From Candidatus Sulfopaludibacter sp. SbA3 (lineage in GTDB: Bacteria; Acidobacteriota; Terriglobia; Bryobacterales; Bryobacteraceae), in contig CAMDED010000002.1 of NCBI GenBank assembly GCA_945893365.1, positions 62,001-126,000 on the forward strand: a stretch of DNA of 64,000 nucleotides. Direction: 5' to 3'. The notes below the pieces were generated by a model. The model had not been told where the DNA came from and did not search any database. It was given only the letters and a program-made list of their open reading frames with translations. Numbering within the stretch: position 1 is the stretch's first letter; each line of letters starts with the position of its first letter. The translations under genes were made by a program, and so were the position numbers. Shown in pieces: positions 1-64,000 of the stretch.

Positions 1-299
1 TGTGGGGCGGGGAATTCGGCAGGACGCCGACCGCGCAGGGCTCGGATGGGCGCGACCACAACCCGGAAGCCTTCACGATGTGGATGGCCGGCGGCGGCGT
101 CAAAGCGGGCCTTCAATACGGCGCAACCGACGATTACGGCTACTATTCCATGGTGAACAAGGTCCACTTCCACGATCTCCACGCAACGATTCTGCACCTC
201 ATGGGGATGGATCACAAGCGGCTGACCTATCGCTATGCCGGCCGCGACTTCCGCCTCACCGACGTTCACGGGGAAGTGGTTCGAGACATTCTGGCGTAG
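1..299 (+). CDS. DUF1501 family protein, C-terminal part
   Basis: Only the last ~98 residues lie in the window; the frame is open from base 3. It carries the C-terminal DUF1501 signature: GEFGRTP, then HNPEAFT, then MAGGGVK, then a histidine-rich stretch ([14 protein letters not shown]). DUF1501 proteins are secreted members of the alkaline phosphatase/sulfatase-like fold group, usually Tat-exported and abundant in Planctomycetes and Acidobacteria, often next to DUF1553/DUF1549 cytochrome-like genes. The substrate is unknown. The family call rests on these motifs; no function beyond it is claimed. Confidence 0.85.
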
Positions 300-336
300 C
301 TGGCGACGCCGGTCGGCGATTTTTACCCAGGGGATA

Positions 337-365
337 TTGACAGAGCAATATTAGCCGGGTAAAAT
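337..365 (+). promoter_or_regulatory. Near-consensus sigma-70 promoter, apparently leaderless
   Basis: TTGACA at 337-342, a 17-nt spacer, and TAAAAT at 360-365. The ATG of the downstream DUF2239 gene starts at 373, seven bases after the -10 box, which is where transcription would begin. No Shine-Dalgarno sequence can fit, so the mRNA is predicted to be leaderless. Confidence 0.7.
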
Positions 366-372
366 CTAGCGT

Positions 373-978
373 ATGGAAGAGGAACGAACCTACACCGCAT
401 TCGAGGGCCAAACTCTCATCGCCTCAGGTCCGATTGAGGCCATGCTCCCAATCGCGAAGGCGAGGTTTGATGAGAACGAGAGCGTTCTTTTCCTCGTTTT
501 CGAGGACCAGAGCGGCCGGCAGGTGGACTTCGACCTTCGGGGCGCCTTGACCGAGGTCGTGGCGCGCGCTTTGCCGCCGCGGTCCCGATCCGGGCCAGGC
601 CGTCCGAAGCTGGGGGTAGTCTCACGGGAAGTCTCGCTGCTTCCCCGCCACTGGGCTTGGCTTGAGGAACAACCGAATGGGGCGTCGGCGGCGCTCCGCC
701 GACTTGTCGATCAGGCGAGAAAGCGGGAGCCCGGCGAGCAGCGCGCGCGTCTGGCGACGGAGGCGGCAGGCCGAATTATGTCCGCTGTGGCAGGGAACCT
801 TCCCGGCTATGAGGAAGCAACCCGCGCACTCTACGCTGCGAACCGCGCAGGCTTTGAGGATCTGGTTCTGCACTGGCCTCACGATATTCGGGACTACATC
901 CGGCGAGGGGCCGAGGACGCCTTCCGTTACAAGGACGGCTCCCGCGAAGTCTCGCCAGACTGCCTGAATGGGGTGTAG
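373..978 (+). CDS. DUF2239 family protein
   Basis: 201 residues. The protein matches the DUF2239 (COG3644) pattern: an N-terminal segment TYTAFEG followed by a FEDQSGRQVDFDLRG block, a basic SGPGRPKLGV linker, then a helical half with the LLPRHWAWLEEQ and GGASAALRRLV-like block (here NGASAALRRLVDQAR) and a C-terminal stretch ending near a YIRRG motif. The GRPKLGVV segment resembles linkers in DNA-associated proteins, but the family has no established function. It stands alone, with its own promoter directly abutting the ATG. The start is fixed by that promoter and by homology beginning at the TYTAFEG segment. Confidence 0.75.
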   Translation: MEEERTYTAFEGQTLIASGPIEAMLPIAKARFDENESVLFLVFEDQSGRQVDFDLRGALTEVVARALPPRSRSGPGRPKLGVVSREVSLLPRHWAWLEEQPNGASAALRRLVDQARKREPGEQRARLATEAAGRIMSAVAGNLPGYEEATRALYAANRAGFEDLVLHWPHDIRDYIRRGAEDAFRYKDGSREVSPDCLNGV

Positions 979-1376
979 GCGAGCCTCTCGCAAACCAGCC
1001 GTATCCGGTGAGACCGGCGCCTCCCGAGCTTTACGGATTGGATAAACCCATCGTCGACAACTTCGGCGCCGGTGTTCGCAGTCGCCGAGCCTGGCGCGCC
1101 GCGGCGCTATTGTATCCTTGATCGCCCATGGTCAGACGACCGCACGACGCCACTAATCCGTCGCGCTCATCCGTCGAAATCCGCTCGATAACTCATCGGC
1201 GAGCGAGTAGCCTGAACATGGGCCAGTGGGCTCAGCAGATGCTGAAGTTGGCAAGCCGCGTGCTCTTGATAAGACTCCTGTCAAAGGTAAGTCGTTGCCC
1301 AAAAGCCCCAGAGATATTTCCAGGTACTGCCTATGTGGGCGGCAATCCGCGGTAACGGTTAAGGAACCATTTAGCG
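979..1376 (+). other. Intergenic region, no gene recognised
   Basis: About 400 bases without a credible coding frame. Short open frames are present but have no recognisable motifs or ribosome-binding sites. An AAGGA just upstream of 1377 is a plausible ribosome-binding site for the next gene. Nothing else could be assigned. Confidence 0.5.
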
Positions 1377-1793
1377 ATGAAATGCATGCTGATCTTAATG
1401 CTCGCGGTCCCGGCCGTGGTTGGCCAAACGGGAAGAACTGGCATTAACGGCCAGGTGACGCTCTCCGGAAGCGATGCCGGCATAAGCGGCGCGACCATTG
1501 CCGCCAGCGGGTCGCAAGGCGGCACCGCCATTACGGACGCGAAGGGCAGGTACTCATTACGCGGCATGGCAGCCGGCGCCAGCGATACCGTTACGGCCTC
1601 GAAGAGCGGATACGAACTCAGCGGCGCGCGGAGCTTTACGAACCTTGCCGCCAATCGGACCGCCAGCTTTGCCGCCACACCATCGCTCAGCATCAATGGC
1701 GGGTCGAACAGCGCTCAGGTTGCGCCCTTGACTAACGTTTCGCTGGCGTTCAACCTTTTCGACCAACCCAATGGGGCCAACAACATCGCCTGA
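1377..1793 (+). CDS. Secreted carboxypeptidase-regulatory-like domain protein, N-terminal part (ends at in-frame TGA)
   Basis: 138 residues. A signal peptide (KCMLILMLAVPAVVGQ) is followed by a carboxypeptidase-regulatory-like beta-sandwich: SGSDAGISGATIAASG, TDAKGRYSLRGM, then a G-Y-hydrophobic end. The frame stops at TGA 1791-1793, but the same frame continues without another stop to 3638, and codons after the stop (beginning AQYYFADSLG) read on as secreted-protein sequence. This fragment and the next entry are therefore almost certainly one gene, 1377-3638, interrupted by a single TGA (TGG to TGA mutation, sequencing error or, less likely, readthrough). RBS AAGGA lies about 11 bases upstream. 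Confidence 0.7.
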   Translation: MKCMLILMLAVPAVVGQTGRTGINGQVTLSGSDAGISGATIAASGSQGGTAITDAKGRYSLRGMAAGASDTVTASKSGYELSGARSFTNLAANRTASFAATPSLSINGGSNSAQVAPLTNVSLAFNLFDQPNGANNIA

Positions 1794-1817
1794 GCGCAGT
1801 ATTATTTTGCGGATAGT

Positions 1818-3638
1818 TTGGGGACTCCCCATTGCTACGGGAACTGGGGGCGGCCCAACGGCCTCAATCTCTATGGCGGGAACACCGGGGTGGCATGGGG
1901 TTTCAACATGAACCAGAGCGACAGCTTCTGCACCGTTTCGCTTGCCTCCATCGCGAATTCTTCGAGCGATCCGTCGGCAGTCACGGCCCTCCTGAACGTG
2001 ATCTTCAGTCCGGGGCTTGGCGGCATATACACAGTCCTAACGCAAATCAACTACGGTTCGGGGTATGCTGGTCCCTGGGAGGCCTTGGGGACGCTGATCA
2101 TCGAGCCCGGACGAGTCACGATCGGCGGCCACGCGGCCGCCTTAGGCTATCCGCTCGTTGGGGCTACAATAGCGTTAAGCGGCTCGCACTCGGCCGCCAC
2201 AACGACGGATAGCTCAGGCGCTTATTCGTTTGTGCAGCCGGCGGGCGGAAATTATACGATCACGCCTAGCCACGGTGGTCTGGTGTTTGCACCTTTGTTT
2301 CTTTCCTGGAATAACCTGACGGCGAACCAGACTGCCGACTTTACGGCGCTTCCTTTCGACTACCATGAAGGGTCTGGCCCGCCGACTCTACCGACCTCGT
2401 TCACAGCGCCCGACCCTGTCCTCACGTGCGACGACATTTCGGGCGTTTGGAAGGAAACGGACAATGTTGGAAACACCGTCGGCTGGGACCTAACGCAAAC
2501 CGGCACTTCGATCGCCGGCCAGATGGAGTACGACGCCATCCGTCCTCCCGGTGTGTACTGCGGTAAGCTCCACTACGACGTAACCGGGTCGTACGACGGC
2601 AGTTCCCTTTCCTATTCCCTTACGGCGACGATACGTGGCTCTGGGAATGACGATTGCGGCCTGCCAGTCCTCGCGAAGCGGTTTACGGAGACGATTACGC
2701 TTTCCGGCCGAGCCTGCGGTACCGGTTCAGCCCAGTATGAGTATAGCAATCCGTCATCAGCGGGCGGCAGCCTACCACTGATGAGGAAAGGCCTTTCAAG
2801 CATCTCCCGGGCGGAGCGAGACAACCCAAGCTCTCCGGTGGCGGCTAGCTGTCCGCAGGCGACTCCTCCGGCGTCTGCTGAGATCGGGACGCCACGGCCG
2901 CACGACGCCCAGGGATCAACAACCTGGGCAACCATTTCCCCGCGTTTCACTGTGCAGTACTCCTCGTACATTCCCGTCGACCACATCACCGGGCCAACCC
3001 CCTGTCTGGCGGCCTATCCGTTTGGTTTGAAAACTTACAAGGGTGATGCCTTTCGAGGTACTTACCGGACAACCGAGTCTCTGTTGATTATTCCGGGCGC
3101 CCAGAAATACGGCCCCGTGTTCGCGCGCGGCGGCCCTACGCGAAACTACCAGATCCCAAGCTCCCCGGCAAACGGCTCCGGCGCGAATCTCTCGTCTGCG
3201 CCGATCGGCGACCCCTGGAATGGTCCCTACACTGGAGCGGATGAGGACGAACGGCGGAACGACTGCCATCTCTGGAATGACAAGGGCGAGTCTCCCAGCT
3301 CCGAGATGCGCGGTGTGAGTGTGACTTTCGGCAAGCCTGTCACACAGGTCAACCTGTACGGGGCGGGCGCCGACCCCCTGGAACCGAGTCTGGCAGGGCA
3401 AGTCGGGATAAAGTGGAACTTGACTATATCACTGGACACCGCCGATGCCGCGAATCCAAAGGCTTGGGTCAGCGGAGGCACAGCGACGTGCTATCCGGCG
3501 CACATCGTGAAAGTAAACGGAACCAAGGTCTTTGAGGCACCGCCATCCGAGAACAATCTAGCCTATCTTACTCGCTGTCTCATCGGCTCCGGGTCGCCGG
3601 TTTCCCCTTCCATGCCGGTAGCTGTGCCGGCGCACTAG
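1818..3638 (+). CDS. Secreted carboxypeptidase-regulatory-like domain protein, C-terminal part (same frame as 1377 gene)
   Basis: 606 residues from the first ATG after the TGA at 1791, in the same frame as the preceding fragment. A second regulatory-like sandwich (GYPLVGATIALSGS, TDSSGAYSFVQP, LTANQTADFTA) closely resembles the first domain, including the shared 'NLxANxTAxF' ending. It is followed by a lipocalin-like beta segment (DDISGVWKETDNVG, WDLTQTGTSIAGQM) and a ~250-residue C-terminal region with no recognised family. No signal peptide and no good RBS precede this ATG, so independent translation would give a cytoplasmic protein of a plainly extracellular type. The product is probably a pseudogene half, or the C-terminus of a 753-residue exported protein if the TGA is an error. 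Confidence 0.6.
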   Translation: MGTPHCYGNWGRPNGLNLYGGNTGVAWGFNMNQSDSFCTVSLASIANSSSDPSAVTALLNVIFSPGLGGIYTVLTQINYGSGYAGPWEALGTLIIEPGRVTIGGHAAALGYPLVGATIALSGSHSAATTTDSSGAYSFVQPAGGNYTITPSHGGLVFAPLFLSWNNLTANQTADFTALPFDYHEGSGPPTLPTSFTAPDPVLTCDDISGVWKETDNVGNTVGWDLTQTGTSIAGQMEYDAIRPPGVYCGKLHYDVTGSYDGSSLSYSLTATIRGSGNDDCGLPVLAKRFTETITLSGRACGTGSAQYEYSNPSSAGGSLPLMRKGLSSISRAERDNPSSPVAASCPQATPPASAEIGTPRPHDAQGSTTWATISPRFTVQYSSYIPVDHITGPTPCLAAYPFGLKTYKGDAFRGTYRTTESLLIIPGAQKYGPVFARGGPTRNYQIPSSPANGSGANLSSAPIGDPWNGPYTGADEDERRNDCHLWNDKGESPSSEMRGVSVTFGKPVTQVNLYGAGADPLEPSLAGQVGIKWNLTISLDTADAANPKAWVSGGTATCYPAHIVKVNGTKVFEAPPSENNLAYLTRCLIGSGSPVSPSMPVAVPAH

Positions 3639-3668
3639 CGGAAATGAAGTCATAAAGGGAGATTGAAG

Positions 3669-4472
3669 ATGAAGCTTTGGTTGCTCGTTGTCGGCATATC
3701 TTTGACTACCGCCCAGGGCTGCGCGTCGGAGGAGCGGATTCGCGCGTTGCTTCGCTCTATGGCGGATGGTGGCCCAGTACCTACTGAGAAAGTGTTCTAC
3801 GCCACGGTCGATGCAGACTATATCGGTCAACTTTCCCCAGACAGCGTGAAAGCGTTCCTGCCGTTGGCGCAAAAATTGTTGCAGGATCCACGGCCGGAAG
3901 CACGAAATTACGGGCTAACGTGTTTTCTAGCGGTCACGCTACGCCGCTTCCTCGATAGTGAGGTTTTGCTGGAGCCGTATGTCCCGGACCTCCTGAGAAT
4001 AGCCGATGACCGCGCGAGCCCGCTTCAGAATGAGGCGCGGTATGTATTGGGCCACACGCAGCCAAAGATATCCCCCAAAACGCTGGAGTACTTGGCGGCT
4101 CACTTGACGGACAAGGACAACACACCCGGAGAAACAGGTGCGATGGCGTGCGCACTGCTGAAGGACGGATCCGACCCTTTGAAGCATGACGTGATTGCAT
4201 TTGTGCGGACGCAAGACAAGCCCGAAGTGATAAAGGAGGTCCTGAAGTGCTTCCGCCTGCTACGAATCAAGAAGACGGCCGATACTCTCTCGTTAATCGG
4301 CTACGGCCTTGATAGTCCGGATGTGTGGGTTCGTCGAAGAGCGCTGGAAGCGGTAGCCGACCTGTCGCTGGTGGAGCGTTCCGAGTTCCTGGCGCAGTTG
4401 AACCGCCTGGCCACCGACACAAAGGAGCCCACCGAGATCCGGTCGGCGGCTGAGGAAGCGTTGAAGAAATGA
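3669..4472 (+). CDS. Secreted HEAT-repeat-like protein
   Basis: 267 residues. An AAAGGGA sequence at 3654-3660 lies eight bases before ATG 3669; an in-frame TTG at 3663 is too close to it, so 3669 is preferred. A signal peptide (KLWLLVVGISLTTAQG) precedes about 240 residues of alpha-helical HEAT-like repeats: paired helices ending in patterns such as ARNYGLTCFLAV, NEARYVLGHTQ, ETGAMACALLKD, VRRRALEAVADLS, EIRSAAEEALKK. HEAT repeats are protein-interaction scaffolds; no enzymatic residues are seen. It lies 30 bases downstream of the interrupted surface protein and may be co-transcribed with it. The partner is unknown. Confidence 0.65.
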   Translation: MKLWLLVVGISLTTAQGCASEERIRALLRSMADGGPVPTEKVFYATVDADYIGQLSPDSVKAFLPLAQKLLQDPRPEARNYGLTCFLAVTLRRFLDSEVLLEPYVPDLLRIADDRASPLQNEARYVLGHTQPKISPKTLEYLAAHLTDKDNTPGETGAMACALLKDGSDPLKHDVIAFVRTQDKPEVIKEVLKCFRLLRIKKTADTLSLIGYGLDSPDVWVRRRALEAVADLSLVERSEFLAQLNRLATDTKEPTEIRSAAEEALKK

Positions 4473-4598
4473 AGTGCGCCGTGCATTGCCGTGTTGAGTG
4501 AAATCGAGCCGGAAGGCAGAAGTAGCTGAACGGCTTCGCTCGCGGCGCTTCGGGCGGTGGTCATATCTCGTGAAAGTCGCGATTCGATTGAGGTGACT

Positions 4599-5030
4599 AT
4601 GAAGCTCGCCACTTACGCTCTGATCTCCTCGGTTTGCCTGTGCCCGGCTTGTGGTCAGATCGCCCAGTCCCACCCCGAGTACTGCGGAATTCGCGGAGGC
4701 GTCAGCCCTCCCCTGCTGGACATTTCCGCGACAATCGATCAGACGGATGGTCACCCTGTGCTGTACCTCGGCCGGGGCAGCTCCGCAACCGCATTGCGCC
4801 TGCCCGGCTATTGGATAACCGGGATCGCGGAGGTCTGCCCGCTATCGGACGGGCGGCTGGTAGTCTTTGCGGATTTCGGGGGCACGGACGTCCACATCGT
4901 CGACAGAATGAAGTCGTCCGTCGTGGACTCGTTCACCACGTATTTCCGGCGATGTCTAGGGATGGACGATGGATTGTTTACAAGAAGTTCTATCCACTGC
5001 ACGGAGTGGAGGCAACCGAAGAGCTATTGG
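4599..5030 (+). pseudogene. Truncated, frameshifted secreted protein (unknown family)
   Basis: The reading frame starts at ATG 4599 with a signal peptide (KLATYALISSVCLCP) and runs in frame to about 4945, after which coding sense moves to the +2 frame: PAMSRDGRWIVYKKFYP and HGVEATEEL are PD40-like in character. The plus-strand coding then ends at about 5030, where it meets coding of a different gene on the opposite strand. The gene thus carries at least one frameshift and has lost its 3' part. An earlier in-frame ATG at 4557 lacks a signal-peptide context and is not preferred. Confidence 0.6.
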
Positions 5031-5698
5031 ACCTTCCAGGCCCTTTTCGCGAGCGGACGCCGGGCGCAGGGCGGTCATCTTGCCCTTGCCGCTCAGATCG
5101 AGTTCGAAGCTGCCATCCGGACTCGGAGTCGGCACGAGCAGCGATGGCCGCGCGCCCGAGAAGTGGCTCAGTATGAATTTGCCGGCTTTGAACGATCCGG
5201 TGAGGGCGCCGGTAATCACCGTCGACTCTCCGGATCGCGGCGTAAACATCCGCGCCATTCTGGCGGACGATGAGCCTCCACGCCGATTCTCCCTTGGGCT
5301 ACTTCACGCCCACTTCCCAGAGACCGCCGATGGGCGGGACTTCGGAGGCTGGGCTCGAACCCGCGACATGCCGCACGGTCTTGAAAGGATCGAGGCCGCG
5401 TGAGGATCGGCCATACCGGCCCTCGATCCTACCCTCTTGAACGGTTGCTTCCAGGCGCGTCGTGTAATGATCGAAAGCGAGCGTCGGCCGGCCGTCTTTC
5501 AAGCTGCCGCTGGTAGAGGTCGCCTTTTCGTCGCCATTGAAGAACCAGCCCTTCACCGAATCGCCTTCACCGGCGAACTCGATACGAAAGGGAATCTCCG
5601 CCTGGTTGATTACGGCAGTCGCATCCCAGAGACCCGAAGCCGATTGCGCCCATGCCAAGTAGCGGCGAGCAGAAGAAACGATGGGAACTTCGTAACAT
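5030..5698 (-). pseudogene. TlpA/redoxin-family thiol-disulfide protein remnant (N-terminal half only)
   Basis: Read on the minus strand: a broken signal peptide (about 5696-5660, TKFPSFLLLAA in one frame), then SGLWDATAVINQ, IEFAGEGDSVKGWFFNGDE and LFDPFK-like blocks down to GLWEVGVK, a TAG stop at 5301-5299, then in the same frame GESAWRLIVRQNGADV, a one-base insertion near 5221, and ALTGSFKAGKFILSHFSGARP to about 5040. These blocks match, from memory, the N-terminal non-catalytic region of acidobacterial TlpA-like redoxins; the redoxin domain with its CxxC is absent because the sequence is cut at about 5030. Two frameshifts, one stop and one truncation make this a dead gene. Confidence 0.6.
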
Positions 5699-5834
5699 AC
5701 CCCATTGCGTGACTTGTCATTCGACTACACTAGCGAGGTCTTCTACCTCAAACCGGCCAGCGTAGGGGCAGCGGTATTTCGTGGAATTTCGACTATTCGA
5801 GTATACCCGAATTGCTGAAGGAGAGAGAGTTTTG

Positions 5835-5867
5835 GGTAGTGCGCTAAATCACAACTAGCGCACTACC
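5835..5867. repeat. 11-bp perfect inverted repeat
   Basis: GGTAGTGCGCT (5835-5845) and its exact reverse complement (5857-5867) are separated by an 11-nt loop. There is no U-tract on either side, so it is not a standard intrinsic terminator. It lies 160 bases beyond the stop of the minus-strand SpoIIE-type gene. It could be an mRNA 3' stabilising hairpin or a protein-binding palindrome. Nothing else was found between 5699 and 6027. Confidence 0.6.
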
Positions 5868-6027
5868 GAGTTCTGGAAGACCCGCGACACCACCGATTAC
5901 GTGGATTGGAGCGCGGCCTAGGATGAAGATCTTTCCGCCGAGCGCGTGGCCCGCGAGCGTCACTCCACCGGCGCCGCTTGGCCGGAGAGACAAGCTTGGC
6001 AGACCGCGCGGCCGCGGCCGCCAGCTC

Positions 6028-7512
6028 TTATCGAGACACATCGCCTCTCGGCTGGCTCGCGATGACGCTGTCATTCAAATCGACAACCACAACCGTCAGA
6101 TCGTCCTCTTGCCCTCGCCCCGCGCCGTACCCGGCCCAGCGTTCGAGATCGCCGAGCAGCGACGTGGCGAACTGGTCCGCGTTGGCCTTATCGCTCGCCG
6201 CCAGAATCTTCTGAAGGCGCTCGTCCCCGAATACTTCTTCCGAGCCGCTTGTCGCTTCAACCAGTCCATCGGTATACAGCAGGAAGCGGTCCGCTCCCGT
6301 GATCGGCCTTTCGACCGAGGTGTACTGAGCCATCGCGATCAAACCGAGAACAAGGCCGTTCTCCACCACGGACTCGACCGTTCGATCGCCTTTCCTGAAC
6401 CACAGAAGCGGCGGATGGCCGGCCGCGCCATAGCGGATTCGCCGCTCTTCGATGTCGATGAACAGGTACGCCGCGGTCACGAACTGACCTTGCAGCTTTC
6501 CGCACAGTGTTTGGTTCATACCGGCAAGGACCTTCGCCGGATCGTTCGCGTGAGGCAGTTGGGCCGAGATTGCAACCTTGACCATTGATGCGATCAGGGC
6601 TGCCGGCACGCCGTGCCCTGAAACATCCGCAATCAGGATGCCGAGGCGACGCTCATCCGGGCGGAGGAAATCGTAGAAGTCTCCGGCCACGGCGGACATG
6701 GGCAGGTAACGCGCCGCGATCGTGAGTCCCTGAAGTCGAGGGACGTCCCGAGGCAGGATGGACTCCTGGATCTGGCGAGCGAGCTTGAGCTCCCGATCGA
6801 GAGCCATCAGCCGCTCCTCGCGCTCCAGGGTGCGGGCCACGACCGCGCGTCCCAGCGCCGCGAGGAACACGGCGAAGCCCACTGGCTCCAAGTCCAAGCG
6901 CGCCGGCACGATATTCAGACCGGCCAGATTCCTCAGAACGACTGTGAACGAGAACGTGAGCGCGCCAAAGCGCAGGGCGCGGACGGATGAGTCGGAACCG
7001 CTCTGCCTGAACAGAGCGGCGATGAGGGCCAGGAATGCCGCGAGTACCAACACACTGTTGAGAGTGCGCAAAGATTCAGGCCGCCCGATGAGTTGGTCGG
7101 ACGCGATCGCCACTCCGGCGAAGGCCAGTTGAAATCGCACCAGCCATACAAGGACCGGACGCCAATTCGGAAATAGTTCCCGAAGAAACAGCAGCGCCGG
7201 CAGCGGAATCGTATAGGAGATGCTTGCGGCCGGATAGAACCAGTAATGATCCGGCAGGCCGGCGGCAAAACGGACCGTACCGCTCAGCATCAGCAACCGC
7301 GATCCAAACAGAACCGAGAACAGTCCGAACCAGAGCACGATCGGATCCCGGCCGCGAGTGCGCAACTGGAAAATCGCCGCCGCGCCGAATCCGAGCGCCA
7401 CAAACAATACACCAAGGGTTACGGCCAGGGAATCCTGTCGCAGCGCCGCTCGAACCTGTTCCTCGGAAAAGGCGGCGAAGGCGAGCATCAAACTCGAAGG
7501 GACGTTCCTCAC
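6028..7512 (-). CDS. Membrane-anchored PP2C-type (SpoIIE/RsbU) serine phosphatase
   Basis: 494 residues from a GTG at 7512 preceded by a GGGGAG sequence. The N-terminal ~220 residues contain about six hydrophobic segments like a 7TM sensor module. A coiled linker (EREERLMALDRELKLARQIQ) leads to the SpoIIE phosphatase: VAGDFYDF (metal-binding Asp), IADVSGHGVPAALIAS, GAAGHPPLLWF, FLLYTDGLVEA and QEDDLTVVVVDL. Family knowledge: RsbU/SpoIIE phosphatases dephosphorylate anti-anti-sigma factors in partner-switching cascades, so it likely senses a membrane signal and acts on an STAS protein not encoded in this window. Monocistronic; its 3' end is followed by a hairpin at 5835. Confidence 0.9.
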   Translation of the reverse strand: MRNVPSSLMLAFAAFSEEQVRAALRQDSLAVTLGVLFVALGFGAAAIFQLRTRGRDPIVLWFGLFSVLFGSRLLMLSGTVRFAAGLPDHYWFYPAASISYTIPLPALLFLRELFPNWRPVLVWLVRFQLAFAGVAIASDQLIGRPESLRTLNSVLVLAAFLALIAALFRQSGSDSSVRALRFGALTFSFTVVLRNLAGLNIVPARLDLEPVGFAVFLAALGRAVVARTLEREERLMALDRELKLARQIQESILPRDVPRLQGLTIAARYLPMSAVAGDFYDFLRPDERRLGILIADVSGHGVPAALIASMVKVAISAQLPHANDPAKVLAGMNQTLCGKLQGQFVTAAYLFIDIEERRIRYGAAGHPPLLWFRKGDRTVESVVENGLVLGLIAMAQYTSVERPITGADRFLLYTDGLVEATSGSEEVFGDERLQKILAASDKANADQFATSLLGDLERWAGYGAGRGQEDDLTVVVVDLNDSVIASQPRGDVSR

Positions 7513-7815
7513 CGATGAATGGGCTCCCCGGGGGTCCCATTGGCGGCAACGGTGTAAACTCTATAGACCCGTAACTTCCTGGAGTGCCCGTACGCCGATC
7601 GAGTCCTTTCCGTCCGGGAAAGGCAGCCACACGAGAGCAAGTTACTAACGTGCGGGTGCGAATGTCCTCGTGGCAAGAGTTCGGGATGGCGGATCAAGAA
7701 TGCCTTCTCCCGGTAATGATACCCGAGATTCTCCCGGTGCGCTCACTCCGGACCCACGAAAACGGGTAAGCGACGTGTTCACAGCCGCCGCAAGGGGGAA
7801 CTGTGGCCGTTCACC
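7513..7815. other. Intergenic region, no gene recognised
   Basis: About 300 bases between the start of the SpoIIE-type phosphatase and the end of the DUF4097 gene. Short open frames occur on both strands but none has a recognisable motif. It presumably holds the promoter of the phosphatase gene and the terminator of the stress operon; neither is clear. Confidence 0.5.
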
Positions 7816-9159
7816 CTAGCCTTTTCTTACCGAAATCGAGCCTCGTTCGGTCGTGAGATTTACGGCCGGACCCGTGCCCACCGTCCCCTTCACGGTGGAG
7901 GAGCGACCCTCTTGCTCGACCTTCAGCGCGGGGCCGAAATCGTTTGTCGCCTCGCCCTGACGGGTGGTCCCGCTGAGAGCAAAGGCAGCGGACTCCGGCA
8001 AGGTGATCTCGATGTTGCCAGACCTTGAGCGGGCGTCAATCTTGCCCCAGCCCGACTTTGACGGCTGCAATTCGATATCGCCGCGGTCGAGGTTGATGTC
8101 GAGAGAATGGCTGAAGTTCTCAAAGCGGACGTCGCGCGACCGGGTCGTCAGGCGAACCGGCCCCACCACGTTGACCGCCGTAAGGTGTCCCAGATCGAGG
8201 TTCAGATGGCCGGGCAACGCTTCGAGCCTGAGATCGGTCTGACGCGACTCGAAGTGAAGCGGCTTGGCAAGGTTTCGAAATTCCAGGCTGCCGGAAAAGG
8301 AGCCGGTGATGGTTACCTGGCCCGAGATATTCTCCAGTTCCAGGTCCTGTCCGCGCCCGGAGTCGATGGTGAGGTCGCCCTTCACGCCTGAGGCTCGCAA
8401 CGCCTCCGTGCGCCCCATTTCGACGCGCGCATTGCCGCCGACATTCGTCAGCCTGACGGCCCCGCGGGAGCCCGAGACGTTCACGCTGCCCTGAATCTCG
8501 GCCGCTTCAAAGTCGCCGGACTGGCCTCGAGTTTCAATGCTCGCGCCTTTGGGCACCGAAACGTCGAGATCGGAGCTGAGCCGGTCCGCGCCTTTCGCCC
8601 GGTCGTGGTTTGTGCGAACGACGATACGGTCGCCTTCGGTCACAATTTCGAGTTTCGATTGTTCATTCGCCTTTTCGGCTTCCTTTCGATCGAACGCTCG
8701 AATCGAGCGGCGTGCGGTAACCTTGATCTCCGCCGCGTCGGTTCCGGTGATGCGCAGACTGCCGCGCGAATTGTCGAAGACGATACGCGCCGACGCGGGA
8801 ACCGCCTTGTTCGCGGCCAGATCGAAGTCGTGCGTTTCGCCGAATATTTCCAGACCGCGGGACTCCACTCTCCAGGTTCCCGAGTGCCTGTTTACGGCGA
8901 ACAGGATCGACCCCGCGATGCAGATCAGGACGACGAAAAAGACGTCTCCGCCGCTAAACAATCGGGAAGGAATCTGCGATCCTCCTCGCGACGCCGAAAG
9001 GACCTCCGCTAACCGCAGCAGCCCCCAAAAGATCAGAAGCGCGGGCCACCAGACCGCTATGGTTGAAAGAACCGGAAGCTCCGGCCACACGTTTCGCAGG
9101 AGGAAGAGAGCGCCGATTGCAATGAGAACCAGGGGTCCGGACATGCTGCGTCGATTCAT
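7816..9159 (-). CDS. DUF4097 (putative adhesin-type) membrane protein with DUF5668-like N-terminus
   Basis: 447 residues. Residues ~8-60 form two hydrophobic helices of the DUF5668/LiaF-N type (PLVLIAIGALFLLRN, WPALLIFWGLL); another helix follows near residue 80 (VFFVVLICIAGSILF). The remaining ~330 residues are a right-handed beta-helix-like DUF4097 region with repeated short strands (SRGAVRLTNVGGNARVEM, GDLTIDSGRG, GQVTITGSFSG, RDVRFENFSHSL). DUF4097 proteins are found with ECF sigma factors and cell-envelope stress systems. Last gene of a five-gene operon: its ATG overlaps the preceding stop as ATGA, with a GGAGG at 9166-9170. Confidence 0.85.
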   Translation of the reverse strand: MNRRSMSGPLVLIAIGALFLLRNVWPELPVLSTIAVWWPALLIFWGLLRLAEVLSASRGGSQIPSRLFSGGDVFFVVLICIAGSILFAVNRHSGTWRVESRGLEIFGETHDFDLAANKAVPASARIVFDNSRGSLRITGTDAAEIKVTARRSIRAFDRKEAEKANEQSKLEIVTEGDRIVVRTNHDRAKGADRLSSDLDVSVPKGASIETRGQSGDFEAAEIQGSVNVSGSRGAVRLTNVGGNARVEMGRTEALRASGVKGDLTIDSGRGQDLELENISGQVTITGSFSGSLEFRNLAKPLHFESRQTDLRLEALPGHLNLDLGHLTAVNVVGPVRLTTRSRDVRFENFSHSLDINLDRGDIELQPSKSGWGKIDARSRSGNIEITLPESAAFALSGTTRQGEATNDFGPALKVEQEGRSSTVKGTVGTGPAVNLTTERGSISVRKG

Positions 9160-9374
9160 GACACACCTCCAGGAGTGTTGCCCCGGCTACCGTCCTCATT
9201 CCGGCCCCAACCGGCCCTGGCTCCCAGGGTAAGCACGCCCATGACGATCAGCAGCACGGGCCAAGTCTGCCGAAAACTGTAATAGTCGAGATGATCGATC
9301 AGGAACAGGACTCCGAGGACGATCAGAATGATCGGGCCGCGAATCGCGGACATCAGAGAAGTTTGGTTGTTCAT
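9156..9374 (-). CDS. DUF5668 small membrane protein
   Basis: 72 residues (start MNNQTSLM at 9374). Two hydrophobic helices, GPIILIVLGVLFLIDHL and WPVLLIVMGVLTLG, match the DUF5668/LiaI-LiaF-like N-terminal module also seen in its two neighbours. ATG overlaps the stop of the B-box gene as ATGA, and its own stop overlaps the DUF4097 start, so translation of the three is coupled. The C-terminal tail is short and polar. Probable part of a membrane sensor or anti-sigma accessory complex; no direct function known. Confidence 0.75.
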   Translation of the reverse strand: MNNQTSLMSAIRGPIILIVLGVLFLIDHLDYYSFRQTWPVLLIVMGVLTLGARAGWGRNEDGSRGNTPGGVS

Positions 9375-10015
9375 TGGGAGTCTCCTCCCGCCGCCCTGCG
9401 ATTCAAGAGCATATAGATACCGGCGCCGATGAGCAGCACCGGCCAAAATCGCACCACGTAGCGAAACCGGATTATTTCCATGTTGTTGAGAAGCAGCAAA
9501 CTGCCGATCGCTACAAGCGTGATCGCTCCCGCCGGCGTACTGCCTCCCCCGCCCTGGACGTTCACCAGGCTTGAGAACTCGTCCACAGGCTCACCGGCCC
9601 GCCGCTTAAGGGCGGTGTGATAGGCCTCGATCGCCATATAGAAAATAAACACGGCGAGCGAGATTCCGAACAGCGGCTCCATCCCGTGGGCCGCGCCGGA
9701 ACTCAGGATCGTCACGAGGAGTCCGAAGATCAGCGCGTGCACCAACCCCTTCGCATATTGGCCATTGTAGATCGCGCCGACGCCGGGAAAGCAGAACCCG
9801 AGAAACAGGGCGAGGCCTGGCGAAGGGTCCTGTTGGGGCGAGATTGCCGCAACCGTTGGCGCGGGGGCCCCAGCCGCCGATGCACGCGGCCGTGGCGCAT
9901 GTTCGCCGCAGAATACCGTCCCCTGGACATCGCGCCGGCACTCGGCGCACAAGGCCTTGCCGCACGCGCGGCAGAATGCCGCCGCCTCCACTTCCTGATG
10001 ATTTACGCAGTTCAT
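9371..10015 (-). CDS. B-box zinc finger membrane protein
   Basis: 214 residues. Residues 1-40 are a B-box zinc finger (CVNHQEVEAAAFC, CGKALCAEC, VFCGEH) with all Cys/His ligands present. After a proline/alanine-rich linker come a TM2-like segment (GLALFLGFCFPGVGAIYNGQ with YAKGLVHALIFGLL), another helix, and a C-terminal DUF5668-like hairpin (GAITLVAIGSLLLLNN, FWPVLLIGAGIYMLL). Such proteins are frequent next to acidobacterial ECF sigma operons. Located 12 bases after the anti-sigma gene. Role inferred as a membrane component of the stress module. Confidence 0.8.
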   Translation of the reverse strand: MNCVNHQEVEAAAFCRACGKALCAECRRDVQGTVFCGEHAPRPRASAAGAPAPTVAAISPQQDPSPGLALFLGFCFPGVGAIYNGQYAKGLVHALIFGLLVTILSSGAAHGMEPLFGISLAVFIFYMAIEAYHTALKRRAGEPVDEFSSLVNVQGGGGSTPAGAITLVAIGSLLLLNNMEIIRFRYVVRFWPVLLIGAGIYMLLNRRAAGGDSQ

Positions 10016-10027
10016 ATGGTTCCTCCG

Positions 10028-10645
10028 CTATTTTGCGGCTCCCGGCGCCGGATCGGTTCGCACGGGCAAGCGCCGCGCATCCGGCTCCCGCGCCGGCGCG
10101 GGGCTCTCGGACACCGGTTGATCTTCCAACTCAGTCCACTCTTTAAGCCGTGCTTGCATCTCGTAGACGAAACGCATGCTCTCGTAGTACTTCACGGTCC
10201 TCTCCCAGGTTCTATGCAGCCTGTCGTCGAGAGCCGCCCACACCTTTACCGGATTCATATCCGCCGGCCGGATCTGCCGGACTTCAATACCCGTCAACCG
10301 CCCCATCGTCGAGAAGGAAAGCACGATCAGCGCCATGCTCATCACAATGCGCGGCTGAAGGACCGGGGAGAGGAATCCGCCAACCCGGGCTCCGAACCCG
10401 CGCAGGAGAGCGGCGGCAAGCCCCGAATCGCGCGGAACCCGATGGAGCAGCCTGGTGACCAGTTCCTGGGGGGGCTCCGGTTCCGGCACCCGCTCGATCA
10501 ACTCCAGCGCCAAGCTTGCGTCCCTGGCCAATTCCGCGCACGCCTCACACGCCTTCAGGTGTTCTTCCACGCCGGCCCTCGCCGCGGGCGCAAGCGTAGC
10601 GTCAAGATAGTCGCACAGCAGGATTTCGGCTTCAATGCAAGTCAT
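10028..10645 (-). CDS. Anti-sigma factor with zf-HC2 zinc finger
   Basis: 205 residues. The N-terminus carries the zinc-binding anti-sigma motif: Cys3, then HLKACEACAELAR (HxxxCxxC). One membrane helix is predicted near residue 105 (IVMSMALIVLSFSTMG), followed by a periplasmic region ending in a charged proline-rich tail. Zf-HC2 anti-sigma factors bind and inhibit their cognate ECF sigma at the membrane until a signal releases it. The ATG overlaps the stop of the ECF sigma gene (ATGA), the usual genetic arrangement for a cognate pair. Confidence 0.85.
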   Translation of the reverse strand: MTCIEAEILLCDYLDATLAPAARAGVEEHLKACEACAELARDASLALELIERVPEPEPPQELVTRLLHRVPRDSGLAAALLRGFGARVGGFLSPVLQPRIVMSMALIVLSFSTMGRLTGIEVRQIRPADMNPVKVWAALDDRLHRTWERTVKYYESMRFVYEMQARLKEWTELEDQPVSESPAPAREPDARRLPVRTDPAPGAAK

Positions 10646-11313
10646 TGGGCCCCCTGCGGCCTTTTGACCGCCAGTCCCAGTCTAACCACGCGCCCCAGTT
10701 CGGCGCGCCCGCGGTTGATCCGCGATTTCACGGTACCCTCAGGCACTCCCAGGAGTTGCGCGATCTCCCGATACTCCATTTCCTGCAAGTCCCGCAGAAT
10801 AACCGCTTCTCTCAATTCCGGCGACAACTTTCGCAAGCAGGCCTGAAGCAACTCGCTCGATTCCCGCCCGGAGACCAAGCCGTCCGGGCGGGCGCCGGCG
10901 TCAAGCGTTTCGGAAAGCAGAGGGAGCCGTTCTTCAATCGAATCGGTCGCGCGCTCGCCGCGGGTACGGCGGTAGTGATCGATCAAGAGATTGCGCGTTA
11001 TCCGCGCCAGCCACGTGGAAAAGCAACCTTCGTTCGACCGGAAGGATTTCAGCGTCTTGAATACCCGTAAAAACACTTCCTGGGCAAGATCCTGCGCCTC
11101 GGCTTCCTTCCCGGTAAACCGGTAGCATAGCGCGAAAACCCGGCGGGTATGAACGCGGACGAGATCTTCCCAGGCCGCTTGCTCGCCGCGCAGGCAGCGC
11201 TCAATTAAGCCGCTGTCGGGATCGAATCGTTCCGTGGTTTGGCTCCCCGCTACCATGCCGTCCCATGGTACAACGGCAGAGTCGAAATTCCCGAATATGA
11301 GTGCGGCCGCCAT
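10642..11313 (-). CDS. ECF (RpoE-like) RNA polymerase sigma factor
   Basis: Up to 223 residues. Region 2 (WEDLVRVHTRRVFALCYRFTG, DLAQEVFLRVFKTLKSF, STWLARITRNLLIDHYRR) and region 4 (LRKLSPELREAVILRDLQ, EYREIAQLLGVPEGTVKSRINRGR) are complete; there is no region 3, as expected for an ECF factor. The true start may be M20 at 11256 (VAGSQTTERF), since the first 19 residues are atypical. It heads the operon 11313-7816 with its anti-sigma factor. A GGAACTT box 38 bases upstream of 11313 suggests autoregulation. Confidence 0.88.
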   Translation of the reverse strand: MAAALIFGNFDSAVVPWDGMVAGSQTTERFDPDSGLIERCLRGEQAAWEDLVRVHTRRVFALCYRFTGKEAEAQDLAQEVFLRVFKTLKSFRSNEGCFSTWLARITRNLLIDHYRRTRGERATDSIEERLPLLSETLDAGARPDGLVSGRESSELLQACLRKLSPELREAVILRDLQEMEYREIAQLLGVPEGTVKSRINRGRAELGRVVRLGLAVKRPQGAQ

Positions 11314-11350
11314 TTTCGATCCGGAAAGTGCGTTTCCAGTATGACAAACG

Positions 11351-11357
11351 AAGTTCC
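11351..11357 (-). promoter_or_regulatory. Possible ECF-type -35 element (GGAACTT)
   Basis: Minus-strand GGAACTT is identical to the sigma-E-type -35 consensus and faces the ECF sigma operon. No clear matching -10 (TCTGA-like) is seen 15-17 bases downstream, so this is only a candidate for autoregulation. Confidence 0.3.
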
Positions 11358-11409
11358 AAGGCTAAAAGTTCACTGTGAGCCTGGAATGGTAGGATAATCA
11401 CGGCAGGCC

Positions 11410-12477
11410 TTGAGGAGATGGGAAACGTTCATTAACAACCGAAAACGGATCGCAGCGGGTCTGGCTCTGCTGCTCGCGCTCGGAGCGGGCGGATACTGGA
11501 TTGTCAGCCGCAACGCCGGTTTAACGTTCGATTGGCGGGCCTTCGCGCTGACTTTTGCAAACCTTGAGCTGTCCTGGGTGGCCGCCGGAGCTATCTTCGG
11601 CATGACAACGTATTACGTACGCGCCATTCGCTGGGCGGTACTCTTGAAACCCGTATCCGCCAAGCCCGGGATCCTCGGGCTGCTTTCGGCAACGATTGTC
11701 GGCTTCACGGCTCTCGTGATTCTGGGGCGGCCCGGCGAATTCGTGAGGCCGTACCTGATTTCCTTAAAGGAACGCGTGTCGTTCTCTTCTCAACTCGCAG
11801 CCTGGATGATCGAGAGAATCTACGATCTGCTGGCCGCCCTTCTTATTTTTGGTTTCGGCCTAAGCCAGGTTCGGACATCCGGGGCGAAGATCGGTCCGCA
11901 GATCGCCTGGGTGATCGAGACAGGCGGCTGGGCCGTGGCCATGTTGTGCGCCGTCTGTCTCACAATACTCGTATTTATGGGTTTCTTCTCCGAAATCGCC
12001 CGAAGGCGGCTTTTAGACGCCCTGACCGTTTTGCCCGACCGCTACCGTTTGCCTGCGACGCAAACCGTAACCGCGTTCCTCGAGGGCGCGGAGTCGACCG
12101 GCAGTCTCGCCTCCGTTGGCAAGATGGTGCTGTATACCGCATTGGAATGGATTCTGATTGCAGGAGGGTACTACGCAATCCTGATGGCCTATGGCCCAAC
12201 GCTCCATTTTGGGGTCATCGACGTCCTTATTTTTATGGGATTTGTGTCTTTCGGCGCGGTCGTTCAGATTCCGGGCGTAGGCGGAGGCGTGCAGCTCGTG
12301 GCGGCCCTGGTTCTTACCGAGCTGTTTGGACTTCCCCTCGAGATCAGCGCTAGCATCGCCCTTCTTATCTGGATTACTACATTTATAACAGTAGTTCCTT
12401 TTGGATTGGCGCTGGCCGTCTACGAGGGTTTGAATTGGAAGCAGCTCAAGAGTGCCAGGGCGAGGGTCCAATCATGA
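11410..12477 (+). CDS. Lysylphosphatidylglycerol synthase TM-region-like (UPF0104) membrane protein
   Basis: 355 residues starting at TTG 11410; no in-frame ATG is nearby and the RBS is weak. About eight hydrophobic helices; diagnostic segments are YYVRAIRWAVLLKP, the GFTALVILGRPGEFVRPYLI loop, and GFVSFGAVVQIPGVGGGVQ with QLVAALVLTELFGLP. This is the flippase-like membrane half of MprF/AglD-type proteins without the C-terminal lysyltransferase domain, so it is likely a lipid or glycolipid transport protein and not an LPG synthase. The stop overlaps the nrdR start (ATGA), so the two are translationally coupled. Confidence 0.85.
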   Translation: MRRWETFINNRKRIAAGLALLLALGAGGYWIVSRNAGLTFDWRAFALTFANLELSWVAAGAIFGMTTYYVRAIRWAVLLKPVSAKPGILGLLSATIVGFTALVILGRPGEFVRPYLISLKERVSFSSQLAAWMIERIYDLLAALLIFGFGLSQVRTSGAKIGPQIAWVIETGGWAVAMLCAVCLTILVFMGFFSEIARRRLLDALTVLPDRYRLPATQTVTAFLEGAESTGSLASVGKMVLYTALEWILIAGGYYAILMAYGPTLHFGVIDVLIFMGFVSFGAVVQIPGVGGGVQLVAALVLTELFGLPLEISASIALLIWITTFITVVPFGLALAVYEGLNWKQLKSARARVQS

Positions 12478-12935
12478 AATGCCCGTTTTGCAGTCATTTG
12501 GAAGACAAGGTCATAGATTCCCGGGAATCCAAAGAAGGGAGCGCCGTTCGGCGCCGGCGGCAGTGCCTATCCTGCGAAAAGAGATTCACAACGTACGAGC
12601 GAATCGACGAGGTCCCCTACATGGTGGTAAAAAAAGATGGAAGGCGGGAGAAATTCGACCGCCAGAAAGTGCTGACCGGGCTGCTCAAGGCCTGCGAGAA
12701 GCGCCCCATCTCCGCCACAAAGCTCTCGGAAATCGTGAATGAAGTCGAGACGAAAGTGATCGACGCTCCCGACCGGGAGCTGTCAACTATTGAAATAGGA
12801 GAACATCTCGTAACCGCGCTTCGAAGCCTTGACAAGATTGCTTATGTACGCTTTTCGTCTGTGTACCGGGATTTTCAGGATGAGCAGGCGTTTCTCGATG
12901 AACTAAAAGCGCTCATTCGGCAAAAATCGCAGTAG
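12474..12935 (+). CDS. nrdR: Transcriptional repressor NrdR
   Basis: 153 residues. The zinc ribbon is complete (KCPFCSHLEDKVIDSRES and RRQCLSCEKRFTTYER), followed by the ATP-cone domain (VVKKDGRREKFDRQKVLTGL, ALRSLDKIAYVRFSSVYRDF). NrdR binds NrdR boxes upstream of ribonucleotide reductase genes and represses them when the ATP cone carries dATP/ATP. No ribonucleotide reductase gene is in this window. The start is ATG 12474, overlapping the upstream stop; an upstream in-frame ATG at 12435 lies inside the preceding gene and is rejected because homology starts at KCPFC. Confidence 0.97.
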   Translation: MKCPFCSHLEDKVIDSRESKEGSAVRRRRQCLSCEKRFTTYERIDEVPYMVVKKDGRREKFDRQKVLTGLLKACEKRPISATKLSEIVNEVETKVIDAPDRELSTIEIGEHLVTALRSLDKIAYVRFSSVYRDFQDEQAFLDELKALIRQKSQ

Positions 12936-13033
12936 TCTATTCCCGTAACATCTACATGTATAGTTTCATCCTGAGCAGGGATGCACGGAAGTAATGCAAC
13001 GCAACTAAATCTTCCCGCATCTGTAAATTAGGC

Positions 13034-13062
13034 TTAACTTTTAAGCGATTCGATGCTATGAT
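13034..13062 (+). promoter_or_regulatory. Putative rpoD promoter
   Basis: TTAACT (13034-13039), a 17-nt spacer and TATGAT (13057-13062). Transcription would begin near 13069, giving a ~125-nt leader before the rpoD ATG at 13194. Confidence 0.5.
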
Positions 13063-13111
13063 CAGACGAAGTTCCCAAAGTACCGGAAGGTATGCCGTAC
13101 GTGTGTCAGTG

Positions 13112-13128
13112 CGCCGAAGGGCGTTTTT
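13112..13128 (+). terminator. Small attenuator-like hairpin in the rpoD leader
   Basis: CGCC-GAAG-GGCG followed directly by TTTTT. The stem is only 4 bp but GC-pure with a 4-nt loop. It lies between the putative promoter and the RBS of rpoD, so it could act as a weak leader terminator or pause site. Confidence 0.35.
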
Positions 13129-13193
13129 CGTCTGTACTAACCCCGGTCGTAGCTGCTAGGTGCACTGCTGAGTCTCGCGGAGGCGGGAGGTGA

Positions 13194-14726
13194 ATGTCCG
13201 TGGATCAATTTGAAGATCAATTCTTAGCTGAAGGCATTGAGCCGTTAGGTCTGAACTTTGACGAAGAGCCAAAATTCTTCGACCCTGAAGCCGCTCAGGA
13301 GGCGGATTTTCTCCATCCGGCTCAGCAGGTGGAGGAGTCGATATACACCGACGACCCTGTACGCGTTTATCTTCGCGAGATGGGTGCGGTACCCCTCCTG
13401 ACCAGAGAAGGGGAAGTGGACTTGGCCCGCCGTATGGAGCGCGGGAAGCTCCGTATGCAGAAAGCGATCAGCCGGTCCGCCCTGGTTCAACTGGTAGTTG
13501 TCGATCTGGCCGAGCAAATCAGGCAGGGGATCGCGGATTTGGACGATGTAACGGACCTCGGCGATATCGAAGAGGGTACGCTCGCAGACACAAAACGGCG
13601 AGGAGAAGTACGGGACCTGTTCGGCGTCGTTGTGGCGCTGCACAAGAAGCATCAGCAGCTGGCTGAAAAGCTCGAAGCGGTTGCGCCGGGCAACAAGAAG
13701 GGCCGCCGGCGCGCGATCGGCAGACTGACCAGGGCAAAGGTTCAGACCTCCCAGGCGATTCGCGCCATTCCCTTCATTCTATTCAAATGGAAGGAGTTCT
13801 CGAAAGAGATCGAGCGCGCCGTCGACGAGCTGACTCATCTCGACCGGGAATACCGGAAACTGGAACGGAACGCGCAGGCCCAGCCTAAGATTCGGGATTT
13901 GAAGCGCGAGATCCGCCGCCGTGAGGCGACTGCGGGCGCGCCTCTCGCGGATCTTAAGCATACGCTTACCGTAATCCGCCATGGAGAACAGGAAGCGGAG
14001 CGGGCGAAAAAGGACTTGGTGGAGGCGAATCTTCGGCTGGTGGTTTCGGTTGCGAAGAAGTACGTCAATCGCGGCCTGCACCTGCTCGACCTGATTCAGG
14101 AGGGCAACATCGGTCTGATGCGCGCGGCGGACAAGTTCGAGTACCGCCGGGGTTACAAGTTCTCTACATACGCTACCTGGTGGATCAGGCAGGCGATCAC
14201 GCGCGCCATTGCAGACCAGTCCCGCACCATTCGTATTCCGGTGCACATGAACGAGAGCATGAACAAGTTTCTGCGCGCATCGCGGGAATTGGAGAAGGAG
14301 CTCGGGCGGACGCCGACCAACGAAGAAATCGGCCGGCGCATGGACATTCCGGTCGAAAAGGTCCAAAAGCTGAAGACGATTTCCCGCGATCCGGTGTCGC
14401 TCGAAACTCCAGTGGGCCGCGACGGCGAGTCTGCCTTGGGCGACCTCATCGAGGACCGTTGGGTCGGCTCGCCCGTCGACGCCGTGATCGAAGCGAACGT
14501 TCGCGACGAGACCGCCGGGATTCTGAAGACGCTGTCTCCAAAAGAGGAAAAAGTGATCCGTCTGCGCTTCGGCATCGGCTGCGAGCGCGAGCACACACTC
14601 GAAGAGATCGGGCAGGAGTTCGACGTCACGCGCGAACGGATCAGGCAGATTGAGGCTAAAGCGCTGAGGCAACTGCGGGCTCCGGAACGGGCCCGGCGGC
14701 TTCGAGCCCTGATGGCCGCCCGCTGA
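13194..14726 (+). CDS. rpoD: Primary RNA polymerase sigma factor (RpoD/SigA)
   Basis: 510 residues; ATG 13194 is preceded by GGGAGGTGA. Region 1.2 ([22 protein letters not shown]) is near residue 55, a long non-conserved region follows, then regions 2.1-2.4 ([41 protein letters not shown] with [19 protein letters not shown]), region 3 ([15 protein letters not shown]) and region 4 ([42 protein letters not shown]). The full set of housekeeping signatures marks it as the primary sigma factor. It is convergent with the GNAT gene. Confidence 0.95.
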
Positions 14727-14751
14727 ACGGCGCAGCCCGCCAACCGGCGGT

Positions 14752-15363
14752 CTACAGGATGGGGACTTGAGGCCCGGCCGTTCGCGGCAAGTAGCCCGCG
14801 ACCCGCGGGTCGTCGAGAATCTGCACCGCCCGCCTATACGCCGTAAAACCCGCTTGCCGGTAGAACCCGATCGCTTTCGGATGATCGAGCGTGCAGGTGT
14901 GCAGCCAGAATCGATCGGGCTTGAACGACCGCGCAAGCTCGACGGCTCGTCCGATCAGAAACCTTCCCGCGCCCCGTCCTACGAGTTCGGGGGCGACGCC
15001 GAAAAACGCGAGTTCAATCTCCGGAAACCGCCGCCGGTCGAGTTCGAGAATGCCTCTGTCCCGCCCCTTATGCGTCAAGGCGTGCACGTCCACCGCGGGA
15101 TGCCGGACGATCGCCAGAAGGTCCGCATCGTCTTTGGCAAGGCGGCTCGACCACAGCCAATTCTCGCCAACCGCACGATAAAGCGACCGGTACCATTCAA
15201 GCTCGGGCCTCGCAACGTGGCGCAGTTGGAACTCGCTCGCGCCATCGGCTTCATCGTGGAGCGGCTCGGGGAACGTGCGCATCTCGAGATAGGTGACAAC
15301 GGCGGCGAGTTTCCCCGAGGGCACGTCCATGTAGCCGTTTTGAGGAGCTTCGTCGAGAGGCAT
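14752..15363 (-). CDS. GNAT-family N-acetyltransferase
   Basis: 203 residues. The acetyl-CoA binding A motif is seen as ELAFFGVAPELVGRGAGRFLI (VxPxxxGxGxG/A type), followed by the B motif FWLHTCTLDHPKAIGFYRQAGF. The N-terminal half (YLEMRTFPEP, RPELEWYRSLYRAVGENWLW) sets substrate specificity and is typical of a widespread uncharacterised GNAT group. The acceptor is unknown. It is the last gene of a five-gene minus-strand operon, starting 7 bases after the preceding stop. Confidence 0.85.
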   Translation of the reverse strand: MPLDEAPQNGYMDVPSGKLAAVVTYLEMRTFPEPLHDEADGASEFQLRHVARPELEWYRSLYRAVGENWLWSSRLAKDDADLLAIVRHPAVDVHALTHKGRDRGILELDRRRFPEIELAFFGVAPELVGRGAGRFLIGRAVELARSFKPDRFWLHTCTLDHPKAIGFYRQAGFTAYRRAVQILDDPRVAGYLPRTAGPQVPIL

Positions 15364-15370
15364 GGCAGGC

Positions 15371-16177
15371 TCACCGCGCGGGCTTCAGGATCTTTATCTT
15401 CGTATCGATCATGAAGATATTGTCCAGCAGATCCCGATTGATGGTCACGGAGTCCGAAAAGATCTCGAAAATCTTCTCGCCATTGCGTTTTCGAAGAATC
15501 GTATAAGGCCACATCACACCGCCGCCCACGTCGCGGTACTTGGTGAAAACACTCAGTTCTTCAATCTGCTCCTTGGTAACCGGGTCGCGGCGGATGTACA
15601 CTTGTTGGCTTGGTAAGCGGGTCGAGGCGTGGAAGTTCACCGTCACCACGCGATTCTCGCCGTCCACAATGTCGACAATCTCGACCGGCTGATTCTCGAC
15701 AACGTCCGACCCCTTCGACTCGAAAATCAAGCCGGGCTCGCCCAGGCGCTGGCGCAGGATATAGAAGACATTACGCAGCGTGCCGTCCTTGAACCGGTCG
15801 ATCAGTTTTTGATCGAGCGGGCGCGCGCCGCGAAACGTGATGTCATAGCCTTTATCGTCTGAAAACAGGACCGCCGTATCTTGTTTTTTGCCGAACACCT
15901 GCCGCTCCCGCACGCCCAGGTATCCGGGGACAGGCGGTTCCGGCCGCGTCAGGTAGCGAGTGTATATTTTCGCCAGCGATAGGCCTGAAAGCTGTTCGCG
16001 GTAGAAGGAGTAGGCGCGGCCGGATTCGATGCGGTCCTCCATGGCGAGAAAACGCGGTCCTCCGAGCGCCTTCAGGGCCTCGTCAACGACGCGCTTTCCG
16101 CGCTCCAGATTGGTTTCCGCCGCGAGCGGGAACACCGCCGCGGAGGTAACCGTCAAGAAGGCTAACAGATATTTCAT
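15371..16177 (-). CDS. Exported outer-membrane-lipoprotein-sorting-like protein
   Basis: 268 residues from ATG 16177, which overlaps the stop of the upstream M16-like gene as ATGA; an ATG six bases further upstream (16183) is also possible. A signal peptide (KYLLAFLTVTSAAVFPLAAE) precedes a LolA/LolB-like beta region (RGKRVVDEALKALGG, FYILRQRLGEPGLIFESKG, VEIVDIVDGENRVVTVNFHA, LPSQQVYIRRD, VFTKYRDVGGGVMWPYTILR). The same fold type seems to form the C-terminal ~200 residues of the neighbouring 887-residue protein, suggesting a functional link. Precise role unknown. Confidence 0.65.
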   Translation of the reverse strand: MKYLLAFLTVTSAAVFPLAAETNLERGKRVVDEALKALGGPRFLAMEDRIESGRAYSFYREQLSGLSLAKIYTRYLTRPEPPVPGYLGVRERQVFGKKQDTAVLFSDDKGYDITFRGARPLDQKLIDRFKDGTLRNVFYILRQRLGEPGLIFESKGSDVVENQPVEIVDIVDGENRVVTVNFHASTRLPSQQVYIRRDPVTKEQIEELSVFTKYRDVGGGVMWPYTILRKRNGEKIFEIFSDSVTINRDLLDNIFMIDTKIKILKPAR

Positions 16178-18837
16178 GGCCATTTGCTCAACTCTTCCGG
16201 GCTCAGGCCCGTATTGATTCGATGTTCGGTGACGGTCACTTCGGCGAATTTCCGCCCATTTTGACTGATCGTAATGCGGGAGGGGACCTTGATGCCGGAA
16301 ACGATCGTCCACGTACTGTACACCTCTTCGACCGTCGATGGAGGGCCTGACGGCTGCATCTGAGTGTACGTCTGCTTCAAGGGAAGGCCGCTCGCTTCGT
16401 CGATCGAGAGGAGGGCGGAGATCGATTTTCCGTCTGAAATCTCAATCACGCCCCCGCCGAGGGCCGTTACGGTGCGTCCGGGAATGCGGTCGCTCACGAG
16501 AAACTGAAAAAACGACCGGAACAAGTCGGTTTGGATCTGTTTCAACAGCGCCGGCGGCAGGCCTGTTTTGCCCTGCGGCGTTACAAGCCACCCGGCCGTG
16601 CCGTCCGAATAAGCCGCGATTTTTCCCATGGGCAGCTCGCTCTCCTGGCGATAGTGCGAGGGCCCGGCCCAGCGGTTCGTCTGCTTTGCAGTCATGCCTC
16701 CGGCGACGGGGGACATCTTGAATTCGCAGGTCTGAAAGTAATCCTTAACGGCAGCCAGCCGGCCGGCGCCGCCAACGGCTTCCTGGACGCGCCGCAACAG
16801 TTCCACTCCTTGAGCCGCGGGGGTTGAGTTGACAGTCGCGGGGGTTGGCGTCCCTGGGGCCGGGGATCTGAGGTTTGCCGCTGCGGAGTTTGTGGCGCCG
16901 AGGTTCGCCGCGACGGAGCTTGCTGTGCTGGAGCTTGCCGCACTGGGGTTTGCTGTACCGGGGATTGAGGCGGCGGAGCTTGACGAACCGGGTGTTGTAG
17001 CTCCGGGGTTCGCCACGTCCGGGTTTGCCAAGCGGGAGTTTGCGGTACTGGGGTTTGCTGTGCCGGGGATTGACGCGGCGGAGCTTGACGAACCGGGCGT
17101 TGTGGAGCCAGGGTTCGACAGGCCTGAGTTTGCCGCACGGGAGTTTGTGGCGCCGCGGTTTTCGGTGCCGGGGTTTGAGGCGGCGGAGCCCGACATACCG
17201 GGCGTTGTGGAGCCAGGGTTCGGCAGGCCTGAGTTTGCCGCACGGGAGTTTGTAGCACCGAGGTTCCCGACGCCGGGGCGTGCCGCACGGGAGCCTGCGG
17301 CACCGAGGTTCGCCAGACCCGGGCTTGTCCCGCGGGCATTTGTGCCAGTGGAACTCGCTGCAACGGAACCTGCCGGCGGCGGGGACGCCTGCTCCGCCCT
17401 AACCGCCTCTGGTTCCGGCATGGCGAAGAAGCCAGCCGGACGAACGGGCAACCCCAATGAAGCAAGCGGCTCGCCAAACCTCTCCGGCGCTCCCGCGATC
17501 ACGATCGTGAGATCATCGGGCCGCAGGTGCAGCTTCGTAACCCGCAAGATGTCCGCCCGGGTCACCGCGGCAATCGCCTTCTGATACCGCAAAATGAAGT
17601 CCCTGGGATAACCGTGATATTCGTGCAGAGCGATCCAGCGAAGCGTATTCAACGGGGTATCGAAGTGGAAGATGAAGCTGTTTAGCGCCCGCTGCCTGGC
17701 CGCTTCCAGTTCGCCGGCCATGACGCCGCTTGTGAGCAGTCTCCGGACTTCCTCCCGGATGGCGCGCACCGTCCGCGTTGTGGAGCTCGAAGGCGCGACA
17801 CCCGAAATCCGGAACAAACCGCGATAACCCCGCTGCGCGTCCCAGGCAACGGAGATAGCGGACGAATCGCCCGCTTCGGTCCGCAACCGCTGCGACAAGC
17901 GGGCGCCGCCGGTTCCGCTTAGAATGCCCGCCGCCAGTTCGAGCGCGGCGTAGTCTCGATCGCGCTCGAATCCTCCCACATGTCCGATCGCGAAGTGCGT
18001 CCTCGAAAGATCCTCGCGCGCCGCAAGGAAGATGCCGGGCTGAGGACCTTGCCTGACAGATGGAAAAGGAGGCGCCGGCTCGCCTGGGCGGGACCAGGCG
18101 CCGAAGAGTTTGGCGATTTTATCCTTCATCTCGTCCCGCCGAAAATCGCCGGCGATCGCGAGGATCGTGTTCGCCGGGAAGTAATAGCGTTCGTGGAACG
18201 AAATCAAGTCTTCCCGGGCGATGCGGTTCACGCTCTCATCGTCTGGTCGCTGTCCGTGCGGCGATTGCCTCCCGTAGACCAAGCTTGAAAGCTCTCGAGA
18301 TGCCATTTCCCCAAGGTCGCCGTTTCGACGGGCGATGGCGCGGCGAAAGACGTGCTTCTCCAAGTCGATCCTGCCGCGGTGAAAATCGGGAGCCGCGATT
18401 ACGTCGCGGAAGATTTCGAGCACGGCGTCCGCGCTCTCCGTTGGACAGGAAAACGACACCTGTCCGTAGTCGTCTTCGATGTGGCTTTCGACCGTCCCGG
18501 CCAGATCCTCAAGTGTTTGGTCCAACTGCTCGCCGGACTTACCCCGAGCGCCTCCCGAACGCATCGCCATTCCGGTCAGCGCCGCGAGACCCGCTCTGCC
18601 GGGCGGATCGAAAAGGCCCCCTGTATGGATGAGGGCGAAGCCCTGCACCAAGGGCAGCTCCCGGTTCTCGACCAGGAGAAGCCGCATGCCGTTGGGCAGC
18701 GCGAAGTCCGCCACTTCGGGCAATTGTATGGGGCGGGGAAGCCCGAACTTCAGTGCTTTCGGGTCGGGATGCGGCGCGGCGTCCTGCCCCAACGCGGCGC
18801 AGCAGGTCCAGAGCATGATTCCGGGAAGGCGCTTCAC
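16174..18837 (-). CDS. M16-family peptidase-like protein (no zinc motif) with long period-5 repeat linker
   Basis: 887 residues with a signal peptide. Residues ~40-460 are an M16 fold (LPNGMRLLLVENRELPLV, EDLISFHERYYFPANTILAI, ALELAAGILSGTGGARLSQRL). The HxxEH site is replaced by ALTGM (residues 86-90), so this is the non-catalytic type of M16 subunit. Residues ~480-669 are a low-complexity Ala/Asn/Pro/Ser/Gly linker with strict period of five. Residues ~675-887 resemble lipoprotein-sorting beta proteins (ELLRRVQEAVGGAGRLAAVK, EVYSTWTIVSGIKVPSRITIS), like the next gene in the operon. It is translationally coupled (ATGA) to both neighbours. Length far exceeds the ~430 residues usual for single M16B proteins because of the linker and added domain. 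Confidence 0.8.
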   Translation of the reverse strand: MKRLPGIMLWTCCAALGQDAAPHPDPKALKFGLPRPIQLPEVADFALPNGMRLLLVENRELPLVQGFALIHTGGLFDPPGRAGLAALTGMAMRSGGARGKSGEQLDQTLEDLAGTVESHIEDDYGQVSFSCPTESADAVLEIFRDVIAAPDFHRGRIDLEKHVFRRAIARRNGDLGEMASRELSSLVYGRQSPHGQRPDDESVNRIAREDLISFHERYYFPANTILAIAGDFRRDEMKDKIAKLFGAWSRPGEPAPPFPSVRQGPQPGIFLAAREDLSRTHFAIGHVGGFERDRDYAALELAAGILSGTGGARLSQRLRTEAGDSSAISVAWDAQRGYRGLFRISGVAPSSSTTRTVRAIREEVRRLLTSGVMAGELEAARQRALNSFIFHFDTPLNTLRWIALHEYHGYPRDFILRYQKAIAAVTRADILRVTKLHLRPDDLTIVIAGAPERFGEPLASLGLPVRPAGFFAMPEPEAVRAEQASPPPAGSVAASSTGTNARGTSPGLANLGAAGSRAARPGVGNLGATNSRAANSGLPNPGSTTPGMSGSAASNPGTENRGATNSRAANSGLSNPGSTTPGSSSSAASIPGTANPSTANSRLANPDVANPGATTPGSSSSAASIPGTANPSAASSSTASSVAANLGATNSAAANLRSPAPGTPTPATVNSTPAAQGVELLRRVQEAVGGAGRLAAVKDYFQTCEFKMSPVAGGMTAKQTNRWAGPSHYRQESELPMGKIAAYSDGTAGWLVTPQGKTGLPPALLKQIQTDLFRSFFQFLVSDRIPGRTVTALGGGVIEISDGKSISALLSIDEASGLPLKQTYTQMQPSGPPSTVEEVYSTWTIVSGIKVPSRITISQNGRKFAEVTVTEHRINTGLSPEELSKWP
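16830..17400 (-). repeat. 15-bp period tandem array (about 38 units) with 105-bp higher-order copies
   Basis: This stretch encodes pentads such as NPGST-TPGSS-SSAAS-IPGTA (minus strand). The 15-base unit is degenerate but in register throughout. Higher-order repeats of 105 bp (7 x 15) are visible: CGGCGGAGC recurs at 16971, 17076 and 17181, and TGTGGAGCCAGGGTTC at 17101 and 17206. Because the unit length is a multiple of three and stop-poor, other frames are also open across it. Confidence 0.85.
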
Positions 18838-20336
18838 CTGCCGGCTCCGCTTGGCTGACTGATATTGACTGCGACGGTTCGTCCGCGCGGAACGAAATAC
18901 TCCTTGGCGACCCGCTGTACATCGTCTTCCGTCACCTTGCCGATATCGTCAAGAACGGCCGCGAGCTGCCGCCAGTTGCCGTAGTTGCCATGGTAGAACG
19001 CCAATGCCTGCGCGATTCCCGGATTGCTTTCCAACTGTTGAATGACGGTGGCTCTAGTCCTGGTCTTCGCGCGCGCGAGCGCCTCCGCCCCAATCTTCTC
19101 CGTCTTCAGCCCGCCGAGCGTCTCATCGAGCGCGTTCTCCACCTCCTGAACCGAATGGCCGTTCGCCGTCAGGACGGAAACGAGAAACAGGCTGGGGAAC
19201 CGGCCTCCCGGGAAACTGGGCGAGGCGTAGGCCATCGCCGCGAGGCTCCTTCCGGCCACCAGGTCGCGATAGAGCCGCCCGCTCCGTCCGCTCGAAAGTA
19301 CGACGCTGAGGACGTCGAAGACCGCGTCGTCCTTATGATACTGATCCGGCCGCTGGTAGGCGGTGTACACCATCGGCTGGCTTGCGGACTCCATCTCGAC
19401 GCGCTTCGGGCTTTCCCGCGGGGACTCCACCGTGTCCCGCCGAGGCGTAACAGGCCGCGACGGCAAGTTACCGAAGTATTTTTCCGCGAGCCTTTTCGCT
19501 TCCGCCAAGCCGATGTCACCGGCAATCGCGGCCGTGATGTTTCCGGGCGCGTAGTACTTCCGGAAGAACCTCTCCGCATCCGCGACGCGGAGATTTTTAA
19601 GGCCGGTACTCGAGCCGCCCGCCGCATTCCGGTAAGGATGCGTGGCGAACGCGGCCGAAAGCAGCATCTCAAGCAACTTGCCCCGCGCGCTCGATTCGAC
19701 CCGTTGTCCCCGCTCTTCGAACACGCGCTCCCGCTCCCGGTAGAAGTCGCGGAAAACAGGCCGCAGCAGGCGTTGCGATTCCATCAGGAACCATAACTCG
19801 GCGCGGTTCGACGGAAGACTCACGAAGTAGTTGGTCGAATCGACGCCCGAGACGGCGTTCAGATTCACGCCCCCGTTCTCTTTCAGCACGCGCCCGAAGC
19901 CGTCCGCATCGGCGTATCCGCCGGCGCGGCCGGCCGCTTCCTTCACCGCTGCGCCGAGCGTTTCCAAAAGCTCCGGGGAGGCGTGCGCGCCTTTTCGTCT
20001 CTCGGCCTCCAGCCAGTCGTACGCCGCCTCAATCGCGTCGAGCGCCTTTCTCTCCTCCGGCCAGTTCCGGGAGCCGATGTGCTCGGTCCCCTTGAACGCC
20101 ATAGGCTCGAACATGTGCGCGATTCCCGATTCACCGGACGGATCGTCAACCGACCCGGCGTTCACATACGTGTGGAAGCTGACCACGGGCGCTTCGCGCC
20201 GCTCCACAACCAGGAAATGCATGCCGTTCGCGAGCGTGAACTCGCCCACTTTCTTTTCGAGCTCTTTCAAGCTTTGCGCGTACGGAATCAGAGGCGCGAG
20301 AAGTCCGATCGCAATCAGGCGGCCGCCGCGTCTCAT
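18834..20336 (-). CDS. M16-family zinc peptidase-like protein with altered zinc motif (HxxEP)
   Basis: 500 residues from ATG 20336 (overlaps the stop of the hydrolase gene as ATGA); a longer frame from 20375 lies inside the hydrolase gene. A signal peptide (LIAIGLLAPLIPYAQS) is followed by an M16 fold: FTLANGMHFLVVERREAPVV, SGESGIAHMFEPMAFKGTE, AERFFRKYYAPGNITAAIAGD, VLSSGRSGRLYRDLV. The normal HxxEH is HMFEP (His74, Glu77, Pro78): the second zinc-ligand histidine codon is CCT. A downstream Glu-rich helix (RERERVFEERGQR), which normally gives the third ligand, is present. M16B enzymes act as pairs of an active and an inactive subunit; this one would be the active partner of the 887-residue protein if the motif were intact. 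Confidence 0.85.
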   Translation of the reverse strand: MRRGGRLIAIGLLAPLIPYAQSLKELEKKVGEFTLANGMHFLVVERREAPVVSFHTYVNAGSVDDPSGESGIAHMFEPMAFKGTEHIGSRNWPEERKALDAIEAAYDWLEAERRKGAHASPELLETLGAAVKEAAGRAGGYADADGFGRVLKENGGVNLNAVSGVDSTNYFVSLPSNRAELWFLMESQRLLRPVFRDFYRERERVFEERGQRVESSARGKLLEMLLSAAFATHPYRNAAGGSSTGLKNLRVADAERFFRKYYAPGNITAAIAGDIGLAEAKRLAEKYFGNLPSRPVTPRRDTVESPRESPKRVEMESASQPMVYTAYQRPDQYHKDDAVFDVLSVVLSSGRSGRLYRDLVAGRSLAAMAYASPSFPGGRFPSLFLVSVLTANGHSVQEVENALDETLGGLKTEKIGAEALARAKTRTRATVIQQLESNPGIAQALAFYHGNYGNWRQLAAVLDDIGKVTEDDVQRVAKEYFVPRGRTVAVNISQPSGAGR

Positions 20337-21310
20337 CCTTTTGAAGTTAGCACGGCGCCCCGTTCCCCAAACCACTCCATAACCGCATGCTCGGCCCAGA
20401 GGCGGGGCCGGCCTTTCGCAATGAAGCCCAGATGTCCGCCATGTTCAGTGACGACAAGTTCAATGCTTGGGTTTCCGGATAGGGCGGGGTGACTGTACAC
20501 GGAAAAGGGAATGAAGGTGTCGTCCCTGGACTGGATGAGGAGAGTGGGCACTCGGATGCGGGAGAGAAAACCGGCCGCCGACTGAGTGGAATAGTAGTGT
20601 TCGGCGGATCGAAATCCGAACGATGGGGCGGTGAACTTGTCGTCGAACTCGTAGATGGACCGGGCCCGCCGCAGCGCCTCCCCGGAGAAGCGCCCCGTCG
20701 CCGCGGTCCGCCGGCGCATTTGGCGAACGAAATGCAAATCGTACAGCCTGTTCCTTGCCGTCCCCATGTGGCGCGAACATGCTTCGAGGTCGATGGGCGT
20801 CGAAACCGAGCTCACGGCGGCGATCAAGTCGCGGGCTCGATCCTCCAACTCGCCCGCGAGTTTGAGCACCAGGTTGCCGCCCAGCGAAAAGCCGGCCAGG
20901 AAAACGGGCACGGTTGCGCGTTCCCTGAGCCGCGTCTCTTTTAGATGACACAACCACGCCAGCAGATCGCTCGTTAGCCCTCCATGATAAAGAGTCTCGC
21001 AAAGGTGCGCCGTCCCCCCGCATGTTCGCATGTGGAAGCGGTGGGCCGCGAATCCGGCATCAAGAGCGGTTTGGGCCATGCTTCGCATGTAGCCTGAGTC
21101 CCCCGATCCTTCCAGGCCGTGAACCAGTACAACCTCGCCCCGCGCGGGGCCGCGAGGTTGTTGCGATTGCACGAGCACCTTGACACCCGGTTCCGGCTGA
21201 AAGAGGGTGTCCGTGACGGGAAATCGCGCGGTATCGAGCGGCCTTGTCCACATGGTTCCGGCGAGAGTGAGCAGATGGTGGTTCGTGAATAGGGGTACGA
21301 AGGGCGCCAA
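20333..21310 (-). CDS. Alpha/beta hydrolase of the YheT family
   Basis: About 325 residues. I place the start at TTG 21310 (LAPFVPLFTNHHLLTL) because family homology, a 'F-P-hydrophobic-N-x-H-L-x-T' opening, begins there; ATG 21250 would cut into it. The fold is clear: VVLVHGLEGSGDSGYMRSMA, the nucleophile elbow FLAGFSLGGNLVLKL, the acid in LLIQSRDDTFIPF and the histidine in HGGHLGFIAKG. YheT-type hydrolases are thought to act on ester substrates, possibly lipids; the substrate is unknown. First gene of the operon 21310-14752. Confidence 0.85.
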   Translation of the reverse strand: MAPFVPLFTNHHLLTLAGTMWTRPLDTARFPVTDTLFQPEPGVKVLVQSQQPRGPARGEVVLVHGLEGSGDSGYMRSMAQTALDAGFAAHRFHMRTCGGTAHLCETLYHGGLTSDLLAWLCHLKETRLRERATVPVFLAGFSLGGNLVLKLAGELEDRARDLIAAVSSVSTPIDLEACSRHMGTARNRLYDLHFVRQMRRRTAATGRFSGEALRRARSIYEFDDKFTAPSFGFRSAEHYYSTQSAAGFLSRIRVPTLLIQSRDDTFIPFSVYSHPALSGNPSIELVVTEHGGHLGFIAKGRPRLWAEHAVMEWFGERGAVLTSKG

Positions 21311-21480
21311 ACCAATATTGTACGGTGGAATGGGCGGGGTCCGAGCCCGAACCTGGTCCGATCCAAAAACCGGCGTCTGTGGCTCCTTGGTAGCTTCTTG
21401 GTAGAGTGCCTTGAACTTACGGGTTCGAGCACTCCAGACACCCCAAGCCAAACTCGAACTGGCCCCTTCCAGAGTGCCTT

Positions 21481-21609
21481 TGTCAGATCGAGTCCGGTGA
21501 CGTGGGAGCTTACAGCTTCGGCACGATCCGCGGCGGCCGCTACAACATCACGATCACCAATCTCCAGATCGCTTTGGCGGACGCTTTCATGAGGTCCCCA
21601 CTAGCTCCT
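21481..21609 (+). pseudogene. Possible fragment of a secreted beta-sandwich protein
   Basis: A short open frame reads IESGDVGAYSFGTIRGGRYNI with TITNLQ, which resembles the end of a carboxypeptidase-regulatory-like domain ('GAYSF..I..G.YNI'). There is no start, no RBS and it overlaps the 3' end of the TIR gene by a few codons. Probably a gene remnant marking the island edge; chance resemblance cannot be excluded. Confidence 0.25.
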
Positions 21610-22315
21610 TGACGAGACTGATTCGCTGGGCCGTCGTCTCGATAACTCTCGCTTGGTATCGGCCTAGCGGTTCAACCAGGTCTTGCGGCGATACGTGAAC
21701 CAATGCTGGAATGAGGTCCTTCTTAAGCGCCCATGCCGCGCCCGTCTCAAGCAGTATCCAGGGTCGGTTTACAGAACGCGGAGTTATGAGAACCAGAACA
21801 CGTTTAGAACCAAGTAGCGCGGCATGGATGGCGGCCTCCCATTGCATTGCAACTCCGATGTCCTTCTCCGCCATGAAGCATCGCAGACCCACTGCTTCAA
21901 GCTGCTCTTTCAGTTCCCTCGCGACTGCTCCGTCGGCCGCAGCGTAGCTCAGGAACAGATCATAGTTCTGAGATGAGGTCGCTGGCTCGATGGCCCTTTT
22001 CCTCAACGGAATGCTGGATGAGAATGCCACAAGCCGCTGGATATCACTATCATCGGTGAGGATCATAGTGTCGCCCTCTCGAACGCCTTGGTCGCGATAG
22101 GTTTTCTCACTGTCGAGGACACGTCCCATCCCCACAGAGAAAAGATATCGCTTGGCGGATTCCTGAACGTCGAAGGGCAATCCGAGAGTACTTACTGGGA
22201 CCGACGTCAGATGGTGTGGGTTATGATTCTCGAAAGTGGTGAGAGCGGAGGGTCCGCAATAATCCGTGCCAAGGAGGCAATACAAGTTCAAAGTCAGTTT
22301 TCGCGGCTCGCTCAT
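21587..22315 (-). CDS. TIR-domain protein with ubiquitin-like N-terminal domain
   Basis: 242 residues. The TIR domain spans ~118-228: YDLFLSYAAADGAVARELKEQL (boxes 1 and helix), GLRCFMAEKDI, GSKRVLVLITPRSV, then NRPWILLETGAAW with Glu190 at the position of the catalytic glutamate of NAD-cleaving TIRs. Residues ~5-87 resemble a beta-grasp/ubiquitin-like fold: an opening strand LTLNLYCLL, and RYLFSVGMGRVLDSEKTYRD followed by GVREGDTMIL, which tracks ubiquitin's '[21 protein letters not shown]..STLHL' pattern. Bacterial TIR proteins commonly act in abortive anti-phage defence. Its ATG overlaps the stop of an upstream open frame (ATGA), implying it was the second gene of an operon. Confidence 0.8.
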   Translation of the reverse strand: MSEPRKLTLNLYCLLGTDYCGPSALTTFENHNPHHLTSVPVSTLGLPFDVQESAKRYLFSVGMGRVLDSEKTYRDQGVREGDTMILTDDSDIQRLVAFSSSIPLRKRAIEPATSSQNYDLFLSYAAADGAVARELKEQLEAVGLRCFMAEKDIGVAMQWEAAIHAALLGSKRVLVLITPRSVNRPWILLETGAAWALKKDLIPALVHVSPQDLVEPLGRYQARVIETTAQRISLVKELVGTS

Positions 22316-22797
22316 TGCCCGGCCACCAACGCTCCAAGGGCCTCACGGCGAGCGACGATCCACGCCGAGTTGCCCATGGCGATCAAGATATCACAAGTCT
22401 GAGCCTCGCTTCTCAAGGCGTCGTGCTCAGGACTTCGTGAACCGCTGAGGGCCTTCGTCACGGACTCATCATTCCATGCTGAGAGTGGACGTGGTTGGCT
22501 GGACATGCTCCACCGCGCGGGTCTCCAGCCCAGGATCTTGGATTCCCGGCTCGACGAGCTCGATCTCGCGTGATTCGAGAAGGATCTCGGTTGGGCACCC
22601 ACTCTGGATGGCCGTGCCAGTTTTGCGCGTACGCGATTGGCCTGAAAGAAATTGGACTGGTTCGAGCGGACCGCGTTTTACGCTGCAAAAGTTCGAAACG
22701 TGTCCAGTGTGGGGAGCCAAGTATCAAAACCCCAGGTGGAATTCGAACTCAACTTCAGCACACGGGAACCAGGCCGCGCCCGTTCGGGGCGGCGATG
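22316..22797 (-). other. Probable decayed gene upstream of the TIR gene
   Basis: No intact gene is recognised in ~480 bases. A minus-strand frame ending at 22312 (CDILIAMGNSAWIVARREALG) overlaps the TIR start as ATGA, the usual sign of an operon partner, but upstream of about 22470 its sequence becomes non-protein-like (serine/arginine-rich) and another frame (22469-22720, ESREIELVEPGIQDPGLE) looks more coding. This suggests a frameshifted or truncated partner gene of unknown family. Confidence 0.3.
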
Positions 22798-23019
22798 CTA
22801 AAGCATGCCCGCGAACTCTTCCACCGTAAGCCCGGCCTCGCGGATCAATGTTCGAAGAGTCCCTTTGGCCAGTTCTTTATGGTTGGGAACGGAAAGGCGT
22901 CTGTGCGGTGGGTTCGCGTGTCTAAGAATGATGTGGCTGCCGTGCTGCTCATCGAATTCGTATCCAGCTTTCCGGAATGCGTTGACTGCGTCACGGCCGG
23001 AAACAACCGGTAACTTCAC
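22798..23019 (-). CDS. hicA: HicA-family mRNA interferase toxin
   Basis: 73 residues. The double-stranded-RNA-binding-like HicA fold is clear: VSGRDAVNAFRKAGYEF, the catalytic GSHIILRH with its histidine, LSVPNHKELAKGTLRTLIREA and GLTVEEF at the C-terminus. HicA cleaves mRNA in a ribosome-independent way and is held in check by HicB. Its ATG overlaps the HicB stop (ATGA), so antitoxin is translated first. The pair appears intact. Confidence 0.92.
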   Translation of the reverse strand: MKLPVVSGRDAVNAFRKAGYEFDEQHGSHIILRHANPPHRRLSVPNHKELAKGTLRTLIREAGLTVEEFAGML

Positions 23020-23231
23020 CCGCCGGCAACCTCAATGACCTCTTCGAGAATGCTCGGGGGCAATGGATCGCCGTGCTTCCGCAGGCTCTTTAGGTAGCCT
23101 TCGATTGCCTCACGAATGTTCTCGGCTGCTTCGGCGCGGGTTCGGCCCTGGGAAACACACCCAGGCAGAGCAGGACAGGTTGCTACAAACACCCCGTCTT
23201 CGTCTGGTTCCAGATAAACGCGATACTTCAT
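23016..23231 (-). CDS. hicB: HicB-family antitoxin
   Basis: 71 residues from ATG 23231 (a longer frame to 23282 has no supporting homology). The partial RNase H-like HicB fold is seen: KYRVYLEPDEDGVFVATCPAL, PGCVSQGRTRAEAAENIREA and IEGYLKSLRKHGDPLP. There is no C-terminal DNA-binding ribbon-helix-helix, so this is the short HicB form. Partner of the HicA toxin that follows. Confidence 0.92.
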   Translation of the reverse strand: MKYRVYLEPDEDGVFVATCPALPGCVSQGRTRAEAAENIREAIEGYLKSLRKHGDPLPPSILEEVIEVAGG

Positions 23232-23363
23232 TGCCTGCATTCTATCAGACCAGCGAAGCAGAAGCCCCCTGTGGGGGTGCAAGGATCTGGCGCCAGCGAC
23301 CCAAACCGCCGCTCGAACTCACTAGGATCACTAGGACTGCCAGGTGGTAACCTCCAGTTAAGC

Positions 23364-24116
23364 ATGCTATCGTCATCCGGTCCGCCCGCAGGTGTGCTTC
23401 TCCGCGAATTCTACAAAGTATTCGGGATGCCGGGCGAGGGTCCGCCGGATGACCTGGACCTCGCGGTTTTCGAGTCGGTGTTCCCGGTCGAAGAAGGTGA
23501 TCGGTATGATCTTCAGCGATCGCTTGGCGACGATGGGCTCCGAAGAATACATCGCGAATGTAGTGAAACCGTGGAGTCTCTCCTGACCGCGATGTCCGGC
23601 GACGCCCTATTGGTGGAGCTTTCGGAGGGCGCTCGCCTCACAAGCGGTCAATTCGACCGCTTGACGGCTGGTTCGCTCTGGTACTCGCTGGTCAGTTCGC
23701 TCGACAAGCGAGACCCTGGGGGGCTTCCAGCCCTCGCGCCACCATTCTCTGGACTTGAGATGCCGTTCAGAGCTCGATTTCAGATGACCGTCTTTGGATC
23801 CCTCGTTCTCAAGCTCTATGTCACCCTTGTCTTCATTCGAGAGGGCGATCTCGCGAAACTGACGGCGGAGGCTGCACGTGCTCGAAAGCCAGTCTCCGGG
23901 CGTCTGCAAAAGCTCTTGCGGTCAGATTACGTGAGGTATATTCGAAACAGCCTTGCACACGGCACTTTCGAACAGGTCATCGTTGGCATACGGTTCTCCG
24001 ACGGCGACAAAATAGTCACCGCGACTCCGGGATTTCTCGACCATTTGTCTACGTGCCTTTCTGTGGCGCAACTTCAGGCCGCTGCAGCAGGCCTCCGCAG
24101 GATGAATGATCATTGA
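23364..24116 (+). CDS. HEPN-like domain protein (hypothetical)
   Basis: 250 residues from ATG 23364; an upstream in-frame start at 23271 reads poorly. No full-length family is recognised. The C-terminal third has KLLRSDYVRYIRNSLAHGTF, in which R194-N-S-L-A-H199 fits the Rx4-6H motif of HEPN ribonucleases, with the polar residue after Arg typical of active members; it is followed by IRFSDGDKIVTATPGFLDHL. The same arrangement is common in HEPN-type uncharacterised proteins. HEPN proteins often act as RNases in toxin-antitoxin, CRISPR and abortive systems. It faces away from hicBA across 132 bases. Some 'xRNxxxHG' proteins are not nucleases, so the activity is inference. Confidence 0.5.
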   Translation: MLSSSGPPAGVLLREFYKVFGMPGEGPPDDLDLAVFESVFPVEEGDRYDLQRSLGDDGLRRIHRECSETVESLLTAMSGDALLVELSEGARLTSGQFDRLTAGSLWYSLVSSLDKRDPGGLPALAPPFSGLEMPFRARFQMTVFGSLVLKLYVTLVFIREGDLAKLTAEAARARKPVSGRLQKLLRSDYVRYIRNSLAHGTFEQVIVGIRFSDGDKIVTATPGFLDHLSTCLSVAQLQAAAAGLRRMNDH

Positions 24117-24386
24117 TCTGGTAGTGGCCAGGACGAGTGCTCCGACATGCTCAGGGGCGCGGAGTTCGAAAACGACTCCTACCGGGCAACCAGACTGGGT
24201 GGGCACTCGCAGTTTGGGTACATTCCGTTGGTCGTTGCTGAGGTCCGAGGGGACCGCGTCTACCACCCATTGGATCAGTGACCCCATCACGGACTCGAAC
24301 CCGCTTCGGAATCGTGGGCGGCGTCAGGCGGGAGGTATTGCGCGCCATCGCGGCCACGGGAAGCATCGACCGGGTCATGCTCTCTG

Positions 24387-26894
24387 TCAGCGCGCGGTCT
24401 CGAGTTTGCGTTGATAGTGCGCCAAACCCTGGTCGAACATGCTTCTCGCGCGCGCCCGGTTGTCGCCGGGTCCAAAGTTGTTACGCTCCTCGAGATACGC
24501 CCACAGGCGGTTCAGCCAGCGCGCCATCAGCTCCACATCCTGCCGCACCAGCACCGGCTCGCTTCCCACCTCGACGAAAATCGCCGCCGAATGCGCGAAC
24601 GGAATGCCGCCCACCACGCCGCGCGTCGCCGGACCGGTTGCCCGCACGGCAAACCAACTGCTCTGTTCCACCGCAACCTGTTTTTCAATGCGCAGCGAAG
24701 TCGCGCCCGCTTCCGCCATGCGCGTCTCAATCACCACCCCGTTGCGGATCAGCTCCACCTTCTCCAGGGGCCCGCGGGAGGTGATCTCGGCCGACAGTGC
24801 GGCATTATAGGGCTGTCCCTTGGGCGGGCTCACCACGGAACCCGGCGGAAGTCCGTTCATCCGGAACTCGACCAGAGGACCGTTGGTGACGAAAACGCGC
24901 CCCTCGCGATATCGAGCGACCCAGCGGCCCCAGTCCATCGTTCCGCCCACTTCCACATATTGGCGCGATCCGCCCGGAACTCCATTTACGCCGCGCCAAT
25001 TCGTGAAGACGTCCGTGCCCGCGCCGGGCAGAATGCGAAACCCGCTGTTGAGCAGCGCGTACCACAGATCGTAGGCCGAACCGGCGCGAGGCAGCACGTC
25101 GATCGCGTCCATCCCTCCGAGCGCGGCCGTGAGCGGCGCTTCCTTTGCGCCCAGGTTGGTGTCGAATACATCGTTGGCGGTCGCGGGCGAGATCGGATGA
25201 ACGTAGCTGACCAGCCCGCCTTGCCTGCGCGCTTCGATCGCCGCCGTCGTGTTCAGCGGGTAATCATAAGACGACTTGCTTCCGATCACGCTCGTGAACG
25301 ACGGCGGAACCTGCTTCTTGATATTGAGGAACGCCATGTGGCCCAGCGGGTCGCTGTTGCGGTATTCCTGGCCCCAATAGAGCACGTAGCGGGGTTTCGA
25401 AAGCGGCTCGACCGCGCCGCGAAAAAATTCCTTGTCGTGAACGAACGACCCTTCGCTGTTCGCGACGATCATGTTGGCTGTGTTCAGATCCTCAGCCTCC
25501 AGCCACTCGAGCGAGTCGCGGGGCATCTGGTAGTAGCTCCCGTTGTAATTGGCGTGGAAGTGGTTCTCGCCCGTGTACCAGCCGCGTAGCCCCCAGTTGG
25601 TCCAACGCTCCATTTGGATAGTAACGGTCGCGGTCTCGCCGGCGGCGATCTCCACGGTGCGATCGGCCAAACGGTATTCGACGCCCTTCACCGCCGTCAG
25701 TTGCACGCGTCCGGCGGGTACTGCAAACTCATCCTCGCCGCTCGCCAAAAAGAACCCGGTTCGCGGTCCGCCCACGCCTGTCGGCTCATAGTTGAGGGGC
25801 TGAAAGAAAATGGGACGCCCGTCCGGCGCGTACGATTTCTGATCCGCGGCCACGTTGTGCAGGCGCACTCGCGTAGGCTGGCCTGTCTCGTCGAGTGCCT
25901 TGACGCGCAGCCGCCCCGAAGGCCGCCGGAACTTCAATCCGGTGATCTTCACATGAGTTTTTTCGCCGCCGCCCGCGGGCATGAGAAACAGGTCGATGTT
26001 GCCGAGGTGATTCGAAACGTGAGCGATACGGCGTCCATCCGGAGAGACCGCGGGCGCGAACTCGTCCCGCTCCGTATTCGTGAGGGCGACTGACGCCCCA
26101 CCCTGCCGCGCCACTTTGTAGAGTTCGTGATTGCCGCGCCCGTTCACGACCACCGCGGAATAAACTACTCCGGTTCCATCCGGAAGTGCCGACAACGAGT
26201 GCAATTGCACGATGTCTTCCGGACGGTAGCGAGTAAGCGGCAATTGGACCATGATCGGTGGACGGCTCGACGGCATGGACCAGATCTGGGGCGCCGTCGT
26301 GCGTTGCGCCGCAAAGAACACTTCATCCCTGCGGGGATTCCAGGAGATGTCCGCCCAAACGCTCGCCGGTCCGCGCTGCATGCGGAACTGGAGTTGCGTC
26401 ACTACGCCGTCCGCCAGACGAATCTCGTGCAGGAGCGAACCTGAGTTGGGGACCAGCAATCCCGCGACAAGGCGCGACGCATCGGGCGACCATGCGACGG
26501 TTCCAGCCAGCGGAAATGGCGTCGTGAGCTGCCGCTCGGCTCCCGTGCCTGCGTCCACTACTCGCAACTGTCCAACGATGTTCGGCAGGCGTCCGGCTGG
26601 CGGATTGCCCGCAACAAACGCAATCAGATCGCCTCTGGGCGACCATGCCGGGTGGGCATGATACCCCGCCGACGCGCTGATCTGCTCGGCTTGGCCGCCC
26701 TCGGCCGGGACCTGCCAGATGCTGCCGAACAGGGAAAATGCCAAACGCTTCCCGTCGGGCGACCAGGTGGGATCGGTCGCGCCCCAGGCGGACGCCGGCG
26801 CGTCTGGCGCGGCAACCGCGCGCAACCGCAGGTGGATCAGGATGCCGGCCGCGGCCATCGCGGCGAAGACGACTACGCTCGCTCTAGATCTCAT
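24387..26894 (-). CDS. Secreted PD40-propeller CehA/McbA-type metallohydrolase
   Basis: 835 residues. A signal anchor is followed by a TolB-like propeller with PD40 repeats (DPTWSPDGKRLAFSLFGSIW, HPAWSPRGDLIAFVAG, TVAWSPDASRLVAGLL, APAVSPDGRRIAHVSNHLGN) to ~residue 305. A beta-sandwich linker leads to a PHP/CehA-type domain from ~435: GWYTGENHFHANYNG (HxH at 445-447), LYWGQEYRNSDPLGH, GGLVSYVHP and ILPGAGTDVF. CehA/McbA proteins are metal-dependent hydrolases of the PHP superfamily, named for carbaryl hydrolysis; the natural substrate here is unknown. It is the last gene of an operon, 3 bases after a second CehA-type gene. Confidence 0.85.
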   Translation of the reverse strand: MRSRASVVVFAAMAAAGILIHLRLRAVAAPDAPASAWGATDPTWSPDGKRLAFSLFGSIWQVPAEGGQAEQISASAGYHAHPAWSPRGDLIAFVAGNPPAGRLPNIVGQLRVVDAGTGAERQLTTPFPLAGTVAWSPDASRLVAGLLVPNSGSLLHEIRLADGVVTQLQFRMQRGPASVWADISWNPRRDEVFFAAQRTTAPQIWSMPSSRPPIMVQLPLTRYRPEDIVQLHSLSALPDGTGVVYSAVVVNGRGNHELYKVARQGGASVALTNTERDEFAPAVSPDGRRIAHVSNHLGNIDLFLMPAGGGEKTHVKITGLKFRRPSGRLRVKALDETGQPTRVRLHNVAADQKSYAPDGRPIFFQPLNYEPTGVGGPRTGFFLASGEDEFAVPAGRVQLTAVKGVEYRLADRTVEIAAGETATVTIQMERWTNWGLRGWYTGENHFHANYNGSYYQMPRDSLEWLEAEDLNTANMIVANSEGSFVHDKEFFRGAVEPLSKPRYVLYWGQEYRNSDPLGHMAFLNIKKQVPPSFTSVIGSKSSYDYPLNTTAAIEARRQGGLVSYVHPISPATANDVFDTNLGAKEAPLTAALGGMDAIDVLPRAGSAYDLWYALLNSGFRILPGAGTDVFTNWRGVNGVPGGSRQYVEVGGTMDWGRWVARYREGRVFVTNGPLVEFRMNGLPPGSVVSPPKGQPYNAALSAEITSRGPLEKVELIRNGVVIETRMAEAGATSLRIEKQVAVEQSSWFAVRATGPATRGVVGGIPFAHSAAIFVEVGSEPVLVRQDVELMARWLNRLWAYLEERNNFGPGDNRARARSMFDQGLAHYQRKLETAR

Positions 26895-26897
26895 CGC

Positions 26898-29366
26898 TTA
26901 TTCCCCTCCCGCGGCGCGTCCGGCGTAAAAAGCCCGCGCCCGGTCATACAATTTCAGCACCTCATCGCGTTCCGCCGCGCCTGCGAATCGTTTCGGATCT
27001 CTCCGCGATTCCGCAACCAACTCGTCGATCCAGTCTACAAAGTATTGCGCGTCCGCCCGCGCATCCCACTTGCCCGGCAGGTACACGGGACTCGTATGGG
27101 CCATCCGCACCGTTAAAGGATTCCCGACGAAACAGCGCGCCACGACCCACGAGTAGTTCTTCGCGTCGACGGTGAACTTGCTTTGCCACTTCATCGCCCC
27201 GGAGGGAGTGAACGACTTGATCACCTCACCGTTCGCGACGATCTCCACGCGGTCGATGGGCGCGTGTGCCAGCACTTCGACCGAACCCCGGAGCGCCGTG
27301 CCCGTGCGCTTCACGTCAAAGAACAGCAAGGGGCCGTTGCTGACGAAACTCCTGCCGTCCTTCAACCCTCTGTACCAGTTCTCGACCGTGAATGGCTTGC
27401 CTTTGAGCTCGACGTAGGTCCGGTTGTACCCGGCGGGATTCGGCAGCACTCCCGTGGCTGATCCGGCGGTGGCGGGAAGGCGGAATCCAAGGTTCAGATA
27501 GCGGTAATAAAGGCTGTTGCTGTATTCGACAAATCCCTCGTGTCCGGGGAACCGCTTCCGGTCGCGCGCCCGTCCCCAGGCCTCCATGTCCATCATGCCG
27601 TACTGGTTGAAGTGATTGTGCAGCACGCCGGCCGAGTCGGGCGTCTCGAGCGCCATCATGACCGGCGTTTCCCACCAGATGAGCTTCTCGGAATCGAACC
27701 AGGGAAAGATCTCCCCAGCCGCCCGGCTCTCGCGCGCCGTGCGCACGAAGCGGATTCCGGGAGGGTCCCAGCGATTGGTGGCCGCGAGCGGAAGTTGCGC
27801 CGAAATCCGATGCAGCATCCAGGCGCCTCCGCCGCGCTCGTCCTCCGCGTTCGCAAGCGTCGCCAGATGGTTAGGCGAGATCCGCGTCACGGGGTCCTTC
27901 GGCAGTTCCTTTCCCGCCCAGAGGTTCTGGCGGTTCCACATCGTAAACACTACGCTCAGGTTCACGTCTTCGGCCAAAGCCAAGGCCTCGACTTGGTCGG
28001 GCGGACGGTGAATGTGCATGTCTCCCGACCACCAGCCCAGGCTCCTTGCGTTCACCCACGGGCGCAGGCGGATGTCCGCCGTCACGGGCTGGTCCCTCAC
28101 CTCAATGGTTCGCTCGACGCGCTCGAACTCCAGCCCGTGCTCGGCAATGATTTTGTAATTCCCAGGTTCGGCTTCGATTTCGAACTCGCCCTTCACGACG
28201 AAACTGCTGCGGTAACCGGGCTCCTCTTTGACGATCTTCGACCGGGCGTCGAGCACCGCGCCGGGCGGTTGGCGCTTCTTGCCGTCGGGTCCGTAGACCT
28301 CGAGCCGCGCCCAGATGGGTTCCGCCTTCTCGCCCGTGACGCGTATCCGTAACTTGCTCGTGGCTGCGCGGGGCGTGAACCACAGGCGAGCGGTGCGGTC
28401 CGTCTTGAAGAATTGCAGAAGCTGCCGCGCCACTTTTTCCGTTCCCTCCGCCGACGGATGCGTTCCGTCATCCGGTCTCAAATCGGCGCGCAGGTAGGTG
28501 AGTCCGTCCTTGCGCGCTTTGACGCCATCGGCCCAGAGGTAAGGACCCCATGCGAGCCAGGGCGCGCGAACCGGGCCGCGAACCGCGTCGTAGTTCAGCT
28601 CCGCGCTGCCGGAAATCTGCGATGCGATAATCCACTTCGGCGCGAATCCGCTCTCGTACGCGTGCGGTTCCGGATTGAGAGCGCTGCGCGCATATCCGCC
28701 ATAGATGCGGCTCGAAAAATACACCATCTTGAGATTCGGATAGCGCGCCCGCATGACGTGCAGCACCTTCACCAGATCGCTCTCCAGCTTCTTCGCTTCC
28801 TGGGGAAACGGCTTCGTGGGCGCGATATTCGCCTGCTTGAGCCACACGACCTGCACTTGCGCCGGTGTCGCGTTCGCGGCGGCGAGGCGCTGCGTAATCA
28901 CATTCCAGAAGGGCGCGGCCGGATCCATGATCTTCTCCGCCGTCTGGCCGCCCTGGCTTCCGTTGACGAACCGCACCAGCGGATTCTTACCCGTTTCGGC
29001 CGTGAACAATTTTTCAAACGCCTGCGACTCCTGGCTGGTGTTCGACATTCCGACCGAGAGGAGAACGATATTCCCTTGCGCGGAAGGGTTGCCCGCGCCG
29101 TCGAGCGGACCGATGCCGCGGGCGATCGCGATGCCTGCGTCCAGATGCCCGGACGGCGGCTCGTTTTCTCCGTTCGGATACAGCCCGCCCTGCTGGCCAA
29201 GATACAAGGATTTGCCGAGATCGGTAAGCGGCACAAGTCCCGTGGAATCGCGTGGCGGGTTCCGCCGCGCATAGTCCGCGAACCCCTGATCGCGAATCCC
29301 GCCAGGCTGCGCGATCGCCGATACCGCGCACAGAAACGCCAGCCACGCAACTGGTGTAGGTTTCAC
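26898..29366 (-). CDS. Secreted protein with SGNH-hydrolase-like N-terminus and CehA/McbA-type C-terminus
   Basis: 822 residues, GTG start, signal peptide AWLAFLCAVSAIAQ. Residues ~95-325 look like an SGNH/GDSL-type domain: VLLSVGMSNTSQ, VNGSQGGQTAEKI, VQVVWLKQANIAPT and the DDGTHP motif (Asp300, His303) that supplies the Asp/His of the triad. After a beta-sandwich, the PHP-like part starts at ~445: GWWSGDMHIHRPPDQ (HxH at 451-453), then EDVNLSVVFTMWN, and a C-terminal FVSNGPLLFFDVK block shared with its two relatives in this window. It has no PD40 propeller, unlike them. Located 17 bases after the NRAMP-like gene. Substrate unknown. Confidence 0.75.
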   Translation of the reverse strand: MKPTPVAWLAFLCAVSAIAQPGGIRDQGFADYARRNPPRDSTGLVPLTDLGKSLYLGQQGGLYPNGENEPPSGHLDAGIAIARGIGPLDGAGNPSAQGNIVLLSVGMSNTSQESQAFEKLFTAETGKNPLVRFVNGSQGGQTAEKIMDPAAPFWNVITQRLAAANATPAQVQVVWLKQANIAPTKPFPQEAKKLESDLVKVLHVMRARYPNLKMVYFSSRIYGGYARSALNPEPHAYESGFAPKWIIASQISGSAELNYDAVRGPVRAPWLAWGPYLWADGVKARKDGLTYLRADLRPDDGTHPSAEGTEKVARQLLQFFKTDRTARLWFTPRAATSKLRIRVTGEKAEPIWARLEVYGPDGKKRQPPGAVLDARSKIVKEEPGYRSSFVVKGEFEIEAEPGNYKIIAEHGLEFERVERTIEVRDQPVTADIRLRPWVNARSLGWWSGDMHIHRPPDQVEALALAEDVNLSVVFTMWNRQNLWAGKELPKDPVTRISPNHLATLANAEDERGGGAWMLHRISAQLPLAATNRWDPPGIRFVRTARESRAAGEIFPWFDSEKLIWWETPVMMALETPDSAGVLHNHFNQYGMMDMEAWGRARDRKRFPGHEGFVEYSNSLYYRYLNLGFRLPATAGSATGVLPNPAGYNRTYVELKGKPFTVENWYRGLKDGRSFVSNGPLLFFDVKRTGTALRGSVEVLAHAPIDRVEIVANGEVIKSFTPSGAMKWQSKFTVDAKNYSWVVARCFVGNPLTVRMAHTSPVYLPGKWDARADAQYFVDWIDELVAESRRDPKRFAGAAERDEVLKLYDRARAFYAGRAAGGE

Positions 29367-29382
29367 GGTGTCCTCCTTAAGA

Positions 29383-30618
29383 TCACGCTCCGATCAGTTG
29401 CCGGATTTCCCGCACGCCCACGTACGCGAAGAACCCGAGCGCGATCGCCAGCACGGCGTTGATCCCCACGCCGGCCCGGAATTCATTGCCCACCCACTCT
29501 CTGCGATTATTCATAATCAGGAGCGTCAGCGCGAGCAACGGCAAGAGCATCGCGCCCGTCAGCCCGAAGGCGAGCTGCAGCGACTGCACAGGCCAGCGCA
29601 GGAAGAGCAGCGGCACAGTGGCGATGAAACAGAGATAACCTCGATACGGACGCGAGAGGCTCGGATCCACGCCGCGCTGGCCGATACCGCGTCCCTCGCG
29701 CAACCACAGAATATCGGTGAACAGATAGGGTAAGCTCTGCCAAACGCCGAGCATTGCTGAAAACACCGCTGCCCAGAAGCCGATGAGGAAGATCCATTTG
29801 CCGGCCGGTCCGATGGAAACCGTCAGTTGATCGGCGAGCAGAAGAGCCAGACCCGCCCCGCGGCCCGTCACGCGGACACGTGAACCGATGATCACGACCG
29901 CGATGCCGAACAGTCCGATCACCGCATACGATAACACTAAGTCGAACCGGCAGGCCTGCAGGCCGTCCCGCCCGGTTCTACCCTCTTCGCGAATCCAATA
30001 GCCATAACTGATGAGAGCCATGGTCCCGCCGATGGCGCCGATCAGACTCAAGACCCATCCGGCGCTCCCCGGGGGCAGCGATGGCACAAGCCCGCGCCCA
30101 ACCTCGCTCCAATCCGGCGCCAGCAGAAACGCAGTCAGGATCACCGTCGCGAACATGGCGCCTACGCACACGGCGAGCACCCGTTTGAGCAGCGCATACC
30201 CTCCGTGCCAGACCAACGCCAGTCCGGCCAACGAGTGGACGACACCCCAAACCAGACGCGACGAGTCGACGTCGCCGAGCGGGATCAGCGCCGCTCCCGC
30301 CACGCCGCAGGCGCTCGAAAGCATCCCGCCCGTCACGAGCGTAAACACCAGCAGGTAGGCTAGAAAGACCCACTGCGTCCATTTGCCGAGCCGAATTCCC
30401 CAACCCTCGACCAGGGTCGTGCCCGTGCCCATTTGCCAACGTGCAATGCCTTCGGTGAGGACCCATTTGAGCAGCACGCCCGCGGGGACGGCCCATAGCA
30501 CCGCTGTTCCGGCGTGCGCCCCGGCAAGGCTTCCGGTGAGTATGTCGCCGGCTCCGACGCTCGTCGCGGTCAGCAGAATCGCGGGGCCTACAGTAGAGAG
30601 CTTAAGTGCCCGGAGCAT
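29383..30618 (-). CDS. NRAMP-family transporter lacking the canonical metal-binding motifs
   Basis: 411 residues from ATG 30618 (KLSTVGPAILLTATSVGAGD). About eleven membrane helices. The family is recognised from the TM1 region, ILTGSLAGAHAG, WVLTEGIARWQMGTGTTLVEG and the TM6 block ALISYGYWIREEGR. The TM1 'DPGN' is TSVGAGD here, and the TM6 'MPH' is replaced by a Gly-Tyr-Trp sequence. These residues bind Mn/Fe in classical MntH, so this protein probably belongs to a divergent branch with a different substrate. It leads an operon with two secreted CehA-type hydrolases, which hints that it imports a product of theirs, but that is only inference from order. Confidence 0.8.
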   Translation of the reverse strand: MLRALKLSTVGPAILLTATSVGAGDILTGSLAGAHAGTAVLWAVPAGVLLKWVLTEGIARWQMGTGTTLVEGWGIRLGKWTQWVFLAYLLVFTLVTGGMLSSACGVAGAALIPLGDVDSSRLVWGVVHSLAGLALVWHGGYALLKRVLAVCVGAMFATVILTAFLLAPDWSEVGRGLVPSLPPGSAGWVLSLIGAIGGTMALISYGYWIREEGRTGRDGLQACRFDLVLSYAVIGLFGIAVVIIGSRVRVTGRGAGLALLLADQLTVSIGPAGKWIFLIGFWAAVFSAMLGVWQSLPYLFTDILWLREGRGIGQRGVDPSLSRPYRGYLCFIATVPLLFLRWPVQSLQLAFGLTGAMLLPLLALTLLIMNNRREWVGNEFRAGVGINAVLAIALGFFAYVGVREIRQLIGA

Positions 30619-30683
30619 GTGAACAGCCAACTTACCACAACCCGGCGTTCCGGACCCCAAGGAGTACGTTAGACTTGACCTCG

Positions 30684-30965
30684 ATGGCAACCGTCACTGA
30701 GATAGGCAGCCTGCTATCTCGCCGTCCCGAGATTCGCGGCGGCAGGCCGTGCATTGCCGGAACGGGCGTCTCGGTTCGCCGGGTCGCCCAGGGGCACAAT
30801 ATGGGTCTGATTCCGGAAGAAATCGCGCGGAAGTTTGGCCACTTGTCGTTGGCGCAGATTCATGCGGCCCTTGCCTACTACCATGCCAACCAGGCGGAAA
30901 TCGACGCAGACCTGGAATCCGAGGCCCGGCGGACAGATGCCCTGGAAGAACAGAACAGGCGCTGA
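30684..30965 (+). CDS. DUF433 protein (probable antitoxin)
   Basis: 93 residues from ATG 30684. The DUF433 core is complete: ITRRPEIxGG-like opening (SRRPEIRGGRPCIAGTGVSV), RRVAQGHNMGLIPEEIARKF, GHLSLAQIHAALAYYHANQ. DUF433 is a small winged-helix-like domain commonly encoded directly upstream of DUF5615 PIN-like proteins; the pair is regarded as a putative toxin-antitoxin system with DUF433 as antitoxin and regulator. The DUF5615 gene follows after 9 bases. Confidence 0.88.
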   Translation: MATVTEIGSLLSRRPEIRGGRPCIAGTGVSVRRVAQGHNMGLIPEEIARKFGHLSLAQIHAALAYYHANQAEIDADLESEARRTDALEEQNRR

Positions 30966-30974
30966 TCCTCGTCA

Positions 30975-31337
30975 GTGAGCCTGATCCAGATCTACGCCGA
31001 CGAAGAGGCGATGGACAGCGATCTTGTCGCGGCTCTCCGTTCCCGTGGCGTTGCGACGATCACGCCTTTGGACGCCGGTCTCGTCGAGAGATCCGACGAC
31101 GAACAGCTGGAATTTGCCACAGACCACGGGTGCGTTCTCTACACGTTCAACGTCTCGGATTTCTATCGTCTTCACACGGAATGGGTCCTTGGCGGGCGAG
31201 AACATGCCGGCATGATTCTAGCGCCGCAACAGCGGTTCTCGACCGGCGAGCAGTTACGGCGCATCTTGCGTCTTCGTGCAGCCACCACCAGCCTGTGTAT
31301 GCGCAACCGGGTCGAGTTCCTCGGCAACTGGGGTTGA
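30975..31337 (+). CDS. DUF5615 PIN-like protein (probable toxin)
   Basis: 120 residues, GTG start 9 bases after the DUF433 stop. PIN-like acidic residues are in place: QIYADEEAMDSDLVAALRSRG, then DDEQLEFATDHGCVLYTFNVSDF and GGREHAGMILAPQQRFS. DUF5615 is the PIN-like nuclease fold (often called Mut7-C/VapC-like), here with the usual N-terminal Asp, the central NxxDF and downstream elements present. Likely an RNase toxin neutralised by the DUF433 partner; no target known. Confidence 0.85.
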   Translation: MSLIQIYADEEAMDSDLVAALRSRGVATITPLDAGLVERSDDEQLEFATDHGCVLYTFNVSDFYRLHTEWVLGGREHAGMILAPQQRFSTGEQLRRILRLRAATTSLCMRNRVEFLGNWG

Positions 31338-31364
31338 CCGCGGGCGCCCTCGTCAGCCCTGAGC

Positions 31365-32138
31365 TCAGGGGCCGGTCTTCTCGTCGTACGACAAGACTTC
31401 GCGCTCCAGTGCCGTGTTATGGAGTTGTACCGGCGCGCTTTTCCGCGTCCGCAGGTTCAACATCTCAACGAACACCGAGAACGCCATCGCGAAGTAAATG
31501 TAGCCCTTCGGAATATGGCTGTCGAAGCTCTCCGCGATGAGGGTGACGCCGATCGGCAGCAGGAAACTCAAAGCGAGCATCTTCACCGTCGGATGCCGCT
31601 CCACAAAAGCGCTGACCGCGCCCGAGGTGAACATCATGAACCCCACGGCGATCACGATGGCGGCGATCATCACGGACACCTCTTTCGCCATTCCCACCGC
31701 GGTGATCACCGAGTCGAGCGAGAAGACGATGTCGAGCAGCGCGATCTGCACAAGCACGCCGCCGAGCGTGGCCGTCGGGCGCGCGGCCCGCAGCGCTTCC
31801 GACTCGCCTTCCAGCCGCTCGTGAATTTCGCGAGTGCTCTTCCAGATGAGGAACAGGCCGCCGATACCGAGAATCAGGTCCCGCCCGGAGAATTCTTCGC
31901 CGAGCACCGAGAACAGCGGGTCCGTCAGCCGCATGATCCAGGAAATCGCGAGCAGCAGCGCGATTCGCATCACCATCGCCAGCGCGAGGCCCACGGTTCG
32001 GGCCCGGCCCTGCTCTGCGGGTGGAAGCTTCCCGGCCAGGATGCTGATGAAAACGATGTTGTCGATGCCGAGAACGATCTCGAGCACCGTGAGCGTGAGC
32101 AGCGCTGCCCACGACTCCGGACTCAGGAGCCAATCCAT
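31365..32138 (-). CDS. TerC-family integral membrane protein
   Basis: 257 residues. Seven hydrophobic helices with the TerC signatures LEIVLGIDNIVFISILAGKL in TM1-2 and IALLDIVFSLDSVITAVGMA in the middle, each with the conserved acidic residues (D in GIDN, D in SLDS) proposed to bind metal ions. TerC proteins export Mn2+ during membrane-protein metalation or tellurite resistance. The gene starts 10 bases after the aminotransferase stop, so the two are probably co-transcribed although no functional link is evident. Confidence 0.92.
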   Translation of the reverse strand: MDWLLSPESWAALLTLTVLEIVLGIDNIVFISILAGKLPPAEQGRARTVGLALAMVMRIALLLAISWIMRLTDPLFSVLGEEFSGRDLILGIGGLFLIWKSTREIHERLEGESEALRAARPTATLGGVLVQIALLDIVFSLDSVITAVGMAKEVSVMIAAIVIAVGFMMFTSGAVSAFVERHPTVKMLALSFLLPIGVTLIAESFDSHIPKGYIYFAMAFSVFVEMLNLRTRKSAPVQLHNTALEREVLSYDEKTGP

Positions 32139-32148
32139 AGACTCGATG

Positions 32149-33387
32149 TCAACCCGCGGCGTTCAGAAATCGATCGATATCCGCCATCGTGTGATAAACC
32201 GAACACGACACGCGCATCTGATTCCACTGAATCTTCACGTCGATGTTGGCGCGATTCATTTTCTCCGCAAGCTTCTTCGTATCCTGCACGACGAACGAGG
32301 AAATGGGAGTCGGCGTGCCCTCGGGAGTCATGCCCGGGTAACCCAGCCGGGGCAATTCGCTGCGCAGTTTCTCAACCATCGGCTTGACGCGCGCCTGAAT
32401 CCGGTCGACGCCCAGTTCATTGATGAAGCGCAGATTGTCCGCGTGCCCCGCCGCGACGACGTTCGCGATATTGCCCACCTCGAAATGCCCGCCCGCGCCC
32501 GTCCGCTGTTGCCACGAACAGGGGCGGGGGCCCGGCGGATCGTGCGGGAACATGTGGTACCGGATGTTGCTGAATTGCCGGTCGCCATACTGGAAGCGCT
32601 TCGCCACTTTGCCCTGCAGATCCTCGCGCACGTAGAGGAACCCCAGCCCGCGGTCGCCCATCAGGAACTTGTAGCCCGAGCACGCGCAGAAGTCTATGCC
32701 CAGCGCCTTCACGTCGATCGGCACCGCACCCGCCGCCTGAATCACGTCGGTGTAAAGATAGCCGCCGTGCGCATGCACCAGGTCCGAAATCGCCTTGGCA
32801 TCGGCGCGAACGCCATTGAGGAAGGACACGAGCGAACACGCTACCAGACGCGTCTTCTTGTCGACCACCTTCTCGATGTCTTTGACGTCGATCCGCCAAT
32901 CCTTCATCTTTACGACGCGCAGATCGAGGCCCTGCTTCTCCATCGTGCGGTACATATAGATCGCCGACTCATAGTGAAACTCGTCGGTCACCACGTTCCA
33001 TGGGCCGCCCGGCACAATGCCTAGCGCGAGATTCGTGATGTTCTCGCCCATCAGCGTGCTCTGCACGAACGCGATCTCCGAGGGCTTGGCGTTGATCAGT
33101 TGCGCGAACCCGCGCCGCGCCTCATCCTGATGCCCTGAAGCGTGCCGGCCGCGGCCCTCGCCGGGCCCAAGCAGCTTAAACTCCAGATATTGGTGCATCG
33201 CCGCGACTGCGCTCTTTCGCATCGGATGCCAACCGGCCGGATTCATGAACAGTTGCTTCTCCGTCCACGGATACTCGGCTCGAATCTTACTCCAGTCCAC
33301 TTCGGCGGTGGCGGCGGGGGCCGCGGGAGCGAGCGCCGATGCCGCCGCGGCGATGAACGATCTGCGGTTTGCCTGCATACGCTTCAC
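32149..33387 (-). CDS. Tat-exported class V aminotransferase-like PLP enzyme
   Basis: 412 residues (or 409 from ATG 33378). A twin-arginine signal (NRRSFIAAAASALAPA) precedes a fold-type I, class V enzyme of the cysteine desulfurase/isopenicillin N epimerase group: FMNPAGWHPMRKSAV, FVQSTLMGENITNLA (PLP phosphate contact), LYTDVIQAAGAVPID with Asp214, and CSGYKFLMGDRGLGFLY with the PLP lysine (Lys240). Reaction not deducible. A Tat signal on a PLP enzyme is unusual in general but recurrent in Acidobacteria; such enzymes would fold with cofactor in the cytoplasm before export. Confidence 0.85.
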   Translation of the reverse strand: MKRMQANRRSFIAAAASALAPAAPAATAEVDWSKIRAEYPWTEKQLFMNPAGWHPMRKSAVAAMHQYLEFKLLGPGEGRGRHASGHQDEARRGFAQLINAKPSEIAFVQSTLMGENITNLALGIVPGGPWNVVTDEFHYESAIYMYRTMEKQGLDLRVVKMKDWRIDVKDIEKVVDKKTRLVACSLVSFLNGVRADAKAISDLVHAHGGYLYTDVIQAAGAVPIDVKALGIDFCACSGYKFLMGDRGLGFLYVREDLQGKVAKRFQYGDRQFSNIRYHMFPHDPPGPRPCSWQQRTGAGGHFEVGNIANVVAAGHADNLRFINELGVDRIQARVKPMVEKLRSELPRLGYPGMTPEGTPTPISSFVVQDTKKLAEKMNRANIDVKIQWNQMRVSCSVYHTMADIDRFLNAAG

Positions 33388-33399
33388 ATCATACCTGAT

Positions 33400-33966
33400 T
33401 CACAGCAGCGGGAGTTTCTTGTTCTCCCTCAGCAATCGAATCGATTCCTGCAAGCGCTTCGCACGCGTTTCCTCTCGTTTCGCCATGGAAATCCAGACCA
33501 CGTACCTGCGTTTGTAAGAAGGCGCCAGGCGAATGAAATTCTCCCAAGCCTGCTTCTCCTTGCGCAGACCCTCCTCGACGAACGCCGCATCGATCAGCGA
33601 CTCCGGCTTCGGTTTGCGAGGCTGCGGCTCAGTCTTGGCGTAACTAACCTTCGTGAGACCGATCTCCGTCATCCTGCCTTCCTGAATCAGTTTCGCCACC
33701 CTTCGCTTGTTCAGCTCCGACCAATTTTGATTGTCCGTGCGCGGCGTAAACTTCCTCGCATAGCGATTTTCGTCGATGCGCTTGATGATGCTGTCGATCC
33801 AGCCGTGGCACAACGCCTCTTCCACCGACTCTTCATATGACATGCAACTCTCGCCTGTCTGCTTCTTCGGAAATACGACCCACACCTCTCTCTCCGACGC
33901 ATGATTCGCGGCGAGCCACGTTCTCCAACTTTCGCGATCCTTCGCGCGAAACGTCTTTAGACCCAT
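33400..33966 (-). CDS. YdeI/OmpD-associated family protein
   Basis: 188 residues. The pattern is that of COG4430: FRAKDRESWRTWLAANHASE, EVWVVFPKKQTG, YEESVEEALCHGWIDSIIKR, ARKFTPRTDNQNWSELNKRR, then a basic C-terminal helix region. Members were linked genetically to bacteriocin resistance in enterobacteria, but biochemistry is not established. It lies 21 bases upstream of the aminotransferase gene on the same strand and has its start 53 bases from the divergent SelA-like gene. Confidence 0.88.
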   Translation of the reverse strand: MGLKTFRAKDRESWRTWLAANHASEREVWVVFPKKQTGESCMSYEESVEEALCHGWIDSIIKRIDENRYARKFTPRTDNQNWSELNKRRVAKLIQEGRMTEIGLTKVSYAKTEPQPRKPKPESLIDAAFVEEGLRKEKQAWENFIRLAPSYKRRYVVWISMAKREETRAKRLQESIRLLRENKKLPLL

Positions 33967-34019
33967 ATTTAGACCCAGAGACCCAATCCGCTACAATTCT
34001 AGTTCAAGGAGAAACCACG

Positions 34020-35240
34020 ATGCGAAGCTGGATGAAAAGTGCGCTGGGTAAACTGACGCGGCGGCAGTTGTTCCAGGCCGGGGCGGCGGCGGGGATGGCG
34101 AGTCAATTACAAGCGCGGCAGAGGACGCTTTACGAGGACAGCATCTATCAGCGTCTGCTCGGCGTCAAACCCATCCTCACGTGCCGCGGCCATACGACAG
34201 CCTTCGGCGGGTCGCTGATGCCCGAGCCCGTGCTGCGCGCCATGCAGGAGGCGAACGACGTCTTCGTCGACATGCAGGAATTGCAGGCGGCGTGCGGGAA
34301 GAGGATCGCGGCCATCATGAAGACCGAATCGGCCATGGTCAGCGCGGGCTCCTTTTCCGCGATGCTCCTCGGTTGCGCCGCGTGCCTCACCGGCAAGGAC
34401 GGAGCGAGGATTGTAGCGCTCCCGCACCCAACCTGGCCCAAACGCGAAGTTCTCATCCAAAAAGCTCACCGCATCCTCTATGACCGCGCCTATCGAGCCG
34501 CCGGCGCTACCGTCCGCGAGTTCGAAACGAAGGCACAGCTTGAGCGCGCGATTGGGGAAAACACGGCGATGCTCGCCGCACTTGCCAGTACGGAGCAGAG
34601 TCCCAACCCCGCTGTCATGACGGTTCAGGACTACATCGACCTCGGCAAGAAGCATAACGTGCCGGTGCTGGTCGACGCCGCTTCCGAGCTCCCCCCGGCT
34701 TCGAATCTCAACCGCTGGACCGGAGCCGATCTCGTCGTCTTCAGCGGCGGGAAGGGCATCCTCGGACCGCAGTCCTCCGGCATTCTCGCCGGGCGCAAGG
34801 ACCTCATCGATGCGGCAGTGCTCAACGGGTCGCCGAATGCCAACATCGGCCGCGGCATGAAGGTGGGCAAGGAGGAGATGGTGGGCCTTGTCGTCGCGCT
34901 CGAGCTCTACGCGGCGCGCGACCACGTAACCATTCAGGAGAGCTGGAACAAGAAGGCCCAATACATGGCCGCTCAGCTCCAGGGCATCCGCGGCTTCAAG
35001 GCTGCCTATCGGCTCAACAAGCAGGACTTTGGCGAAGTTCGCATCGATTGGGATCGCGCCGTCATTCCTCTCACCGGAAAGGAAGCCGCGCGCAAGCTCT
35101 TCCAGGGTGAACCGCGCATGATGTACTACGACGACGACGAAGGCGGCATCCTGCAGACGCGCTCCATGAAAGACGGCGATGAAATATTGGCCGCGCGGCG
35201 TCTCCGCGAGTTCTTTACCACCGAGGGCCGCAAGGCTTGA
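34020..35240 (+). CDS. Tat-exported SelA-like PLP-dependent enzyme
   Basis: 406 residues from ATG 34020, which has AAGGAG about 9 bases upstream; the open frame begins earlier (33837) but without a signal. A twin-arginine signal (TRRQLFQAGAAAGMAS, Arg14-Arg15) is followed by the SelA/YhfS-type fold: LTCRGHTTAFGG, VDMQELQAACGKRIA, PVLVDAASELPP with Asp219, and DLVVFSGGKGILGPQSSG with the PLP lysine Lys245. The family includes D-glucosaminate-6-phosphate ammonia-lyase and other lyases as well as selenocysteine synthase; lack of a selenium context and export argue against SelA function. Upstream of a CehA-type gene on the same strand. Confidence 0.85.
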   Translation: MRSWMKSALGKLTRRQLFQAGAAAGMASQLQARQRTLYEDSIYQRLLGVKPILTCRGHTTAFGGSLMPEPVLRAMQEANDVFVDMQELQAACGKRIAAIMKTESAMVSAGSFSAMLLGCAACLTGKDGARIVALPHPTWPKREVLIQKAHRILYDRAYRAAGATVREFETKAQLERAIGENTAMLAALASTEQSPNPAVMTVQDYIDLGKKHNVPVLVDAASELPPASNLNRWTGADLVVFSGGKGILGPQSSGILAGRKDLIDAAVLNGSPNANIGRGMKVGKEEMVGLVVALELYAARDHVTIQESWNKKAQYMAAQLQGIRGFKAAYRLNKQDFGEVRIDWDRAVIPLTGKEAARKLFQGEPRMMYYDDDEGGILQTRSMKDGDEILAARRLREFFTTEGRKA

Positions 35241-35273
35241 GATTGAAACAGCAGTTGCAATTGGCAGCCGGTG

Positions 35274-35352
35274 GTGGGGCAGGCGATCGTCTTCTGTCGC
35301 CTGCCTGCTACCGCGCACTTAGCAGGCCACAAACGGCGATGGCCTGCCCCAC
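35274..35352. repeat. Nested inverted repeat between SelA-like and CehA-type genes
   Basis: GTGGGGCAGGC (35274-35284) and its exact complement GCCTGCCCCAC (35342-35352) bracket a second pair, GCCTGCT/AGCAGGC, inside. The 79-base structure can fold as a cruciform or a branched hairpin. It looks like a REP/BIME-type element or a small non-autonomous repeat; no copy elsewhere in the window was noticed. Confidence 0.6.
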
Positions 35353-35400
35353 TGCGGTTCCATCGGCAAATCTGGAACAGCTATTTCCCGACGAGCCCTA

Positions 35401-37863
35401 ATGAAGCTCGCCCTCCTCCTCCTCATCGCCGCCGTCAGCCTTCACGCGCAGAGCCAGCGCCGCGTCTTTTCCCGTATCATGACGGGCGAACCCTACACGC
35501 TCGAATGCTACCTGCCGCAGATCACCAACGGTCCGAACTTCCCTTCCTGGTCGCCGGACGGCAAGGAACTGGTCTTCGCCATGAAGGGCTCCATCTGGCG
35601 GATGAAGCCCGGTGAAACCACGGCGCACGAATTGACCACCGATCGCGGTTACGCGTCCATGCCGTCCTGGTCCCCGGACGGAAACTGGATCGCCTACACC
35701 TCGGACCTCGACGAGACGATTCATCTGAAACTGCTCAACCTGCGCGACGGGACCACGCGTCAGCTCACCACGGGGAACTCCATCAACGTGGAACCGGAGT
35801 GGTCGCCGGACGGCGCGAGGCTCGCTTATGTTTCGACGTATCCGAACGGCAACTACAACATCGTCGTGATGCCTTTCAACTCCGGCGTCCCCGGCGCGGC
35901 CGCGATGATCACGAATGATTTCGAACTCAAGCCGCCCACGGTCTATTACGGCAAATGGGCGCTGCACATTCACCCCACCTGGACGCGGGATGGAAAGGAT
36001 CTGATCCTCGTCTCCAATCGCGATAACAAACATGGATCGGGCGGCTTCTATCGCATGCGCGCCGAGCCGGGCGCGCCGCTTAAGCGATTCCACTACGAAG
36101 AAACCACCTGGAAAGCCCGCCCTACTCTCTCGCCCGACGGTGCGAAGCTCGTCTACAGTTCTTACCTCGGCGGCCAGTGGCAGCAGCTCTGGGCCATGCC
36201 CCCCAAAGGCGGCGACGCCTTTCCGCTCACTTATGGCGACTTCGACCGCACCACTCCACGCTGGTCTCCGGATGGCGGCCGTATCGCTTTCATCTCAAAT
36301 CAGACCGGTGAAACGAGTCTCTGGCTGTGGCACTGGTTCGGCGGAAAAATGGAGCAGGTCAAAGTCGAAAAACTCGTATACGAGCGGCCGATGGGCAAGC
36401 TGCATGTGCGCGTGCTCGATGGCGCGACGGCGAAGCCTCTCCGAGCGCGCGTGTATCTGAACGCCGCCGACGACCGCGCCTACGCTCCCACGGAAAGCTG
36501 GTTTCGCGCCGACTGGCTGATGTTCGATCATATGGATCAAAGCGAATATCACTACTTCCATACCAGCGGCGATTTCGAAATCGACTTGCCGCCTGGAAAG
36601 GTCAAGCTCGCCGTGTCGCGCGGCTTCGAGTACACGCCGGTTGAGGTTGAGGCCAACGTCGCCCGAAATGCGCGCACGGATGTCACCGTCCGCCTCAAGC
36701 GCCTCGACAACTTCTCCGCGCGCGGCTGGTGGGATGGCGACAATCACTTCCACATGAACTATGCCGGCGTTTACTTCAACACGCCGCGCCGCCTGATGGA
36801 GCAGGCTGAGGCCGAGGATATCCACGTCCTGAACAATCTGATCTGCAACAAGGAGCAGCGCATCCCCGACGTCGCCCACTTCACGGGCAAGCCGGACCCG
36901 GTCTCGACGGCTACCCGGCTTCTATTTCACAGCCAGGAATATCACCCGCCCTTCTGGGGCCACGCCACATTCCTGAATCTCAAGCAGCATCTGGTAATGC
37001 CGGACTACGTCGGCTACCAGAACACGGTGGTCGACAGCATTTATCCGTCGAACTCTACGGCGTTTCGCATCGCGCGCGATCAGGGCGGGCTCGCCGGCTA
37101 CGCCCACGGCGCGGGACCGCACTTTCCCGTGGACCTCGCGACGGACAATGTCGACTTCGTCGAGGTCAACGCCATCAGCGGCATGGAGCCGCTTTATCGC
37201 GCCTGGAATTGCGGCTATCGCGTGGTCGCATCCGCCGGCGAGGATGCATTCCCCAACTTCTACCGCAGCTACATCCTCGGTTCGAATCGCGTCTACGTCC
37301 GCTCCGGAGCCAAACTCGACTACGACAAGTGGACCGCCGATTTCCGCGCGGGCCGCTCCTTCGTTACCTCGGGTCCGTTGGTTCTGCTGAAGGTCAACGG
37401 GCGCGAACCGGGCGACGAAATTAAACTTCCCGCGGGCAGGCACGCCGTCAAAGTCAGCGTGGAAGTTGCGTCGATAAATCCGATCGAGACGATTGAGATC
37501 ATGCACAACGGCAAGCCCGTTCACGCGCACAAGGGTAGCGGAAATCGCGAGACCGTTTCGCGCGAAATCGAGGTTTCGGGCAGCGGATGGATCTCGGCGC
37601 AGGTTCGCGCGAAGCCCGGCCGCGACCCCATTCGCCGCCCCTTCCCCTTCGCCGCCACAATGCCGGTCTGGATCACGGTGGACGGCAAGGCCGTGCGCTC
37701 GCGCGAGGATGCCGAATATTTCGCAAAGTCGATGGACCGGACGCTGGAGCGCGCCATGTCCAGCGGATCGTTCAACAACGAGCGGGAGCGCGGAGAAACG
37801 CGCAAACTTTATGAGGAGGCGAAAGCCAGGATGATGCAACGCGCAGCCGAGGCCGGACAATGA
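35401..37863 (+). CDS. Secreted PD40-propeller CehA/McbA-type metallohydrolase
   Basis: 820 residues, signal peptide KLALLLLIAAVSLHAQ. Same architecture as the protein at 24387-26894: PD40 repeats (FPSWSPDGKELVFAMKGSIW, MPSWSPDGNWIAYTSD, EPEWSPDGARLAYVST, TPRWSPDGGRIAFISN), a beta-sandwich and a PHP/CehA-type domain with GWWDGDNHFHMNYAG (HxH at 449-451), FHSQEYHPPFWGHA, GGLAGYAHG and VVASAGEDAFPN. It overlaps the following PD40 gene as ATGA. No clear RBS; the ATG follows the nested inverted repeat by ~50 bases. Hydrolase of unknown substrate, probably periplasmic. Confidence 0.85.
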   Translation: MKLALLLLIAAVSLHAQSQRRVFSRIMTGEPYTLECYLPQITNGPNFPSWSPDGKELVFAMKGSIWRMKPGETTAHELTTDRGYASMPSWSPDGNWIAYTSDLDETIHLKLLNLRDGTTRQLTTGNSINVEPEWSPDGARLAYVSTYPNGNYNIVVMPFNSGVPGAAAMITNDFELKPPTVYYGKWALHIHPTWTRDGKDLILVSNRDNKHGSGGFYRMRAEPGAPLKRFHYEETTWKARPTLSPDGAKLVYSSYLGGQWQQLWAMPPKGGDAFPLTYGDFDRTTPRWSPDGGRIAFISNQTGETSLWLWHWFGGKMEQVKVEKLVYERPMGKLHVRVLDGATAKPLRARVYLNAADDRAYAPTESWFRADWLMFDHMDQSEYHYFHTSGDFEIDLPPGKVKLAVSRGFEYTPVEVEANVARNARTDVTVRLKRLDNFSARGWWDGDNHFHMNYAGVYFNTPRRLMEQAEAEDIHVLNNLICNKEQRIPDVAHFTGKPDPVSTATRLLFHSQEYHPPFWGHATFLNLKQHLVMPDYVGYQNTVVDSIYPSNSTAFRIARDQGGLAGYAHGAGPHFPVDLATDNVDFVEVNAISGMEPLYRAWNCGYRVVASAGEDAFPNFYRSYILGSNRVYVRSGAKLDYDKWTADFRAGRSFVTSGPLVLLKVNGREPGDEIKLPAGRHAVKVSVEVASINPIETIEIMHNGKPVHAHKGSGNRETVSREIEVSGSGWISAQVRAKPGRDPIRRPFPFAATMPVWITVDGKAVRSREDAEYFAKSMDRTLERAMSSGSFNNERERGETRKLYEEAKARMMQRAAEAGQ

Positions 37864-38789
37864 GGACCGTACTTCCGTTTCTTTTCGCCGCCGTCTGCTA
37901 TGCGCAGCAGCCCACGCCGGAGGAGATGCCTCAGGAAATGGTGTGGGTCGATCGCTCGGGCAAGATTCTCGGGCGCGTCGGGGCCACGCAAATGTCCATG
38001 TACTTCCCGGAGATTTCGCCCGATGGAAAGTCCATTGCGGTCTCGGCGCGCGACGGCGAAGTCAATGACCGCGACATCTGGATTCACGATGTGGCGTCTG
38101 GGGTGAAACGCGTGGTCGCGCCCGCGAAGGGCAACGACAACTTTCCCGTCTGGTCGCCCACGGGCAAACAGATCATGTTCACGTCAAGCCGTCTGCGCGA
38201 CTACGAGCTTTACCGCAAGGACCTGGACCCGGACAAACCCGAAGTCCCGATCTACAAAGCGCCGGACGCCCAATATCCGCGTTCCTGGTCGCCGACCGGC
38301 CGCTGGCTTCTGTTCACCCACGCCGAAAAGAAGCGCGACGTTTTTCTCTGGCAGATTGGTGAAGGCGAGCCCATCGATATTTTCGGCTACCAGAACGCCT
38401 GGACCGAGGGCGCGCGCTTTTCCCCAAACGGCCTGTTCATCGCGTATGTCTCAAATGCCGACGGCCCGTTCGAAGTCTACGTCTCGCCCACGCGCGAACC
38501 GGGCAAGAAATGGAAGGTTTCGCGGCCGCTTTCGAACGGCTGGGCGGGCGGCGGCGGCCAGGTCCGGTGGCGGGCGGACGGCAAGGAGCTCTTCTACATG
38601 ATGGGGAACGACACGTTGCTTTCGGTCGAGGTGAACACGCAGGGCGAATTCACTCAAGGCCAGCCGAAGCGCCTCTTCTCGCTCCCGGGGATGAAGGGAA
38701 ATTTTCCCGAGGAATCGCCTTGGATCGCAAAGTATGATGTGAGCGCCGATGGGCAGCGCTTTGTGTTCGTGCGCAAGGCTGTGCAGTAA
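37860..38789 (+). CDS. Secreted PD40/TolB-like beta-propeller protein
   Basis: 309 residues, signal peptide RTVLPFLFAAVCYA. PD40 blades are visible: FPEISPDGKSIAVSARDGE, FPVWSPTGKQIMFTSSR, PRSWSPTGRWLLFTHA, GARFSPNGLFIAYVSN, YDVSADGQRFVFVRKA. In many acidobacterial proteins this module sits behind a Ser/Thr kinase domain; here it is free-standing and exported. Translation is coupled (ATGA) to the CehA-type gene, implying a shared periplasmic role. A decayed partial copy of its 3' half lies at 40687-40995. Confidence 0.8.
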   Translation: MRTVLPFLFAAVCYAQQPTPEEMPQEMVWVDRSGKILGRVGATQMSMYFPEISPDGKSIAVSARDGEVNDRDIWIHDVASGVKRVVAPAKGNDNFPVWSPTGKQIMFTSSRLRDYELYRKDLDPDKPEVPIYKAPDAQYPRSWSPTGRWLLFTHAEKKRDVFLWQIGEGEPIDIFGYQNAWTEGARFSPNGLFIAYVSNADGPFEVYVSPTREPGKKWKVSRPLSNGWAGGGGQVRWRADGKELFYMMGNDTLLSVEVNTQGEFTQGQPKRLFSLPGMKGNFPEESPWIAKYDVSADGQRFVFVRKAVQ

Positions 38790-38818
38790 AGGCCGCGACG
38801 CTCGGTGCATACGAGGTT

Positions 38819-38840
38819 CTATTTCCAACCTATTTCCAAC
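38819..38840. repeat. 11-bp perfect tandem duplication
   Basis: CTATTTCCAAC occurs twice in direct succession (38819-38829, 38830-38840). The second copy includes the stop codon of the minus-strand kinase gene, so the kinase effectively has a duplicated stop/terminal codon block. Confidence 0.9.
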
Positions 38841-39933
38841 CGGGTCGCCGGTCGACCTTTGAAAACGACTGCACGTTGCCGCAGTAATTGCAGGCCAGCG
38901 CCTCGCCTCCTCCGGCATCGGAAATGAAATCGGTGTATTCACCGCGGCAGCAGATCCGGCATCTGATAGGGCCGTGAATGGGAAGTTGGCCACCCTGCCT
39001 TAGAGCGCGGATAACGATGTCGATGAGTTTGAGCAGTTCGCCGGCATTTGGCAGGCATTGAACCTCGTCCTCAACGATGCACTTATCAAGTATCTCCCGC
39101 CCCCATTTGATTGACGCGTCGTCAGGAAACATCTGTTCGATCTCGAACTCAGGCTTATGGAGGTACCAGAGCCGAAGTTTCTCTCTTCCGGACACCATAG
39201 CCCAGAGAAGTTTCCCAAGGCTGAACACATCGAACGTCGGCTTGACGTCGTCGAGCTTCATTCCCAGTGCCCAACCCGGCATCCAATCGCGGCTCCCGAC
39301 GTTTTCGTAGGTATCGGTTACGCGGCCCGACCGATCGTCCATTTGCACGACGAGCCCAAAGTCGCCAAGAACAAGCCGATCGTCGCTGGCAACAAAAACA
39401 TTGTCCGGTTTGATGTCGCGATGTACATACCCATCCTTGTGCAACGTGGCGACGGCGTCGACGATAGGACGGATTGCACGCAACGATGCGAGGAGGTCGC
39501 CCTTGGTTCGACCCAAGCTCCCTGCGAGCGTTGCTGGATAGTAGTCCATTACGAACCATCCCTCGTCGATCTTGTGATCGACAATGTTTATGAGTGACGG
39601 ATGTTTGACCTTCTCCAGAGTGGCAACCTCATTCTTCAGCCGCTGAAGTGCCTTGGTTCGCGTTCCGTCGTCCTTGGAGGGACGGAGCACTTTGACCGCA
39701 AACTTCTTCGCGATGGCTTCCTTGCAAAACTCACGTATGAGATCGAATATCTTTTCGGCGCTCGCCACCGCGGATACAAGATTTCTTTCACTGGTGGCAT
39801 CACGGAGCGATTTGCCAAAGCTCTGCGCCAAATCGGGGCGAGTCAACGCGTCGTTCTTCTGTCGCGCAAGGTAAACCATTCCCTGACCACCCGAGCCAAG
39901 TTCTTCTAACGCTTCCCAAGATCCGTAGAACAT
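38830..39933 (-). CDS. Ser/Thr protein kinase with C-terminal zinc ribbon
   Basis: 367 residues from ATG 39933. Kinase motifs: ELGSGGQGMVYLA (P-loop, residues 11-23), FAVKVL with Lys81, YVHRDIKPDNVF (171-178) and LGDFGLVV (191-193). About 45 extra residues (NDALTRPDLAQSFGKSLRDA...) are inserted between the P-loop strand and the VAIK-like lysine. Residues ~320-355 form a zinc ribbon, CRICC...CNYCGN. There is no transmembrane helix or propeller, unlike most acidobacterial kinases, so it is cytoplasmic. A TACAAT box ends 8 bases before the ATG, indicating a leaderless mRNA. Monocistronic. Confidence 0.88.
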   Translation of the reverse strand: MFYGSWEALEELGSGGQGMVYLARQKNDALTRPDLAQSFGKSLRDATSERNLVSAVASAEKIFDLIREFCKEAIAKKFAVKVLRPSKDDGTRTKALQRLKNEVATLEKVKHPSLINIVDHKIDEGWFVMDYYPATLAGSLGRTKGDLLASLRAIRPIVDAVATLHKDGYVHRDIKPDNVFVASDDRLVLGDFGLVVQMDDRSGRVTDTYENVGSRDWMPGWALGMKLDDVKPTFDVFSLGKLLWAMVSGREKLRLWYLHKPEFEIEQMFPDDASIKWGREILDKCIVEDEVQCLPNAGELLKLIDIVIRALRQGGQLPIHGPIRCRICCRGEYTDFISDAGGGEALACNYCGNVQSFSKVDRRPGWK

Positions 39934-39941
39934 ATGAAGAG

Positions 39942-39947
39942 ATTGTA
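39942..39947 (-). promoter_or_regulatory. Putative -10 box of the kinase gene (leaderless)
   Basis: Minus-strand TACAAT, eight bases from the kinase ATG at 39933. No good -35 is seen at 16-18 bases. The spacing would place the transcript start at or next to the start codon. Confidence 0.4.
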
Positions 39948-40686
39948 ACCGGTGGCCACGGTCATACCTGAATCCGCCGTGAAGCGGTTTTTTCAGAGGC
40001 GGACAGGCCTCGGAGCCCCACGCCTCTGCTCCGGGACATCGAACGTCGTACATCAGCCGCCCCCACCGATCCTTTCGCGTTCACTTCTCGTTTTCGGGCC
40101 ATGCGCAGCGGGGCCACGGCGCGGTCACACTTTTTGAAACATTTTTTTCGGCCCGTTTTCAACGAGTTGCAGCCCTCCCCGGCTCAACGCCGTTTTTCCG
40201 TGCTGTAGACTTCGAATCGAGGGTGGCTTCCGCACCGGAGTCCGCCCCGATGAACAATTCCCGGCCGGGAGTCATCGCCTTTTGCAGTACGGTGTGCTTC
40301 CACTCCGGAACCCGTGAACGGTTTGCCTATCCACTTAACTTTGGACGGACGGAGTGACTCAGGCATCGATGCCCGGAAGAGGTTCAAGCGTGGGATAAGC
40401 GGCGGCGGGTAACCATTCCGGCCCGGTACGCGATGACCCCATTTTGTTTGGACCGGATACCAAGAGCCCGCCCGCGAGTTTCGAACGAGACCAGCGGGCG
40501 GGCGAAGGCGAAAGTATTTTTCCATTTCTTTTCTTAAGGCCGTAGTGCGTCCGTTCCCCCTTTTCTCCCCGAGGCGATCATCACGAAAAACCCGCACGCC
40601 GAATCCCTGTCCGGATTGAGTTGGAAGCCTTCCGATACCGAGCGATCGCTGCGGACTCTGCGCGAGTACGCGGAACGGGACCCAAA
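39948..40686. other. Gene-poor region
   Basis: About 740 bases between the kinase promoter and the decayed PD40 copy. Several open frames are present but none shows recognisable motifs, codon pattern or RBS. A frame near 40616-40690 (SWKPSDTERSLRTLREYAER) reads like protein and may be a further remnant. No RNA gene was identified. Confidence 0.4.
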
Positions 40687-40995
40687 GGTCGCCGACCGGC
40701 CGCTGGCTGCCATTCACTCACGCCGAAAGGAAGTGCGACCGAGGGCGTGCGTTTCTCCCCAAACGGCCTGCTCATCGCGTATGTCTCAAATGCCGACGGC
40801 CCGTTCGAAGTCTACGTCTCGCCCACGCGGGAACCGGACGGGAAATGGAAGGTTTCGCGACCGCTCTCGAACGGCTGGGCGGGCGGACGGCAAGGAGCTC
40901 TTCTACATGATGGACACGTTGCTTTCGGTCGAGGTGAACACGAGGACGAATTCACTCAAGGCCGGCCCAAGCGCCTGTTCTCGCTTCCGGGGATG
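40687..40995 (+). pseudogene. Decayed partial copy of the PD40 gene at 37860-38789
   Basis: Very similar at nucleotide level to 38287-38700 but with at least three internal deletions: ~62 bp (38340-38402), ~26 bp between GGGCGG direct repeats, and ~6 bp near CATGATGG. Protein blocks such as FSPNGLLIAYVSNADGPFEV and QGRPKRLFSLPGM-like sequence are preserved in shifted frames. Similarity begins at GGTCGCCGACCGG and ends after CCGGGGATG. Confidence 0.85.
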
Positions 40996-41089
40996 TGCGA
41001 TCCCTCGCGCGCGGGAGCGAGCGCATTACACGAGCCCGAAGCGATGCATGCACCGTTCGGCCGTCGATGGACTGCGGACGGATGACGCT

Positions 41090-41860
41090 TTAGACCCCGT
41101 GGACCGGGACGTGCGAAAAAATCGCCGCGGCGGTCCGTTTCAAACGCGCCGCCAGTTCGTCGAGCGCGTTGATCGGAATCTGCGTCGTGGTGCCCGTGAC
41201 CGACAGCGCGGCAGCGAAGCTTCCAGTCGGATGGAAGACAGGCACCGCCACGCAGCGGACCGCAAGTTCCTCTTCCTCGTCGTCCACGGCGTACCCCAGC
41301 TTGCGGACTCGGGCGACCTCCCTCTGCAGCGCCCTGGGCGAACTGATCGTATTGCGCGTGTACCGGATGTAGACCTGCTTCGCCAGCATCCGCTCCACCA
41401 ATTCAGCCGGGCCGTACGCCAGGATTACCTTTCCGACGCCGGTGCAGTGAAGATCCATCCTGCGCCCCACGTACGTGTCGATCTTGATCATTCCCGGGGC
41501 TTCCACTTTCTGGATGTAGACGCCCTGGTCGCCGTCCGGTATCGCCAGATGCGCCGGCAGGTGGAGGTCGTTCACGAGCACGCGCATTTGCGGCAGCGCG
41601 ACCTTCGACACCGACATGTTCTTCATCATGCCCAAGCCCAGGCCGTAGGCCTTCAACCCGAGCGTGTAGTTCAACGTGTCGGGCCGCTTCTCCACGTAGC
41701 CCAATCGCTCGAGCGTCAGGATGATCACGTGCGCGGAGCTTTTGGGGATATTCAGCTTACGGCTGATCTCGGAGATATTCTGGCCGCGCCGCGAACTATC
41801 CAGGTGCTCGAGAATCGCCAGGGAGCGCTCGACGGCGGTGGCGTTGGGAACGGCGGACAT
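41090..41860 (-). CDS. IclR-family transcriptional regulator
   Basis: 256 residues from ATG 41860; an upstream in-frame ATG (41899) is possible. The N-terminal winged helix is clear (AVERSLAILEHLD, NISEISRKLNIPKSSAHVIILTLERLGYV), followed by the IclR ligand-binding domain (IPDGDQGVYIQKVEAPGMI, LHCTGVGKVILAYGP, YAVDDEEEELAVRCVAVPV, AALSVTGTTTQI). IclR regulators usually control the adjacent divergent catabolic operon in response to its substrate or an intermediate; here that is the operon from 42018. An 18-bp palindrome between them is a candidate operator. Confidence 0.93.
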   Translation of the reverse strand: MSAVPNATAVERSLAILEHLDSSRRGQNISEISRKLNIPKSSAHVIILTLERLGYVEKRPDTLNYTLGLKAYGLGLGMMKNMSVSKVALPQMRVLVNDLHLPAHLAIPDGDQGVYIQKVEAPGMIKIDTYVGRRMDLHCTGVGKVILAYGPAELVERMLAKQVYIRYTRNTISSPRALQREVARVRKLGYAVDDEEEELAVRCVAVPVFHPTGSFAAALSVTGTTTQIPINALDELAARLKRTAAAIFSHVPVHGV

Positions 41861-41929
41861 CGGCATCCAGTATTCTGAACTGAGAGGGCTCATTCCCACA
41901 AGGCGTGAGAGACCGTCGCGGGAGCCATA

Positions 41930-41947
41930 CGTCCAGAATCGTGGACG
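41930..41947. promoter_or_regulatory. Candidate IclR operator palindrome
   Basis: CGTCCA-GAATCG-TGGACG: two perfect 6-bp arms with a 6-bp centre, about 70 bases from each divergent start. The size and symmetry suit an IclR-type dimer site. No direct proof. Confidence 0.45.
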
Positions 41948-42017
41948 AAATCAGGCGGCGCCGCTTGACCGCGAGGAAGGGCGGTTCCTAGGCTGAAACT
42001 AACGCCTCCGCGCCGCC

Positions 42018-43049
42018 ATGCCCACCGTCATTTACGACCCCGCCTCCATCGACTTCGACAGACCGGGCAAACATCATTACCAGGTTGCGTTTCATCTCGA
42101 CGGCGCCTGGGGTTACTCGCTGGTTCCGCTGACGGTCGTTAACGGGCTGCGCGGCGCAAACAACAACTCCGTCATATGTTTTGGCGGCACGCATGGGAAC
42201 GAATACGAAGGACAGATCGCGGTGAAGCGGCTGTGCGCGGATCTGGACCCGGAGCGGCTCGCGGGCCGCGTGGTGCTGATGCCCCAGCTAAGCGAAAGCG
42301 CCTGTGTCGCGAACACGCGCATCTCTCCGCTTGACGGCGTGAACATGAACCGGGCTTTTCCAGGCAATCCGCGAGGCACGATCTCCGCGCGCATTGCGCA
42401 TTTCGTGAAGACGCGGGTGTTTCCGCTGGGAAGGATCGTACTCGATCTCCATTCGGGCGGCAAGGAGGGCGCGTTTCCGGTCTGCACCTCCTTCCATCCC
42501 ATTCCGGACGCGGCGCAACAAGCGGAGATCGCGGCGGTGTCGCGGCTGTTCGACACGCCGTTCGTGTTCATCTACTCAAGCGCCATGGCGTCCGGCCTGC
42601 TGACCGACGAGGCGGAGGCGGAAGGAAAGATCTCGATCGGCGGCGAGTTCGGAGGCGGCGAGACCACCAGCCGCCATGGCGTCCGGCACGCCTATGAGGG
42701 CATACTCAACGTTCTGCGCCGGTACGCCCTGCTGGAAGGAGCCGTGACCCAGGTAAGGCCGGCCGGGTCGCCTGAGCCTAAGCTCATTCGAGCCGCCGAG
42801 CTCGACGCTTATATTCCGTGTCCGCGCGACGGGGTCTGGGAGCCCGTGACCGAGCCGGGCGACGCCGTGGCTGCCGGACAAATTCTGGGGCGTCTGCATG
42901 ACTTCGCCGATCACAGCTCCGCCGCGCTCGAAGTTCGCTCGCCGCGCGATGGATATCTCGCCATGATGCACCTGAGCGCGCGCCCGCTGAAGGGACAGAC
43001 TTTGTTCGTGATCGCCGCGGAAGCGTCCTGGAGCGAGGTGGCGGCTTGA
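42018..43049 (+). CDS. Succinylglutamate desuccinylase/aspartoacylase-family deacylase
   Basis: 343 residues. A zinc carboxypeptidase-like fold: CFGGTHGNEYEGQ (His59, Glu62), LSESACVANTRISPLDGVNMNR and VLDLHSGGKEGAF (His145) supply the metal site, with GGEFGGGETTSRHGVRHA downstream; the C-terminal ~70 residues form a lipoyl-like beta barrel (PVTEPGDAVAAGQILG). The group includes AstE, AspA and N-acetyl-diaminobutyrate deacetylase DoeB, all of which release an acyl group from an N-acyl amino acid. The exact substrate is open. First gene of an operon under the divergent IclR gene; its stop overlaps the next start (TTGA). Confidence 0.88.
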   Translation: MPTVIYDPASIDFDRPGKHHYQVAFHLDGAWGYSLVPLTVVNGLRGANNNSVICFGGTHGNEYEGQIAVKRLCADLDPERLAGRVVLMPQLSESACVANTRISPLDGVNMNRAFPGNPRGTISARIAHFVKTRVFPLGRIVLDLHSGGKEGAFPVCTSFHPIPDAAQQAEIAAVSRLFDTPFVFIYSSAMASGLLTDEAEAEGKISIGGEFGGGETTSRHGVRHAYEGILNVLRRYALLEGAVTQVRPAGSPEPKLIRAAELDAYIPCPRDGVWEPVTEPGDAVAAGQILGRLHDFADHSSAALEVRSPRDGYLAMMHLSARPLKGQTLFVIAAEASWSEVAA

Positions 43050-44200
43050 AGATTTCAAACGTCGAGCTGTTCGTGCTCCAGTCCGAGGGGCTCTACAACA
43101 ACCCCGAGGGATCGGAAGAGCCGCTCGGTCCCACCTATATGGGGATCGTCCGCGTCACGACCGATTCGGGTCTGCGGGGCTACTCCGATATGGAGACGTG
43201 CGCGAGCGTCGCCAAGGCGTGCGTCGACGCTCCGAAATGGAGCCAGGCGGAAGGCATGGAGTGCTTCGACGGCCTTGCCTCGCTCCTGATCGGCGAGAAC
43301 CCGCTGGAGGTCGAGAGGCTTTGGTACCGCATGTATCGCGGCAGCATCTACTACGGAAGGCGCGGCGTGGCGATTCAGGCGATTTCCGCCATCGACATCG
43401 CATTGTGGGATATCTGCGGGAAGTTTTACAACCAGCCGATCCACATGCTGCTCGGCGGGAAGTGGCGCGATAAGGTCAGGGCCTATGCGAGCACGTTGTT
43501 CCGTCCTACGCCCGAGGCCATGCGGGAAGCGGCGCGGGTGTACGTCGAGCAGGGTTTCACGGCGGTGAAGTTCGGCTGGGGCGTATTCGGCAAGGACCGC
43601 CGACTGGACGTGAAACTGGTGGAAGCCGCGCGCGAGGCGCTGGGGGACGAGCGCGATTTGCTGGTGGACACGGGGTGGTTCGTCGAGCGGACGCCGAAGG
43701 AAGCGATCCAAGTGGTGAAGTCGATCGAGCCGTTCCGTCCGTTCCTGGTGGAAGAACTGCTAAACCCCGAGGACTACGATGGCTACCGTCAGGTGGCGAA
43801 TGCCGTCGATACGCGGATCGCCTGCGGCGAACAGGAAGCCACGGAATGGGGATTCGAGCGATTGATCACGCAGGGCGGCGTGGATGTGGTGCAGCCGGAT
43901 CTCACGCGTTGCGGCGGGTTCACCGTGGGGCGTAAAATTGTCCACATGGCGGAGCGGGCGAATCGCCTGGTGATTCCGCACTCGTGGTCGAGCGATCTGC
44001 TGACCGCGGCGTCCCTGCATTTGACCGCTTTCCTGCGCCGCGCCGAGTTTGTGGAGTTCAGCACATCGCAGGGGCCTTTAAGCCGTATGCTGGTGAAGGA
44101 GCCCCTGCGCATGGTGGACGGGTATCTGCGGGTTCCCGAGGGACCCGGATTGGGTGTCGAGGTGGATGATGGGGTCATCGAAAAGCACAGGATCGGGTAA
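43046..44200 (+). CDS. Mandelate racemase-type enolase-superfamily enzyme
   Basis: 384 residues, TTG start overlapping the previous stop, with GAGGTGG upstream. Metal ligands and catalytic groups of the mandelate racemase subgroup are visible: TAVKFGWG (Lys175), LLVDTGWF (Asp208), FLVEELLNPED (Glu237), GEQEATEW (Glu262) and PHSWSSDLLTA (His312). A capping domain precedes the barrel. Members with this His motif are sugar-acid dehydratases or racemases; the substrate cannot be read off. Its 3' end overlaps the next gene by ~35 bases. Confidence 0.88.
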   Translation: MKISNVELFVLQSEGLYNNPEGSEEPLGPTYMGIVRVTTDSGLRGYSDMETCASVAKACVDAPKWSQAEGMECFDGLASLLIGENPLEVERLWYRMYRGSIYYGRRGVAIQAISAIDIALWDICGKFYNQPIHMLLGGKWRDKVRAYASTLFRPTPEAMREAARVYVEQGFTAVKFGWGVFGKDRRLDVKLVEAAREALGDERDLLVDTGWFVERTPKEAIQVVKSIEPFRPFLVEELLNPEDYDGYRQVANAVDTRIACGEQEATEWGFERLITQGGVDVVQPDLTRCGGFTVGRKIVHMAERANRLVIPHSWSSDLLTAASLHLTAFLRRAEFVEFSTSQGPLSRMLVKEPLRMVDGYLRVPEGPGLGVEVDDGVIEKHRIG

Positions 44201-44873
44201 CCCGATCCTGGACGGCGCGAACGACATCGGCATATGCGAGTTCGCCGAGCAGGCGCTGTATACGGCGGTTGTGTCCGACGCGCTCGATCAGCTTGGCATA
44301 CGCAGCCAGGCGATGCGGGAATATCTGAGGCCGGTATATCCGCGATGCCGCTTTGCCGGGTTCGCGCGGACGATCGCCTGCTCGGATATCTACCACATTC
44401 CCGACGATCCCTACGCCGTGGAGATCGAAGCCATCGACAGCTTCCTGCCGGGCGAAGTGGCCGTCGTGGGGACGCAGCGCTCTTCGCGCAACGCCCCGTG
44501 GGGGGAACTGTTGTCAACGGCAGCCAGGGCGCGGGGAGCGCGAGGCGCGGTGGTGGACGGCCTGGTGCGCGACGTTCGCAAAATCGAGGAGCTTGGTTTC
44601 CCGGTGTTCGCGGCGGGGATCAAGCCGGTCGACTCGATGGGCCGCGGAGTGGTGACGAACTACAATGTGCCGGTCGACTGCGGCGAAGTGCTGGTCAATC
44701 CCGGCGATTTCATCTTCGCCGACGATGACGGTGTGATTGTAGTGCCGCGGGCCATCCTGAAGGACGCGATCGAGTTGGCGGCGGACAAAGTGCGGCGCGA
44801 GAACAGCTCACGCGAAGAGCTGATGCGCGGAGCGATGCTGCGCGACGTATTCAAGAGATACGGAGTTCTTTAG
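44166..44873 (+). CDS. RraA-like aldolase/decarboxylase family protein
   Basis: About 235 residues; the start may be 44166 or 44169 inside the end of the previous gene, giving an overlap of ~35 bases. The fold is that of RraA/HMG aldolase: VVSDALDQLGIRSQ, FAGFARTIAC, FLPGEVAVVGTQ, GARGAVVDGLVRDVRKIEELGFPVFA and VNPGDFIFADDDGVIVVPRA. The motif G-A-x-G-x-x-x-D-G-x-x-R-D is intact, as in HMG/CHA aldolases that split 4-hydroxy-4-methyl-2-oxoglutarate-like compounds with Mg2+. In this operon it may cleave a 2-keto acid formed by the flanking dehydratases. Confidence 0.87.
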   Translation: MMGSSKSTGSGNPILDGANDIGICEFAEQALYTAVVSDALDQLGIRSQAMREYLRPVYPRCRFAGFARTIACSDIYHIPDDPYAVEIEAIDSFLPGEVAVVGTQRSSRNAPWGELLSTAARARGARGAVVDGLVRDVRKIEELGFPVFAAGIKPVDSMGRGVVTNYNVPVDCGEVLVNPGDFIFADDDGVIVVPRAILKDAIELAADKVRRENSSREELMRGAMLRDVFKRYGVL

Positions 44874-44880
44874 GACGGCC

Positions 44881-45996
44881 GTGAAGATCGCGCGAATCGA
44901 AGTCATCCCGGTGCGGGTTCCGATCCGGCCCGAATTCCAGATCCGCGGCAGCCTCGGATTCCATACCGAGTCGCCGTTCGCGATTCTCCGCGTTCAAACG
45001 GATGAAGGGATCACCGGACTGGGTGAGGTGTCGGGCACGCCGGTGTGGAGCGGCGAGGATGCGGTGACCGCGTCGCATGTGATCGGCGGGTTCCTCGAGC
45101 CGGCGTTGAAGGGCGAAGATCCGCGCGATATCGAGAGGCTCACGGCCAAAATGCGCCGCGCCATTGCCGGACATCCGTTCACGAAGTCGGGCGTCGAAAT
45201 CGCGCTCTGGGACATACTGGGGAAGGCGGCGGGCCTGCCAGTGTACCGGCTGCTGGGCGGCGCGGTGCGGGAATGGGTGCCGATCAAAATGTCGGTATCT
45301 GGAGTTGCGCCGGAGCGCGCGGCGGAACTCGCGCGCTTCGCGCTCAGCCGCGGGCTGACTGCGCTCAAGGTGAAGGTGGGGATCGATCCGGAGAGCGACG
45401 TGGAACGCGTTAAGGCCGTGCGGGCCGCGGTGGGTCCGGACTTCCGCGTTGGTGTGGACGCGAACGGCGGCTGGACGCCGCGCGTCGCGATTCAGACGAT
45501 CCGGCGCCTCGTGGATACCTGCGGGATCTACTTCGCCGAACAACCGGTTGCGCCGCTTGACTTGCAGTGGATGGTGGACGTACGGCGCAATGTGTCCGTC
45601 CCTGTGATGGCCGATGAAAGCTGCTACACGCTGCAAGACGCGATGGCGCTGGTGCGCGCCGGGGCGGCGGACATTCTTTCGGTCTATGTGGGCAAGGGCG
45701 GAGGGATCGGTCCGGCGCGGAAGATAGCGGCGGTCGCGGAGGCGGCGGGTTTGACCTGCACCATCGGAAGCAACCTGGAACTGGGAATCGCCAGCGCGGC
45801 GATGACGCACCTGGCGACGGCGTCCTACGGCGTCGGCGCGGAGGAATTTCCGTGTGATATTCTCGGGCCGATCGCGTATGAGCACGATCTGCTGGCGGAG
45901 CCGATCGAGTTCCGGAGTGGGGCGGTACGAGCGCCCGGGGGGCCGGGTCTGGGAGTGTCCCTCGATGAAGACGCGTTGGCTCGCTACCGCGTGTGA
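44881..45996 (+). CDS. Muconate-lactonizing-type enolase-superfamily enzyme
   Basis: 371 residues, GTG start 7 bases after the RraA-like stop. Catalytic pattern of the MLE subgroup: ALKVKVG (Lys163, Lys165), FRVGVDANGG (Asp193), YFAEQPV (Glu220), VMADES (Asp245), and SVYVGKGGG (Lys272). Two lysines on opposite barrel faces are typical of racemases, cycloisomerases and dehydratases in this subgroup. It differs from the mandelate-racemase-type enzyme two genes upstream, so the pathway uses two distinct enolase-superfamily steps. Last gene of the 42018-45996 operon. Confidence 0.87.
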   Translation: MKIARIEVIPVRVPIRPEFQIRGSLGFHTESPFAILRVQTDEGITGLGEVSGTPVWSGEDAVTASHVIGGFLEPALKGEDPRDIERLTAKMRRAIAGHPFTKSGVEIALWDILGKAAGLPVYRLLGGAVREWVPIKMSVSGVAPERAAELARFALSRGLTALKVKVGIDPESDVERVKAVRAAVGPDFRVGVDANGGWTPRVAIQTIRRLVDTCGIYFAEQPVAPLDLQWMVDVRRNVSVPVMADESCYTLQDAMALVRAGAADILSVYVGKGGGIGPARKIAAVAEAAGLTCTIGSNLELGIASAAMTHLATASYGVGAEEFPCDILGPIAYEHDLLAEPIEFRSGAVRAPGGPGLGVSLDEDALARYRV

Positions 45997-46120
45997 GCCG
46001 GTCCATGCCGTGATAGGCGAATTCGATGAGGATGCGCTTGTTCGAGCGGGCGCCGTCCTTGCGCCAGCCGTCCGCGTTGGGATCACCGGCTGCACCCTTG
46101 CCGTAGCGGGTGATCTACGG
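45997..46120 (-). pseudogene. Short minus-strand coding remnant, family unknown
   Basis: A ~45-residue minus-strand stretch reads RYGKGAAGDPNADGWRKDGA followed by RSNKRILIEFAYHGMDRL, with a clearly protein-like pattern but no start, stop or complete domain. It directly abuts the end of the enolase-superfamily gene. I could not assign a family. The remainder of 45997-46285 shows no gene. Confidence 0.3.
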
Positions 46121-46268
46121 ATTGCCGTCTCTCGCGAAGGGCGCGCTCTGGATCACAGGTACTGCGCATTGAACTAGGTTTGTGTTTCCCTAAGTCCCGG
46201 TCCGGCTGCACTTTCATGCCGCGGAATACGCGCGGCAGAACTCGATCAGATTCTCGATCGAACACACT

Positions 46269-46292
46269 AGAGCATGCCTTAGAGCATGCCTT
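46269..46292. repeat. 12-bp tandem duplication at the edge of the DUF983 copy
   Basis: TAGAGCATGCCT occurs twice in succession immediately before and into the start of the decayed DUF983 copy. It marks the left end of the duplicated segment. Confidence 0.8.
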
Positions 46293-46560
46293 CCCTGCGC
46301 GGCGTCGTCCGGAAAGTCTGCCCGCGATGCGAGCGGGGCGCCGTTTACCGCGAAGGCCTCACGATGTACGGGCGGCGCCCGGTATGCGACCTGAAATACG
46401 AGCATGAGCAGGGCTATTCCCTGGGCGCGATGTACGTCAGCCATCATGATGGGAGTGCCGCTCGTTCTGGCGCTGGTGCTGTTCTACCGGAAGCTTACGA
46501 TCCGGCCCCTGCAAGGCTGATTCTCGCGGCCGCGCTTACTTTATTCCAAAGTTTGGGGCT
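46286..46560 (+). pseudogene. Decayed copy of the DUF983 gene (intact copy at 51544)
   Basis: Nearly identical at nucleotide level to 51544-51815 over the first ~170 bases (PSLRGVVRKVCPRCERGAVY), then frameshifted by a one-base insertion at AGCCATCATGATG (AGCTACATGATG in the intact copy), with small deletions near CCCTGCAAGG. It also lost a zinc-ribbon cysteine (CPVC reads RPVC). The membrane helices are destroyed. Confidence 0.85.
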
Positions 46561-46648
46561 TCAGGCGCGCTGGAGGTTTTCGCGGAATGAAACCGATGAC
46601 GTGAGGGAGCGTTCCCTCTGATAGCCGGGACCGCGCGATACTCTAATA

Positions 46649-48988
46649 ATGGCCCTGCCGCGGGACAACTCAACAAGTGGACGTGCTGCCCGGGTGGGCT
46701 TTCTGACGACTTTGGGCGTGAATATTGGGGATGAGTTCATCCGCGAGGGTGTTCTTCACTGCCTGGAGCAATTGGGGCTCGCTGTCGAGCCGTATTTCGT
46801 GAACAAGCATGACCGGGAGTCGTTGACCTCCATTCAGGATGTGGAGATTGAGAGCATCGGAGACAAAATTCGGAACACCGATCTCTTCATTCAAAGCGGC
46901 GCGCCGGTTTATTGGCACCATGGCTACGGAGGGCACAATTCCACTCTTGCCGAATGGCATGGCTGGGCGTGGGAAGAACGAATATTACCTCCTGGCGGCC
47001 CAGTTTTCGTCAACCTCGGCGCGGGTAGTTGCCAAGCCTGGGGTGATCAGGGAGACAGCTTCGTGGCTGATCCGGCATGCGCAGAGTTTGCGATTCGAGC
47101 CGGTCAACGGGCGGCGCTCACGACGGTGCGTGACCCGGTGGCGGCAAATATCCTCGAACGCCTTGGCGTGGCGCATGAGCGCCTGCCCTGCCCGGCCTTT
47201 CTCGCGGCCGGCCGGCGCCGGCCCGGGCAAGGCAGCGGTGATCTGATTGCGGTCAATCTCATGCCGAAAGGCGGGCATTACGACTTCAGCGTGGGGTTGG
47301 CGACGGGATCCTGGATTGTCCGGCTTCATACCCTCCTCGAAGAACTGCGACTGGTAGGGCGGATTCTCTTTCTCTGCCACGACCGGGAGGAGGAGGAATT
47401 CGCCGCTCAGTTTGCGAGCGGCGGGGAACGGGTTTTCCGGGCCGCGGCGTACCGCGACTACCTTGACATATTCCCGGTTCTCACGGCGATCTTTGCGAAC
47501 CGTGTCCATGCCGCGGTGACTGCGGCCGGGTTCGGCATTCCCGCCATGATCGCCGGGTCGGATACACGCGCCAGAATCGGGGAGTGGATCGGACTGCGCG
47601 TTTTCGAGGCGCGGACATTGGATCCGGCGGAGGCTGCCGCAGGGATGGCTGAACTTGTTCGAAATCGGGGAAGGGAGAGCGAAAGGTTACGCGTACTGCG
47701 TCAGGAGACGGTGAAGCGTTATTCGGCCCTGCTGGAGCCGGTAATCGCGAGAATGCCCCAACGGAGCCGGATTCGGCCGAAAATCAGCGCTGAACACCCG
47801 GTACGGAGGTGGCTGCGGCTCCATGGCGAAGGGTGGCGTGAGCGCATAGGACTGGAGCCGTTGTGGGTGATCGGCGAATCCGGGTTGCACCCGCCCGAAC
47901 CCTACCAAGGGGCCAAGCTTCGCTGGACCAATGGATCGGCGGAATTTTCGCTGCCGCAGGAATTGGAGCCTGTTTCGGGCAGGCTGGGATTGCAGTTGTG
48001 GGGAGTCCATCCAGCGGGTTATGAGTTTTCCGTGGATGTCAACGGCGAGCGGATTTTGACGGCGAAAACCGATGAAGGGGGAGCTTGGGAAGGAGATGTT
48101 TCGTTTCCTGAACAGCAGGTACGCAGCATCGCAATCGTCAGCAGCCAGATGCGGCCAGATGGGGACACACGGGTTCTGGGTGTAGCGCTGCGAAAATTGT
48201 GGCTTGCCGCGGCGGGCGGAAATGTGGTGGTCGTGGCTGAAAAGAAGCGATTTGACGATCACGCAGGAATGCAACCACGAAAGCCCGACCGGAAGGATTG
48301 GCGCCCTGGCGGGGAGCATGAAGAGGGTGGGTCCAGCAAAACGATTGAGAGTCATGGACGGTGCGAGTGGGGGAAGGCAACGAGGCAAGATTTCCTGGAC
48401 CAGGGCCGATGGACGCCCCAGACCGTGATGATGCGCGCCATTCAGAAATGGATTGGCGAAGCCGCGGTAGAGGTGACGGAGGCCCTCAGCATCGACAAGA
48501 ACCCGACGATGGAGCCGCTCATACGAGAGAAATGGCCCAAGGTCCGGATTCACGAGGCCGTCTATCCTGAGCAGGACGCCATGGCGCTTCGCTATCCCGA
48601 TTCGACCTTCGACCTGGTGTTCTCGCATCAGGTTCTGGAGCATATTCCCCGGCCGTGGCTGGCGGCTCAAGAGATGATCCGGGTCTTGAAACCGGGCGGA
48701 ATCGGCATTCACACGACATGTGCCTTCAATCCCCGCCACGGACCACCGCACTTCCGAGACTACTATCGGTTTCATCCCGAAGGACTTGTCGAGATTTTTG
48801 GCGGCATGGAGGTTGAGGAATGCGCTGAATGGGGCAATCGCGAAGCGATCCGGCACAATGTCTCGGTGGAGGATGGGCATGGGGAACTGGGAGGCAGAAG
48901 ATTCGGAGAGGACATCGGATCCTGGAGCGATGGGCTGTACCCGTGGCATAGCTGGATCATTTTTCAAAAGCCGGTCTCGCAACGCTAG
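46649..48988 (+). CDS. Polysaccharide pyruvyltransferase-like protein fused to a methyltransferase-like domain
   Basis: 779 residues. Residues ~15-345 are a polysaccharide pyruvyltransferase domain (VGFLTTLGVNIGDEFIREGV, SGAPVYWHHGYGG, ALTTVRDPVAANILERLG, IFANRVHAAVTAAGFGIPAM). Residues ~385-530 are an unassigned beta-rich segment (VIGESGLHPPEPY, GRLGLQLWGVHPAGYEFSV). After a charged linker, ~590-779 is methyltransferase-11-like (MALRYPDSTFDLVFSHQVLE, HIPRPWLAAQEMIRVLKPGG) but without a clear glycine-rich SAM motif I upstream. The linker (KKRFDDHAGMQPRKPDRKDW) looks non-native, so this may be two genes joined by a deletion. Likely role: decoration of a surface glycan, with the neighbouring methyltransferase and glycosyltransferase genes. 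Confidence 0.7.
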   Translation: MALPRDNSTSGRAARVGFLTTLGVNIGDEFIREGVLHCLEQLGLAVEPYFVNKHDRESLTSIQDVEIESIGDKIRNTDLFIQSGAPVYWHHGYGGHNSTLAEWHGWAWEERILPPGGPVFVNLGAGSCQAWGDQGDSFVADPACAEFAIRAGQRAALTTVRDPVAANILERLGVAHERLPCPAFLAAGRRRPGQGSGDLIAVNLMPKGGHYDFSVGLATGSWIVRLHTLLEELRLVGRILFLCHDREEEEFAAQFASGGERVFRAAAYRDYLDIFPVLTAIFANRVHAAVTAAGFGIPAMIAGSDTRARIGEWIGLRVFEARTLDPAEAAAGMAELVRNRGRESERLRVLRQETVKRYSALLEPVIARMPQRSRIRPKISAEHPVRRWLRLHGEGWRERIGLEPLWVIGESGLHPPEPYQGAKLRWTNGSAEFSLPQELEPVSGRLGLQLWGVHPAGYEFSVDVNGERILTAKTDEGGAWEGDVSFPEQQVRSIAIVSSQMRPDGDTRVLGVALRKLWLAAAGGNVVVVAEKKRFDDHAGMQPRKPDRKDWRPGGEHEEGGSSKTIESHGRCEWGKATRQDFLDQGRWTPQTVMMRAIQKWIGEAAVEVTEALSIDKNPTMEPLIREKWPKVRIHEAVYPEQDAMALRYPDSTFDLVFSHQVLEHIPRPWLAAQEMIRVLKPGGIGIHTTCAFNPRHGPPHFRDYYRFHPEGLVEIFGGMEVEECAEWGNREAIRHNVSVEDGHGELGGRRFGEDIGSWSDGLYPWHSWIIFQKPVSQR

Positions 48989-49060
48989 GGCCGGGCGAAG
49001 GCAGCGGCGATGCGGCGGCGGCCGGCGCCTTCGAACAGGCGACTGTCGAGAAGGACTCTC

Positions 49061-49816
49061 ATGACATCCTGTTCCCGCTTACGGAGTATTCGTGAACGTC
49101 TGCTGAATCGTTCCTGCGATGAGGGAGTGTTTTCCGCTTTCGCCCGGATCCTGCGGCCCGGGCAGACCGTCGTGGATGCCGGCGCGCATGTCGGCCGGTA
49201 TAGGTGTCCATTTCTCACGGCTGGTCGGGCAGGAAGGGAAGGTCTGGGCGTTGGTGCCAGTTCCCGAGAACTATTGGATGCTTCAGGCGACGCTGGCGCT
49301 GAATCGGATTGAGAACGTGACCGCGAAGCGTCTGGCGGTTTCGGCGACCGACGGGATGGCCGAGATGAATGTCTTCGAGGATCCGTTTTCTTCCTGGAGC
49401 AGTCCGGGTTCACCGGTGATGCGATCCCCGGATGGCCGGGAGGTCCGGCCACTGAAACAAGTGGCGGTTGTGACGCAGACGCTGGAACGGTTTTGCCGGG
49501 AACAATCGATCGGTCATATATCCACGGGCTGAAGATCGATGTGGAAGGTTTTGAGCAGGCGGTGCTGACAGGAGCATTGCCGCTTTTGAGGGATCATAGG
49601 ATTGGCATGATTTGCTTTGAGGTTTCCGAACTGCCATTTGCCGGTACGGGATTCAGCCCTGATATGATCCGGGAACTGCTCAAAGCGTACGGGTACGATA
49701 TTTGCTCGTTCGATTTGTGTGAAGAGCGATTCCGCCAGGTGGAGGGTGACTTCTCCCGCTTCCATGGCGATTTTTTCGCCTTCCACGCACGGCCGGAATC
49801 GAGCCGGGAGATCTGA
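49061..49816 (+). pseudogene. FkbM-family methyltransferase with two compensating frameshifts
   Basis: Three open pieces in order cover one FkbM domain: frame 1 to ~49200 (GQTVVDAGAHVG, motif I), frame 2 from ~49200 to ~49510 (HFSRLVGQEGKVWALVPVP, LERFCREQ), then frame 1 again (LKIDVEGFEQAVLTGALPLL, ICFEV). A +1 shift near 49200 and a -1 shift near 49510 restore the original frame. If these are real the gene is dead; if they are assembly errors it encodes a ~250-residue SAM-dependent methyltransferase. Confidence 0.75.
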
Positions 49817-49819
49817 CAA

Positions 49820-50701
49820 TTGACGCGAAGCCCTGTGGTTCTTTTGGTTTTCAACCGGCCGGCGCTCACGGCCAGAGTGTTCGAGAGTACCCGGCGGGCC
49901 AGGCCCGCGAAACTTCTTCTGGTGGCGGACGGGCCGCGCGACGACAAGCCCTCCGATGCGGGTCGCTGCCAGGAGGTGCGTGAGATTATCTCCCGGGTAG
50001 ACTGGCCCTGCGATGTGTACCGGGAGTTTAGTGAAATCAATCTCGGCTGCAGGAAACGGGTTTCTTCCGGTCTGGACTGGGCGTTTAGAACGGTAGACAG
50101 GGCCATTGTTTTGGAAGACGATTGCTGGCCGGCGCCGGACTTCTTTCCGTTCTGCGACGCAATGCTCGAGCGCTACGCAGACGACACGCGCATCATGCAG
50201 GTCTGTGGCAACAACCTGGCTGGCGCACGGGCGCCGATCGTCGACAGTTATTCTTTTTCGAAGATCGGGCCAATCTGGGGATGGGCGAGTTGGAGGAGGG
50301 CCTGGTCCTTTTACGACGTGGAGATGAGAAGCTGGCCGCGGGTGGTGGAAGAGAAGATCTATGAACAATTCTGGGATCTATCCCACGAGATTGATTTCCG
50401 GTTTCCTTTGTACCAGGAAGTTTACCGGGGGACAGTGAACACGTGGGATATTCAATGGGGGTATGCCAAATTGATGCAGCGTGGATTGTCGATCATTCCG
50501 GCCGAGAACCTCATTTCAAACCTAGGATTTGACGACGGCTCGGACTCGACACACACCGGGAACAAAGACCATCCCGCGGCGGCACTGCCATGCGGCGAGC
50601 TTCAATTTCCGTTGCGTCATCCAACAACAGTTGAGCGAAACAAGAGATTGGAGTTGGGTATTGACACGGTGCTGTCGGGCCGGCCCTTGTTGGGGTATTG
50701 A
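49820..50701 (+). CDS. Glycosyltransferase family 2-like protein
   Basis: 293 residues, TTG start four bases after the methyltransferase stop, with GGGAG ~12 bases upstream. The nucleotide-sugar binding GT-A fold is indicated by VVLLVFNRPALTARVFES, KLLLVADGPRDD, SGLDWAFRTVDRAIVLEDDC (EDDC, the DxD-type motif) and IGPIWGWASWRRAWSFYD, a block common in hemolytic/capsular GTs of this group. C-terminal residues LISNLGFDDGSDSTHTGN fit the acceptor side. Acceptor and sugar unknown; context suggests a cell-surface glycan. Confidence 0.85.
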   Translation: MTRSPVVLLVFNRPALTARVFESTRRARPAKLLLVADGPRDDKPSDAGRCQEVREIISRVDWPCDVYREFSEINLGCRKRVSSGLDWAFRTVDRAIVLEDDCWPAPDFFPFCDAMLERYADDTRIMQVCGNNLAGARAPIVDSYSFSKIGPIWGWASWRRAWSFYDVEMRSWPRVVEEKIYEQFWDLSHEIDFRFPLYQEVYRGTVNTWDIQWGYAKLMQRGLSIIPAENLISNLGFDDGSDSTHTGNKDHPAAALPCGELQFPLRHPTTVERNKRLELGIDTVLSGRPLLGY

Positions 50702-50902
50702 CTCCACACGTTACCGCTACGCGCGCCAAATCGCTGATGGGAAGCTCTACCCTGTGCAAGGCCGGACATGAGACGCATTGGATGGTCATGAGTCGATGGC
50801 CAACTGGAGCACCTACTCCCAGTCGGTTCGCAAGCGCAGCCTTCCCTTTGGTTAAGGGTGCATCCTTTCGTGGAGTGACGGCAAGCGCCCGGTGACCTGC
50901 CC

Positions 50903-51204
50903 ATGATGGGATTCTTAGCCCGCCGGGGACGTCGGCTGATCTGGCGGGACGGCGCGCGCCTTCCAGACCAGTTGGGAAGCGGTACATCGGCCGGTGGAAT
51001 GGTTTGTCGAGTGGGTTTGGCGCACCGCCAACTGCGCGGCGTCGAATCTATCGGCGTGGACGAAATTCATTGGGGACGTGGCTTGAAGGCGGACAACTTC
51101 TTGACTGTAATCTGCCAAATCGACGCCGGATGCCGGCGTTTGGTGGGGGTGGGACGCCGGAGTTCGCAGGCCATGCTGCGGCGGAGCCTGAAGGCAGTGG
51201 GACG
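50903..51204 (+). mobile_element. ISL3-family transposase remnant
   Basis: Frames alternate (1, 3, 1) but read in order RRLIWRD, TARAFQTSWEAVHRPVEWFV and GLAHRQLRGVESIGVDEIHWG followed by RGLKADNFLTVICQID and SLKAVG. VDEIHWGRG carries the first catalytic Asp of ISL3 DDE transposases. The element lacks its N-terminal zinc region and everything after ~51204, where it meets a dapD fragment. 50702-50902 gives no further recognisable sequence. Confidence 0.8.
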
Positions 51205-51535
51205 GGGTCGTCGAAGACGACGTACTGATCGGCGGCAACTGCGGCCTGTACGAGGGCGTGGTGGTAAAGAAGCGCACGGTACTCGGCACCGGCACGATTC
51301 TGAACCCGTCAACGCCGGTCTACGATCTGGTGCGCGGCACGGTGTACAAGGCGACGGAATCGCAGCCGCTGGTTATCCCCGAAGAAGCGGTAGTGGTTGC
51401 GGGGTCGCGCGCGGTTTCGAGCGGCCCCGGCAGGGAATGGGGCATCTCTCTACACGCCGGTAATCGTGAAATACCGCGATTCGAAGACGGACGCGCGAAT
51501 TCAGCTCGAAGACCTTTTTACGCTAGTCTGCTACG
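51205..51535 (+). pseudogene. 5'-truncated dapD remnant (tetrahydrodipicolinate N-succinyltransferase)
   Basis: Coding starts abruptly after the IS remnant: VEDDVLIGGNCGLYEGVVVK, RTVLGTGTILNPSTPVYDLV, RGTVYKATESQPLVIPEEAV, SRAVSSGPGREWGISL, then a small deletion near 51450 moves the frame to YTPVIVKYRDSKTDARIQLE. These are the left-handed beta-helix and C-terminus of DapD. The N-terminal ~160 residues are missing. The true dapD, if present, must be elsewhere. Confidence 0.85.
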
Positions 51536-51543
51536 CTAAAGCA

Positions 51544-51882
51544 GTGCCTTCCCTGCGCGGCGTCGTCCGGAAAGTCTGCCCGCGATGCGAGCGGGGGGCC
51601 GTTTACCGCAAAGGCCTCACGATGTACGAGCGGTGCCCGGTATGCGACCTGAAATACGAGCGTGAGCAGGGCTACTTCCTGGGCGCGATGTACGTCAGCT
51701 ACATGATGGGAGTGCCGCTCGTCCTGGCGCTGGTGCTGTTCTACTGGAAGCTCACGAACTGGCCCCTGCAACGGCTGATTCTCGCGGCCGCGGTTACTTT
51801 TCTGCTTTTCGTTCCGGCAATTATCAAGTACTCGCGCATCGCGTGGCTGCATATCGATCGAACGTTCGACCCGGACAAATAA
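51544..51882 (+). CDS. DUF983 family membrane protein
   Basis: 112 residues from GTG 51544. The zinc ribbon CPRCERGAVY...CPVCDLKYE is complete, followed by two membrane helices (GVPLVLALVLFYW, LILAAAVTFLLFVPAIIKYSR) and the conserved WLHIDRTFDP tail. DUF983 proteins are small inner-membrane proteins of unknown function, often near cytochrome or lipid genes. It follows the dapD remnant and precedes trpC by 23 bases, so it may be co-transcribed with the trp operon. A decayed duplicate lies 5.2 kb upstream. Confidence 0.88.
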   Translation: MPSLRGVVRKVCPRCERGAVYRKGLTMYERCPVCDLKYEREQGYFLGAMYVSYMMGVPLVLALVLFYWKLTNWPLQRLILAAAVTFLLFVPAIIKYSRIAWLHIDRTFDPDK

Positions 51883-51905
51883 GCCGTTTTGTTACGATAA
51901 GACTA

Positions 51906-52697
51906 TTGACCCCCACCGTTCCAGACATATTGGCCCGTATTGCGGAACACAAGCGGCGCGAACTCGAGCACCCGCATGTTTCCCGCGCCGTCCTTGAGCG
52001 GCGCGCCTTGGACCATGCCGGTTCACGGCGCGACTTTCGCGCGGGGCTTTCTTCTCATTCCCCGGCGATCATCGCGGAGATCAAGAAAGCCTCTCCCAGC
52101 AGGGGACTTCTTGCAGCCGACTTTCACCCCGTGCGTCTGGCCGAGGCCTACGCGCGCGGCGGCGCGGCCGCGCTCTCGGTTCTCACCGACGAGCGGTTTT
52201 TCCAAGGCAGCTTGCACGACTTGCGGGCGGCCCGAGAAGCAGTGGACTTGCCGGTCCTGCGCAAGGATTTTACGATTGACGAGTATCACGTGGTCGAAGC
52301 GGCCGCCAATGACTCGGACGCCATTCTGCTGATCGCCGCGCTGCTCGATACCCGCAGGTTGCGCGCCTTACGCGAATTCGCGCAAACGCTCGGCATGGCC
52401 GCGCTGGTCGAGGTGCACGATGGCGATGAACTCGAATCGGCGCTCGACTCCGGCGCGGAGATCGCCGGCGTGAACAACCGGAATCTGCGGACCTTCGAAG
52501 TCTCGCTGCGGACGTCGCTCGACCTCGCGGCGCGTATTCCGGACAATGTCTTGAAGGTCGCTGAGAGCGGCATTCACGGCCCTTCCGATGTGAAGCGGCT
52601 CATGGACGCGGGCTACACGGCGTTTCTTGTCGGCGAACATTTGATGCTGTCTCCGGACCCCGCCGCCGCCCTTGCGGAGCTGGCGGGCGCACAATGA
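51906..52697 (+). CDS. trpC: Indole-3-glycerol phosphate synthase
   Basis: 263 residues; TTG at 51906 is the best start (TPTVPDILARIAEHKRREL), as a longer open frame overlaps the DUF983 gene. TIM-barrel signatures are present: IIAEIKKASPSRGLL (catalytic Lys), LSVLTDERFFQGSL, LPVLRKDFTIDEYHV, GVNNRNLRTFEVSL and VAESGIHGPSDVKRL. It converts CdRP to indole-3-glycerol phosphate in tryptophan synthesis. First gene of trpCFBA-aroQ-aroF-tyrA; trpE, trpG and trpD are not in the window. Confidence 0.96.
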   Translation: MTPTVPDILARIAEHKRRELEHPHVSRAVLERRALDHAGSRRDFRAGLSSHSPAIIAEIKKASPSRGLLAADFHPVRLAEAYARGGAAALSVLTDERFFQGSLHDLRAAREAVDLPVLRKDFTIDEYHVVEAAANDSDAILLIAALLDTRRLRALREFAQTLGMAALVEVHDGDELESALDSGAEIAGVNNRNLRTFEVSLRTSLDLAARIPDNVLKVAESGIHGPSDVKRLMDAGYTAFLVGEHLMLSPDPAAALAELAGAQ

Positions 52698-53290
52698 TGG
52701 TGAAGATTTGCGGGGTCACCAATCGAGACGACGCCATGGCGGCGATTGAAGGCGGCGCGTCGGCGTTGGGATTCAATTTTTATCGCAAGAGCCCACGATA
52801 CGTGAGTGAGGGGACCGCGGCGGAGATCGTGAGCGCATTGCCCGCGGGCATTTGCAAAGTGGGAGTATTCGTGAACGAATCGGCCGGCCGCGTGTCGGAT
52901 TCAATACGCCGCGCCGGGCTCGACGTGGCGCAACTTCACGGCGACGTCGGCTATCCGCAAGGCATTCGCGCGTGGCAGGCCGTGAGCGCGAGGCCCGGTT
53001 TTCGCGTCGACTCGCTCGAAACGCTACCGGTCGAAGCGGTATTGCTCGACACGCCGTCGGAGGACTTGTTTGGCGGCACCGGAGAGACCTTCGATTGGTC
53101 GATCGCCGCCGGCTCTCCGAAGCGGATTATCATCGCGGGAGGTCTTGACGCGTTCAACGTGCGGCTCGCCATCGAGCGGGCGCGCCCTTGGGGCGTGGAC
53201 GTCTGCTCGCGGATTGAAAGCGCTCCCGGCCGCAAGGACCGCGCCAGGATGGCCGCGTTCCTGAAGGCCGCGCTGGCGGAAAATATATGA
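52694..53290 (+). CDS. trpF: Phosphoribosylanthranilate isomerase
   Basis: 198 residues; ATGATG start overlapping the trpC stop (ATGA). [20 protein letters not shown] with the catalytic Cys, [42 protein letters not shown] (catalytic Asp in LLD) and [11 protein letters not shown] are all characteristic. It isomerises PRA to CdRP, the step before TrpC. Translationally coupled on both sides. Confidence 0.96.
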
Positions 53291-54483
53291 CGACTTCGCA
53301 ACCCGACGCGGGCGGGCATTTCGGTCCCTACGGTGGGCGCTATGTCCCCGAAGTGCTGATGGCTCCGCTCGAAGAATTGGAACAGACATACCTCGAAGCC
53401 CGGCTCGACCCGGCTTTTCAGGCCGAGCTCGACCAGCTCCTGCACACGTACGCCGGACGGCCCACGCCGCTCTACTACGCACGGCGGTTAAGCGAGCAAC
53501 TTGGCGGCGCGAAGCTTTACATTAAGCGCGAAGACCTGCTGCATACGGGCGCGCACAAGATCAACAACTGCCTGGGACAGGCCCTGCTCGCGCGGCGCAT
53601 GGGCAAGCGGCGCATCATCGCGGAAACCGGCGCGGGGCAGCACGGGGTGGCCACCGCGACGGTCTGCGCGCTCTTCGGACTCGAATGCGTCGTCTACATG
53701 GGCGAGGAAGACATGCGCCGCCAGCGGCTCAATGTGTTCCGCATGCGGCTGCTGGGCGCGAAGGTAGTGGGCGTTTCAAACGGGAGCCGGACATTAAAGG
53801 ACGCCATCAGCGAGGCCATGCGCGACTGGGTGACCAACGTCGGGACTACGCATTACCTGCTCGGCTCGGCGCTCGGCTCGCATCCGTATCCTCTGATGGT
53901 TCGCGACTTTCACAAAGTGATCGGCGAGGAAGCGCGGCGGCAGATTCAGGAGGTGGAAGGACGTCTGCCGGATACGATTTTCGCGTGCGTGGGCGGCGGC
54001 AGCAATGCGATCGGCATTTTCCACGCGTTCCTTGACGACGCCGCGGTGAAACTCGTGGGTGTCGAGGCCGGCGGTTCCGGAACGGCTCTCGGACAACATG
54101 CGGCGCGATTTTCGGGCGGGTCGCCGGGCGTGCTGCAGGGCGCGCGCAGCTACCTGCTGCAGGATGAGAACGGCCAGATTTCGCTCACGCACTCCGTCTC
54201 GGCGGGCCTCGATTACGCGCTTGTCGGACCGGAACACGCCTGGCTGCACGATAACGGCCGGGCGGAATATGTGTCGATCGCCGACCGTGAGGCGCTCGAT
54301 GCGGCGAGGCAACTCTCGCGGACGGAGGGCATCATCCCGGCGCTCGAATCCGCGCACGCCGTCGCCGAGGCCGTGAAGCGAGCCCCCGAGGCGCGCGGTC
54401 GGGTGTTCCTCGTAAATCTCTCGGGACGCGGCGATAAAGATATCGATATCTATCGCGAGCAGATGGGAGATCTGGAAGACTAA
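53287..54483 (+). CDS. trpB: Tryptophan synthase beta chain
   Basis: 398 residues, ATG overlapping the trpF stop. [36 protein letters not shown] (PLP lysine in GAHKINN), [34 protein letters not shown] (phosphate loop GGGSN) and [16 protein letters not shown] are diagnostic. It condenses indole with serine in an alpha2-beta2 complex with TrpA. Stop TAA shares one base with the trpA ATG. Confidence 0.97.
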
Positions 54484-55295
54484 TGCCGGGCACTCGAATA
54501 TCGCGAATGTTCGCGGACTTGAAGCGCGATGGGCGGAAGGCATTGATCGCCTACATCACGGTGGGCGATCCATCTCCGGACCGCACGCCGGCCCTCGTCG
54601 AAGCGCTTGAGCGCGGCGGCGCGGATCTCATCGAGCTCGGCGTGCCGTTTTCAGACCCCATCGCGGACGGCCCCGTTATTCAGCGCGCCGGGGAGCGCGC
54701 GCTCGCGGCGGGTACTACATTGCGCGGAGTGCTCGCGATCGCCGCCGAAATTCGAGAACGTTCTCAGATTCCGCTGCTGCTGTTCACCTACCTCAATCCC
54801 GTGGTGCGATATGGAGTGGAAGAACTGGCGCGCGACGCGGCGGCCGCGGGTATCGATGGTTGTCTGCTCACCGATGCAAGCGTGGAAGAGGCCGGCGAGT
54901 ACGTGGATGTCATGCGCCGCCATGCCCTCGACACCGTTTTCCTCGCCGCCCCGACCAGCACCGAAAGGCGTCTGAAGCTGATCGCGAAGTACTCGACGGG
55001 CTTCGTCTATCTTGTCTCGCGGACCGGCGTGACGGGCGAAAGAGAATCGCTCTCCGCCTCGGCCGTACCGCTCATCAAAGCCGTGCGCAAGGTTACGGAC
55101 TTGCCGCTGGCGGTTGGATTCGGCGTATCGAAGAAGGAACACGTCTCCGAACTCGGACGCGAAGCGGAGGCGGTCGTGGTGGGCAGCGCGATCGTGCGTC
55201 TGATCGAGGGGAATGCGGGTAACGCGTCGCTCGAACTGCAACTCGAGTCGTTCGTACGGGAATTGAAGAGCGGATTTGGAGCCGGACGCACATGA
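54483..55295 (+). CDS. trpA: Tryptophan synthase alpha chain
   Basis: 270 residues. KALIAYITVGDPSPDRTPAL, ADLIELGVPFSDPIADGPVI (catalytic Glu in ELG and Asp in PFSDP), GCLLTDASVEEAGEY, FVYLVSRTGVTG and VGFGVSKKEHV are typical. It cleaves indole-3-glycerol phosphate to indole, which passes to TrpB. Start overlaps trpB stop by one base (TAATG); its end overlaps the chorismate mutase start (ATGA). Confidence 0.97.
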   Translation: MPGTRISRMFADLKRDGRKALIAYITVGDPSPDRTPALVEALERGGADLIELGVPFSDPIADGPVIQRAGERALAAGTTLRGVLAIAAEIRERSQIPLLLFTYLNPVVRYGVEELARDAAAAGIDGCLLTDASVEEAGEYVDVMRRHALDTVFLAAPTSTERRLKLIAKYSTGFVYLVSRTGVTGERESLSASAVPLIKAVRKVTDLPLAVGFGVSKKEHVSELGREAEAVVVGSAIVRLIEGNAGNASLELQLESFVRELKSGFGAGRT

Positions 55296-55609
55296 ACGAA
55301 GACACCGTCAGGAACAGCGAAGACGCCGCCAGGAACTTGCTCCTGGACTGCCGCCGCCGCATCGATGTGGTCGACCGGCGCATCGTGGCGCTGTTGAACG
55401 AACGAACTCGCGTCGTCGAGGAGATCGGCCGCATCAAGCAGGAATGCGGCCTTCCCATCTACGAACCCAAGCGCGAGGATGAAGTGTATCGCAACGTCAC
55501 TGGAAGCAACTGCGGCCCGTTGCCCGTGGAATCCGTGAAACGGATCTTCGAGCGCATCGTGGACGAGATGCGGAGCGTCCAGAGACTGCGCATGGAGGAG
55601 AACCGATAA
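55292..55609 (+). CDS. aroQ: Chorismate mutase, AroQ type
   Basis: 105 residues: a helical AroQ-type chorismate mutase with DCRRRIDVVDRRIVALLNER (the conserved Arg and Asp), GRIKQECGLPIYEPKREDEV and RIFERIVDEMRSVQR. It converts chorismate to prephenate for Phe/Tyr synthesis. Free-standing domain between trpA and the DAHP synthase gene, which lets it form a complex with that DAHP synthase, as seen in some Firmicutes; that is inference. ATGA overlap with trpA. Confidence 0.9.
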   Translation: MNEDTVRNSEDAARNLLLDCRRRIDVVDRRIVALLNERTRVVEEIGRIKQECGLPIYEPKREDEVYRNVTGSNCGPLPVESVKRIFERIVDEMRSVQRLRMEENR

Positions 55610-56623
55610 ATGCTGGTAGTCATGCAGCAGGACGCTACCGAAGCGCAGATTCAGAACGTGATCGACCGGCTCATCGGACTCGGGTTCAACGCGCACCGTT
55701 CGACTGGCGTCATCCAGACGGTGATCGGAGCCGTCGGTGGGCGGGTCGACCTCGATGCCGCGCTCTTCCAGATAATGGATGGCGTCCAGGACGCAAAGCG
55801 CATCACGTCGCCGTATAAGCTGGCGACGCGGAATTTCAGGCCCGGCGGAACCATCGTGAGCGTGGGCGGCGTGGAGTTCGGCGGCCCGCGCGTCGTCGTG
55901 ATGGCCGGCCCTTGCAGTATTGAGAACGTCGATCAGATTGAACGCGCGGCCGATGTTGTCGCCGATGCGGGCGCCCGCGTGATACGCGGCGGCGCTTTCA
56001 AGCCGCGAAGCTCACCGTACAGCTTTCAGGGCCTGGGCGAAGAAGGCTTGAAAATGCTGCGCGCCGCGGCCACCCGACGAGGTCTGCTCGCGATTAGCGA
56101 AGTGATGGAGATTGCCCAGATTCCGATGCTCTGCGAGTACGCCGACATCCTGCAGGTGGGCGCGCGCAACATGCAGAACTACAATCTGCTGCGGGAGCTG
56201 GGCAAGGCGCGAAAGCCGGTTCTACTGAAACGCGGCATTGCGGCGACTATCGAAGAGCTCCTTCTCTCCGCCGAATATATCCTGTCGGGCGGGAACTACG
56301 ATGTGATTTTGTGCGAGCGCGGGATTCGCACCTTCGAGACCCACACTCGCAACACGATGGACATTTCGGCGATACCCGTGGTGAAGAAGTTGTCTCACCT
56401 GCCGATGGTGGGCGATCCCTCGCATGGCGTCGGACTGCGCGACAAGGTCGCGCCGATGGCGCGGGCGGCGGTCGCGGCGGGCGCGGACGGCGTGCTCATC
56501 GAGGTACACCACGATCCCGATCACGCTTTTAGCGACGGGGCGCAGACGCTCAATCCATCGCAGTTCCAGGAGCTGATGAGCGAGTTACGGTTGATTGCGG
56601 CGGCCGTGGGCCGGAGCATTTAA
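55610..56623 (+). CDS. aroF: 3-deoxy-7-phosphoheptulonate (DAHP) synthase
   Basis: 337 residues, ATG directly after the chorismate mutase stop, with GGAG upstream. Residues 1-70 are a ferredoxin-like regulatory domain as in the Thermotoga enzyme ([17 protein letters not shown]). The barrel follows: [78 protein letters not shown] and [19 protein letters not shown]. It catalyses the first step of the shikimate pathway and is probably feedback-controlled through the N-terminal domain. Confidence 0.95.
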
Positions 56624-56629
56624 GGGATC

Positions 56630-57460
56630 ATGCGCACGGTTGTGGTCGCCGGGACCGGCCTCATCGGCGCTTCTTTCGGATTGGCGCTGAAGAAAGCCGG
56701 CTTCGATGGACGCATCGTCGGCGTGAGTTCCGAAGCCGCGCTGCGCGAAGCTCGGGAAGCCGGGGCGATCGATGAAAGCGCGCCGCTCGTGGAGGCCGTG
56801 ACGCGCGCGGATCTGCTCTTTCTCGCGCAACCCATCGGGCGGATCGTCAATACGCTCCGTACGATCCATCCGCGGGACATTCTGATCACCGACGCGGGAA
56901 GCACGAAGGTCGAGATCGCCCGCACCGCGGCTCAGTATATCCGTCATGCACAGTTTCTTGGCGGCCATCCGATGGCTGGAAAGGAAAAGCGCGGAGCGAG
57001 CTCGGCGGACGCGGACCTGTTTCGCGGGCGCACGTGGGTTCTGACGCCCATCGCGGACGGGGACATGGACACTCCGGAGGCGCGAATGTTCGTCGAGTGG
57101 CTGGAGCGTATCGGAGCCGTTCCCGTGGTACTCACGCCGGAGGAGCACGACCGGTTGGTCTCGTTCACCTCACACCTGGCGCAAATGGCGTCTACGGCGC
57201 TCGCATCAACGGTTGCGGAGCACGTGCAGTCGCCAGAGCATTGGCGCGTTGCCGGGCCTGGACTTGCGGACACGACGCGGCTCGCCATGAGCGCTTTCGA
57301 AATTTGGCGCGATATCTTCGCGACCAACAGCGGCAACATCGATCGGGCGCTTTCGGCTTACATACAGAAACTGGAGCATCTGCGCGAGAACCTCCGCGGC
57401 GGGCAGATGCGCGAGGAGTTCGAGACTGCCGCGGCGTTCGCGGCGAAGCTGCGCCGATAA
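56630..57460 (+). CDS. tyrA: Prephenate dehydrogenase
   Basis: 276 residues, ATG 7 bases after the aroF stop with AAGGGA upstream. The NAD-binding Rossmann loop VVVAGTGLIGASFGLALKKA is intact, with ADLLFLAQPIGRIVNTL, ILITDAGSTKVEIAR, FLGGHPMAGKEKRGASSADA (substrate-binding His) and HLAQMASTALAS. No ACT or chorismate mutase domain is fused. It makes 4-hydroxyphenylpyruvate from prephenate. Last gene of the aromatic operon. Confidence 0.95.
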   Translation: MRTVVVAGTGLIGASFGLALKKAGFDGRIVGVSSEAALREAREAGAIDESAPLVEAVTRADLLFLAQPIGRIVNTLRTIHPRDILITDAGSTKVEIARTAAQYIRHAQFLGGHPMAGKEKRGASSADADLFRGRTWVLTPIADGDMDTPEARMFVEWLERIGAVPVVLTPEEHDRLVSFTSHLAQMASTALASTVAEHVQSPEHWRVAGPGLADTTRLAMSAFEIWRDIFATNSGNIDRALSAYIQKLEHLRENLRGGQMREEFETAAAFAAKLRR

Positions 57461-57539
57461 CCCTGCGCCGGTAGACTGATCGCGAACCAGTGGTGAGGGC
57501 ACGTCACACAGTCACGGCATTCGTGACGGGCTACGCAGG

Positions 57540-57814
57540 CTACCCGACGCCAATAAGCCGCTTGTACAGGGAGTGGCGCCCCACCCAGAACCACACAACG
57601 TTGTTTTCGTGTTCCACGGCAAGTGCCCAGTAAATGCAGGCCGACCCGAACGGACCAGAACCGCCCAATCCTCTTGAAGTGCAATTGACGGATGCTTCGG
57701 ATCCCGGCGCAGCAGTTGATAGGACTCGTCGGCAAGACGGCGCGCGTCTTCCGGAAGCTGGCGATAGCAGTCCCAGAATCTCCGATTGGCGCGATGCGTC
57801 ACCGTTCCGTGCAA
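57540..57814 (-). pseudogene. ParE/RelE-like toxin gene with two frameshifts
   Basis: Minus strand, three pieces in order: frame A from ATG 57814 (TVTHRANRRFWDCYRQLPED, LLRRDPKHPSI), frame B near 57690 (LHFKRIGRFWSVRVGLH), frame C from ~57640 (YWALAVEHENNVVWFWVGRH, LYKRLIGVG) to the TAG at 57540. Put together this is a complete ~90-residue RelE/ParE-type toxin, but two small frameshifts inactivate it. Its start overlaps the antitoxin's end by 16 bases. Confidence 0.75.
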
Positions 57815-58002
57815 CGGCCCGCTCTCAGATCATCGAGAGCTTCGTCCGCGAGCGCGTCGAGGCGCCCCGCAGCGACATCGTCTTCAATCCGGCGATCCCA
57901 CAGCGCGGCGTCGAATTCGGCAAACCACGTCCGGAATGCGGCGAGCTCGGCTGCGGAGAGCCCCAGAACAGCCTCTTCGATCTCCTTTGCGCTGCTCATC
58001 AT
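57799..58002 (-). CDS. Antitoxin-like protein paired with a decayed ParE/RelE-like toxin
   Basis: 67 residues from ATG 58002 (a second ATG follows at once). KEIEEAVLGLSAAELAAFRTWFAEF and WDRRIEDDVAAGRLDALADEAL form a short helical protein typical of the antitoxins encoded just upstream of RelE/ParE-type toxins in many bacteria. GGAG lies just before the ATG pair. The antitoxin frame is intact while its toxin is broken. Confidence 0.75.
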   Translation of the reverse strand: MMSSAKEIEEAVLGLSAAELAAFRTWFAEFDAALWDRRIEDDVAAGRLDALADEALDDLRAGRCTER

Positions 58003-58255
58003 CTCCAGCTTACTCCGCACCGCCGTGCATGCACAACCGTATTCCAGCTCCCCCGTGCGTAGCGGCCGAATCGATCCGGCAGGCGCAACTCCGGGCGGAT
58101 CGCCCGCCACTCGGAAACAGTCCACGGCACCCGGCCCTTCCTCTGGGATCGTGTCGCCATCGCCACGTAGCTCACCGGGGAGAGGCCCGGAGAGGCCGAC
58201 TCCTGTAGTCAAGCAGTGCGTGGACCGGCCGGTCTCCACGCGCCGGGCGTGCTCA

Positions 58256-58690
58256 CTATTCCCAGGGCCGCTTGGGAACGCCTCGGTCGCGGTCCTTCAC
58301 ACGGTCATACAAGTACGAGTTCGAAACGGTGCCGAGCGATTCGTTGTAAAGGCTCGTCAGGCCAAGCCCCTCCCGCAGATCTTCCTGGAAGGCGTGAATG
58401 GCGCGCAGATCCTCCGCGAGCGCGGGACGCCGCCTTCCTTCGGACGTCTGTAGAAATTTCTGGAACCCGCCATCCACCAACGTCGCAATCGCTTTTCCGT
58501 CCCACACGCCGGCCCGCTCCGCCACGCGCGGGCCCAGCTTCGGAGCGTCTTCGAGGACCGCCGCGCAGCCGTCGCGCACCACGCGTACGCGGCCTCGCGC
58601 CAATGGTTCGATCGCGAATCCAAGCTTCCTTAGCGCGTCCAGACGGTTCCCAAACGTGGGTACGGCAGCAGTTTCACGGCGAAAAAACAT
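58256..58690 (-). CDS. Conserved hypothetical protein
   Basis: 144 residues from ATG 58690. I do not recognise a domain. The N-terminal half is a beta-type segment (PTFGNRLDALRKLGFAIEPLA, GRVRVVRDGCAAVLEDAPKLG) and the C-terminal half a helix-loop (EDLRAIHAFQEDLREGLGL, then TSLYNESLGTVSNSYLYDRV), a tail I have a sense of seeing in acidobacterial proteins. It is divergent from glpK with only 23 bases between the two start codons and shares a palindromic -10 box with it. Confidence 0.6.
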   Translation of the reverse strand: MFFRRETAAVPTFGNRLDALRKLGFAIEPLARGRVRVVRDGCAAVLEDAPKLGPRVAERAGVWDGKAIATLVDGGFQKFLQTSEGRRRPALAEDLRAIHAFQEDLREGLGLTSLYNESLGTVSNSYLYDRVKDRDRGVPKRPWE

Positions 58691-58699
58691 ATCACAACC

Positions 58700-58707
58700 A
58701 TTATAAT
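58700..58707. promoter_or_regulatory. Palindromic ATTATAAT serving as -10 box in both directions
   Basis: ATTATAAT reads TATAAT on both strands: plus 58702-58707 for glpK (ATG at 58714, six bases later), minus 58705-58700 for the hypothetical gene (ATG at 58690, nine bases later). Both transcripts would start at or beside the start codon. No convincing -35 was found on either side. Confidence 0.55.
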
Positions 58708-58713
58708 GCCCCA

Positions 58714-60186
58714 ATGGCTTTCATTCTCTCGCTGGACGAGGGCACCACAAGCGCCCGCGCCGCCGCTTACGACGAACAGGGCCGCGCCGTGGCGATGGAA
58801 TCGGCTTCGTTCGCCTGCCACTACCCGAAGCCGGGCTGGGTGGAGCAGGATGCGCTGGAAATCTGGCGCTGCCAGTTGGACGCGGCGAGGCGCACCGTCG
58901 CCCGGCTCCCGGCCGGCGAAATAGCCGCTTGCGGAATTACGAACCAGCGTGAAACTACCGTCGTCTGGGACCGCGTAACGGGAGAACCGGCCGCCCCCGC
59001 CATCGTCTGGCAGTGCCGCCGTACGGCGCAGTTCTGCGCGGAACTCGCCGCATCGGGCGACGCGGCGGCAATCACGGAAAAAACAGGCCTCGTCATCGAT
59101 GCCTATTTCTCGGCGAGTAAGATCCGCTGGATTCTCGACCACGTTCCGGACGGCCACGCCAGGGCTCGCCAGGGGGATCTGCTGTTCGGCAACATCGACA
59201 CCTGGCTCATCTGGAAGCTTACCAACGGCGCGGTCCACGCGACCGATCCAACCAACGCGTCGCGCACCATGCTGATGAATCTCGCGACGGGCGTTTGGGA
59301 TGATGCCCTGCTTTCGATTTTCGGCATCCCTCGCGTGATGCTGCCGCGAATCGCGCCGTCGTCCGCCGTCATCGGCTCGATCGCCGCCGGACACCTGGGC
59401 GCCGAAATCCCGATTGCGGGCGTCGCGGGCGACCAGCAGGCCGCGCTCGCCGGACAGGCCTGCTTCCGCCCCGGGCTCTCGAAGAACACTTACGGCACCG
59501 GCTGTTTCGCTCTACTGCACGCGGGTGGAAAGCGGCCCATTTCGAAGAATCGCCTGCTCGCGACGCGCGCCGCCTCAGCCACTTCGAATGCACAGTTCGC
59601 GATCGAGGGCAGCGTCTTCATCGCGGGCGCGGCAATCCAGTGGCTGCGCGACGACATGGGGTTAATCAAGTCGGCCGCGGATTCCGAGGCGCTCGCCTCT
59701 TCAATTTCAGATAATGGCGGAATTTACTTTGTGCCGGCGTTCGTCGGGCTGGGCGCGCCACATTGGGATTCCGCCGCGAGCGGCCTGATCAGCGGAATCA
59801 CGCGCTCGACCAAGCCCGCCCACTTTGCCCGCGCCGCGCTCGAAGGCATCGCCTATCAGACGCGTGAACTTGTCGAGGCGATGGAAGCGGACACCGGCGA
59901 GCGGCTTGCCGAGCTGCGCGTCGACGGCGGCGCGGCTCAGAACAATTTCCTCATGCAGTTTCAGGCCGATATTCTCGGTTGCCCCCTCGTGCGGCCGGCC
60001 GACACGGAGACTACGGCGTTGGGCGCGGCGTACCTTGCCGGACTGGCTGTCGGATTCTGGAAGTCCGTGGAAGAAGTAGAATCGTTCTGGCGCGCCGACC
60101 GTCGCTTTGAGCCCGGAATGTCCAACTCCGATCGTGAGCGTTATTGGAGCGGCTGGAAATCCGCGGTTGGCCGCTGTCGTCTTTGA
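58714..60186 (+). CDS. glpK: Glycerol kinase
   Basis: 490 residues from ATG 58714; the longer open frame upstream covers the divergent gene and is rejected. FGGY-family motifs: LSLDEGTTSARAAAYDEQG, GITNQRETTVVWDRVTGEP, NIDTWLIWKLTNGAVHATDP, GVAGDQQAALAGQACFRPG, NTYGTGCFALL, FVPAFVGLGAPHWD and RVDGGAAQNNFLMQFQADIL. It phosphorylates glycerol to glycerol-3-phosphate. No glpF or glpD is adjacent. Transcription is predicted to be leaderless. Confidence 0.95.
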   Translation: MAFILSLDEGTTSARAAAYDEQGRAVAMESASFACHYPKPGWVEQDALEIWRCQLDAARRTVARLPAGEIAACGITNQRETTVVWDRVTGEPAAPAIVWQCRRTAQFCAELAASGDAAAITEKTGLVIDAYFSASKIRWILDHVPDGHARARQGDLLFGNIDTWLIWKLTNGAVHATDPTNASRTMLMNLATGVWDDALLSIFGIPRVMLPRIAPSSAVIGSIAAGHLGAEIPIAGVAGDQQAALAGQACFRPGLSKNTYGTGCFALLHAGGKRPISKNRLLATRAASATSNAQFAIEGSVFIAGAAIQWLRDDMGLIKSAADSEALASSISDNGGIYFVPAFVGLGAPHWDSAASGLISGITRSTKPAHFARAALEGIAYQTRELVEAMEADTGERLAELRVDGGAAQNNFLMQFQADILGCPLVRPADTETTALGAAYLAGLAVGFWKSVEEVESFWRADRRFEPGMSNSDRERYWSGWKSAVGRCRL

Positions 60187-60276
60187 AGCTGTTCCACGCT
60201 CTTCCGCCCTTGGCCGCGGTTGACCGCGCGCCGCGAACGGACCGCAGTCCACGAGTGGAAGCAAACTCGCGGCGGT

Positions 60277-61749
60277 TTATCCGTTATCCTTGTACTCGGC
60301 GCGCAGCCTGGACAACTCCTGTTTCAATCTGTCCGCAACCGGACCTAGCGACGGATTCTCGTACAAATTCTTCACCTCTTGCGCGTCGCTCTCGAGGTCG
60401 AACAACTCCCAATACGTCATATCCTCGGCGTAGTATTCGATCAACTTGTGTCGGTCGGTCCGGATGCCCCGGTGCGGCCCCACGCGGTGCGGCGTGAAAA
60501 ACTCGAAACCGGGGTCGGAACGCGCATCCTTATCCTTGCTTGCGAGCGCCCAGGAATTCTCGTAGTAGCTATAGTAAATCGACGTGCGCCAGTCCCGAGG
60601 CGGGTCTCCTTCGAGCAACGGACGGAGGCTCCTTCCCTGCATTGTGGCGGGGATCGGCACGCCTGCGAAGTCGAGAATCGTGGGCGCGATATCGATATTC
60701 AGCACCATGTGGTCGTCGAGCGCTCCGCTTTGGATTCCGCGGGGGTAGCGCGCGAGCAGCGGCACGCGTAGTGACGGCTCGTACATGAACCGCTTGTCGT
60801 ACCATCCATGCTCGCCAAGAAAGTAGCCGTTGTCCGACGTGTACAGGATCAAAGTGTCTTTCGCCAGACCGCTGTCGTCCAGATACTTCAGCACGCGGCC
60901 GAGGTTGTCGTCGACTCCGGCCACCGCGCGGTAGTGATCCTTCACCATGCGCTGATAGATCCACTTCTTCTTGTTCTCGGCCGAGTAGTTCGCCGGCAGA
61001 TCCTTATAGTCGCCTGCCAGGCTGACGTCGAGCCGCATGTCCTCCGCTTCTCTCGCCAGGCGCCGCGTCGCGTAGTCGTCGTTAAAGGTGTCGGGATAAG
61101 GAATCTCGACTTTGTCGAACATCGCCTGGTGGCGTGCGGCCGGTTTAAATGGCCGATGCGGCGCTTTGTGCTGATAGAGAAGGCAAAACGGCCCCTTACC
61201 CACTTTGCCGAGAAAGCCGAGAGCCAAGTCCGTGGTAATATCCGTCGCATAGCCGGAGATCTGTCTCTTGACTCCGTTCTCAATGAACTCAGGGTTGTCG
61301 TAAACGCCCTGTCCCGGAAGCACGCAGGAATAATCGAACCCCTTCGGCTCCTCCTGCAAATGCCATTTGCCCACTACGGCAGTCTTGTATCCAGCCTTCT
61401 GAAGCAATTGCGGATATGTGGGGACCGCGGGATTGATCTTCTCGACCTGTCCCTTCATCTCCGAATTGCCCTTCACTCCATGGATGTGGGAGTAGCACCC
61501 GGTGAGGGCCGTGGCGCGGCTCGGCGCGCAAAGCGAGTTGGTGACGAACGCGTTCGAGAAGCGTACGCCCTCGCCGGCGATCCTGTCGATATTCGGAGTC
61601 TTCAGAATCCTGTTGCCCGCGCAGCTCATCTCGTTCACGGTCTGGTCGTCCGTCATGATAAACAAGATGTTCGGCCGGCGACTCGCTCCGCATGAGGATA
61701 GCGCGCCGCCCGCCGTGGCGGACAATACCTGTCTTCTGGTCGGTTTCAC
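60277..61749 (-). CDS. Tat-exported lipoprotein sulfatase
   Basis: 490 residues, GTG start. The leader [20 protein letters not shown] has a twin arginine and a lipobox ending LSSC, so the product is probably a Tat-dependent lipoprotein. Sulfatase signatures: [11 protein letters not shown] (metal Asp pair), the formylglycine site [46 protein letters not shown] and HKLIEYY near the C-terminus. The cysteine needs conversion by an FGE or anSME enzyme not in this window. It removes a sulfate ester from an unknown organic sulfate. Convergent with glpK. Confidence 0.93.
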
Positions 61750-61857
61750 GGGGCGATTATAGCGCGTCTTGCCATGCTCCCGGTATTGTTACCTCGCTCG
61801 CGGGCAGACGGTAAGGACGAGAAGGCTGGAGCGCCAATCGGGCGTCCAGGCCGGCGT

Positions 61858-61886
61858 TTGGATTCCGCAGCCGGTTGTTGTAGAAT
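61858..61886 (+). promoter_or_regulatory. Putative promoter of rplU-rpmA
   Basis: TTGGAT (61858-61863), a 17-nt spacer and TAGAAT (61881-61886). A start near 61893 gives a ~55-nt leader with AAAGGA upstream of the rplU ATG. Confidence 0.55.
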
Positions 61887-61947
61887 AAAGTTTATCCTCG
61901 GAGCCCGATACGTTTCGTGTGTCCGGGCCAAACAAAGGAATTTCCCA

Positions 61948-62256
61948 ATGCATGCGATTATTCAGACGGGCGGGAAGCAGTACCGGGTTGCGCCCGGCGA
62001 AACCCTTCGCGTGGAAAAGCTGCCTGGCGAGATCGGATCGGAAATCGAGTTCCCGACACTCGCGGTATTCAAGGACGACAGCACGCTCGTAGCTGGCGCC
62101 GAAGCGGCAAACGCGAGGGTCAAGGCAACCATCGTCGGCAACGACCGCGCCGATAAGATCATCGTGTTCAAGTTCAAGAAGAAGAAGCAGTATAAGAAGA
62201 CGATCGGACACCGGCAATCCTTCACCGAAGTGAAGGTGTCGGATATTCTGGCGTAG
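61948..62256 (+). CDS. rplU: 50S ribosomal protein L21
   Basis: 102 residues from ATG 61948, with AAAGGA at ~61934; the longer open frame has no homology upstream. [21 protein letters not shown], the basic loop [21 protein letters not shown] and the ending KVSDI are the L21 signature. It binds 23S rRNA and is paired with L27 in nearly all bacteria. Seven bases separate it from rpmA. Confidence 0.97.
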
Positions 62257-62263
62257 GTGGGTT

Positions 62264-62521
62264 ATGGCTCATAAAAAAGGTTTAGGCAGTTCAAAGAACG
62301 GCCGCGATTCGAATGCGCAGCGCTTGGGCGTGAAAGTATTCGGCGGACAACTTGTCCCCGGCGGCTCGATCATAGTCCGGCAGCGCGGCACCAAGCTCAA
62401 GCCGGGCGAAAACGTCGGCTGGGGCAAGGACGACACGCTGTTCGCGAAGACCACCGGCGTGGTGGAGTTCCGCGACCGCGGCCGCATGGGCAAGTTCGTC
62501 AGCGTCAAAGCCGTAGCGTAG
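62264..62521 (+). CDS. rpmA: 50S ribosomal protein L27
   Basis: 85 residues: [60 protein letters not shown]. The N-terminal tail reaches the peptidyl-transferase centre. There is no N-terminal cleavable extension, in contrast to Firmicutes. Co-transcribed with rplU; a terminator-like hairpin follows. Confidence 0.97.
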
Positions 62522-62550
62522 CCGTTCAGGCATCCACATCGGCAGTGCGG

Positions 62551-62578
62551 AGCCGCCTTCGATTGAGGGCGGCTTTTT
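62551..62578 (+). terminator. Intrinsic terminator between rpmA and obgE
   Basis: GCCGCC (62552-62557) pairs with GGCGGC (62568-62573) over a ten-base loop and is followed by TTTTT. It ends only three bases before the obgE ATG at 62581, so it separates rplU-rpmA from obgE or acts as an attenuator for obgE. The gene then has no room for an ordinary SD. Confidence 0.75.
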
Positions 62579-62580
62579 CC

Positions 62581-63588
62581 ATGTTTATCGACGAAGTACG
62601 CATTTCCGTAAAAGCAGGAGGTGGCGGCGACGGCTGCATGGCCTTCCGCCGCGAGAAGTTTGTGCCGCGCGGCGGACCGAGCGGTGGAGACGGCGGCCGG
62701 GGCGGCGATGTCACAATGGTCGCGAGCGGCCACCGCAACACACTGCTGCAGTTCCGCTTCAATCCTGAACATACGGCGCAGCGCGGACGGCACGGGGAGG
62801 GCAGCAACTGCACCGGGCACGAGGGCCGGTCGATCGAAGTCGAGGTGCCTGTGGGGACGCTGGTTTACGACGACGCAACCGGCGAGCTGCTGCACGACTT
62901 CGCGGTGGCGGGAGACCGTATCGTCATCGCGCGCGGGGGATTCGGCGGGCGAGGCAACGCGCGGTTCGCCACATCCACCCATCAAGCGCCCACTGAACAC
63001 GAGCCGGGTAAACCGGGCGAAGAAAAGCGTCTCCGGCTCGAGCTCAAACTCCTCGCCGACGTCGGTCTTGTGGGATTTCCGAACGCCGGCAAGTCCACGC
63101 TGATTTCCCGCATTTCCGCAGCCCGTCCGAAGATTGCCGCCTATCCGTTCACGACGCTTGAGCCCCAGCTTGGCGTCGTCCAATTCGACGATTTCACGAG
63201 CTTCGTGGTCGCCGATATCCCGGGATTGATCGAAGGCGCGCACCAGGGACACGGCCTGGGTATCCAGTTCCTGCGCCACATTGAGCGCACGCGGGTGCTG
63301 GCCCATTTGGTCGACGTTTCGGAGGAGAGCGGACGCGATCCGGTAAGCGATTTTGAAATCGTGATGCAGGAGCTTGCGGCATTTAGCGAAAAGTTGGCCG
63401 CGAAACCGATGTTGCTGGTTGCGACGAAGCTCGACGTGGCACAGGATCCGTCCCGAATCGCGTCTCTGCGGAAGCTGGCCGAAGACCGCGGCCTGCCGTT
63501 TTTCGAGATTTCAAGCGCAACCGGCCAGGGGCTCGACGCGCTGCGTTACGCGATGGCGGAGCGGGTTATCGGCCGCAAACAGACCTGA
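62581..63588 (+). CDS. obgE: Obg-family GTPase (ObgE/CgtA)
   Basis: 335 residues from ATG 62581. The glycine-rich Obg fold comes first ([38 protein letters not shown]), then the G domain: [20 protein letters not shown] (G1), [13 protein letters not shown] (G2), [19 protein letters not shown] (G3), LVATKLDVA (G4) and [15 protein letters not shown] (G5). There is no long C-terminal extension. Obg binds the 50S subunit and links ribosome assembly with growth and stress. It lies 59 bases after rpmA; the intervening hairpin leaves no visible ribosome-binding site. Confidence 0.96.
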
Positions 63589-63776
63589 GCCGCACACACT
63601 CGCCGTAAGTATTGCGTTCCAAATCCGGCGCAGATGGCGTTCAAAATCCGCCGTGGCGCGGCTGGATGCCGAGTGTGACGGGCAGGCTGGCGAACGGAAG
63701 CAGTCCGGCCGGAATCGTGCGGCCGCTCGCGGCCGGTGGCGTTCTTGCCCGCCGCCGTGAGACACTGGACGGGTCG

Positions 63777-64000
63777 ATGTCCCACCACCTCCTTTTGTGG
63801 GGGGCCGTTCCGTTTCTGCTTTGCGCCTTGTGCGTTCCACTCGGTTCACAGCAGATCGCGCCCCCTGAAAGCACCGCGCGAGTCCTGCCGCCCAGCGAAA
63901 CGCTGCACTTCACCGTGGAGTGGAAACTCATCACCGCGGGCCGTGCCAGGCTCAGTTGGAGCGGCCAGCCTTCGGGCGGGTGGCAGACTCTGCTCCGCAT
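63777..64000 (+). CDS. DUF3108 domain protein, N-terminal part
   Basis: 74 residues before the window ends. A signal peptide (LLLWGAVPFLLCALCVPLGS) is followed by SETLHFTVEWKLITAGRARLSW, the opening beta strands of DUF3108, a periplasmic beta-barrel-like domain of unknown function. The gene runs off the window. Between obgE and this start (63589-63776) no gene is seen. Confidence 0.65.
   Translation, partial: MSHHLLLWGAVPFLLCALCVPLGSQQIAPPESTARVLPPSETLHFTVEWKLITAGRARLSWSGQPSGGWQTLLR

Follow-up and report, generated by a model that had tools for sequence, protein, structure and literature searches.

Insertion of new DNA with duplication of a long target was described in Helicobacter by Nobusato et al. 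(2000), as cited in PMC1643837, PMC3154945 and PMC11708052, and the passages of PMC1643837 consulted present a restriction-modification gene as a frequent but not obligatory component of such inserts. In P. fluorescens SBW25, a Dup-IS-Dup structure has a whole 1.3-kb IS481 between 60-kb copies (excerpt of PMC11708052). PMC8963470 also names the DNA duplication associated with inversion of Furuta et al. (2011). Among the matches listed, the rearrangement literature does not name Bryobacterales.

Here we describe a locus within a window of 64,000 nucleotides of a bacterium related to Bryobacterales, which is a well-preserved case of these already known kinds of genome accident. As far as the excerpts describe the Helicobacter case, the locus resembles it in having inserted genes and a long direct repeat that is single in a related genome. 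In contrast to that case, the inserted DNA consists of glycan genes and an IS scrap with no restriction-modification genes, an inversion appears to have parted the left duplicate from dapD, and the spare halves have decayed. With Dup-IS-Dup, as outlined in the excerpt, it shares new DNA between two direct copies without the usual short target-site duplication, but here foreign genes make up the 4.67 kb of new DNA, the transposase is a mere scrap, and the copies are about 0.59 kb long.

The direct repeat and the sister locus

Positions 46280-46542 and 51537-51800 form a direct repeat, which aligned in a single alignment with three one-base gaps. The three ungapped blocks were 95, 93 and 96% identical (93-94% by genome searches), a similarity well outside chance, and the genome search, in which the right copy was matched at E = 1.1e-107, gave no third DUF983 copy at E <= 0.001. 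The right copy belongs to the live DUF983 gene (51544-51882, plus strand), which starts with GTG, lies upstream of trpC and encodes an open 111-aa protein with PF06170 at 6.9e-07. Its score of 29.9 bits, like the 31.2 bits of the copy in the sister genome G002, is above the gathering score of 22.6, and the two proteins are 89% identical. The left copy (46280-46542, plus strand) has only the 5′ part of the gene; the homology ends after 46542, the 3′ end is missing, and Pfam gave no match for the ORF at 0.01. Two gaps reflect frameshifting indels private to this dead copy, one inserted and one deleted base; the third comes from an additional base at the live gene's start codon. Alignment of both copies thus confirmed the original prediction of a dead and a live DUF983 copy repeated at 46.3 and 51.5 kb. 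The predicted length of ~270 bp holds for the DUF983 part but not for the whole duplicated stretch, which is ~590 bp and consists of the dapD 3′ end and the DUF983 5′ part.

The dead copy has 12 private substitutions in addition to its two indels, versus a single substitution in the live copy (p = 0.003). The 12 changes are spread 5/4/3 over the codon positions, which is expected from decay in place and not from the import of a diverged working allele. An imported diverged DUF983 allele was rejected because of this neutral spread.

In G002, which is only 73% complete, contig C88 has the order lysC-dapB-dapA-dapD, 377 bp, DUF983, trpC, trpF, with a single DUF983 and no insert. This is the single-copy empty site that characterizes insertion with long target duplication, with the difference that the dapD-DUF983 spacer is 377 bp there versus about 17 bp here. 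The right flank of the locus continues in the same order with trpC-trpF-trpB-trpA (51930-55295, plus strand; ORFs with NCBIfam names, the trpF models being below cut-offs), where trpC is 86% and trpF 78% identical to those of G002, whose contig then ends. G002 was alone among the loci examined in having the order dapD-DUF983-trpC: trpC was matched in 36 other genomes, and neither dapD nor DUF983 lay beside trpC, up to about 1.5 kb upstream, in any of the 28 loci fetched. The third genome of the genus, G001 (86% complete), had no match for DUF983, trpC or dapD and is therefore uninformative on this locus. The earlier suggestion that one flank was duplicated by a past insertion, to be checked against a relative with an empty site, agrees with the one DUF983 between dapD and trpC in G002 and with the essential absence of the insert from 60 relatives. 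In the best four candidates of each of these 60 genomes, we did not find the same cluster with a single DUF983, the arrangement named beforehand as contradicting an insertion.

Gene content and edges of the insert

The foreign insert (46543-51207, ~4.67 kb) is missing from G002, is single-copy in its own genome and has a GC content of 0.596 versus 0.62-0.63 in the flanks. Its first gene is an open 779-aa ORF (46649-48988, plus strand) with polysaccharide pyruvyl transferase (PF04230, 8.3e-10) and methyltransferase (PF08241, 2.3e-13) domains. It is followed by an FkbM-family methyltransferase gene (PF05050; 49061-49816, plus strand) that is broken by two frame changes, so that the Pfam match is divided between two frames, with one of the pieces under the gathering score. 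An open 293-aa glycosyltransferase-like ORF (49820-50701, plus strand) had no NCBIfam match, and its Pfam match, to GNT-I, was sub-threshold; of 296 further genomes sampled from the phylum, nine contained relatives of it at E <= 1e-15, 42-47% identical except for one at 30%. The families matched by the insert ORFs were thus pyruvyl transferase, small-molecule-type methyltransferase and FkbM, and neither Pfam nor NCBIfam found a restriction gene in the insert. The cluster had been predicted to consist of five remnants. The FkbM gene, a transposase piece and the dapD 3′ end are indeed broken, but the 779-aa and 293-aa ORFs are open.

A DNA search with the first 4.2 kb of the insert against the 60 relatives (four best candidates scored per genome) gave one 59-bp match, in G029, and none longer. 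At the protein level, the methyltransferase part of the 779-aa ORF was matched in one of the 296 other phylum genomes, and no donor of the insert was found among them (E <= 1e-15). Both inserted ORFs are still open while the duplicates around them have decayed. With these decaying duplicates as a built-in neutral yardstick, the longer ORF appears to be maintained by selection.

At the right edge lies an ISL3-type transposase scrap (50866-51216, plus strand). Its identity is 87% to the open transposase frame of G032 (441 aa; PF01610 DDE_Tnp_ISL3 at 3e-69), 81% in G021 and 71% in G011. The scrap could point to an ordinary IS or composite-transposon insertion at DUF983, but the transposase gene is present as an internal piece without either end. 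Terminal inverted repeats at the insert edges were absent from the 11 pairs of a first repeat search, and when 70 inverted pairs were found in 46500-51260, the 25 longest did not include one that bracketed the edges. In addition, ISL3 elements duplicate about 8 bp of their target, and a duplication of ~590 bp far exceeds what an IS produces. With no ends found among these pairs and only an internal transposase scrap, we rejected this explanation, which has next to no probability.

Complementary pieces on two contigs

The right DUF983 copy is directly preceded by a dapD 3′ end with its downstream spacer (51208-51538, plus strand), a frameshifted duplicate that spans codons 173-277 of 278, split over two frames. 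This fragment is 94% identical to contig C45 (G000:C45) and 87% to G002. C45 carries the only full-length dapD found in the genome, in the order lysC-dapB-dapA-dapD, and its homology to the window stops at window position 51538 (position 11591 of locus L031). The homology of the dead DUF983 copy to the live locus begins at 51537, where that of C45 stops. The two halves of the duplicate are similarly diverged (15/256 versus 20/313, p = 0.86). The long duplication at both edges of an insert is thus seen directly for the DUF983 half, adjacent in the window, whereas the dapD half of the left duplicate probably now lies on C45, an assignment that depends partly on the inversion described below. The dapD fragment, the truncated ISL3 piece and the inversion are absent from the original prediction.

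Of the polarised differences between the fragment and C45, 14/17 were at third positions, and among the changes of the fragment itself 6/9 were (p = 0.04, uncorrected). C45 also had more of them than the live DUF983 (8/107 versus 1/86; p = 0.045, uncorrected). These numbers are above those predicted by pure decay and would fit the import of one of the two dapD versions as an allele. This leaves room for the predicted acquisition by homologous recombination, against which the spread in the dead DUF983 argues. In such a Campbell-type or homology-facilitated integration, a foreign circle or linear molecule carrying a relative's dapD-DUF983 fragment would have integrated, with the inversion occurring afterwards. 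The geometry is that of single-crossover integration, the 14/17 ratio is what two working alleles would show, and the 6/9 is above expectation, but the 5/4/3 spread in the dead DUF983 indicates decay in place. The supposed homologous fragment also ends within genes at both sides, so the donor molecule would need to have been an illegitimate chimera beforehand, and neither the 60 relatives by DNA nor the 296 phylum genomes by protein yielded a donor. We consider this integration unlikely.

Left of the dead DUF983 copy, the minus strand carries the 3′ end of a creatininase-family gene (46192-46265), which reads CSIENLIEFCRAY... before a frame change. This short, frameshifted tail of 74 nt scored 25, whereas the best of 1336 tiles reached 22 and the best of 500 shuffles 20-21, and none of the 1336 other window tiles equalled its DNA or protein scores. 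It aligns to bases 720-791 of the intact genes in C116 and G028. C45 has a creatininase fragment that lacks this 3′ end and aligns up to gene base 716, its homology beginning at L031 11592 or 11595 depending on the reference gene. The dapD/DUF983 and creatininase pieces of the two contigs are therefore complementary, in the orientation that an inversion gives. The window junction between the creatininase 3′ end and the dead DUF983 (46266-46291) contains a 12-bp tandem repeat (46268-46279 and 46280-46291). These pieces suggest that C45 and the window carry the two reciprocal junctions of one inversion, with a breakpoint probably within one duplicate; because the two junctions are on different contigs of a draft with 299 contigs, the inversion was not seen over its whole length.

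We found the ancestral, uninterrupted creatininase site in none of the genomes examined. The left flank of the window had no DNA match in G028 or C116, C116 and C45 have a second common stretch (67%) on the other side, and when the 45985-46290 flank was compared with 60 relatives by DNA, the matches outside this place were all short and weak. For a 41-aa piece at about 46000-46130 (minus strand), Pfam gave no match at 0.1.

Because the draft consists of 299 contigs and the argument needs two of them, an assembly or binning artefact was considered. Both junctions, however, are internal to their contigs (C2, 147 kb; C45, 49 kb), and chimeric joins are not expected to yield complementary pieces of two genes within a few bases or copies that are ~6% different. 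We rejected an artefact on the basis of these complementary pieces, and its probability is slight in the extreme. A single-event inversion duplication, with the dead DUF983 and the insert arriving separately, would explain why dapD 3′ ends are found on both sides of the rearrangement, in C45 and in the window, and the PMC8963470 excerpt names such events for Helicobacter and Thermus. However, the dapD duplicate in the window is about 4.9 kb from the inversion junction, behind the insert, and a dead DUF983 at the junction that starts where the C45 copy stops would be a coincidence. This explanation was rejected because its duplicate is at the wrong position, and we regard it as very improbable.

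The position of the duplicate also bears on DNA duplication associated with inversion, whose defining feature is a duplicated segment at both inversion breakpoints. Like those events, the locus combines an inversion with a duplicated segment and has a gene interrupted at a breakpoint, but the dapD tail is at the C45 breakpoint and about 4.9 kb from the window breakpoint. The duplicate is not at both breakpoints, and the direct repeat and the insert would have come before the inversion.

Proposed history of the locus

Two accidents are the likely explanation of these results: the insertion of ~4.67 kb of foreign DNA with duplication of about 590 bp, and a later inversion. In the first, glycan genes and the ISL3 scrap would have entered a lysC-dapB-dapA-dapD-DUF983-trp block by illegitimate joining at the dapD-DUF983 junction; the right joint of the insert falls within both the transposase gene and dapD. 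The insert would have arrived together with the duplication of the ~590-bp target, leaving dapD whole on the left and DUF983-trp whole on the right. Break repair or template switching could have produced this structure, as in insertion with long target duplication. In the second accident, one break after the dapD stop codon, before the left copy of DUF983, and another in the creatininase 3′ end would have allowed the inversion, if both contigs belong to one chromosome, as we assume. This would have placed dapD beside the body of the creatininase gene (C45) and, in the window, the tail of that gene beside the dead DUF983.

On this two-step history, a foreign glycan gene set would have entered a block of amino-acid biosynthetic genes that survived the event, since every gene that was cut retained a working copy through the duplication. 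In this natural example, the broken ends left by an insertion-duplication and by an inversion are still readable within a few bases. We consider it distinctly doubtful that both formed in one linked repair episode, in which a single dapD-DUF983 break took up foreign DNA, copied about 590 bp a second time and in the end was connected to another break in creatininase. If this were true, insertion with long target duplication, independent of restriction genes, would be a general route by which surface-glycan genes enter bacteria, also beyond those for which it has been described, and would be a source of inversions as well.

In Salmonella, short repeats are described at the ends of confirmed spontaneous rearrangements (excerpt of PMC3411829). 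The inversion ends here have CTAG in common.

Duplicated DUF983 and dapD sequences

In the window, which covers bases 62001-126000 of contig C2, positions 46280-46542 and 51537-51800 form a single direct-repeat alignment with three single-base gaps, whose ungapped blocks are 95, 93 and 96% identical. The direct repeat around the glycan genes in the original prediction is thus real, and no third copy was found in a search of the genome (a draft of 7.88 Mb in 299 contigs, 96.65% complete). The right copy, upstream of trpC, yields an intact DUF983 protein and the left copy does not. When substitutions were polarised with the sister genome G002 as outgroup (same genus, 73% complete, the nearest relative with DUF983), 12 were private to the left copy and 1 to the right copy (p = 0.003). 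Those in the left copy were distributed 5/4/3 over codon positions and were accompanied by two indels; the right copy has one additional base at its start codon. Judged by its sequence, the left copy represents a duplicate undergoing decay, in agreement with the predicted pair of one dead and one live gene. In another genome of the family (G005), two short contigs (C95 and C448; L032 and L033) each contain an open DUF983 gene; these share 52-53% identity with the gene of the source genome, and neither is accompanied by trpC or dapD within the stretch examined.

The live DUF983 is preceded by 330 bases (51208-51538) that comprise the 3′ end of dapD and its spacer and are 94% identical to C45:41261-41590 on another contig of the same genome. 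C45 carries lysC-dapB-dapA-dapD (names from NCBIfam) and has the only full-length dapD among the copies found, whereas the window holds codons 173-277 only, split over two frames. Because the gene order in G002 is lysC-dapB-dapA-dapD, 377 bp, DUF983, trpC, trpF, dapD very probably adjoined DUF983-trp in the common ancestor of the two genomes; in the source genome, the full dapD was very probably cut away from DUF983-trp. Outside the genus, dapD or DUF983 lay alongside trpC at 0 of 28 other trpC loci, for which flanks of up to about 1.5 kb, some shorter and one of 126 bases, were compared. The 377 bp of G002 (11550-11926 of L028, on contig C88) are absent from the source genome, where the spacer measures about 17 bp, and a 155-aa ORF spanning the G002 spacer has a sub-threshold phage-portal match only.

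The inserted glycan-modification genes

Between the two repeats lies an insert of about 4.67 kb (46543-51207). Its GC content was 0.596, compared with 0.62 in the left 10 kb and 0.63 in the right 10 kb, but this difference alone is a weak sign of foreignness because values as low were seen in 28 of 238 windows of the same size, some of which overlap the insert. The first 4.2 kb were single-copy in the genome and gave a 59-bp match in 1 of 60 relatives and nothing longer, when the four best candidates per genome were scored. The insert contains an open 779-aa ORF (46649-48988) that combines a polysaccharide pyruvyl transferase domain with a methyltransferase domain and may be two fused genes, an FkbM methyltransferase gene disrupted by frame changes at two points, and an open ORF of 293 aa resembling glycosyltransferases. 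At its end lies part of the interior of an ISL3-type transposase gene (50866-51216; family assigned via Pfam on the relative G032, which carries an open 441-aa frame), with matches in 4 of 60 relatives. In a phylum sample (E <= 1e-15), 9 of 296 other genomes had relatives of the glycosyltransferase, 42-47% identical with a single exception of 30%, and the 779-aa ORF gave a single, partial match, confined to the methyltransferase part. This scarcity of DNA and protein matches indicates that the insert is foreign to the family as sampled. The right joint falls within the transposase gene and within dapD, and the two homologies overlap by 7-9 bases, which hints at microhomology. The 779-aa frame has an odd, charged linker between its two domains (about residues 540-600).

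Probable inversion junctions and the split creatininase gene

The homology of C45 to the window stops at window position 51538 (11591 of L031, the stretch on C45), and that of the dead DUF983 to the live locus starts at 51537, indicating that the C45 dapD end and the dead DUF983 complement each other and once made up a single left copy. C45 then carries, from L031 11592 (11595 with the other reference gene), a minus-strand creatininase gene (PF02633) that is frameshifted and stops early, at base 716 of intact relatives. The end absent from C45, from base 720, is in the window from 46265 down to 46192, just left of the dead DUF983. Its scores against two intact relatives (DNA, 25 and 23; protein, 44 and 45) were reached by 0 of 1336 other window tiles on both strands, the best of which scored 22 against the C116 gene, and maxima were 20 and 21 in 500 mononucleotide shuffles per reference. 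The gene lies backwards on C45, reading away from dapD, and forwards in the window, reading away from the dead DUF983. These opposite directions argue that the junctions are an inversion pair rather than a deletion pair, if both are on one chromosome. The predicted insertion or rearrangement duplicating one flank stands in outline, but was incomplete, as the dapD 3′ end on the right and, on the left, the creatininase tail and the probable inversion were overlooked.

A 12-bp tandem repeat (46268-46291) lies between creatininase and DUF983 in the window. As a small point, the two junctions both show the tetramer CTAG in place of the CTAA of the live locus, which may reflect one short staggered break. 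A second, intact creatininase-family gene of the source genome, on contig C116 (7357-8172 of L077), shows 84% identity across 95 compared residues and may be why breakage of the C45 copy was tolerated; C116 and C45 have a second stretch in common (67%). Between an MR_MLE enolase gene and the creatininase tail, a short coding-looking remnant on the minus strand (46000-46190; GDPNADGWRKDGARSNKRILIEF...) had no Pfam match.

A probable single duplication and the fate of the insert

With three-way differences included, total divergence was 15/256 between the dead and live DUF983 and 20/313 between the dapD fragment and C45 (p = 0.86). This equal divergence of both halves is consistent with one duplication of about 590 bp. 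One dapD allele could instead have been imported along with the insert, as changes in the dapD fragment favour third positions (6/9, p = 0.04, uncorrected) and third-position changes in the C45 dapD exceed those in the live DUF983 (8/107 versus 1/86, p = 0.045, uncorrected), although the similar divergence of the two halves suits a single duplication. The layout is a left copy with dapD whole, a right copy with DUF983-trp whole, foreign DNA between them and illegitimate joints. This geometry matches 'insertion with long target duplication', the most likely mode of origin, which was described for restriction genes in Helicobacter (Nobusato et al. 2000, as cited in passages of PMC1643837, PMC3154945, PMC3031569 and PMC11708052). 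PMC11708052 also gives a laboratory parallel, an IS flanked by two direct copies. The kind of event is already known, and this case is unusually legible. Break repair or template switching could have produced the duplication and insert, and the data fit either. The inversion would be a separate step, later than the duplication because the cut fell in a left copy already present.

The decaying duplicates have 4 indels over a total of 577 bases. At this rate, the glycosyltransferase ORF would stay open with a probability of 0.002 (0.19 if the rate is set to its lower 95% bound), and selection on this shorter ORF is uncertain. The corresponding value for the 2337-base frame of the 779-aa ORF is about 1e-7 (0.012 at the lower 95% bound), which suggests that the long ORF was kept by selection, if the insert came with the duplication, an arrival time that we infer.
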